This document shows positions 1 through 34,144 of a DNA stretch of 34,144 bases, piece by piece (the first letter of the stretch is position 1; every line of letters starts with the position of its first letter). Source of the DNA: Helicobacteraceae bacterium 4484_230 (GTDB taxonomy: Bacteria; Campylobacterota; Campylobacteria; Campylobacterales; Sulfurimonadaceae); the NCBI GenBank assembly GCA_002085085.1, contig MZGN01000006.1, forward strand, positions 1 to 34,144, given 5' to 3'. Both the position numbers and the translations under genes were made by a program. A model generated the notes under the pieces. The model was not told where the DNA came from. It saw only the letters and a list, made by a program, of their open reading frames with translations, and did not search any database.

Positions 1-633
1 AATACCGAATTTGTCGAAGGCTTCTATGCTGCAGGTGAATGTTCATGTGTCAGCGTCCACGGTGCCAACCGTCTTGGAGCCAATTCGGTTCTTGAAGCAC
101 TTCTGTTTGGCCGGTATGTAGGCAAGACAATGGTGGAAGATGTTGACAAAATCGAACTTAAAACTGCTACGCAGGCCGATGCCCAACGCATGCTTGAAGA
201 AGTTGAGTGGGTATTGACAAATAACGGACAGGAGAGTGTTCCTCGGCTGCGTGACGAACTACAGCAGAGTATGACGGATAATTCCGGCGTCTTCAGAACC
301 AAAGAGACTCTGACAAAACAGATGGAGATACTCAAAGACCTTCGTGAACGATACAAAAATATCCGCATAGAAGATAAATCCAACATATTCAACACCGACC
401 TTCAGGAAGCCTTGGAGCTTGGTCATATGCTGGACTTTTCACTTTTCATAACCAAGAGTGCCCTTTCACGCGAAGAGAGCCGTGGAGCACACTATCGTGA
501 AGATTTTCCACAACGCGACGACAAGAAATTTTTGCACCACACTATGGCCTACATGGATGAAGAGGGCAATATAACTCTTGATAAAATGGATGTCGTTCTC
601 GGCAAGCATGAGCTTAAAGCAAGAAACTATTAA
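1..633 (+). CDS. sdhA: Fumarate reductase / succinate dehydrogenase flavoprotein, SdhA/MfrA type (3' part only)
   Basis: The reading frame is open from base 1 and ends at TAA 631-633, so only the last 210 residues are present; the ORF-track start at 130 is an internal Met. The visible part opens with GFYAAGECSCVSVHGANRLGA, the conserved FAD-binding end of the flavoprotein. It continues into the helical C-terminal domain with SALSREESRGAHYREDFPQRDD, the family's conserved Arg/His segment. The subunit catalyses fumarate/succinate interconversion at FAD and passes electrons to the iron-sulfur subunit. sdhB starts 9 nt downstream and sdhE follows, which points to the SdhABE (8-methylmenaquinol:fumarate reductase) class of Campylobacterota rather than classical Sdh. 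A Tat signal would lie in the missing N-terminus, so location (periplasm or cytoplasm) cannot be read here. Confidence 0.9.
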   Translation, partial: NTEFVEGFYAAGECSCVSVHGANRLGANSVLEALLFGRYVGKTMVEDVDKIELKTATQADAQRMLEEVEWVLTNNGQESVPRLRDELQQSMTDNSGVFRTKETLTKQMEILKDLRERYKNIRIEDKSNIFNTDLQEALELGHMLDFSLFITKSALSREESRGAHYREDFPQRDDKKFLHHTMAYMDEEGNITLDKMDVVLGKHELKARNY

Positions 634-642
634 GGAGCCGAT

Positions 643-1623
643 GTGAGTGAGACAATAACAACAAAAAAAGTTACTTTTAAAGTCTTCCGCTTCAATGCGG
701 AGACTGACTATCTTCCTTATTACAATGAATATAAAATGGATGTCACGTCGGAAGAGGTGGTACTTGACATCCTTAACCGTATCAAATGGGATCATGACGG
801 AAGTTTTTCATACCGCAGAAGCTGCAGACATGGTATCTGCGGAGCCTGTGCGGTAACAGTAAACGGACGTGCAACGCTCGCATGTAAAGAGAATCTGCAT
901 GGACTGATGGATCTTTTCGGAGACGAACTTACCATCGAACCGCAGAGTGTCAAACGTGCTGTCAAAGATATGATAATCGACAAATCAGATTTCTGGGAAA
1001 AGCATGACCAGATACAGCCTTATCTTATCAGCCATATCGAAGAGCACCCGGAAATGGAGTGTGCCGTTTCACCCGAAGAGTCTGAACAGCTTCTTGAAGC
1101 AGACCTTTGCATACAGTGCGGTGCCTGCCACTACGCATGTCCAGTCGTTGAAGTCAATGAAGACTACATCGGTCCTGCCGCTTTCGTAAAAGCATACCGT
1201 TTTGAGGCAGATGTACGGGATGAGGCCCATGTCGCCAGACTTGAAACTGTTAGTGCCCCTTCACAGGGTGTCTGGGACTGTGTCAAATGCTTTGAGTGTG
1301 CAGAAGCATGCCCGAAAGATATCAACCCGATCGAAAAGATCACAAAACTGCACAATATGCTCTTTGAAGAGCGCGTCTTTAAAAATCCTGTTGCTGAACG
1401 TCATGCAGTCGGTTTCCAGCACTCTATCGCGAGACACGGTCTGTTGGATGAAGGTGAACTGGTTCGGTATTCAGAAGGCAATATAGGCGTTCTCAAACAT
1501 GTTCCGGTAGCAATCAAAATGTATAAAAAAGGCAAAATAGTACTGCCTTGGAATATGCCAAAATCCGACAAGCTTGACGAGATCAAAAAGCTTATCGAAT
1601 CATCATCGACATCGAACTATTAA
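643..1623 (+). CDS. sdhB: Fumarate reductase / succinate dehydrogenase iron-sulfur subunit, SdhB/MfrB type
   Basis: 326 residues from a GTG start with AAGGAG six bases upstream; the ATG at 641 is out of frame. The N-terminal plant-type ferredoxin domain carries [2Fe-2S] ligands Cys61, 66, 69 and 81 (CRHGICGAC, then VNGRATLAC). The C-terminal dicluster domain has CIQCGACHYACP (Cys156-166) and CVKCFECAEACP (Cys213-223). The protein relays electrons between the SdhA flavin and SdhE. At 326 aa it is longer than FrdB of the frdCAB operon in this window (249 aa), and it has a C-terminal tail past the last cluster. The N-terminal stretch FNAETDYLPYYNEY recurs in recognisable form in the odd protein at 4963-6192. 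It is co-transcribed with sdhA (9-nt gap) and sdhE (11-nt gap). Confidence 0.93.
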   Translation: MSETITTKKVTFKVFRFNAETDYLPYYNEYKMDVTSEEVVLDILNRIKWDHDGSFSYRRSCRHGICGACAVTVNGRATLACKENLHGLMDLFGDELTIEPQSVKRAVKDMIIDKSDFWEKHDQIQPYLISHIEEHPEMECAVSPEESEQLLEADLCIQCGACHYACPVVEVNEDYIGPAAFVKAYRFEADVRDEAHVARLETVSAPSQGVWDCVKCFECAEACPKDINPIEKITKLHNMLFEERVFKNPVAERHAVGFQHSIARHGLLDEGELVRYSEGNIGVLKHVPVAIKMYKKGKIVLPWNMPKSDKLDEIKKLIESSSTSNY

Positions 1624-1634
1624 GGAGCGCCGAC

Positions 1635-2522
1635 ATGGGAAAACTACAATACGCACTATTTACCGGATGTACGGCGAAAGAGAGTACGCCGGAACAGCTT
1701 AAATCTACCTACGCAGTTGCTGAAAAACTGGGTATAGAACTGATTGAGCTTAGCGAAGCCAGCTGTTGCGGTGCTTCACACCTGCAGGATTACGATGACT
1801 TTCTGTCACTTGTTCTAAATGCCAGAAATATCTGCTATGCAGAGTCCAGAAACATGACTATGGTAACGATCTGCAACACCTGTCAGCTGAACACGGCTAT
1901 GACTAAGCACAGACTCGACAATGATCCTGAGCTGAAAGCACGCGTCAATGAAAAACTTGCAGAAGTAGGACTGGAGTACAAAGGTACATCACAGATCACC
2001 CACTTTCTGTATGCAATAATAGACGACTTTGGGCTTGATAAAATAAAAGAGATGGTTGTAACACCTCTTAGTAAATTCAACATAGCGCCATTTTACGGAT
2101 GCCACAATATCCGCCCTTCCGAACTTCAGAACGAATCACACAAGAATCCGGAAAATCCGTATGTGCCTACATCCCTCGATGATCTTATCATCGCATGCGG
2201 CGGTGTTAATGTGGATTATGAAGAGAAGAACAAATGCTGCGGCTTCCATGTTGAGCTTCAGGCTCCAAAAACTGCGGCAATTCTTACCGGTAATGCCCTT
2301 AAAGGTGCCATTGACCAGAATGCAGACTTGATGGTCACTCCGTGCCCTCTGTGCCATTTGAAACTTGATACCCAGTACGGACATGCCTCTCATGCGGTAG
2401 GACGCGATGTAAAGATGCCTATACTTCATATGCAGCAGATGGTCGGCCTTGCCCTTGGCTGTACACCGGACGAACTGGGACTTGAACATAACCTGTACGG
2501 CAAAGTACCCTTCCCGGCCTGA
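1635..2522 (+). CDS. sdhE: SdhE/MfrE: heterodisulfide-reductase-B-like (CCG domain) subunit of the fumarate reductase
   Basis: 295 residues; ATG 1635 has GGAG upstream. Two complete CCG domains are visible. The first has GC12, CC44-45G and CNTC (80-83). The second has FYGC, CCGF and CPLC in the C-terminal half. In HdrB and SdhE proteins these cysteines bind unusual [4Fe-4S] clusters, so the subunit takes the place of a haem-b membrane anchor and links SdhAB to the (methyl)menaquinol pool. No transmembrane segment is obvious; membrane contact would be peripheral, as known for the family. The second CCG domain (FNIA...CCGF...AVGR...MPI) is the template that the cluster-less protein at 4963-6192 resembles. 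The stop codon lies in the loop of a GC-rich hairpin. Confidence 0.9.
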   Translation: MGKLQYALFTGCTAKESTPEQLKSTYAVAEKLGIELIELSEASCCGASHLQDYDDFLSLVLNARNICYAESRNMTMVTICNTCQLNTAMTKHRLDNDPELKARVNEKLAEVGLEYKGTSQITHFLYAIIDDFGLDKIKEMVVTPLSKFNIAPFYGCHNIRPSELQNESHKNPENPYVPTSLDDLIIACGGVNVDYEEKNKCCGFHVELQAPKTAAILTGNALKGAIDQNADLMVTPCPLCHLKLDTQYGHASHAVGRDVKMPILHMQQMVGLALGCTPDELGLEHNLYGKVPFPA

Positions 2523-2531
2523 CAGCCGGGA
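2512..2531 (+). terminator. GC-rich hairpin spanning the sdhE stop codon
   Basis: TCCCGGC pairs perfectly with GCCGGGA across a 6-nt loop, and the sdhE TGA begins in the loop. No U-run follows (ATCTTCCG), so it is not a typical intrinsic terminator. It may reduce read-through into xth or protect the 3' end of the sdhABE transcript. The pairing is seen; the function is inference. Confidence 0.4.
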
Positions 2532-2549
2532 TCTTCCGAACATATAATC

Positions 2550-3326
2550 ATGTCTGACTCAACAGAAATCATATCATGGAATGTAAACGGCATACGTGCT
2601 ATTGCAAACAAAAAAGCACTTGAATGGATAGATGAACGCCAACCTGACATTCTCTGTCTTCAGGAGATAAAAGCATCGGCTTCACAGTTTCCGGACAATC
2701 TGTTCGATACGGAATATTCCGAACTGACCATAAACAGCGGTGAGCGAAAAGGATATTCCGGTACGGCTGTTTTTTCCCATCTAATACCTGAATCAACCGA
2801 CTACTGCCTCTCCATAGACAGACTGCATGAAGGAAGAATTATACAGCACAACTATGATGACTTCATTCTCTTTAATGTCTATTTTCCCAATGGCCAGAAA
2901 GATGAGGAGAGGCTTTCATATAAAATGGAATTTTATAACAAGTTTCTAAACTGTTGCGATTCACTACGTGAAGACGGACACTCCATCGTCATATGTGGCG
3001 ACATCAATACTGCACACAAAGAGATAGATCTGAAAAATCCAAAATCAAACTCAAAGACATCAGGCTTCCTGCCCGAAGAGCGCGCATGGATAGACAAACT
3101 GATAGAGCATGGCTATATCGACACCTTCCGTTATGTCCACGGTGATATAGAAGATGAATACAGCTGGTGGAGTTATCGCTTTAGTGCACGTACAAAAAAT
3201 GTGGGCTGGCGAATAGACTATTTTTTTATTTCAGACGATCTTGCCGAGTATCTTGAAGATGCATTCATATTACAAAATATCAATGGTTCAGACCACTGTC
3301 CGGTAGGAATTCGTCTAAATATTTAA
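2550..3326 (+). CDS. xth: Exodeoxyribonuclease III (AP endonuclease)
   Basis: 258 residues, the usual length for the ExoA/Xth family. Exonuclease-endonuclease-phosphatase fold motifs are in order: ISWNVNGIRA (metal-site Asn), LCLQEIKAS (metal-binding Glu), YFPNGQKDEER, CGDINTAHKEIDL (catalytic Asp/Asn pair), and GSDHCPV near the C-terminus (catalytic His). It cleaves 5' of abasic sites in base-excision repair and has 3'-5' exonuclease/3'-phosphatase activity. It follows sdhE by 27 nt on the same strand with a GC-rich hairpin between. No good Shine-Dalgarno precedes ATG 2550, so translation may depend on upstream translation. A link to sdhABE beyond co-orientation is not suggested. Confidence 0.9.
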   Translation: MSDSTEIISWNVNGIRAIANKKALEWIDERQPDILCLQEIKASASQFPDNLFDTEYSELTINSGERKGYSGTAVFSHLIPESTDYCLSIDRLHEGRIIQHNYDDFILFNVYFPNGQKDEERLSYKMEFYNKFLNCCDSLREDGHSIVICGDINTAHKEIDLKNPKSNSKTSGFLPEERAWIDKLIEHGYIDTFRYVHGDIEDEYSWWSYRFSARTKNVGWRIDYFFISDDLAEYLEDAFILQNINGSDHCPVGIRLNI

Positions 3327-3437
3327 TACCTGCCGGCCAACTCTGCAGAAAAGCCCCTGATCTAGAGCTCCCCTTAAGCATATAAGACTAAAATATCTAT
3401 AGCACACCTAATAAATATAAAAACTAAAAGGACATTT

Positions 3438-4958
3438 ATGACAGATCATCGTGCAAGTGGTATTCTGCTGCATCCAACATCTCTTCCCTCCTCCTGGGGT
3501 ATCGGTGATTTCGGTCCTTCTGCGAGAAATTTCATTGATTTTTTATCATCATGCGGACAGAGCGTATGGCAGATGCTTCCTATAGGACCGACAGGCTACG
3601 GTGACTCTCCGTACCAGTCGCTCTCGGCTTTTGCAGGAAACCCTATGCTTATCAGTCCGGATATTCTTTTTAAAGAAGGATTGCTCTCAGAAAGCGATCT
3701 TGAGAATATCGATTTTTCCAGAGACAGTGTCGACTATGCAAATGTCATTCACTGGAAACAGAAACTTTTATCAAAAGCATACAGAAATCATGTTGAGGCC
3801 CCTGAAGCAAAACTTGAACATGAATATAAAGCCTTTGCAAAAAAACATGCTTCATGGCTTGACGATTATGCGCTTTTTGCGGCACTGAAAGAGCATTTTG
3901 ACCTAAAGCCGTGGACAGAATGGCCTGAAGAACTGATAAAGCGTAGAGCAAAAGCTCTGAAAAAATTCTCTATAAAATTAAAAGATCTCATAGACGAACA
4001 CCGCTTTGTACAGTTTCTCTTTTTTAAACAGTGGGATGATCTTCACGAATATGCCAGGTTAAAACATATCAGTATTATTGGCGACATACCCATTTTCCTT
4101 GCTCATGACTCCAGTGACGTCTGGAGCCACCAGGAGTGGTTTTTTCTTGACGAAGACGGCTACCCTACTGTTATAGCTGGAGTACCGCCGGATTACTTCA
4201 GTGCTACCGGGCAGCGTTGGGGTAACCCTATATATAATTGGAACAGGTTGGAAAAAGATGGGTACTCATTCTGGATAGAACGCATTAGACTGCTTTCAGA
4301 AATATTTGACATCATCCGCATAGACCACTTCAGGGGATTTGCCGGATACTGGGAGATACCGGCTTCAGAAGAGACTGCAATCAACGGGGAGTGGAAAAAG
4401 GGACCCGGCGCCAAACTTTTTCACTGCATTAACAATGCAATAGACGGCGAATTAAATATTATTGCCGAAGATCTTGGCATTATAACTGACGATGTCACTG
4501 CACTTATCGATGAGCTTGGCTATCCGGGTATGGCCGTTCTTCAATTTGGATTTGAATCCATGAACGGCAGTGATGAGACATCCTTTCTTCCACACAATCT
4601 CCGTAAAAACCAGGTTGTCTACACTGCCACTCACGATAATGACACGACCGTCGGATGGTGGAACAAGCAGAGTGATGATATACAGGATTTTACCAGACGC
4701 TATCTCAGTACAGATGCCATGACGATACACCGTGATTTTATGCGGGCTGCACTCTCATCTGTCTGTAAACTGGCAATATTTCCAATGCAGGATCTGCTTG
4801 GGCTTGGAAGCGAAGCATGTATGAACCGCCCGGGAACAGCCAGCGGAAACTGGCAGTGGCGTTTTACAGAAAAGATGTTGACGGAAACTGTTAAAGAAGA
4901 CCTGATTGAAATGACACGGCTCTACGGTAGAGAGCCGACACATCTCTTAAAAAGCTAA
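3438..4958 (+). CDS. malQ: 4-alpha-glucanotransferase (amylomaltase, GH77)
   Basis: 506 residues, typical for bacterial MalQ. The start has AAAAGGAC seven to eight bases upstream. The N-terminus RASGILLHPTSLPS and the GPTGYGDSPYQS motif are hallmarks of GH77. Catalytic residues are visible: nucleophile Asp in RIDHFRGF, acid/base Glu in IIAEDLG, and transition-state Asp in ATHDNDTTVGWW. The enzyme transfers alpha-1,4-glucan segments between malto-oligosaccharides in glycogen metabolism; no other glycogen gene lies in the window. A 111-nt gap separates it from xth. It contains AT-rich sequence (CATATAAGACTAAAATATCTATAG) that could hold its own -10 element, but no single match is convincing. It ends 4 nt before the convergent gene at 4963. 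A 7-bp hairpin (CGGCTCT/AGAGCCG) lies within its last codons. Confidence 0.93.
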   Translation: MTDHRASGILLHPTSLPSSWGIGDFGPSARNFIDFLSSCGQSVWQMLPIGPTGYGDSPYQSLSAFAGNPMLISPDILFKEGLLSESDLENIDFSRDSVDYANVIHWKQKLLSKAYRNHVEAPEAKLEHEYKAFAKKHASWLDDYALFAALKEHFDLKPWTEWPEELIKRRAKALKKFSIKLKDLIDEHRFVQFLFFKQWDDLHEYARLKHISIIGDIPIFLAHDSSDVWSHQEWFFLDEDGYPTVIAGVPPDYFSATGQRWGNPIYNWNRLEKDGYSFWIERIRLLSEIFDIIRIDHFRGFAGYWEIPASEETAINGEWKKGPGAKLFHCINNAIDGELNIIAEDLGIITDDVTALIDELGYPGMAVLQFGFESMNGSDETSFLPHNLRKNQVVYTATHDNDTTVGWWNKQSDDIQDFTRRYLSTDAMTIHRDFMRAALSSVCKLAIFPMQDLLGLGSEACMNRPGTASGNWQWRFTEKMLTETVKEDLIEMTRLYGREPTHLLKS

Positions 4959-4962
4959 AAGG

Positions 4963-6192
4963 CTATATGAACGATACGGAGACTCTGTGCCTATCATCAA
5001 TACCAAGTTCTTTTTTATCGGCAATGCCGGCAGAAAGCACAACAAGCTCAGCAAGCGTCACTATCGGCATAGGAATCTCTCTTCCAACCGCATTTTGACA
5101 CTTGCTGCCCAGTTGATCAAACATTTCGAAAGCTTCATCCGAATCTACGACAAGAATATCTGCAGAGTTGTCAAATGCATCCACAAGTATATTTCCGGCT
5201 TTTTTATAGGCTATCTCCGGTGCATTATCTTTAATCCCAAAGCCGCACGCCCTGTCACTTAGATCAAAATCCACAATACCTCCGCCAACTGCCTTTATAA
5301 CACTTCCAGCGCACTCATATGTACTCTTATCGGCTCTGCTTCCGCAATAAAAAGCAATATTGAAATCCTTAAACGGATGCTTTACGGCATCGGCAACAGT
5401 TTCAACGCCTATCTTTGAAATTAGATCAAGAGCGTCCTCTGGTTCATGCTCGGCATTGAAATGGGATGAGAGAATTTTTAAAGCAGGATCTTCCTGTTTC
5501 TCTTTTTTACCAGGCAGGACATTTTTGCACTTATCCATAATAAATTTGACCGGTGCCATCTGCTCGGTATTTACCAGCAAATTCTCTTCTATCAGCTGTT
5601 TCAGCTCATCGATGATTTCGCTTATATCTACCGAGGGGTATTGATTGTTTTCATATTCATAAAGCCCGATACCGTTCTTTTCGTCCGAGATAATCTCAAG
5701 TATCTCTTTTTTATGCTCGCTGCCGTTCTTTATAAGACGGTGTGCCAGAACAAAAAGAGAGTCGCCGAAATAGTCTCTGTTGTATTTGAGTGTTTCTGAA
5801 GCATAGTATGTCGCATAAAGCGTTCTGTAGAACTTCAAATCATCTTCACTGCAAAAGGCACTGAGGTTCTCATACTTTTGCATAAAATCGTCATCATTGA
5901 AACGCAGACAGTTTGTAGATCTGTAGATGGATGCAGGCTCTATCTTTATTCTGTTTCCAAATACTTCTACGATTTCCGACAGCTTTATTCTTGCATCAAG
6001 AAGCTTTGAATTTATCTGCACTATCGTCTTTATTTTTGGGTATTCAAAAGTCGGTTCCATCTCCTGAACACTCTTAAGCAGATCTTTTATATTTTTTGAT
6101 CCGTCTATTTCCAGATCAAAGGATCTGTAAAAAGGCAGATAATCCAGTTTTGAATCAAAAAAATAGAGTTCGGCATTTATTTCAACATTCAT
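4963..6192 (-). CDS. Cluster-less SdhB/SdhE-like chimera of unknown function, downstream of frdCAB
   Basis: 409 residues; ATG 6192 is preceded by AGAGGATGGG. Residues 1 to ~115 align by eye with SdhB of this window: FDSKLDYLPFY vs FNAETDYLPYY, then VEVFGNRIKIEP vs MDLFGDELTIEP. The segment that would hold CRHGICGAC is deleted. A middle, probably helical region (~115-270) has no SdhB dicluster motifs. From residue 277 it aligns with the second CCG domain of SdhE: FNIAFYCG, GGGIVDFDLSDRACGFG, NAVGREIPMPI and a C-terminal ELGIDD. However, CCG has become ACG and the CPLC segment is VVDSDEAF. It is therefore a fusion of an SdhB-like and an SdhE-like part that should bind no cluster. I believe uncharacterised proteins of this kind (DUF5644/HdrB-C-like names) exist in Campylobacterota but cannot verify it. 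It lies 109 nt after frdB, same strand. A maturation factor, decoy or regulator are guesses. Confidence 0.75.
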   Translation of the reverse strand: MNVEINAELYFFDSKLDYLPFYRSFDLEIDGSKNIKDLLKSVQEMEPTFEYPKIKTIVQINSKLLDARIKLSEIVEVFGNRIKIEPASIYRSTNCLRFNDDDFMQKYENLSAFCSEDDLKFYRTLYATYYASETLKYNRDYFGDSLFVLAHRLIKNGSEHKKEILEIISDEKNGIGLYEYENNQYPSVDISEIIDELKQLIEENLLVNTEQMAPVKFIMDKCKNVLPGKKEKQEDPALKILSSHFNAEHEPEDALDLISKIGVETVADAVKHPFKDFNIAFYCGSRADKSTYECAGSVIKAVGGGIVDFDLSDRACGFGIKDNAPEIAYKKAGNILVDAFDNSADILVVDSDEAFEMFDQLGSKCQNAVGREIPMPIVTLAELVVLSAGIADKKELGIDDRHRVSVSFI

Positions 6193-6301
6193 AATATTCC
6201 CATCCTCTTTTATAGTAAAGCACCTATGGTATTTTGCCTAATTTTACAACTCGTTCTTATATTTTCTACTTAAGACATATGTACCGAACTATATCATCGG
6301 T

Positions 6302-7051
6302 CTACTTCCCTATCTCAACCATTTTTCTGCGCAGATATGCTATCTTGGACTGCAATGGAAGATCTTTGGGGCATACATCCTCGCAGCCCAGAAGTGTCAT
6401 ACAGCCAAACACACCATCTTCATCACCGACCAATTCATAATAATCCTTATTACTTCTTTTATCACGAGGGTCAAGCTGATAACGGGCTATCTTGTTCATC
6501 CCGACGGCACCGACAAAATTCTCACGCATCTGAATGGTACCACACCCTGCAACACAGCAGCCACACTCCACACAGCGGTCAAGTTCATATATTTCTTCAG
6601 CAAGCTCAGGCTCCATGCGTTCTTCAAGCTTATGTACATCTATCTCTTCCTGGGCATGTATCCAGGTCTCAAGCCTTTCATTTAAACCACGCATCCACCT
6701 GCCGGTATAGATCGAAAGGTCACCGATCAGCTCAAAAAACGGCAGAGGGGCTAGCATGATCTCAGGGTCCAGTTTGGCTGTCAGCGTCCTGCACGCCAAT
6801 CCGGGACGGCCGTTTATAAGCATTGCACAACTACCACAAATACCCGCACGACAGACAAAATCAAATTTCAAAGAAGCATCATAATGCTCGCGAATATCAT
6901 TAAGTACAATAAAAAGTGTCATACCTGGAGCTTCTTCGATCTCGAAAGTCTCTATGTGCGGCTTGTCGCCTTTTACATGAGGATCATATTTTAATATACT
7001 TATTTTAAGCAGTCTTGCTTTTTTATTTTCCACTTTTTGCTCCTTTATCAT
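6302..7051 (-). CDS. frdB: Quinol:fumarate reductase iron-sulfur subunit FrdB
   Basis: 249 residues, close to Wolinella FrdB (~239). [2Fe-2S] ligands appear in [21 protein letters not shown]. The dicluster domain has [11 protein letters not shown] and, later, [15 protein letters not shown], giving the [4Fe-4S] and [3Fe-4S] sets. It carries electrons between the FrdC haems and the FrdA flavin on the cytoplasmic face. Its start codon overlaps the frdA stop by 4 nt (ATGA), indicating translational coupling. It differs clearly from the longer SdhB at 643-1623, so the two are separate enzyme classes rather than a recent duplication. Confidence 0.95.
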
Positions 7052-9039
7052 ATAAGAGGTTCATTCAGGCGTTCATTTCTTCCGCGGTACTTTTCTGGAA
7101 GAAGCTCTTCATAGTGCATCAGCGCACGCTGCACTTCAAAACGGTCAAGCCCCTCTTCTTCCACCTCTACACGTATCTGATCGACCTGCCTCTGGCGTAT
7201 CTCGCTCTTTGGGTGGCGGATCGTCATATCTTTGCCGTATCCACGAAACCCGGGAGGAAGCTCCATCGTATCGATATCTATCTCTTCGTAACTTACAGTT
7301 GGCATTGTCTTGTCCGGATCGTCCCATCTCATAATGGTTCTTTTAAGCCACTCTTTGTCATTACGCTCAGGGTAGTCCTCACGGGCATGTGCACCACGGC
7401 TCTCCGTGCGCAAAAGCGCACCGTATGCCACTGTCAAAGCAACTTTTATCATTCTTTTTGTTCTGTATGCATTTACCAGAGCAGGGTTCGCGGCCAGTGA
7501 TTTTGATCTGAATACCTCTATGTTGTGGCTCCTGAAAAGCAGCTGCTCCAGCTCTTCTACCGCCTTTTTGAGATCTTTGCCGTTACGGAAGATCCCGACT
7601 TTTTCCATCATGATCTTTTCCATTGCGCGCCGAAGCACATAAGCATCTTCACCGTTCTTGTTGTGAATAAATCGCTCAAGTCTCTGCTGCTGGTCATTGA
7701 CAAAATGCTCGATCACGGAAGTGTGTATGTTAATACTGCTCTCTTCACTGTCGCAAAAATCTGAAATATACTCGGCAACCAGCATTCCCGATACAACTGT
7801 TTCGCTTACAGAGTTTCCTCCCAGGCGGTTAAAACCGTGCATATCCCAGCAAGCGGCCTCTCCACATGCATACAGACCTTTAAGTGTCTGTGATTCACCT
7901 GTATATTTTGTACGGATACCGCCCATCGAGTAGTGTTGTGTCGGGCGGACAGGGATCCACTCTTTGGCAGGATCTATCCCCAAAAAGTTCTCACAGATCT
8001 CTTTTACTTCACGAAGGTTTTTCTCTATATGCTCACGTCCCAGTATCGTAATATCAAGCCAGAGATGATCTCCGTAGCGAGACGGCACCCCTTTTCCCTT
8101 TCTTATATGTTCTGTCATTCTTCTGGATACAACATCACGTGAGGCAAGCTCCTTTTTCTCCGGTTCATAATCCGGCATGAAACGGTAACCGTCTACATCA
8201 CGCAGAACACCTCCGTCTCCACGACACCCTTCAGTAGTCAAAATACCTACAGGAACGATGGCTGTAGGGTGAAACTGGATCGCCTCCATGTTTCCCAGTG
8301 TGGCAACCCCGGTTTCAAGTGCAATAGCCTGCCCCATACCCTGGCAGATAACGGCATTTGTAGATACACTGTATATTCTTCCGTATCCGCCGGTCGCTAT
8401 CGTCGTTGCTTTGGCTATGTAAGCAACCAACTCACCTGTCATCAGGTTGCGTGCCACGGCACCGTAACAGCGCTTGTTTTCATGTATAAGCGCGATCGCT
8501 TCGAGCCGCTCATGCACCTCTATCCTGTCTTCATGTGCTTTGTTATCCATTGCAAAAAGCATACTGTGACCGGTACCGTCCGAGGTGTAGCAGGTACGCC
8601 ACTTCTTGGTTCCACCAAAGTCCCGTGCGGTAATCAGCCCGTGTGCTTCGCTTTTTTCATTTATAGTTACTTTCTGTGCATTGATGATGGCAGTATGGTC
8701 ACCCTGCCTTACCCTGTTCCACGGCACACCCCATGCAGCCAGTTCACGGATCGCTTTTGGGGCGGTATTTACAAACATACGCACCACTTTCTGATCCGCA
8801 CCCCAGTCACTGCCTTTTACAGTATCTTCAAAATGGATATCTTCATTGTCGCCTTCACCCATTCTGCAGTTACCCAAACTTGCCTGCATCCCGCCCTGAG
8901 CAGCGGCGGAGTGTGAACGTTTCGGCGGAACCAGTGTTAACACAACTACATCGTGTCCGCGTTCCTTGACTCCGGTAGCAGTACGAAGCCCTGCAAGACC
9001 TCCACCTATAACCAATACATCTGTATAAATAATATTCAT
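7048..9039 (-). CDS. frdA: Quinol:fumarate reductase flavoprotein subunit FrdA
   Basis: 663 residues, about the length of Wolinella FrdA (656). The N-terminal FAD motif [12 protein letters not shown] is followed by [11 protein letters not shown], whose His is the covalent FAD attachment site. The fumarate site is visible as [11 protein letters not shown], the catalytic Arg region [13 protein letters not shown] and HYSMGG. The C-terminal domain has [16 protein letters not shown]. The subunit reduces fumarate to succinate, as used in anaerobic respiration or the reductive TCA cycle. Its ATG overlaps the frdC stop by 4 nt and its stop overlaps the frdB start by 4 nt: a tight frdCAB operon as in Wolinella. 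Confidence 0.96.
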
Positions 9040-9782
9040 TTTTGCACCTGCTTACCTGCATGCTCGACAGAGTGATAGCGCTCACCGACATGACCCTGAT
9101 GTTCAAACCCTATTTTCATATATGTTGCAATACTCAACAGCCCAAGCGTCATAAAAAAAGCTATAAAACCATACTGGAACTTTTTCAGGATCTGTCGGCT
9201 CTTTTTTGCATTTTTACCTTCAAACCAGCCCCACTTGAGACATAAGCGGTATGAGCCGATACCGGCATGCAATATAACCGCTATCAACAGCAGTAAAAAC
9301 AACGGCCACATCCATTCTGATACCATTCTGTCCGATGAAGCATAAGGGCCAATATCCCCGGGTTGACTCATAACGATATAGAGATGAACCGAACCCAGGA
9401 AAAACATCACAAAACCTGTAACTATCTGGATGAACCATGTTGACGTATCCGTATGCCTGAATGATTTCATATGGTTTCGAAATATTCTGTACTGTCTATA
9501 ATTTGAAGGGAACTTCCTTATGGCAACCAGCGCATGAAGGATAAAAACGGCAAAAATAAAAAAGCCCAACACTGCAATAAGAAACGGGTATCTCTCACCC
9601 AGGAAATAGTATCCCTCAAAAAATACGGTCATCGCATACATAGACTCTTTGCCAAAAAGAATACTGGATTCAAAAAACATATGAGCCCAGATAAACAGCG
9701 CAAGTATTAAACCGGTAGCGCTCTGTATAAAATCCAGACGTGCCGGAACTTTGTTGATTTTATGATTATTTTTTGCATTCAT
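9036..9782 (-). CDS. frdC: Dihaem cytochrome b subunit FrdC of quinol:fumarate reductase, with Ile at the Glu-C180 position
   Basis: 248 residues and five membrane helices. From memory of Wolinella succinogenes FrdC the two align without gaps from the first to the fourth haem histidine, with an offset of 10. His34, 83, 133 and 172 correspond to the four axial ligands His44, 93, 143 and 182. Glu56 corresponds to Glu66 at the menaquinol site. [11 protein letters not shown] and [10 protein letters not shown] are nearly identical. The exception is AVILHAG, where Wolinella has AVELHGS: Ile170 (codon ATA, plus positions 9273-9275) replaces Glu C180 of the proton-conducting E-pathway. The protein anchors FrdAB and oxidises menaquinol. 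Upstream is AGGGGT at a somewhat long spacing and a -10-like TATAAT. The first gene of frdCAB. Confidence 0.95.
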
Positions 9783-9824
9783 ATGATTATATTTTTACCC
9801 CTGGATTTTATATATAAAGACGCG

Positions 9825-9830
9825 ATTATA
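9825..9830 (-). promoter_or_regulatory. frdC: Candidate -10 element for frdCAB
   Basis: The minus strand reads GGATATAATCGCG, giving TATAAT about 43 nt before the frdC ATG. No clear -35 is seen, which is common in Campylobacterota sigma-70 promoters. The 117-nt gap is shared with the divergent promoter at 9869. Confidence 0.4.
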
Positions 9831-9868
9831 TCCAAAACAATATTTATACCTGTTTATGTTCATATCTG

Positions 9869-9874
9869 TATAAT
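9869..9874 (+). promoter_or_regulatory. Candidate -10 element for the 9900 operon
   Basis: CTGTATAATATG contains a consensus TATAAT 25 nt before the ATG at 9900. It would give a short leader of roughly 19 nt holding AGGGTGG as ribosome-binding site. It lies back to back with the frdCAB candidate promoter. Confidence 0.5.
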
Positions 9875-9899
9875 ATGAAAAAAAAACACAGGGTGGTTC

Positions 9900-10172
9900 A
9901 TGTCAAAACAGACAAAAGCGATGCAAAAAAAAATATCAAGACTCCAAAAAGAGCTTGCAGCCGAAATAGAAGATGTAATAAGAGCATATGGCAAACCGAT
10001 GGATATGCAGGAAATTATCGATCATTACCCGGATAATGAAAGGAAAAAAATGAGTGATGCCAAAACTCTGAAGCAGTATATCTCAATGGGGCTTGGCTAT
10101 ATGATAAGCCAGGGGATAATAAAAGAACTTCCAAAAACTCCGGATGGAAGATATTTGCTGGAACTTGTATAA
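9900..10172 (+). CDS. Small conserved-looking protein with coiled-coil start and winged-helix-like body
   Basis: 90 residues; start supported by AGGGTGG 5-6 nt upstream and a TATAAT box. I do not recognise a named family. Residues 1-25 are Lys/Glu/Gln-rich and likely a helix (KAMQKKISRLQKELAAEIED). The rest alternates helices and ends in a GIIKELPKTPDGRYLLELV hairpin, the pattern of a winged-helix domain's last helix and wing. That would fit a DNA- or protein-binding role, but this is inference from pattern only. It precedes the YheT-like hydrolase by 9 nt, so the two are probably one operon. Confidence 0.7.
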   Translation: MSKQTKAMQKKISRLQKELAAEIEDVIRAYGKPMDMQEIIDHYPDNERKKMSDAKTLKQYISMGLGYMISQGIIKELPKTPDGRYLLELV

Positions 10173-10181
10173 TCAAACTCA

Positions 10182-11180
10182 GTGAGAGATCAATACAACA
10201 AGCAAGAGCTACAGGAATTCAAGCCGGCTTTTGGCCTTGCCAACAAACATATTCAGACGCTGTACCCTGTCCTGTTCAGAAAAAAAATTCAATTAAAATT
10301 TGAAACTGAACGCTTTTGGCTGGATGATGGTGATTTCGTAGATTGCTTTTGGTACGGCAAACCTGAGAGATCCCATAAAACACCCATTGTGATACTCTTT
10401 CACGGCTTGGAGGGATCATACAGATCTTCATATATACAGGGGATGATGAATACATTGGGCAAAGCCGGATTCAGCTCTGTCTTAATGCATTTCAGGGGCT
10501 GTTCAGGCAAGATGAACAATCTGCCGAGATCATACCACAGCGGTGACACAAATGATGCAAAAGCATGGATAACTCATCTTGACAATCATTATAACGGACA
10601 TAAACTTTTTGCCGTCGGCTATTCCCTTGGTGGCAATATGCTGTTGAAACTACTTGGAGAATGGAAGGAAGAATCACCTCTTGCAGGAGCTGTTTCCGTA
10701 TCGGCACCAATGCAGCTTGAAGCAAGTGCGGACAGGATGAACAGAGGAGTGTCTTTAATTTATCAATACTATCTGATGAAACATCTCAAAGCATCCCTCT
10801 TGAAAAAGTATAAAAGTCACCCCATGGAATCAATTATCGGCATAGACGAAAACAGTGTTAAAAAATTAAAGACTTTACGTGAATTTGACGATGCATATAC
10901 TGCTCCCGTCAACGGTTTTGAATCAGCAAATGAGTATTATAAAAAATCAAGCGCAAAGCAATTTGTCAAAAATATTAGAACAAGCACACTTATTATTCAC
11001 GCCCTTGATGATCCGTTTATGACAAATAAAGTTCTGCCGGACCAAAAAGAGCTTCCTTTAAGCGTTAAAATGGAACTTAGTAAAAACGGAGGTCATGTCG
11101 GATTTGTCGGCGGTAATATTTTTAGGCCAAAATATTGGCTTGAAGAACGTATTTTAGCTTTTATCAAAAAATTGAACTGA
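10182..11180 (+). CDS. Alpha/beta-hydrolase of the YheT family
   Basis: 332 residues from GTG 10182 (no strong Shine-Dalgarno; 9 nt after the preceding stop, so probably coupled). FKPAFGLANKHIQTLYP is the N-terminal signature of the YheT/EMB8 group. The alpha/beta-hydrolase core shows oxyanion-region ILFHGLEGS, MHFRGCSG, nucleophile elbow GYSLGGNML (Ser), then ALDDPFM (Asp) and NGGHVGFV (His), so the catalytic triad is complete. Substrates of this group are poorly defined; esterase or lipase activity is the usual annotation. No membrane segment or signal peptide is seen, so it is probably cytosolic. It converges on the barrel protein gene at 11221. Confidence 0.85.
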   Translation: MRDQYNKQELQEFKPAFGLANKHIQTLYPVLFRKKIQLKFETERFWLDDGDFVDCFWYGKPERSHKTPIVILFHGLEGSYRSSYIQGMMNTLGKAGFSSVLMHFRGCSGKMNNLPRSYHSGDTNDAKAWITHLDNHYNGHKLFAVGYSLGGNMLLKLLGEWKEESPLAGAVSVSAPMQLEASADRMNRGVSLIYQYYLMKHLKASLLKKYKSHPMESIIGIDENSVKKLKTLREFDDAYTAPVNGFESANEYYKKSSAKQFVKNIRTSTLIIHALDDPFMTNKVLPDQKELPLSVKMELSKNGGHVGFVGGNIFRPKYWLEERILAFIKKLN

Positions 11181-11198
11181 TTAGAACAGCCGAAAGAC

Positions 11199-11213
11199 AC
11201 CCCGCCATGGGGT
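11199..11213. terminator. Weak hairpin between convergent genes
   Basis: ACCCC pairs with GGGGT across a 5-nt loop in the 40-nt gap between the YheT-like gene and the convergent barrel gene. Only ATCATTATT follows on the plus strand and there is no clean U-run. It could be a weak bidirectional terminator. Confidence 0.25.
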
Positions 11214-11220
11214 ATCATTA

Positions 11221-12006
11221 TTAAAGGAAAAAACTTGATGCGCTCACATAAAAAAGAACAGATTTATGAAGAGAATCGCCATCAAGCTTGTTTATCAGCG
11301 GTATCTTCAAACCTGCAGACAGCGGTGCACCCGGAATGATCTTTTCAGTACTCCACTCCACCCAGAGGTCGGCCACGCCCAGCTTATCCTGATCGAAATA
11401 TGTAATTTTTACATTTGTCGTTACATACTCCGAAAGAAGACACTCGTGTGATCCACCAAACATTACAGCAAATGAATCATCTATATCACCGGAATTAAGC
11501 GTATACGTCAGCAATCCATGCAGCCTGAAACCGCCTGCAATATCTTTTGCCGTAGTGTGTGTCAAAGTAAATGAGCCCTCTCCGGTGCCCAGGCCTTTAT
11601 CTTCATTGCCACTTGTCGTTTTATATCGCAGTGTAGTGATATTTGTACCAAAATCTGCTTCGGGCTGTCCAAAGTGATAATTGGCAGACAGGGAAAAGTC
11701 TCCGATACCAAACTCATCTGCAATATCATTGCTTACAACAGGCAGTCTGATATCGAAACCAAGATGATCTATAGGTTGATACCGCATAGAGAGGTCAAGG
11801 AGATTGATATCATCACCTACTTGTACTGCACCGGTAGTTCCCAGTTGTTTATCACTGTTTGCAAACTCTATCTGATCGGTATTATCAATAATATCGTTTG
11901 TAAATGTCTGGAGAGTAGCAAACTCACTGTTGATATGATGACGCTCCCACGGTGCTGCAGACAACAATATGGAGCATGCAAATAATGTAACCACAATCTT
12001 TTTCAT
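11221..12006 (-). CDS. Outer-membrane beta-barrel protein (transporter/MetA-like pattern)
   Basis: The start was chosen at ATG 12006 (261 aa, MKKIVVTLFACS...). AAGG lies 9 nt upstream of it but directly abuts the ATG at 12015 used by the ORF track. A typical signal peptide ends near LLSAA-PWERHH. The mature part is rich in alternating polar/aromatic strands (FGIGDFSLSANYHFG, GFRLHGLLTYTLNSGD) and ends ...VSASSFFL with a hydrophobic/aromatic terminus, as expected for a protein inserted by BamA. The GIGDFSLSANY and GTGEGSFTL segments resemble the phenol-degradation MetA-like barrel family. That is a loose resemblance and does not identify a substrate. It lies 64-73 nt downstream of uvrA on the same strand; the gap holds a possible TATATGAT -10. 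Confidence 0.7.
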   Translation of the reverse strand: MKKIVVTLFACSILLSAAPWERHHINSEFATLQTFTNDIIDNTDQIEFANSDKQLGTTGAVQVGDDINLLDLSMRYQPIDHLGFDIRLPVVSNDIADEFGIGDFSLSANYHFGQPEADFGTNITTLRYKTTSGNEDKGLGTGEGSFTLTHTTAKDIAGGFRLHGLLTYTLNSGDIDDSFAVMFGGSHECLLSEYVTTNVKITYFDQDKLGVADLWVEWSTEKIIPGAPLSAGLKIPLINKLDGDSLHKSVLFYVSASSFFL

Positions 12007-12079
12007 CTTATGCATCCTTAATAATTTCTAGTTCAATCATATACCTTATTCGTTTAAAAACAAATTTATATTACAGTAT

Positions 12080-14902
12080 CTATGACTTATGAAGTTCCAG
12101 CTCTTTTTTTAGATACTCTCCGGTATAGCTTCCGGTAGTTTTATGTTCTTTGGCCATAGCCTCCGGATCTCCGACCGCAATGATCCTGCCGCCTTTTGAG
12201 CCGCCCTCCGGACCCATATCGATAATATAATCTGCATTTTTTATCATATCCAGGTTGTGCTCTATCACTAAAACGGAATTACCCAACTCTACAAAATGGT
12301 GCAACACCCTGGTCAGCCTGTTTACATCATCAAAATGAAGTCCGGTTGTCGGCTCATCAAGAATGTAAAGTGTTTTACCGGTATCTTTTCTGCTAAGCTC
12401 TTTGGCGAGCTTGATTCTCTGCGCCTCACCTCCGGAGAGTGTTACCGCATTCTGGCCCAGAGTAATGTAGCCAAGGCCCACATCATAAAGTGTCTGAAGT
12501 TTCACCTTGATCTTTGGAATCGGATCAAAGAACTTCAATGCCTCTTCTACACTCATTGCCAGCACGTCAGCTATACTTTTGCCCCTATACTGAACTTCAA
12601 GTGACTGGGCATTATACCTGCTGCCGTTACACGCATCACATTTTACAAGGATATCCGGAAGAAAATGCATCTCTATCTTGATCTCACCCTCACCCTGGCA
12701 CTTTTCACATCGGCCGCCCTTAACATTAAAACTGAACCTCGAAACCGTATAGCCGCGAATCTGTGACTCTTTCGTCTTTGCAAAAAGGCCTCTGATCTCA
12801 TCCATTACCCCGGTATATGTCGCCGGATTGGAACGGGGTGTCCTTCCTATCGGACTCTGATCGAGATAGATCACTTTATCGAGTTGTTCAAGGCCGTCTA
12901 TCTCTACACCGGCAACTTTATTGACTTTTCTTGCATGGTTAAGCAGCTCGCGTGCTGTCGGCAGCAGTGTTTGAAGAATCAGCGAACTCTTTCCGCTTCC
13001 GCTTACGCCGGTTACACAGACAAGATTATGGAGAGGTATTTTTACGCTCAGGTTTTCTATGTTGTTATGTGATACATTTCTGATCTCAAGCCACTCGGAC
13101 TGCTCTCTTCTGTAAAAATACTCTATCTTTTTACGTCCGTACAGGTAGTCGGCAGTCAGTGTCTTTGCTTTTTTCAGCTTAGCCAACGTACCGGCAAATA
13201 CAACCTCTCCGCCAAACTTTCCTGCACCGGGACCGATATCCACAATAAAATCCGCATTCTCTATCGTCTCCTTGTCATGCTCGACGACGATGACGGTATT
13301 TCCTTTTTTCTGCAGTGAGCGCAGCGTACGTATCAGCTTCAGTGTATCACGCTCGTGCAGTCCGATACTGGGCTCATCCAAAACATACATAACTCCGGTA
13401 AGTCCGCTTCCTATCTGTGATGCTATGCGTATACGCTGAGCCTCTCCTCCACTGATGGTTCTTGCATCCCTGCTGAGAGACAGGTAGTCCAGTCCGACAT
13501 CGTGCAGGAAAAAAAGGCGCTCTCTAATCTCGTTGAGTATCGGTGCGGCTATCAGTTTCGACTGGTCGGAAAGATATAAAAAAGTATCCTCTTTCTTAAA
13601 CCAGCTATAACACTCTTCGATAGGCATGGAGATAATGTCGGAGATCTTCATACCGGCAACATCAACCGCCAGACTTTCACGCCGCAGACGATGTGAACCG
13701 CAAAGGCTGCATGGCTTTTCACTCATATATTCTGACAGCTCTTTCTCATCTTTGAACATATCGTAAGCTATGCTGATAATACCCTGCCAGACACGTTTTA
13801 CAGGGTGATCTTTCCACTTAAAAGAGACCTCCTCAACACTTCCGTGCAGAATCGCTTTTTTCTGATACTCTTCGAGTTCTGAAAACGGTACCGTCATATC
13901 AATACCGGCAGTTTTACAGAATGCTTTTAAAAAAGTAAAATAATACCCTTTGTTAAAACCGTATATTATCCTGACAGCCCCTTTTTCGATCGGCAGGTCC
14001 TGATCGATTATCTTGTCTGTATCCAGTGCATAGCGGATACCGAGACCGTCACATTCGGGACAGGCCCCTTTTGGCGAGTTGAAAGAAAAAGTAAGGGGTT
14101 CGAGCGGTTCAAAACTTACTTTACAGTCAAAACAGGCATTATGCTCGCTGTAGTGAATAATCTTTTCCGGCAGGCCGACCTCTTCATAATTAAGTATCTC
14201 AAGTTCAACCTCGCCATAACTCTCTTTTAATGCTTTCTCCACATCCTGTGCAATACGCTCCTTATTCCCCTCTTTTATAACAATACGGTCAATCACGGCT
14301 TTGATAGTATGCTTCTTGGTCTTTGAGAGCTCGATCTCCTCATCGAGTCGCACCATAACACCGTCAACCATAGCCCTCACATAGCCTTTATGCACAAGCG
14401 ATTCCAGCAAGTCGGCAAATGTCCCTTTTTTCTCACGTATCAGAGGGGCCAGTATGATCACTTTTGCGCCTTCAGGGAGCCTTGCAACCTGTTCTATGAT
14501 GTCTGAAGCGTTCATCTGTGAGATCTTTTTGCCGCAAAGGTGACAATGTTGGATACCTACCCTGGCAAATAGGAGGCGCAGATAGTCATAAATCTCCGTA
14601 ATCGTACCGACGGTGGAACGCGGATTTTTGGATGTGGTTTTCTGATCGATCGCGATCGCAGGTGTCAATCCCTCTATTTTTTCCACGTCCGGCTTACCGA
14701 TACGGTCGAGAAACTGACGCGCATAACTTGAAAGACTCTCTATATAACGGCGCTGCCCTTCGGCATAGAGAGTATCGAATGCCAAAGTAGACTTGCCACT
14801 GCCGCTTATGCCGGTACAAACAATCAGTTTGTTTTTCGGAAGCTCCAGAGAGATATCTTTAAGATTGTTCTCCCGGGCACCTGTTATACGAATACTGTCC
14901 AT
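12080..14902 (-). CDS. uvrA: Excinuclease ABC subunit A
   Basis: 940 residues, the standard UvrA length. Two ABC ATPase modules are present. The first has GISGSGKSTLAFDTLYAEGQRRY and signature LSGGEAQRIRIASQIGSG; the second has GVSGSGKSSL and LSGGEAQRIKLAKEL. Each is followed by a Walker B (VLDEPSIGLH, ILDEPTTGLH). Zinc-binding cysteine pairs are seen at CFDCKV/CPECDG, CSLCG and CEKCQGEG/CDACNGSRYN. UvrA recognises bulky DNA lesions and loads UvrB in nucleotide excision repair. Its ATG lies 1 nt after the stop of the TSUP transporter gene, so translation is probably coupled to it, though the functions look unrelated. Confidence 0.97.
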   Translation of the reverse strand: MDSIRITGARENNLKDISLELPKNKLIVCTGISGSGKSTLAFDTLYAEGQRRYIESLSSYARQFLDRIGKPDVEKIEGLTPAIAIDQKTTSKNPRSTVGTITEIYDYLRLLFARVGIQHCHLCGKKISQMNASDIIEQVARLPEGAKVIILAPLIREKKGTFADLLESLVHKGYVRAMVDGVMVRLDEEIELSKTKKHTIKAVIDRIVIKEGNKERIAQDVEKALKESYGEVELEILNYEEVGLPEKIIHYSEHNACFDCKVSFEPLEPLTFSFNSPKGACPECDGLGIRYALDTDKIIDQDLPIEKGAVRIIYGFNKGYYFTFLKAFCKTAGIDMTVPFSELEEYQKKAILHGSVEEVSFKWKDHPVKRVWQGIISIAYDMFKDEKELSEYMSEKPCSLCGSHRLRRESLAVDVAGMKISDIISMPIEECYSWFKKEDTFLYLSDQSKLIAAPILNEIRERLFFLHDVGLDYLSLSRDARTISGGEAQRIRIASQIGSGLTGVMYVLDEPSIGLHERDTLKLIRTLRSLQKKGNTVIVVEHDKETIENADFIVDIGPGAGKFGGEVVFAGTLAKLKKAKTLTADYLYGRKKIEYFYRREQSEWLEIRNVSHNNIENLSVKIPLHNLVCVTGVSGSGKSSLILQTLLPTARELLNHARKVNKVAGVEIDGLEQLDKVIYLDQSPIGRTPRSNPATYTGVMDEIRGLFAKTKESQIRGYTVSRFSFNVKGGRCEKCQGEGEIKIEMHFLPDILVKCDACNGSRYNAQSLEVQYRGKSIADVLAMSVEEALKFFDPIPKIKVKLQTLYDVGLGYITLGQNAVTLSGGEAQRIKLAKELSRKDTGKTLYILDEPTTGLHFDDVNRLTRVLHHFVELGNSVLVIEHNLDMIKNADYIIDMGPEGGSKGGRIIAVGDPEAMAKEHKTTGSYTGEYLKKELELHKS

Positions 14903-14903
14903 T

Positions 14904-15638
14904 TTAAACCGCCAATCTATAAAAAATATAAGAAGCTATGCCCATATAAAAGAGCATAAGCACAAGCCTGTGGTGCGATACGTGCACCACATCTTTAAGA
15001 TGTATACCCCCATATACCCCCGCCAGTGATGCAAGACCGACGGTAATACCGCCTTGAAAATCTACCAACCCTTTAAAAGAGAGACTTACAAGCCCGGCAA
15101 CAGAAGAAAATACGACAAAGAACAGGCCTGCGGACGTTGCTTTTTTCAGGGGTACGTGCAAAAAACCTGCAAGAAGAGGAACAAGCAAAAGCGACCCCCC
15201 GACACCGATAGAGATGGAAAAAGCCCCGATCGGCACCCCGGCAAGAAATAAAACAACAGGATGTCCGCTCTTTTCATCCGGTGCATCATGGGGTGTATAA
15301 AACATTCTCACAAGTGCCATCAATACAAAAGCAAAAAAGACCCACTCCAGTGTCCTTGAAGAGAGTATGGAGATAATATAACCGCTTAAAAGAGCTCCTG
15401 CAAAACCTCCGGCTCCTATTATAAAGACCATCTTGATGTCGAGTGTTCCTTTTTTAAGATTTAGATAACTCCCGTATATAGAACTGAAAACCATCTGTAA
15501 AACAGAAATACCGACTGCACTTTTTATATCAAAACCAAGCATCAGAAGTGCAGGAACCAATATCGCTCCTCCACCAATACCAAAAAAACCTGATAGCACT
15601 CCGATTAAACTGCCGATAATTATCAATTCTATTGTCAT
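14904..15638 (-). CDS. TSUP-family membrane permease (TauE/SafE, sulfite exporter-like)
   Basis: 244 residues, almost entirely hydrophobic with about seven or eight membrane segments. The two internal repeats typical of TSUP proteins are visible: GGGAILVPALLMLGFDIKSA near the N-terminus and GVGGSLLLVPLLAGFLHVPL in the second half, each with the Gly-rich turn before a Pro-containing helix. Family members export or import sulfur oxyanions or organosulfonates. Substrate cannot be read from sequence, although sulfur compounds would suit a sulfur-metabolising host. It is the first gene of a run with uvrA (1-nt spacing) and diverges from the FliO-like gene. Confidence 0.88.
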   Translation of the reverse strand: MTIELIIIGSLIGVLSGFFGIGGGAILVPALLMLGFDIKSAVGISVLQMVFSSIYGSYLNLKKGTLDIKMVFIIGAGGFAGALLSGYIISILSSRTLEWVFFAFVLMALVRMFYTPHDAPDEKSGHPVVLFLAGVPIGAFSISIGVGGSLLLVPLLAGFLHVPLKKATSAGLFFVVFSSVAGLVSLSFKGLVDFQGGITVGLASLAGVYGGIHLKDVVHVSHHRLVLMLFYMGIASYIFYRLAV

Positions 15639-15755
15639 TTTTGTCCATATGTTCTGATTTTGAAATTATACAGAAGTGTTACTTCGAATGAGTTATACAA
15701 CCTACAGGTCATACTAAAGCCAAGTGGTTTGAGGCAAATAAAAATGTATTTTTAC

Positions 15756-15761
15756 TATAAT
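15756..15761 (+). promoter_or_regulatory. Candidate -10 element for the FliO-like gene
   Basis: TTTACTATAATGATATT contains a consensus TATAAT 84 nt before the chosen ATG. A TTGAGG sits 21 nt upstream, too far for a good -35. Because the box lies inside the ORF-track extension (15660 start), it supports the later start at 15846. Confidence 0.4.
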
Positions 15762-15782
15762 GATATTAAGTGTAAACCAAAT

Positions 15783-15831
15783 TCCGGATGCAGACAAAAA
15801 CAGTATTTTTACAGAAGGTGTGTAATCCGGA
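15783..15831 (+). repeat. Inverted repeat TCCGGAT...ATCCGGA in the leader of the FliO-like gene
   Basis: TCCGGAT (15783-15789) and ATCCGGA (15825-15831) are perfect inverse copies 35 nt apart. If transcribed from the 15756 box they would form a stem whose 3' arm ends 14 nt before the start codon. TCCGGA is itself palindromic, so the pair could also be two binding half-sites. Confidence 0.3.
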
Positions 15832-15845
15832 CAAAAAGTGATACT

Positions 15846-16739
15846 ATGCGATTTTATCTACTGCTTTTTTTTCTACCCGTCTTGCTGTTTGGAAGCAAAG
15901 TTCTCAATACTGATCTCCAAAAAGAACAAAACCATGTCACATTGACACTGACCTTCGATACCCCATATGAAGGTATTATAAGTAAAAGTTATCAAGATAA
16001 CTATCTGGTCGTCCGCATGAGTGACCTTGCAATGGAAAAACCTTTTGTCAAGGACGGCATCTCACCACTGATTGAGAGCTTGATGGTACAGTCTCAAAAC
16101 GGTGAAACAATGATCATAGCTGAAGCTCTGAAAAAAGTTTCGCTATCTGCACTAAAAAGCAAAGATGGCTATACTGTGCGCATTCGCTTTGACAAGCAAA
16201 CTTCTGCCAAGATCTCTCATCCGGTAAAAACAAAAGTATCGCACTTCAATACAACAGACTACTTTTTAATGCTCCTGCTGGCTGTAGGTGGAGCGGCTCT
16301 GATATTTTGGCTTTTAAGAAAAAAAGATCAGCTTTTCCCTTCCACGGAAGACAAAAAAGTACCGACACGCTCATTGGATTTGGAAACAACCCATGATGAA
16401 AATATTCAAGATACACAAAAAGTAGATCTACTGCAGAAAAAAGAGGTAAATATCGAGATTCGCTTCGAAGAGATGATAGACGGGGAGAACCGTGCATTTC
16501 TTCTAGTCTATAACGGACGGGAATATCCCGTAGTGCTTGGTGAAGAGAACTGTTTTTTAAACAAACACAAACCTGGAGATGCTCCTATGGGCAAAGAGGT
16601 GTTCACGGCTCTTGTAGAAGATTATATCCGCACAATTGAAGAGAAAAAGAGAGATGGTTCCGACAGCCAAAAAAGTTGTGACAGGCAGGAAGCACTTGAA
16701 AGCTATAAGGAAAAGGCTTCAAGGGATACTCTTTTTTAA
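15846..16739 (+). CDS. Signal-peptide/periplasmic-domain/TM protein resembling FliO (AMIN-like)
   Basis: The ORF runs from 15660, but ATG 15846 (297 aa) is chosen. It opens directly with a signal-like MRFYLLLFFLPVLLFGS, and the 62 residues before it are unlike a protein N-terminus. Residues ~18-125 are beta-rich (HVTLTLTFDTPYEG, NYLVVRMSD, GYTVRIRF), matching the pattern of AMIN domains. One membrane segment follows (YFLMLLLAVGGAALIFWLLRKK). The cytoplasmic part has an acidic linker and a small domain with RAFLLVYNGREYPVVLG, similar in rhythm to FliO. Helicobacter FliO is known to have an AMIN-TM-cytoplasmic layout. No flagellar neighbour is present, so the FliO reading is tentative. It converges with dus, 12 nt between stops. 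Confidence 0.6.
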   Translation: MRFYLLLFFLPVLLFGSKVLNTDLQKEQNHVTLTLTFDTPYEGIISKSYQDNYLVVRMSDLAMEKPFVKDGISPLIESLMVQSQNGETMIIAEALKKVSLSALKSKDGYTVRIRFDKQTSAKISHPVKTKVSHFNTTDYFLMLLLAVGGAALIFWLLRKKDQLFPSTEDKKVPTRSLDLETTHDENIQDTQKVDLLQKKEVNIEIRFEEMIDGENRAFLLVYNGREYPVVLGEENCFLNKHKPGDAPMGKEVFTALVEDYIRTIEEKKRDGSDSQKSCDRQEALESYKEKASRDTLF

Positions 16740-16751
16740 ACCACTTGAAAA

Positions 16752-17708
16752 CTATCGTTTTACCAGTTTGTTTGTAGAAAAGAACTCATCTATCACTTCA
16801 CGGTATTGTTCCGGATCCGAAATATGATTTACTTTTTCACGCAATGCCGAAGCACCCTCATAGCCCTTTGAATAGGTATGAGTATGCTTTCTGAACATCG
16901 GTACGCCCTTTAGGCCATAAAATTCGATCATCTTGTCAAAATGCTCCATAATAATTTCATGTTTTACCATAAGATCAATATCTGCACTGCCTGTTTTTAG
17001 CTGGTGGAAGATCCATGGTGCCCCTACTGCACCACGCCCTATCATTACACCGTCGGCTTCAGTGTGCTTCAAAACCCACTGAGCCTTGTCAAAGCTGTCT
17101 ATATCGCCATTTGCTACCACTGGAATATTGACACTTGCCTTTATTTCACCAATGGCATCATAATCAACTTCTGCTTTAAACTTTCCTGCCCTTGTACGTC
17201 CATGCACTGCAATAAAATCTGCCCCGCTCTCCTGGACGATTCTTGCAATTTCAAGATGGTTCTTCTCTTCGAATCCCAGTCTGATCTTCACACTTGTCGT
17301 AGATTTATTTGAAGTTTTTTTAATAGTTTCTATCAAACGTCCCATCTGGGGCAGATCTCGCAGCAGTGAACTGCCGGAACCGTGACCGACAACCTTTGGA
17401 ACGGGACAACCGCAGTTAAAATCTATGATATCTATATTTTCCTGCGTATTGAGAAACTCTACAGCTTGCCTGACGATATCTACCTCTGCGCCGGCTATCT
17501 GGATGGAATACGGATCCTCATTCGGACTGCGCTCAAGCATTTTAATGGTTTTTTTCGAACCATAGGCTAAAGCGTTTGAGCTGATCATCTCACTGACAGT
17601 AAGATCGGCACCGAATTTTTTCACTACGCTGCGAAACGGCAGATCTGTAAATCCTGCCAAGGGGGCAAGTATGTATAAAGGTGTGTTAAATGATAGTTTT
17701 TCTGTCAT
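16752..17708 (-). CDS. dus: tRNA-dihydrouridine synthase (Dus/NifR3 family)
   Basis: 318 residues, typical for DusB-like enzymes. The TIM barrel opens with LAPLAGFTDLPFRSVVKKFGA. The catalytic Cys lies in NCGCPVPKVVGHGSGSSLL. FMN-binding elements KIRLGF, VHGRTRAGKF, VANGDID and GVMIGRGAVGAPW follow in order, with a C-terminal helical domain (HTYSKGYEGASALREKV). It reduces uridines in tRNA D-loops using NADPH and FMN. It is the last gene of the accD cluster. I recall the same dus-membrane protein-dksA-rlmH-accD order in Campylobacter jejuni (Cj0123-Cj0127), which supports orthology. Confidence 0.93.
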   Translation of the reverse strand: MTEKLSFNTPLYILAPLAGFTDLPFRSVVKKFGADLTVSEMISSNALAYGSKKTIKMLERSPNEDPYSIQIAGAEVDIVRQAVEFLNTQENIDIIDFNCGCPVPKVVGHGSGSSLLRDLPQMGRLIETIKKTSNKSTTSVKIRLGFEEKNHLEIARIVQESGADFIAVHGRTRAGKFKAEVDYDAIGEIKASVNIPVVANGDIDSFDKAQWVLKHTEADGVMIGRGAVGAPWIFHQLKTGSADIDLMVKHEIIMEHFDKMIEFYGLKGVPMFRKHTHTYSKGYEGASALREKVNHISDPEQYREVIDEFFSTNKLVKR

Positions 17709-17749
17709 AAATATCTTATCTGTTGCTTGAAGTAATGACGGTTTTATTC

Positions 17750-17767
17750 CGGAGCATTGATGCTCCG
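17750..17767 (-). terminator. Perfect 7-bp hairpin downstream of the membrane-protein gene
   Basis: CGGAGCA-TTGA-TGCTCCG forms a tight stem-loop 8 nt past the stop of the gene at 17775. On the minus strand it is followed by GAATAAAACC rather than U residues. It may be a weak terminator or an RNA-processing site before dus. Confidence 0.4.
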
Positions 17768-17774
17768 AAGTACT

Positions 17775-18794
17775 CTATACATTGATAAAGAGTCTAATGT
17801 CAAAGTTTTTATTGCAGGATTTGAGTGAGCTGTAAGCTTTAAACTTGATAAATTCATTTGTCTGGGAATTTATAAGTATCTCGTTTGCCGGCTCAAGCAT
17901 TTCAAGATCGAACAGCGTATAGAGATAGCCATGCATAGCTTCATCATTATTTTCTGACAGTTTTTCAAACAGCTTCATGCGCTGCTCAGGAACAATGCGG
18001 TCACTCAGTATGGCAGATATTCTGATATAGTCATTTTTATCAAGATCCATCTCTTTCATCAATGAGATCATCTCGTCATTGGAGATATCCAGAGGCTTCT
18101 CCTCTGCATTGATACGCTTTAGAACAACTTCGAGTATTTCCATAGTCATGAATGACTTATAAGCATCAATAGAAGAGAATGGAACCACTTCCGCATAGTG
18201 TTTATATGCCTTTCTGCAAAGCTCTTCACTGTAGCGTTTTGAATGGTTTAAGATATTCTCGTCACTAAGATCGCCGTTTTCGAATCTGTTCATATTATTA
18301 CGCATCTCAAGCTCATTGGTGCTGGCAAGACGCAGTCTGCTGAGATTTACACTTTCACCGCTGTTTACTTTTCTTATTATCTCGAGAACCTTGTCTATCT
18401 CTTCATCACCAACATATGTAAGATCTTTATTTGGAATCAAAACAGAATTGTCGATCAATTTCCCCAAAAGCGCATATCTCTCTGTCTTGAACTTGTTGTG
18501 GCGGTGCTCCTCACCAAGCAGTGCTGCACGCAAAGCTTCCAAAAAAAGATTATAGTCTTTATTGTACTTTCTTAAACGGAAGTTTCCAACAATTGAGTAG
18601 TATATCATGTGCATAATGGTTGCAAGATACAGAAGAAAAAGCGCAATCACTACCCATGCAGCAACCGGAAGTGACGGAAGGTTCACTCCCATTATATCAA
18701 TATGCAGATTCTGCTGAGTCACAAAAGAGTAGACAAACCATCCAATCAGCGCCATCAATAAAAAAGCACCTAGCGTATAACGTCTCATATACAT
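17775..18794 (-). CDS. Conserved Campylobacterota membrane protein of unknown function
   Basis: 339 residues. ATG 18794 is favoured over Met at 18788 because AAGGAT lies 5 nt upstream. Two membrane helices occupy roughly residues 8-26 and 43-67 (VAAWVVIALFLLYLATIMHMIYY). The remaining ~270 residues are a soluble, charged, mostly helical domain with no recognised motif (VLEIIRKVNSGESVNLSRLR, LFEKLSENNDEAMHGYLYTLFDLE). The position between dksA and dus matches a membrane protein I recall at that place in C. jejuni (Cj0124c), so it is probably an old, conserved neighbour. No function can be assigned. It begins 9 nt after the dksA stop, implying one operon. Confidence 0.8.
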   Translation of the reverse strand: MYMRRYTLGAFLLMALIGWFVYSFVTQQNLHIDIMGVNLPSLPVAAWVVIALFLLYLATIMHMIYYSIVGNFRLRKYNKDYNLFLEALRAALLGEEHRHNKFKTERYALLGKLIDNSVLIPNKDLTYVGDEEIDKVLEIIRKVNSGESVNLSRLRLASTNELEMRNNMNRFENGDLSDENILNHSKRYSEELCRKAYKHYAEVVPFSSIDAYKSFMTMEILEVVLKRINAEEKPLDISNDEMISLMKEMDLDKNDYIRISAILSDRIVPEQRMKLFEKLSENNDEAMHGYLYTLFDLEMLEPANEILINSQTNEFIKFKAYSSLKSCNKNFDIRLFINV

Positions 18795-18803
18795 AATCGA
18801 TCC

Positions 18804-19157
18804 TTACGAATTATTTTTTTCGGCAATCTCCCTGCAGTCTATGCAATACTTTGCATGCGGTTTGACTTTCAGTCTCTGAAAGCCTATCTCCTCTTCACAC
18901 ATTTCACAGATGCCGTACTGACCATTATTTATTTTAGCCAATGCTGTTTCAATTTCCATTAATTCCAACTGCTGCTGGCTCCCAATGGCATTATCGACCA
19001 AATTTTCGTTACTAACCGAAGCATGGTCACCTTCATCGTTCAACTCAAGCCCATGAAGCTGCTCAATCTCATTTTTTACGCTTGTAATATTTTTCAATAT
19101 CTGTGTTTTACGGTCTTTCAGTATTGTTTCAAAATGCTTTAGCTCATTCTCTCTCAC
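18804..19157 (-). CDS. dksA: DksA/TraR-family zinc-finger protein
   Basis: 117 residues from GTG 19157, with AAGGA six nt upstream; that Shine-Dalgarno overlaps the rlmH stop codon (TAAGGA). An N-terminal coiled coil (LKHFETILKDRKTQILKNITSV) leads to the tip motif DEGDHAS, matching the DxxDxA acidic tip that reaches into the RNA polymerase secondary channel. The C-terminal zinc finger is CEMC...CIDC, a four-cysteine type. DksA modulates rRNA and amino-acid promoters together with ppGpp. It belongs to the accD-thiE-rlmH-dksA cluster. The short length (E. coli DksA is 151 aa) is normal for this phylum as I recall it. Confidence 0.92.
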   Translation of the reverse strand: MRENELKHFETILKDRKTQILKNITSVKNEIEQLHGLELNDEGDHASVSNENLVDNAIGSQQQLELMEIETALAKINNGQYGICEMCEEEIGFQRLKVKPHAKYCIDCREIAEKNNS

Positions 19158-19166
19158 TAAGATTCC

Positions 19167-19517
19167 TTATTTATGATAGGGGTGATTGCTGAGGATACTA
19201 AAAGCGCGGTAGATCTGTTCAAGCAAAACCGCCTTGGCGATTTTATGGCTCATTGTTATTCTGCCCAGACTTACCGCCTGGTCGCACTGTCGTACAAAAG
19301 TATCCTCAAGGCCGTATGCACCGCCGATAAAAAATTTAACCTGTATTCTATCAGCTAAAAGCTTACTAAATTCAAAACTATCTATAATTTTTCCGTCAGG
19401 ATGCAAAGCAATCCTATAACCGTTGGTTATATATGGCTCAAAAGAGGCTGTATATGCCGATTGTGCGGCATTTGCACCTATAGTGTGTGCTTTCGTTACA
19501 CTTTTGCCAAAAAGTTC
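19167..19517 (-). pseudogene. rlmH: rlmH, 5'-truncated (23S rRNA pseudouridine-1915 N3-methyltransferase remnant)
   Basis: The frame open from just after an in-frame TGA (19518-19520) to TAA 19167 encodes 116 residues. The C-terminal SPOUT part is intact: [10 protein letters not shown] (SAM-binding knot), [20 protein letters not shown] and terminal NHPYHK. E. coli RlmH is 155 aa; this frame starts at about its residue 40 ([11 protein letters not shown]...). The ~39 N-terminal residues are absent because thiE ends 4 nt above the in-frame stop. None of the three minus-strand frames over the thiE 3' end encodes an RlmH-like start. The first possible start is TTG 19406, giving only 79 residues. 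It is therefore likely inactive, unless an unusual start is used or the assembly has lost bases. Its stop codon forms part of the dksA ribosome-binding site. Confidence 0.75.
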
Positions 19518-19524
19518 TCAATTA

Positions 19525-20115
19525 TCAACTGTTAAGCAGCCCGCTGCCTATTACGTGATAGGTTACATACTTAAACCTGTCATTCAGTCTGACACCGCCT
19601 ATTGCAGCAACGGGATGAAGAGATGTTGAAGCCAGACTGTCCAAAGAATCGGACAAAACCTGTGCATCGGATTTGGTATCCGTATTGCGATAAGCCCCAA
19701 GTCCGATATAGTCAACATCGAGCCCATTGGCCTGCAGAATTTCATCCTTGTTGTGTGTGGATAATCCAATCAGCTTTTTACTACCTATCATATCTCTGAT
19801 CTTATCAATCGCTATCTTTGGATCGGCAGCTATCTGAACAAGATCTTCCTGTCCAAGATGTATACCGTCACACAGTTTATGCAGAGGCAGCATATCATTT
19901 ACAATCAGTGTCTTGTTCCACATACTGCGTAATTCAGTCAACTGGGATGCGATCAGATCAATATTGTCCGATTTATTCCTATACTGGACAATCTCTGCAC
20001 CAAGATCATTGCATCTTGCAATAAAAAATTCAAGTGAAATGCCCCTCTGATCCAGCATTGCCTGATCACACAGGGCGTAGAGGCGAAGTGGGTTAAAGCC
20101 GTGGTCACTGTCCAC
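19525..20115 (-). CDS. thiE: Thiamine-phosphate synthase
   Basis: 196 residues from GTG 20115, 5 nt after the accD stop; no alternative start is available before the conserved LYALCDQ. ThiE motifs are in order: QYRNKS (pyrophosphate-binding Arg/Lys), LIVNDM, GIHLGQEDL (substrate/Mg site), GLSTHN, and YIGLGAYRNTDTK. The C-terminus is a VAAIGG...VIGSGLL version of the phosphate-binding end. It joins hydroxymethylpyrimidine diphosphate and thiazole phosphate. No other thiamine gene is nearby. In the C. jejuni order I recall, accD and rlmH are adjacent, so thiE looks inserted between them here. It abuts the truncated rlmH. Confidence 0.85.
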   Translation of the reverse strand: MDSDHGFNPLRLYALCDQAMLDQRGISLEFFIARCNDLGAEIVQYRNKSDNIDLIASQLTELRSMWNKTLIVNDMLPLHKLCDGIHLGQEDLVQIAADPKIAIDKIRDMIGSKKLIGLSTHNKDEILQANGLDVDYIGLGAYRNTDTKSDAQVLSDSLDSLASTSLHPVAAIGGVRLNDRFKYVTYHVIGSGLLNS

Positions 20116-20120
20116 GGCGG

Positions 20121-20963
20121 CTACGGCATCATAAGCTTTAAGAGATCACCGATCGTCTTTTTCATATCGTTACGGTTGACAACCATATCGACCGAACCTT
20201 TTTCAAGGAGAAACTCAGCTCTCTGAAAACCTTCCGGAAGATCTGCACCGATTGTCTGCTGAATCACACGCTGCCCCGCAAAACCGATCAGTGCGCCAGG
20301 TTCAACAATTATTATATCGCCCAGTGTGGCAAAAGATGCACTGACACCACCCATTGTCGGATCAGTAAGAAGAGAAATATACGGCAGTTTTTCATCTGCC
20401 AAGCGGGCAAGTGCAGCAGATGTTTTACTCATCTGCATAAGAGAAAAGGTACTCTCCTGCATCCGTGCCCCGCCGCTTGCACTTACAATAACAAGTCCTT
20501 GGCGCTTCTCAATGGCACGATCGACTGCACGCACTATCTTCTCGCCTTCGACCGACCCCAAAGAACCGCCCATAAATGCAAAGTTAAATACCACGAGCTG
20601 AACAGGAGTGCCCTCGATAGTACACTCTCCGCTTACAACCGAAGAGCGGCGCCCTGTTTTTTTCTCACCCTCTTCCACTCTTTTTGCATAACTTTTTTTA
20701 TCGACAAATTTCAGAGGGTCTACAGGTTTCAGGTTTGCATCATACTCCTGGAAGCTTCCCTCGTCAGCCATAAATCTGATACGCTGATCAACATTGATAC
20801 GCAGGTGAAAGCCGCATTTTGGACAGACATACTTTTGATTGTCTATCTCTTTATAATACATCAATGCCTGACAAGAAGTACATTTGATCCAATGTGCCGG
20901 CGTTTCACCTTTGCCCGGCTGTTTTTTATTGGTATCACTGCTGAAAATGTCAAAAAGACTCAT
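20121..20963 (-). CDS. accD: Acetyl-CoA carboxylase carboxyltransferase subunit beta
   Basis: 280 residues, normal for AccD. AAGGAG lies 5 nt before ATG 20963. An N-terminal zinc ribbon, CTSCQALMYY...CPKCGFH, is followed by the crotonase-like carboxyltransferase core with VSASGGARMQES, LMQMSKT, LLTDPTMGGVSASFA and the oxyanion/CoA segment GALIGFAGQRVIQQT. With AccA it transfers CO2 from carboxybiotin to acetyl-CoA to make malonyl-CoA for fatty acids. It heads the five- to six-gene run accD-thiE-rlmH-dksA-membrane protein-dus, all on the minus strand with small gaps. Confidence 0.96.
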   Translation of the reverse strand: MSLFDIFSSDTNKKQPGKGETPAHWIKCTSCQALMYYKEIDNQKYVCPKCGFHLRINVDQRIRFMADEGSFQEYDANLKPVDPLKFVDKKSYAKRVEEGEKKTGRRSSVVSGECTIEGTPVQLVVFNFAFMGGSLGSVEGEKIVRAVDRAIEKRQGLVIVSASGGARMQESTFSLMQMSKTSAALARLADEKLPYISLLTDPTMGGVSASFATLGDIIIVEPGALIGFAGQRVIQQTIGADLPEGFQRAEFLLEKGSVDMVVNRNDMKKTIGDLLKLMMP

Positions 20964-21002
20964 AAAAACTCCTTGTACGCATTAAAAATATTTAGTATTC
21001 GA

Positions 21003-21008
21003 ATTGTA
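21003..21008 (-). promoter_or_regulatory. accD: Candidate -10 element for the accD cluster
   Basis: The minus strand reads GGTACAATTCG 40 nt before the accD ATG; TACAAT is a five-of-six match to TATAAT. A second AT-rich TATAGT lies further upstream. The 84-nt gap to gltD is the only upstream non-coding space for the whole cluster. Confidence 0.3.
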
Positions 21009-21047
21009 CCAAAAATACTATAAGAGCACCTCCGGTAGAGAGAAACT

Positions 21048-22430
21048 TTATCCAAGAATGGATTTTACAATCTCTCTGGCAGCCTCACGTCCGTCATATG
21101 CAGCAGTAACAACGAGGTCCGCTCCACGGTAACAGTCACCTCCGGCATATATACCGGATGTTGTAGTCTGATATTTCTCATCAACGACTATGCCGTTCCA
21201 GCTATTTGTCTCTATTCCATTTTCTGCCAAAAATGCAGGTGCTTCAGGGTTAAAACCCAGTGCCATTATCACTACATCAGCTTTTATCTGATAGGCGCTG
21301 CCTTTGACCTCTTCCATTCTCTGGCGTCCGCTCTCGTCTTTTGGCCCCAAAACAGTTTTAATCACCTCTATTCCAACAGCCCTGCCGTCATCGCCCAGTA
21401 TAATCTCTTTCGGAGATGCAAAAAAGGCAAAGTCAACACCCTCCTCCACTGCATTTTTATACTCTTTTTGTGAGCCCGGCATATTGTATGCGTCACGTCG
21501 ATAGAGACAGGTCACGCTTTTTGCCCCCTCACGTTTAGCAGTACGGACACAGTCCATGGCTGTGTCACCGCCTCCTATAACAACAATGTCCATGTCTTTA
21601 AAATCAAACTTTTTTTCATAAGAGAGGCCAAAATTTTTACGCTGAATGGCATTGAGATACTGCATGGAAACATATACGTTTGATGCATTCTCCCCATTTA
21701 TACGGGCGACCTTGGCACGTGTCGCACCGATACCTATAAAAATTGCATCATGCTGATCAGCTATTTCGGCAAAAGTTATATCCTTGCCTACTTCACAGTC
21801 AAGAACCAGCTTCATACCTGCATCTGTCAAAATACCTATACGGCGCTCAACAACTTTTTTATCGAGCTTAAAGTTTGGAATGCCATATGTCAAAAGTCCG
21901 CCGGCACGGTCTGCGCGCTCATACATGGTAACACCGATACCGGAACGAAGCAGATATGTGGCCGCAGAGAGTCCTGCCGGACCGGAACCTATAATTGCTA
22001 CTTTTTTGTCTGACGAGATAGCGGGAAATTCCGGTTTAAGGCCTTTTCTAAAACCCTCCTCGCTTATAAATGTCTCAACAGAACCTATTGTAATTGCACC
22101 GTGGCCGTCATTTAGTGTACAGTCACCTTCACAAAGCCTGTCATGGGGACATACGCGCCCCATGACTTCCGGAAACGGAGACGGCTCATTGGAGAGTCTG
22201 AATGCAAGCTCAAGGTCATTTTCCGCTACACTTTTAAGCCACTGGGGGATATAGTTATGCAGCGGGCATTTGTTCAGACAGAATGGATCCCCGCACTGGA
22301 TGCAGCGTTCACTCTGCACCGACGCCTCCGTGCGGTCAAGCAGTTCATATATCTCATTAAAATCTTTTGTACGCTCAACAACCAAACGTTTGGAAGGGTC
22401 TATGCGTCCTATATTTACAAATTCTCTCAT
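21048..22430 (-). CDS. gltD: Glutamate synthase (NADPH) small subunit
   Basis: 460 residues, typical for GltD. The N-terminal Fe-S region has CIQCGDPFCLNKCPLHNYIP and CPHDRLCEGDC. Two dinucleotide folds follow: GSGPAGLSAATYLLRSG for FAD and VVIGGGDTAMDC for NADPH. The C-terminal GIYAGGDCYRGADLVVTA is the flavin-binding end of this family. It supplies electrons to GltB for converting glutamine and 2-oxoglutarate into two glutamates. ATG 22430 follows the gltB stop by 1 nt, with AAAGGGG just upstream, so the two subunits are translationally coupled. Confidence 0.96.
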   Translation of the reverse strand: MREFVNIGRIDPSKRLVVERTKDFNEIYELLDRTEASVQSERCIQCGDPFCLNKCPLHNYIPQWLKSVAENDLELAFRLSNEPSPFPEVMGRVCPHDRLCEGDCTLNDGHGAITIGSVETFISEEGFRKGLKPEFPAISSDKKVAIIGSGPAGLSAATYLLRSGIGVTMYERADRAGGLLTYGIPNFKLDKKVVERRIGILTDAGMKLVLDCEVGKDITFAEIADQHDAIFIGIGATRAKVARINGENASNVYVSMQYLNAIQRKNFGLSYEKKFDFKDMDIVVIGGGDTAMDCVRTAKREGAKSVTCLYRRDAYNMPGSQKEYKNAVEEGVDFAFFASPKEIILGDDGRAVGIEVIKTVLGPKDESGRQRMEEVKGSAYQIKADVVIMALGFNPEAPAFLAENGIETNSWNGIVVDEKYQTTTSGIYAGGDCYRGADLVVTAAYDGREAAREIVKSILG

Positions 22431-22431
22431 A

Positions 22432-25400
22432 CTAGTCCCCTTTCTCTTGGTTAAGTGGAAGTTTCTTAAGATTTTTTGGGCGCACCAGCCAGAAATTACG
22501 TATCTCTACCCTGAAATTGTCAAGGATGCATTGCGCTTTTTCGCTTCCGGTCTCTACCACATACTCTTTTAAAAGCCGTTTCAGATAGTGTCTGGCTTCA
22601 TCACCTTCATCCGTATCGATACGCGCAGCTTCAATCAGCTCCTGGTTTATATTTTCTATAAAGTCATGATTGCTGTCGTAAACAAAAGCGATACCTCCGG
22701 TCATACCGGCACCGAAGTTTATTCCCGTACCGCCGAGTATCACAACAATACCTCCGGTCATATATTCACATGCATTGTCGCCGGTTCCCTCTACTATGGC
22801 CAGTGCACCGGAATTACGCACGGCAAAACGCTCGCCGACTGATCCGTTTATAAAGAATTTTCCGCCTGTCGCACCATAAAGACAGGTGTTTCCCCCGGCA
22901 CTGAACGCTTCTCCCTGCTGAGGAGCCGTAACAACGATCTTTCCGCCATGCATTCCCTTGCCGATATAATCATTGGCAACACCATCAAGTTTGATACTGA
23001 TCCCGTTGATCAGGAAAGCCCCGAGAGCCTGACCGGCAATACCTTTTAGATCTATCTGGATCGTATTCTCTTTCAGTCCGACATCTCCATAGTATTGGGC
23101 GATCTCGCCACTGACGCGCGCCCCGAAGCTTCTGTTTAGATTGCAAATATTGCGGCTAATGCGGATCGGATAGTCAGGATGTTTGATTGCCTGCATCGCC
23201 TCTTTAAGCACATCCTGCTCAAACGCATTGTCATCAAACGGTTCATTGAATTCATATTGACAGGTATCCACACCCTCTTCTTTGTGCAGTACCGAACTAA
23301 AATCAAATTTTTCGGCAAACGGATCATCCAGCACTTTAAGCAAATCGCTGCGGCCGATCATCTCCTCCATTGTTCTGAAACCAAGCTCGGCCATAATTGC
23401 ACGTACGTCCTCAGCCAGAAGGGTAAAATAGTTGACAATCTGTTGAACATTTCCTTTGAAGTAGTCACTTCTAAGTACTTCATTCTGTGTCGCAATACCG
23501 ACAGAACAACGGTTAACGTGGCAGATGCGCAGCAGTTTACAGCCTATGATAGTCAACACTCCAGTACCGAATGCATAGCTTTCTGCGCCAAGCAGTGCAG
23601 CTTTAACAACATCGAGACCCGTCTTCAAACCGCCATCCGTCTGCACTTCTACCAACTCCCGCAGGTTGTTGGCTTTAAGAGCGTTATGTGCCTCGGAGAG
23701 TCCAAGCTCCCATGGGTTACCGGCAAATTTTATTGAGGTAAGAGGTGCAGCGCCGGTACCGCCGTCACCACCTGAGATTATGATCTTGTCCGCATATGCC
23801 TTGGCAACTCCGGCAGCAATGGTTCCAACACCGGCTGTCGAAACCAGTTTAACCGCAATTCTTGCCTTTGGGTTCACCTGCTTCATATCGAAGATCAACT
23901 GTGCAAGATCTTCGATCGAGTAGATATCATGGTGCGGTGGCGGCGAGATAAGTGTTACGCCGGCCACGGTATGGCGCAGGCGTGCAATTAGTCCTGTAAC
24001 CTTATGCCCCGGCAGTTGACCGCCTTCACCCGGCTTGGCACCCTGTGCTACTTTGATCTGGATCTCTTCGGCACTTCTGAGATAGGCTGGTGTAACCCCG
24101 AAACGGCCGGATGCAACCTGCTTTATCTTGGAGTTTCTGTTAGTATCGAAACGCTCTGGGTCTTCACCGCCCTCTCCGGAGTTTGACTGTGCGCCTATCG
24201 TGTTCATAGCTTCGGCAATGCACTCGTGAGCTTCCGGAGAAATGGAGCCCAGACTCATAGCTGCCGATGCAAAACGCTTGAATATCTCCTCTTTTGGCTC
24301 AACTTCGCTGATATCAATGGCCTCCCTGTCTGGAGCAAACTCCAGAAAGTCACGTATAAACTTCAGGCCGCGTCCATTGACCAGGGATTTTAGATGTTCG
24401 AAATCTTTTTTATCGCCACTTTTGACGGCAGCATGAATAGCCTGTATCACATCCGGACCAAAATCGTGATGCTCTTGGCCATGGTAGAACTTATAGAAAC
24501 CTCCAATATTCAGTGGAAAGATGCGGTTAAAACCATTCTCTTCAAATGCTTCGCAGTGAGCCTTTTTCAAACGCTTGTCAATATCTTCATAACCAAGGCC
24601 CGGAACCATTGCATGGGAATCACTGAAACAGTCTTTGACTATCTCACGGCTTAGACCCATTACATCAAACAGCCCCGAGTTTCTGTAAGAGGCGATCGTG
24701 GCTATCCCCATCTTTGACATTATCTTCAGCAATCCGGCATTCAATGCACTGTGGACACCTTTAAGGGCATCACTGCAGCTCATATCTATCGCTTTAGAGT
24801 CTTCAAGACGCTGCGCGACCGTTGCAAACAGAAGGTTTGGATAGATAGCATTCGCACCATATCCAAGCAGTGTCGCTGCCCCGTGTGAATCCACTACTTC
24901 CCCGGTTATGGCAACGATAGAGACAAGATGACGCACACCTGCGGACAAAAGTGCCCTGTTTAGCCGGCCAACTACCATAATCATCGGTATAACGGCATTA
25001 TCTTTATCAAAACCGCTGTCATCCAAAATAACGATGCGGACCTTGTTCTCTTTTACCTCAGCTATAACTTTTTTCATCAAAACTTCAAGGGCCTTTTTTA
25101 GATCACCTTTGTATGCCGTAGAAAATGTCTTGTTGTAATAAAAGTCCTGGTAACGTGGAGATTTTTTGTCTCCGAAAGATTTAAGGACATCAAGCTTCTC
25201 TTTAGTAATGATCGGGGATATTGCTTTTAGGCGCTGTGCATGTGAAGGAGCTTCGTTGAGGATATTGTGCAGCTCGCCAAAACCGGTATTTAGACTCATC
25301 ACCACTTTTTCACGGATCGGGTCAATAGGCGGATTTGTGACCTGCGCAAACTTCTGTTTAAAATAGTCACTGAAATTTCTCTGACGGACACTGAATGCGG

Positions 25401-26871
25401 CAAGAGGTGTATCATCCCCCATGGAGCCGACAGCCTCTTTGCCATCTTTCATCATAGGCTCTATTACCTGCTCTATGATCTCATGAGTAATATTGAAATA
25501 ACGCTGTCTGCAAGTAAAATTTTCATCATCGAACTCACACAGTTTGACATACTGCTCTTCCACATGCTCCTGGAGATAGATCATATGCTCATTCAGCCAC
25601 TTCATGTAAGGGTTGGATGATTTCAGATAATTGTTGATCTCATTATCTTTCAGTACTTTTCCAAATTTGAGATCGAGGCCGAGCATCTGACCTGACTGCA
25701 GACGTCCCCGCTCCTTTATCTCATCCTGTTCTATATCTATGACACCGTACTCACTTGCAATCAGAAGTGTGTCATCTTTGGTTATTACATATTTGGATGG
25801 ACGCAGACCGTTCCTGTCAAGTACACACCCGATATAACGGCCATCGGTAACAGAAAATGCTGCCGGACCATCCCATGCCTCAAAAACAGTAGAGTGGTAT
25901 TCATAAAAAGCGCGCAGCTCTGCATCCATATGCGGCGCATTCTGCCATGGAGCCGGAATTACGGCACGCACAGCCTTGAAAAAGTCCATGCCGTTGACAA
26001 GAAGGAACTCCAGGAAGTTGTCGGCGCTGGCACTGTCTGATGCTCCGGGCTGAAGTATCGGCAATAGTCTGGATATCTCCTCTTTTGTAAACACTTCGCT
26101 CTCTATAGACTCGGATTTTATCTCGACATTAAATCTGTTTGCCTCTACGGAGTTTATCTCTCCGTTGTGAGCTACTGCCCTGAAAGGCTGGGCAAGCCTC
26201 CACATTGGCAGAGTGTTCGTAGAAAATCTTTGGTGAAAAAGCGAAAAAGAGATCTTGAAGCTTTCATCCTGAAGATCGACAAAGAACTCTTTGATGTGTG
26301 TCGGCATTACCAGTCCCTTATAGGAAAGAACACGTGATGACATAGAGGCGATATAAAAATCTTTATTCCCGATAAGCTCATGCTCTGCCTCTTTTCGGCT
26401 CAAATAGAGCAAAGCATCAAAACGTTTGTTTGCCATAATAGAGTTGGAGGTAATAAACATCTGTATGATTTTAGGCAGTGACGCAAGCGCCTGATCGCCC
26501 AATGCTTCTGTATTTATAGGCACTTCACGCCTCAATACCACTTTAAGATCATTGTTGATACAGACTTTCTCTACAACATCAAGCTCTCTTTTGTCCTTGC
26601 AGAAAACTGTAGCGACCGCAAACTGTTCAGGCAGCTCAACACCCTCTTTTTCAGCCGCTTTACGCATAAATTCTGTAGGCATTGAGAGCAGCAGACCGCT
26701 CCCGTCACCGGTCTTGCCGTCAGCTGCTACGGCACCACGGTGCATCATGCGCTCAAGTGCCGTTATTGCATTCTCAAGATTTTTGTGCGAAGCGCGGTTT
26801 TTGATATTTGCTATCAGACCAAAACCGCAGTTGTCTTTAAATGATCGCAGCAAATCGTGATATTCCGTCAT
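22432..26871 (-). CDS. gltB: Glutamate synthase large subunit
   Basis: The start chosen is ATG 26871 (1479 aa) because AAAGGTGG lies 4-6 nt upstream. The ORF-track GTG at 26898 adds nine residues and would put the Shine-Dalgarno inside the gene. A short propeptide MTEYHDLLRSFKDN precedes Cys (CGFGLIA), the class-II glutaminase nucleophile after self-cleavage. The amidotransferase domain (RFSTNTLPMWRLAQPFR, HNGEINS) leads to the central domain and then the FMN synthase domain (SGEGGEDPERF, KPGEGGQLPGHKV, SGGDGGTGAAP). The [3Fe-4S] cysteines lie in GCKLLRICHVNRC. A C-terminal GXGXG beta-helix (GKGMHGGKIVV) ends the protein. Length is normal. Confidence 0.96.
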   Translation of the reverse strand: MTEYHDLLRSFKDNCGFGLIANIKNRASHKNLENAITALERMMHRGAVAADGKTGDGSGLLLSMPTEFMRKAAEKEGVELPEQFAVATVFCKDKRELDVVEKVCINNDLKVVLRREVPINTEALGDQALASLPKIIQMFITSNSIMANKRFDALLYLSRKEAEHELIGNKDFYIASMSSRVLSYKGLVMPTHIKEFFVDLQDESFKISFSLFHQRFSTNTLPMWRLAQPFRAVAHNGEINSVEANRFNVEIKSESIESEVFTKEEISRLLPILQPGASDSASADNFLEFLLVNGMDFFKAVRAVIPAPWQNAPHMDAELRAFYEYHSTVFEAWDGPAAFSVTDGRYIGCVLDRNGLRPSKYVITKDDTLLIASEYGVIDIEQDEIKERGRLQSGQMLGLDLKFGKVLKDNEINNYLKSSNPYMKWLNEHMIYLQEHVEEQYVKLCEFDDENFTCRQRYFNITHEIIEQVIEPMMKDGKEAVGSMGDDTPLAAFSVRQRNFSDYFKQKFAQVTNPPIDPIREKVVMSLNTGFGELHNILNEAPSHAQRLKAISPIITKEKLDVLKSFGDKKSPRYQDFYYNKTFSTAYKGDLKKALEVLMKKVIAEVKENKVRIVILDDSGFDKDNAVIPMIMVVGRLNRALLSAGVRHLVSIVAITGEVVDSHGAATLLGYGANAIYPNLLFATVAQRLEDSKAIDMSCSDALKGVHSALNAGLLKIMSKMGIATIASYRNSGLFDVMGLSREIVKDCFSDSHAMVPGLGYEDIDKRLKKAHCEAFEENGFNRIFPLNIGGFYKFYHGQEHHDFGPDVIQAIHAAVKSGDKKDFEHLKSLVNGRGLKFIRDFLEFAPDREAIDISEVEPKEEIFKRFASAAMSLGSISPEAHECIAEAMNTIGAQSNSGEGGEDPERFDTNRNSKIKQVASGRFGVTPAYLRSAEEIQIKVAQGAKPGEGGQLPGHKVTGLIARLRHTVAGVTLISPPPHHDIYSIEDLAQLIFDMKQVNPKARIAVKLVSTAGVGTIAAGVAKAYADKIIISGGDGGTGAAPLTSIKFAGNPWELGLSEAHNALKANNLRELVEVQTDGGLKTGLDVVKAALLGAESYAFGTGVLTIIGCKLLRICHVNRCSVGIATQNEVLRSDYFKGNVQQIVNYFTLLAEDVRAIMAELGFRTMEEMIGRSDLLKVLDDPFAEKFDFSSVLHKEEGVDTCQYEFNEPFDDNAFEQDVLKEAMQAIKHPDYPIRISRNICNLNRSFGARVSGEIAQYYGDVGLKENTIQIDLKGIAGQALGAFLINGISIKLDGVANDYIGKGMHGGKIVVTAPQQGEAFSAGGNTCLYGATGGKFFINGSVGERFAVRNSGALAIVEGTGDNACEYMTGGIVVILGGTGINFGAGMTGGIAFVYDSNHDFIENINQELIEAARIDTDEGDEARHYLKRLLKEYVVETGSEKAQCILDNFRVEIRNFWLVRPKNLKKLPLNQEKGD

Positions 26872-26998
26872 ATAGCCACCTTTAATCGTAATTTTCACTA
26901 ATAATCAATCAAACCAAATAGACAATTTTTTCGGTAAGAAAATTTTTCTACTGCCTTCGGAATAAATTAGGAAAACTCATTTTTAATATAATATTTAT

Positions 26999-27045
26999 GC
27001 GATTTAAGCAAAGTTTAAATTACTTTACACTATTTAGAAAATCGC
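26999..27045. repeat. Inverted repeat GCGATTT...AAATCGC between gltB and recO
   Basis: GCGATTT (26999-27005) and AAATCGC (27039-27045) are perfect inverse copies separated by 33 nt of AT-rich sequence in the 272-nt divergent gltB/recO gap. On the gltB side it lies about 10 nt upstream of TATTATATT, a possible -10. It could be an operator for nitrogen control; this is inference. The rest of the gap is AT-rich leader with no other feature I can support. Confidence 0.25.
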
Positions 27046-27094
27046 AAAAGTTTTTAATTATATTATCTGTTGGGTTAAATCTCTATATAAAAGG

Positions 27095-27100
27095 TATAAT
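27095..27100 (+). promoter_or_regulatory. recO: Candidate -10 element for recO
   Basis: AAAGGTATAATTTAAAAG contains TATAAT 43 nt before the recO ATG. A TTGGGT lies 19 nt upstream. Transcription would begin around 27106-27108, at or next to the ATG of an 11-codon ORF. Confidence 0.5.
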
Positions 27101-27107
27101 TTAAAAG

Positions 27108-27143
27108 ATGGAAAATAAAACCCGTGTAAAAAAGAAGCAGTAG
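27108..27143 (+). CDS. Possible 11-codon leader peptide ahead of recO
   Basis: ATG 27108 opens MENKTRVKKKQ, whose TAG ends at 27143 and abuts the recO ATG at 27144 (TAGATG). With the TATAAT at 27095 the mRNA would be leaderless or nearly so at this ATG. recO has only a weak AAGAAG site, so coupling through this mini-ORF is plausible. The peptide is short and Lys/Arg-rich and the ORF could arise by chance. Confidence 0.25.
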   Translation: MENKTRVKKKQ

Positions 27144-27761
27144 ATGCAAGGCTATATAATCAATATGAATCGTGCCCGCGAAGAGGATCTTGTAGTTACG
27201 ATTTTAACCCAAAAAAGCTTAGACACTCTTTATCGTTTCTATGGGGCGCGCCACGGTATGATCAATCTTGGTTTTAAAATAGATTTTGAGATCAACACTT
27301 CACTAAAATCCACCATTGCCCAGCTTCGTGATGTAATTCATATGGGATTTCCATGGGTAACGGACCGAAACCGCCTTTACCACTGGCAGCAGTTTACTTC
27401 CCTTTTTTATTATCATCTCAAAGATTCAGAAGAGACGGGAGAATTCTATTTCGATCTACTGGACAATGCAGCTTCACGCTGGCATCTGCAAAACCCAAAG
27501 CGTGTAGCCGTAGAATCCTATATAAAAATTCTGGAACATGAAGGACGTCTGCACAGAGAGATGCGCTGTTTTTTCTGTGAAAAGCCCATACAGGGCGAGG
27601 TTTCTGTTATTCGTTCCTATTTCCCCGCTCATCCGCACTGTTCGCATACACCAGGTACTGATCAAAATGCTTTGGTAGAATTGTTTGAAAATCAATCATC
27701 ATTTTTTTTAGATGACAGAGAAGTGGAACGGCTCTGGTTTGTTATGGCAGAAGGTTTATAA
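27144..27761 (+). CDS. recO: Recombination protein RecO, short Campylobacterota form
   Basis: 205 residues. The N-terminus MQGYIINMNRAREEDLVVTIL, followed by LYRFYGARHG, matches the OB-fold start of RecO proteins in Campylobacter as I recall them; E. coli RecO is 242 aa. Later CFFCEKPIQGEVSV resembles the zinc-finger-like Cys pair, and HPHCSH offers further ligands. RecO anneals ssDNA and with RecR loads RecA in gap repair. It stands alone on the plus strand, divergent from gltB and convergent with the Hpt gene. The start has only a weak Shine-Dalgarno and sits directly on the stop of a possible leader ORF. Confidence 0.82.
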   Translation: MQGYIINMNRAREEDLVVTILTQKSLDTLYRFYGARHGMINLGFKIDFEINTSLKSTIAQLRDVIHMGFPWVTDRNRLYHWQQFTSLFYYHLKDSEETGEFYFDLLDNAASRWHLQNPKRVAVESYIKILEHEGRLHREMRCFFCEKPIQGEVSVIRSYFPAHPHCSHTPGTDQNALVELFENQSSFFLDDREVERLWFVMAEGL

Positions 27762-27767
27762 AACCTA

Positions 27768-27797
27768 CCTAATCTGCGAGCAGTATCAAAGATTAGG
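27768..27797 (-). terminator. 8-bp hairpin between convergent recO and the Hpt gene
   Basis: CCTAATCT and AGATTAGG pair perfectly over a 14-nt loop. The structure covers the stop codon of the Hpt gene. On the minus strand it is followed by TAGGTTTTATAAAC, a short U-run, so it is a fair terminator for that gene. A second small palindrome, AGGTTT-ATA-AAACCT (27752-27766), overlaps the recO stop. Confidence 0.45.
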
Positions 27798-28458
27798 CAA
27801 ACTGTGTTTTCAATTCATTGAAATAATATTTCAGATTATAAAGATAATCCCTGATAATTTCAATATCTCTTCCCTCTTTGCTGTATTCATTCATATCGGA
27901 AAGCACATCAGCTACGCCTCCGCTGCCAAGGCTTGAAGATGATCCCTTTATCATATGGGAAATATCATCTATCTGCTCAAAATCTTCATTATCAATTGCT
28001 GCTTCAAGTTTCGGCAACTCATCATCTATCTGCTGAATCAGCTCTTTTATAAACATATCAGCCTCATCCTGGGAAAGTCCCAGTTGTTCAACTGCGCGGG
28101 CATTGTTGAACTTATCATACTGCTTTATTTTCCGCTTCGGTTTAGCCTCTACAGCTTCAGATACCTTCTCTTCAATTTCTGCCTGCGGTTCAGCAATATC
28201 AGGCGACAACGCAACCTCTGCAGCTGCAGTTGTCTCTTTCTCTTCCAAGGGAGCTGGTGCTTCCGGTTCAATTTCAGCAACAGAAACCGCTGCTTGAGAA
28301 ACTTTATCTACAGTTTCTTTTTCCTGTTTACTTTCTCTCAGCTCTTCTTTGAGGCGTTCAAAATTTTTTTGCTTTTTGCGATTTGACTGCATTATAAAAA
28401 TAACAATTGCAACAACTATTACAAGAATGGCTGCAATAAGTGATAGCCACGTCATCAT
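27793..28458 (-). CDS. Membrane-anchored histidine phosphotransfer (Hpt) protein
   Basis: 221 residues; ATG 28458 (or the adjacent ATG 28455) follows GGGGAGGG. One membrane helix (LSLIAAILVIVVAIVIFIMQ) is followed by basic residues (SNRKKQKN), so the rest should be cytoplasmic. Residues ~30-110 are an acidic, Ala/Glu/Pro-rich linker. The C-terminal four-helix domain carries ISHMIKGSSSSLG, the HxxKGxxxxLG signature of Hpt domains, with His168 as the likely phospho-acceptor. Hpt domains relay phosphate between hybrid kinases and response regulators, but no kinase or receiver gene is nearby. A stand-alone membrane-tethered Hpt is unusual. The next gene upstream on the same strand is the GGDEF-EAL protein, 277 nt away. 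Confidence 0.85.
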   Translation of the reverse strand: MMTWLSLIAAILVIVVAIVIFIMQSNRKKQKNFERLKEELRESKQEKETVDKVSQAAVSVAEIEPEAPAPLEEKETTAAAEVALSPDIAEPQAEIEEKVSEAVEAKPKRKIKQYDKFNNARAVEQLGLSQDEADMFIKELIQQIDDELPKLEAAIDNEDFEQIDDISHMIKGSSSSLGSGGVADVLSDMNEYSKEGRDIEIIRDYLYNLKYYFNELKTQFA

Positions 28459-28735
28459 ATACCCTCCCCTGCACTTTTAAGAAAACCTCAAACTTTAAAA
28501 ACAATACTATATATAAAATCTTGAAGCATCCTTGCTCTTAACTATGATAATATATATTTCACCTATTAAAACTTAAGAGAAAGAGTAAATATAAATTTAC
28601 AAATAACAAATGTGAGATTTTGTAAAAAATGCGGGTAAACACTCTTTATATAAGCAACCTGCAGACTCTTGGACAAAAAATAGATTATTATTTTACAATT
28701 TGAATGAAAGACACCTCTGAAATATATATTGCGGA
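28459..28735 (-). other. 277-nt AT-rich intergenic region
   Basis: Lies between the end of the GGDEF-EAL gene and the start of the Hpt gene, both on the minus strand. Several TATA-like stretches occur (ATATATTATCATAG, TTTATATATAGTATTG) and any could be the -10 of the Hpt gene. I see no hairpin terminator, RNA gene, repeat or open frame worth reporting. Confidence 0.5.
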
Positions 28736-30970
28736 TCAGCCATTCCTCTCCTTGACAATCTCACTTATCTCTTTTGCGGTAACCGGTTCCGAATAGAGAA
28801 AGCCCTGAATCTCGTCACATCCGTTTCGACGCAAAAACAGCTCCTGCTCTTTGCTTTCAACACCATCTGCAATCACTTTAAGGCCAAAACTTTTCCCAAG
28901 TGCAATGGCAGCTTCCACAATTGCCTGATTCCCCTCATCATCAAACATTTCACGAATAAATGCTTTGTCTATTTTCAATTTGTCAAGTGCAAACATTTTA
29001 AGATTTGATAGCGATGAGTCGCCGCTTCCAAAATCATCTATTACCAGTTTATATCCCAGAACATATAAGTGCCCCATATTCTCGTTTGCAGTTTTTTCAT
29101 TTTGCAATAATGTTTTTTCACTTACATCAAACTCCAGCTCACCTGACCTGATGGTATATTTTCTGGAGATCTTTTCAATAAAATCAATCAACAACTCATC
29201 GTTTAACTGCCGTCTTGAGAGGTTGATGGCGACATTAAAGTCAAAAATTCCCTCTTTTTTCCACTCAGTTATCTGCGTACATACTTTCTCAATTACCCAT
29301 TTGCCTATTTTAATAATTGAACCCGTCTGCTCAGAAAGATGCAAAAACTCATTTGGCATCAATAGTCCCAGTTCATCATTTCTGATTCGCACCAGCGCCT
29401 CTACTCCGACGACCCTGCCGCTGTCTATCTCTATCATTGGCTGATATCTTAAAAGAAAACTGTCTTCTCTTTCGGCCTTTTTGATTGCCTGCTCCAGAGT
29501 AAAGCTTTCAAGGGACCTCTTTTTTAAAGCCTCAGAGGTGATCTGATAGCTGTCTTTTCCACTTTTTTTCACATAATACATGGCCTGGTCAGCTGCACTT
29601 ATAAGATCTTCGGGGCAATCACCATCTTCATGAAAAGTACTTATTCCTATACTTACAGATATGGCATACTCATTTTCGGCAAGTTTGAACGGCTCTGTAA
29701 AACAATTAAGTACATTTTGTGCAATTTTTTCAATATTACGCCTGCTTTCTACATCTTCTACAATAATCAGAAACTCATCACCGCCCAAACGCCCTACAGT
29801 ATCTTCAGCCCTCATAACATGTCTGAGCCTCTGGGAGCACTGCAACAAAAGCTCATCACCCCAGGAGTGGCCCAGATTATCATTGATCTCTTTGAAGTCA
29901 TCCATATCCAAAAACAGCACTGCACCCATACATTTTCTCCGCCTGCATCGATGAAGGGCGGACTCCAGTCTGTCATACAGCAATGTGCGGTTGGGAAGCC
30001 CCGTCAGTGAATCATGGGTTGCGGCATGTTCAAGCTGCTCACGTGAACGATAAATTTCCGAGATATCGGCTGCCATAACGACATAATTAATAGGCTGTTT
30101 GTTTTTATTGTAGACCGTATTAATTGTCATCCACACCGGAATGTCTTCATGTTCGGTACGCTTTATAACAGTTTCACCCTGCCATGTTCCCGAAGACTCT
30201 ATTGCTTGGCGTATCTCCACAGCCGTCTTATCGTCAAGAAATCTAAAAAAATAGTCAATCTTCCGTCCGATAACCTCTGCTTCAGAAAGTCCGGTTATTT
30301 TCAGTGCAGCATCATTGACCGTAATAACCTTATGTTCGCTGTCTTCAATAATGATTCCCTCGCGCGTCTCCTCAAAGACTTTGGAGATCATATGCAAATG
30401 GTCTTCCATTCTTTTGCGCTGGGTAATATTTCGCACTATGGCTACAACCGTATCAATTCCACTTTTTTTAAATCCGGCCGGTATTACCCTTGCTTCAAAA
30501 CAGATTGTCTGTGAAGCGACGTCAAGTTCATATTCAAGTATTTCCATTCGGTTCTTGCCAAGTGCTTTTTCAATTACATACAAAAAATCTTCAGCCAGAT
30601 CTTCCGGCAATATCTCCCGCACATTCTTGTTCAGCAGATCATCTTTATTGACATAAGAGTCTTCCAGTCCACCGGAAGAAAATACATCCAGGTACGTTCC
30701 TTTGTAATCGATAAGCAAAACAAGGTCGGGAATAGCATTGGCTATTGCATCTATATGCTTTTGGGATGAAGACTGAAGTTTACGATAAAGCGCATTAAGC
30801 TCATTTCTGGAGGTCTCCAGGGTATGTTGAAGAACTTCACACCGTTCATCATCAGCTGCATATGTATTGCTGACCACATTCAGCAAATCCTCGTATTGTT
30901 GCTCATCAGGCAATTCCATACTGTTTTTCAAACCAACATTTTTTATCTGTTCGGTCAATAAGCGATGCAT
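28736..30970 (-). CDS. Cytosolic PAS-PAS-GGDEF-EAL cyclic-di-GMP enzyme
   Basis: 744 residues; TTGGAG precedes ATG 30970. Residues 1-70 look coiled-coil. Two PAS domains follow at ~70-185 (IPDLVLLIDYKGTYLDVFSSGG) and ~190-310 (GIIIEDSEHKVITVNDAALKI). The GGDEF domain (~315-485) has an intact RLGGDEFLI and the inhibitory I-site RAED five residues before it. The EAL domain (~490-740) keeps VVGVEALVR, INLSRRQL, IDDFGSGDSSL, LKIDKAF, VIADGVES and QGFLY. Both synthase and phosphodiesterase motifs therefore look complete, and the net activity is probably set by PAS ligands. No membrane segment is seen. The gene lies 93 nt downstream of trmA on the same strand. Confidence 0.93.
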   Translation of the reverse strand: MHRLLTEQIKNVGLKNSMELPDEQQYEDLLNVVSNTYAADDERCEVLQHTLETSRNELNALYRKLQSSSQKHIDAIANAIPDLVLLIDYKGTYLDVFSSGGLEDSYVNKDDLLNKNVREILPEDLAEDFLYVIEKALGKNRMEILEYELDVASQTICFEARVIPAGFKKSGIDTVVAIVRNITQRKRMEDHLHMISKVFEETREGIIIEDSEHKVITVNDAALKITGLSEAEVIGRKIDYFFRFLDDKTAVEIRQAIESSGTWQGETVIKRTEHEDIPVWMTINTVYNKNKQPINYVVMAADISEIYRSREQLEHAATHDSLTGLPNRTLLYDRLESALHRCRRRKCMGAVLFLDMDDFKEINDNLGHSWGDELLLQCSQRLRHVMRAEDTVGRLGGDEFLIIVEDVESRRNIEKIAQNVLNCFTEPFKLAENEYAISVSIGISTFHEDGDCPEDLISAADQAMYYVKKSGKDSYQITSEALKKRSLESFTLEQAIKKAEREDSFLLRYQPMIEIDSGRVVGVEALVRIRNDELGLLMPNEFLHLSEQTGSIIKIGKWVIEKVCTQITEWKKEGIFDFNVAINLSRRQLNDELLIDFIEKISRKYTIRSGELEFDVSEKTLLQNEKTANENMGHLYVLGYKLVIDDFGSGDSSLSNLKMFALDKLKIDKAFIREMFDDEGNQAIVEAAIALGKSFGLKVIADGVESKEQELFLRRNGCDEIQGFLYSEPVTAKEISEIVKERNG

Positions 30971-31063
30971 TACAACTCCAAGTTATTTATGGGCATCCAG
31001 CAGACACTTTTCTGTTAAATAGTATACACATAATTAAATAAAAAATAGCTCTTGCGTAAAGTA

Positions 31064-32173
31064 CTATGCACACTTTACCATCATGACACCCATCTCGACA
31101 TGATAGGTATATGGAAACTGGTCAAACATTGCCATGGCTTCAATTCTGTGTGTTTTGAGCAGATATTCCATATCCCTGGCGAGGGTTTCAGGATTACAGG
31201 AAATATAGAGCAGATTGTCAAACCTGGATGCAAATTTACAGGACTCCTCATCAAGTCCGGCTCTGGGCGGATCAACAAAAAGAGACGTCAGCTCATATGA
31301 GCCAATATCGATATCCTTCATGCGTCTGAATTCACGAACACCGTCAAGAGCCTGTACAAACTCTTCGGCACTCATACGGACAAACTCTATATTGTCAATA
31401 CCATTTAACCGCATATTCACTTTTGCAGCATTGATAGATGCTTTGGATATCTCCGTAGCCAATACCCTGTTGAATACGGAGGCCAGAGGAATGGTAAAAT
31501 TTCCGGCTCCGCAATAAAGTTCGAGAAGATCTCCCTGTAAATCTTTAAACTGGTTCAATACCCAGCTTACCATCTGTTCGTTAACGCCGGCATTAGGCTG
31601 GGTAAAGCTGTTTTCTATTTGTCGAAAACAGTATGTTTTATCACATATCAGAAGAGTTTCCGTGACATAATCTTTACCGACAATCAGTTTCTGCTTCCGA
31701 CTTCTTCCTATTATGCTTATATCAAATTCCGATGCAACTTCCCGGGCTTTTGATTCCCATGTCTCATCAAGTTTTCTATGATAAAGCATCGAAACGACTA
31801 TCTCACCCTTTTTTGTGCTTAAAAAATCCATTCCGAAAAGTTTTCTGTCCAACCCTGCTGATTTGATATGCTCCAGCAACATCCACATCAGATCTTCTAT
31901 GGGCTTGATCACTTTCGGGCACTCTTCTATTAAAACCACACCTTTGTGGTCACGGGAATTCATGGCATAATGTATCTTATCTCCGACATGCCAAACTTTG
32001 AACTCTGCCCTGGAGCGGTAATGACTGTGACGCGAAGCATACTGCTGAATTTCACCACTGTAAATATCTGAAAACCGTTCTTTTATCTCTTCATTTTTTA
32101 GCTTAAGCTGAAAATCATATCCATCTTCATAAATTCTACAGCTCCCACACTCACCAAAATGTTTACATTGCAT
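31064..32173 (-). CDS. trmA: tRNA (uracil-5-)-methyltransferase TrmA with an RlmD-like cysteine cluster
   Basis: 369 residues, close to E. coli TrmA (366), with AGAAGGGG before ATG 32173. TrmA hallmarks are clear: HYRSRAEFKVWH, IENSFTQPNAGVN, LLELYCGAGNFT (SAM site), FVDPPRAGLD, YISCNPETLARD (catalytic Cys) and FDQFPYTYH. It makes m5U54 in tRNA. The N-terminus is odd: CKHFGECGSC (Cys3, 9, 12) plus a later EECPKV. This matches the C-x5-C-x2-C...C [4Fe-4S] motif of the rRNA enzyme RlmD, which E. coli TrmA lacks. There is no TRAM domain, so TrmA identity is favoured. Cluster binding and dual tRNA/rRNA activity are inferences. Confidence 0.88.
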   Translation of the reverse strand: MQCKHFGECGSCRIYEDGYDFQLKLKNEEIKERFSDIYSGEIQQYASRHSHYRSRAEFKVWHVGDKIHYAMNSRDHKGVVLIEECPKVIKPIEDLMWMLLEHIKSAGLDRKLFGMDFLSTKKGEIVVSMLYHRKLDETWESKAREVASEFDISIIGRSRKQKLIVGKDYVTETLLICDKTYCFRQIENSFTQPNAGVNEQMVSWVLNQFKDLQGDLLELYCGAGNFTIPLASVFNRVLATEISKASINAAKVNMRLNGIDNIEFVRMSAEEFVQALDGVREFRRMKDIDIGSYELTSLFVDPPRAGLDEESCKFASRFDNLLYISCNPETLARDMEYLLKTHRIEAMAMFDQFPYTYHVEMGVMMVKCA

Positions 32174-32287
32174 AAATACTCACCCCTTCTATAGAATTTT
32201 ATCATGTTTTAGCACGAACTTCCGCGTAAAAAAGCACAATAATGGAGGATAATGGTTACTCCTAATTCAACTATGTAAAAAATCGGG

Positions 32288-32293
32288 TAAAAT
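32288..32293 (+). promoter_or_regulatory. glmU: Candidate -10 element for glmU-coaBC
   Basis: CGGGTAAAATAACAG holds TAAAAT 23 nt before the glmU ATG, followed by AAAGAGAT as ribosome-binding site. It lies in the 143-nt gap between divergent trmA and glmU. Confidence 0.3.
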
Positions 32294-32316
32294 AACAGAA
32301 AAAAAGAGATACGCAA

Positions 32317-33621
32317 ATGCACAACCTCTCCATCGTAATACTTGCCGCCGGCAAAGGCAGCAGAATGAAATCTCCGATTGCCAAAGTTCTTCATAATATA
32401 TGCGGCCGCCCAATGCTCTACTACTCCATAAAAGCCGCCAAAGAGATCTCGGACGATATCATAGTCGTAGTCGCACATCAAAAAGAGAAGGTGATCTCCC
32501 GGATAAACGAACTTTTTCAGGAGATCACTTTTGTTGTCCAGGATGCAGAAACCTTTCCCGGAACCGGCGGCGCCATGATGGGTATAAAGCCCAAGTATGA
32601 CAGCGTGCTGGTTTTAAACGGGGATATGCCGCTTGTCACACCGGAGTCGCTGCAAGGCTTTGTCGGCAGAGACGCAGATATCACCATGTCCGTCCTTGAC
32701 CTGGAAGACCCGTCAGGATACGGACGTGTAGTCATATCGGACCTTGGCGTAGAACGGATCATAGAAGAGAAGGATGCCAGCAACGAAGAGAAGCTGATTA
32801 AACATGTAAATGCAGGTGTTTACAGCTTTAAACGTTCTGTGCTTGAAAAGCACCTGCCCCACCTTTCCAACAACAATGCCCAGGCAGAATACTATCTCAC
32901 GGATATCATCTGGATGGCAAAGAGCGGAGGGCTTCACATAGAACCGCTTTTTGTCAAAGAGGAGCAGTTCAAAGGTGTCAACTCGAAATCCGACCTTGCA
33001 GCCTCTGAAGTGATCATGCAAAACCGCATAAAAGAGTACTGGATGCAAGAGGGAGTTGTCATGCAACTGCCTGAAACAATATATATCGACGAAGCAGTTG
33101 AATTCAAAGGCGAATGTATAGTGGAAAACGGGGTTCGCATTACCGGTAAGTGTCTGATAGAAAATTCCCATATAAAAGCACACTCCATTGTTGAAGAGAG
33201 TGTGATCATAAATTCGGATGCCGGGCCACTTAGCCATATACGCCCTCAAACACATATGGAAAATACACACATAGGGAACTTTGTAGAGGTGAAAAAATCG
33301 ACGCTCAAAGGTGTCAAAGCCGGACATTTGAGTTATATAGGAGATGCGGAGATCAATGAAGGTACAAATATGGGTGCCGGGGTCATTACCTGCAATTACG
33401 ACGGGAAGAAAAAGCATAAAACAATTATCGGCAAAAATGTCTTTATCGGTTCCGATACGCAGATAGTAGCTCCCTGCACGATAGATGACGACGTCATGAT
33501 CGCAGCCGGCACCACAGTAACCGCCAAATATGTCGAAAGCGGTGTGCTTGTACTGAGCCGAACACCGGTCAAATACATAAAAAACTTTTTTTACAACTTT
33601 TTTAATCTGGAGAAAAAGTGA
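32317..33621 (+). CDS. glmU: Bifunctional GlcNAc-1-phosphate uridyltransferase / glucosamine-1-phosphate acetyltransferase
   Basis: 434 residues, near the ~430 known for this phylum. The N-terminal nucleotidyltransferase starts with VILAAGKGSRMKS and has VLNGDMPLV (metal-binding Asp). The C-terminal left-handed beta-helix shows hexapeptide repeats (GVRITGKCLIENSHIKAHSIV) and the acetyltransferase site HIRPQTH, KAGHLSYIGDAEI (catalytic His), GAGVITCNYDG and PVKYIKN. It makes UDP-GlcNAc for peptidoglycan and LPS. coaBC overlaps its stop by 4 nt (GTGA), suggesting one transcript. Confidence 0.95.
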   Translation: MHNLSIVILAAGKGSRMKSPIAKVLHNICGRPMLYYSIKAAKEISDDIIVVVAHQKEKVISRINELFQEITFVVQDAETFPGTGGAMMGIKPKYDSVLVLNGDMPLVTPESLQGFVGRDADITMSVLDLEDPSGYGRVVISDLGVERIIEEKDASNEEKLIKHVNAGVYSFKRSVLEKHLPHLSNNNAQAEYYLTDIIWMAKSGGLHIEPLFVKEEQFKGVNSKSDLAASEVIMQNRIKEYWMQEGVVMQLPETIYIDEAVEFKGECIVENGVRITGKCLIENSHIKAHSIVEESVIINSDAGPLSHIRPQTHMENTHIGNFVEVKKSTLKGVKAGHLSYIGDAEINEGTNMGAGVITCNYDGKKKHKTIIGKNVFIGSDTQIVAPCTIDDDVMIAAGTTVTAKYVESGVLVLSRTPVKYIKNFFYNFFNLEKK

Positions 33622-34144
33622 ATATTCCCGAAAACCTTCTTGAGAAGAAAAAGATCCTGCTCGGTGTCACCGGCTCTATCGCAGCCTACAAAAGTCTGGA
33701 ACTGGTACGCCTTTTTGTAAAGGCGGGAGCCGATGTCAGAGTTGTAATGAGCGAAGCCGCAAAGAAATTTATCTCTCCTTTGAGTTTCGAGACACTCAGC
33801 CGCAATAAAGTGCTTGATGAACAGAGCGAATCATGGGCGGACGACCACAACCATATCAAAACGGGTGAGTGGGCCGATCTTTTTGTAATTGCCCCATGTA
33901 CGGCCAATACAATTGCAAAGCTTTCAAATGCCATTGCGGACAATATGCTTCTTCAAACGGCACTCGCCTACAGCGGTATGAAACTGCTGGCTCCGGCAGC
34001 GAACAGAGTGATCGATACTCAGAGCAAAGAGCTGGCATGTCAAAGCGTCGGCGACGGGGCCATGGCTGAACCGCTGGATATCTTCTGGCACAGTGCACAG
34101 GAACTTCTGAAAGAGGAGTTCTGGGAAGACCGCATGGTCATCGT
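33618..34144 (+). CDS. coaBC: CoaBC (phosphopantothenoylcysteine decarboxylase/ligase), 5' part, with a gap in the CoaB-upstream substrate motif
   Basis: The frame opens at GTG 33618 (overlapping the glmU TGA) and runs off the window after 175 codons; the ORF track missed it. KKILLGVTGSIAAYKS is the flavodoxin-like FMN site; HNHIKTGEWADLFVIAPCTANTIAKL contains the conserved His and the TANTIAK loop. The decarboxylase motif should read P(A)xMNxxMW followed about 31 residues later by ACG. Here PAAN (Asn129) is followed after only 10 residues by ACQSVGDGAMAEP. About 21 residues are thus missing in frame, including the MW part, while the catalytic-type Cys remains. The ligase half is beyond the window. 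The enzyme makes 4'-phosphopantetheine for CoA. Either a lesion, an unusual variant or an assembly error. Confidence 0.85.
   Translation, partial: MNIPENLLEKKKILLGVTGSIAAYKSLELVRLFVKAGADVRVVMSEAAKKFISPLSFETLSRNKVLDEQSESWADDHNHIKTGEWADLFVIAPCTANTIAKLSNAIADNMLLQTALAYSGMKLLAPAANRVIDTQSKELACQSVGDGAMAEPLDIFWHSAQELLKEEFWEDRMVI

Follow-up and report, generated by a model that had tools for sequence, protein, structure and literature searches.

The window analysed here (34,144 nucleotides, contig MZGN01000006.1 of Helicobacteraceae bacterium 4484_230, taken as a whole) carries a frdCAB operon whose cytochrome b subunit has Ile at the position of Glu C180, the E-pathway residue of the Wolinella succinogenes fumarate reductase. 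Replacement of this Glu by Gln in Wolinella abolishes growth on fumarate (PMC6175931). How, then, does an enzyme that naturally has no acid at this position couple its chemistry to protons and to the membrane potential?

A Wolinella-type anchor with Ile at position 180

The genes of the operon, in the order frdCAB, are as follows:

9036..9782, minus strand: frdC, dihaem cytochrome b anchor of complex II, I180/E48/Q213 type (NCBIfam NF010072, PDB matches, AlphaFold model)
7048..9039, minus strand: frdA, flavoprotein subunit (NCBIfam NF006383, 1159 bits)
6302..7051, minus strand: frdB, iron-sulfur subunit (NCBIfam NF010071, 412 bits)

FrdC has 248 amino acids and scores 336.6 bits against the fumarate reductase cytochrome b subunit family NF010072, for which the cut-off is 187. 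It is about 54% identical to W. succinogenes FrdC, with which it aligns free of gaps (window residues 7-229, Wolinella residues 17-239). The AlphaFold model (pLDDT 88) has the five-helix dihaem anchor fold, with 2bs4_C as the top fold match (TM 0.86, rmsd 1.8), and the PDB sequence matches are 2BS4, again the best, and 1QLB. 2BS4 is the Wolinella enzyme with an E180I mutation made in the laboratory, and the statement in an earlier note, made from the sequence alone, that an Ile variant had been produced in Wolinella is thus correct. The alignment and the codon positions likewise bear out the Ile at C180, the offset of 10 between the two numberings, and the retention of the four haem ligands and Glu66, all of which that note had claimed. 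The residues concerned, in Wolinella numbering, are listed here:

9690..9692, minus strand: Ile at C41 (Met in 130/131 E180-type proteins), of the co-varying set; coordinates from the reading frame
9681..9683, minus strand: His44, distal haem ligand, retained; codon reading
9669..9671, minus strand: Glu at C48 (window Glu38, codon GAA; Val in Wolinella), accompanying the loss of Glu C180; column comparison and codon reading
9615..9617, minus strand: Glu66, quinol-site acid, retained (in 214/214 FrdC, window included); codon reading and column counts
9534..9536, minus strand: His93, haem ligand, retained; codon reading
9384..9386, minus strand: His143, haem ligand, retained; codon reading
9273..9275, minus strand: Ile180 (window Ile170, codon ATA) at the position of Glu C180; alignment and codon reading
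9267..9269, minus strand: His182, haem ligand, retained; codon reading
9264..9266, minus strand: Ala at C183 (Gly in 127/131 E180-type proteins), of the co-varying set; coordinates from the reading frame
9174..9176, minus strand: Gln at C213 (Lys in 128/131 E180-type proteins); column counts, coordinates from the reading frame

The window protein therefore has the complete set of haem-ligand histidines without the C180 acid of an E-pathway QFR, and in lacking that acid it agrees with the electrogenic dihaem SQRs. In the AlphaFold model, residue 180 falls midway along helix V (159-184) and residue 213 early in helix VI (192-227), while C48, four residues or one helical turn past His44, is near the end of helix I (12-43).

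A sequencing error or a pseudogene was considered and rejected. Separately assembled congeners and relatives share Val or Ile at position 180 (Val in L002 and L003, Ile in L004 and L083) together with Glu48, and comparison of the window frdC with that of L002 gives a dN of 0.09 with dS saturated, which indicates purifying selection. Downstream of frdB, at 4963-6192 on the minus strand, is a gene for 409 amino acids, the C-terminal domain of which is SdhE/HdrB-like, and there is a weak match to DUF5644; the other loci compared showed no close relative of it next to frdB.

An acid exchanged between positions 180 and 48

FrdC genes collected from public genomes yielded 214 distinct sequences, and these allowed position 180 to be scored across the Campylobacterota, as the earlier note had proposed. 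Glu is present in 131 and a non-acidic residue in 83 (Val in 70, Ile in 12, Thr in one). The window protein is thus not the single unusual case that it had been taken for, and a change unique or private to one lineage is rejected; Sulfurovum-like and Hydrogenimonas-labelled genomes generally lack the acid, as does much of the window's own family.

Column-by-column comparison of the E180 proteins with the V/I180 proteins pointed to C48, where the acid of the window protein had previously been missed. Seventy of the 83 non-acidic proteins, that of the window included, have an acid at C48 (Glu in 69, Asp in one) and the other 13 have Thr, as against Val or Ile in 130 of the E180 proteins and Thr in one. 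Not one of the 214 distinct sequences has acids at both positions. The 13 proteins with neither acid, 12 of them V/I180, come from FrdCAB operons or from an orphan frdC. The pattern amounts to an alternative state of FrdC, widespread in the Campylobacterota and linked to a set of co-varying residues. In a large group of vent and sediment bacteria that oxidise sulfur and hydrogen, FrdC has lost the acid by which protons cross the membrane and gained another near the opposite face, and the relocated acid may affect whether the membrane voltage drives the enzyme.

Several loci in the collection stand apart. A third state, T48/V180, occurs in L251, L252, L253, L254 and L255, at about 35-39% identity to the window protein; these have complete frdCAB operons in genomes that lack ATP-citrate lyase and the SdhABE-like complex described below. 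The Wolinella frdC itself, read in genome G483 (locus L256), is E180 and V48. Downstream of frdB in the same locus is an orphan second frdC (L256:4871-5629, minus strand), in which C48 and C180 are both Thr and which has no adjacent flavoprotein of its own. Campylobacterota-like E180 frdC genes also occur on contigs labelled Thiorhodospira, Marinimicrobia, Arenicellales, Planctomycetota and Rubrivivax (L015, L023, L028, L060, L063 and L075), through either transfer or mis-binning.

Positions that change together with 180

Among 22,791 column pairs ranked by corrected mutual information, 41-180 comes first and 48-180 second, and the co-varying set also takes in 183 and 213. Lys213, near-universal in the E180-type proteins, is found in none of the 70 acid-48 proteins. 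The module in full comprises positions 41, 45, 48, 180, 183, 213 and 220.

Such a module might simply set the potential of the distal haem or fit the enzyme to another quinone, for example methylmenaquinone, with proton coupling not under selection. Most of the changed helix I positions do flank His44, and residues 36, 37, 40 and 41 of the Desulfovibrio gigas enzyme (Wolinella 42, 43, 46 and 47) line its menaquinone pocket (PMC6175931). Tuning of this kind does not predict the mutual exclusion of acids at 48 and 180, and we consider it quite improbable as the explanation.

Repeated switching and apparent exchange of frdC

In a tree of FrdC built from all columns, the V/I180 proteins form one large clade, with two further cases nested among E180 proteins. 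These, L010/L132 (E48, V180, R213) and L047 (D48, V180, Q213), are independent switches, and their closest E180 relatives have V48 and K213. When the eight trait columns were left out, the best tree no longer joined the two main V/I groups, and four to five changes were needed, three of them forced by well-supported branches. An AU test made with the same columns removed rejects a single clade for all non-E180 sequences (p = 0.011); one for the main V/I group alone is not rejected (p = 0.38). Together these results support at least three joint 48/180 switches, and the main group may have had one or two origins. In the FrdA tree, all six informative independent pairs are opposite at the two sites (p = 0.03); these are not counted as proof, because exchange of frdC moves both sites together.

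Exchange of this sort appears to have taken place in Sulfurimonas. Between L008 (E180) and L122 (I180), FrdA is 90% and FrdB 85% identical, but FrdC only 52%, as compared to 81% for FrdC between L008 and L006, both E180; frdC would thus have been swapped beneath a conserved frdAB. The FrdA and FrdB trees require the FrdC type to have changed about nine times, and well-supported branches force six to eight of these changes. In the case of G009 (L011; L130:4946-11807), an E180-type and a V180-type frdCAB operon lie convergently, side by side on one contig, and G013 likewise has both FrdC types in one genome. It is conceivable, though we hold it somewhat short of an even chance, that Campylobacterota complex II has two interchangeable coupling states (E180/V48/K213 and V or I180/E48/non-Lys213) that evolved repeatedly, with lineages such as Sulfurimonas toggling by frdC exchange under conserved frdAB from an electroneutral fumarate reductase to a membrane-potential-coupled enzyme.

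An acid that has moved, and not merely been lost, in 70 of 83 proteins, that is never doubled, and whose joint move occurred at least three times is what a functional substitute would produce. Glu48 could then have replaced Glu180 as the redox-coupled proton carrier by the distal haem, with protons reaching the cytoplasm in another way and the enzyme remaining electroneutral. The simultaneous loss of Lys213 argues otherwise, suggesting that the cytoplasmic half of the pathway was abandoned; the placement of Glu48 near the end of helix I (window residue 38) and the 13 proteins with neither acid also count against a rerouted pathway. This is the main rival to the explanation that we favour, and the other proton route named in the earlier note remains live in this form, since loss of the C180 acid is matched by the acid at C48; on balance we think it rather unlikely.

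A second complex II and the metabolic setting

The window also encodes part of a second complex II, at 1-2522 on the plus strand:

1..633, plus strand: flavoprotein of the second complex II, C-terminal part, cut by the contig end (Pfam PF02910, TIGR01812)
643..1623, plus strand: iron-sulfur subunit of the second, SdhABE-like complex II (family and homology searches)
1635..2522, plus strand: SdhE/HdrB-like cysteine-rich (CCG) subunit of the second complex II (PF02754; NF042965 at 227 bits, below the cut-off of 500)

The assembly, assigned to the Campylobacterales, is 65.9% complete, in 141 contigs, and has one FrdC. With the SdhABE-like iron-sulfur subunit scored as present at 60% identity or more to the window copy, it was found in all 33 acid-48 genomes tested, in two T48 genomes that are Nitratifractor-like, in roughly half of the E180 genomes, and in none of the nine from genera g27 and g30, which have a T48/V180 FrdC. 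Of the 41 complete V/I180 genomes in these families, 39 encode ATP-citrate lyase, and the acid-48 genomes are predicted to be mostly rTCA autotrophs. The enzyme was not found in the window genome or its congener, both of them incomplete, and is absent from six tested T48/V180 genomes of g27 and g30. Scored against position 180, as the earlier note had suggested, neither trait is the deciding one: the SdhABE association runs in one direction only, and ATP-citrate lyase, near-universal in V/I180 genomes, is common in E180 ones as well.

Dihaem FrdC is missing altogether from 102 of the 151 genomes sampled in the window's own family (two thirds). The FrdC-less members tested have ATP-citrate lyase together with the second complex (SdhABE-like iron-sulfur subunit in 6/6), and the dihaem enzyme is therefore dispensable for their reductive TCA cycle and unneeded for their fumarate reduction. 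In Hydrogenimonas-like genomes (L034, L049, L152 and L153), the second complex II adjoins a V180-type frdCAB, with FrdA about 36-40% identical. The eighth position of the FAD motif, reportedly Gln in SQR and Glu in QFR, gives no direction, as it is Gln in both groups (107/107 flavoproteins in which the motif was found).

The prevalence of ATP-citrate lyase could also mean that the altered enzyme runs reductively for CO2 fixation, a very reduced menaquinone pool turning fumarate reduction into a coupling site that conserves energy. By established redox potentials, the step from menaquinol to fumarate yields energy that at best roughly matches the membrane potential, and the FrdC-less relatives do without such an enzyme, carrying the SdhABE-like one. 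FrdABC has been described as bidirectional in this phylum (PMC6682613). We regard an electrogenic fumarate reductase as improbable.

Proposed proton coupling without the E pathway

The explanation to which we give about an even chance is that the window FrdCAB is a Wolinella-family dihaem complex II with a dismantled E pathway, working electrogenically and mainly as a succinate:menaquinone oxidoreductase driven by the membrane potential. Ile takes the place of the mid-membrane relay Glu180 on helix V, and Gln that of the conserved Lys213, presumably on the cytoplasmic side; helix I has a new carboxylate, Glu48, one turn past His44 and probably nearer the periplasm. Residues are assigned here to one or the other side of the membrane by the Wolinella topology. 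Proton exchange for the quinone reaction would then involve the periplasm alone, and electrons would cross by way of the two haems, making turnover electrogenic. Since menaquinol oxidation by fumarate gives little energy, such an enzyme should mostly oxidise succinate, pulled by the membrane potential as in the Bacillus SQR, with fumarate reduction covered by the SdhABE-like second complex II.

We infer the electrogenicity, the direction and the role of Glu48: Glu180 and Lys213 have gone together and an acid has appeared close to the distal haem, on what is presumably its periplasmic side, a change most simply read as a closed route to the cytoplasm. The strict exclusion of the two acids and their repeated joint switching, the complete absence of Lys213 from acid-48 proteins, the regular presence of the SdhABE-like subunit in their genomes and in FrdC-less ones, and the electrogenic SQRs known to do without the E pathway all count for an electrogenic succinate oxidiser. 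Against it, the exclusive swap could equally mean that Glu48 does the job of Glu180, rTCA autotrophs need fumarate reduction, and SdhABE, found in many E180 genomes, is not diagnostic; the sequences with neither acid and the nine g27/g30 genomes lacking the SdhABE-like subunit count against it too. The argument that proton coupling must be altered by an Ile occurring naturally at C180 holds, and electrogenic operation and service mainly as a succinate dehydrogenase are the best supported of the four options first offered for it.

Most of the support for the E pathway hypothesis comes from a small number of mutants engineered in a single species. The two FrdC states amount to a replicated natural experiment over hundreds of genomes, including closely related pairs with different residues at the key sites and two genomes, G009 and G013, in which both enzymes occur. 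Naming C48 and C213 opens to direct test the question of what makes complex II either spend or conserve membrane potential. As a warning for annotation, genes labelled 'fumarate reductase' in vent autotrophs may encode enzymes that run in reverse.

Comparison with known systems

The closest known system is the Wolinella QFR FrdCAB (1QLB, 2BS2), which has in common with the window the family, fold, operon order, four haem histidines, Glu66, Arg162 and Lys193. It differs in having E180, V48, M41, G183 and K213 where the window has I180, E48, I41, A183 and Q213, and the engineered Ile of 2BS4 is the natural residue of the window protein. The QFR of D. gigas (5XMJ; 32% identity in the fold match) also has a dihaem anchor, with Glu60 as the equivalent of Glu66; unlike the window protein, it retains an acid at the C180 position, Glu C164, and has Glu C193 in addition (PMC6175931). 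The second complex II of the window matches SdhABE, the 8-methylmenaquinol:fumarate reductase (Mfr), in its subunit types. It scores far below the Mfr family cut-offs and is without a dihaem anchor.

The literature searched, the scope of which excluded subscription papers, among them the main Lancaster papers, makes no mention of C48, C213 or an acid exchange, and that on Gram-positive dihaem SQRs describes no Glu48 switch. Loss of the C180 acid as such is already known from Gram-positive SQRs, the sequence families of which (B. licheniformis SQR and M. smegmatis Sdh2) differ from that of the window FrdC. M. smegmatis Sdh2, like the window protein, has no acid at the C180 position (PMC7447783), and the B. 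licheniformis SQR, which makes no use of the E pathway, is electrogenic (PMC10308238).
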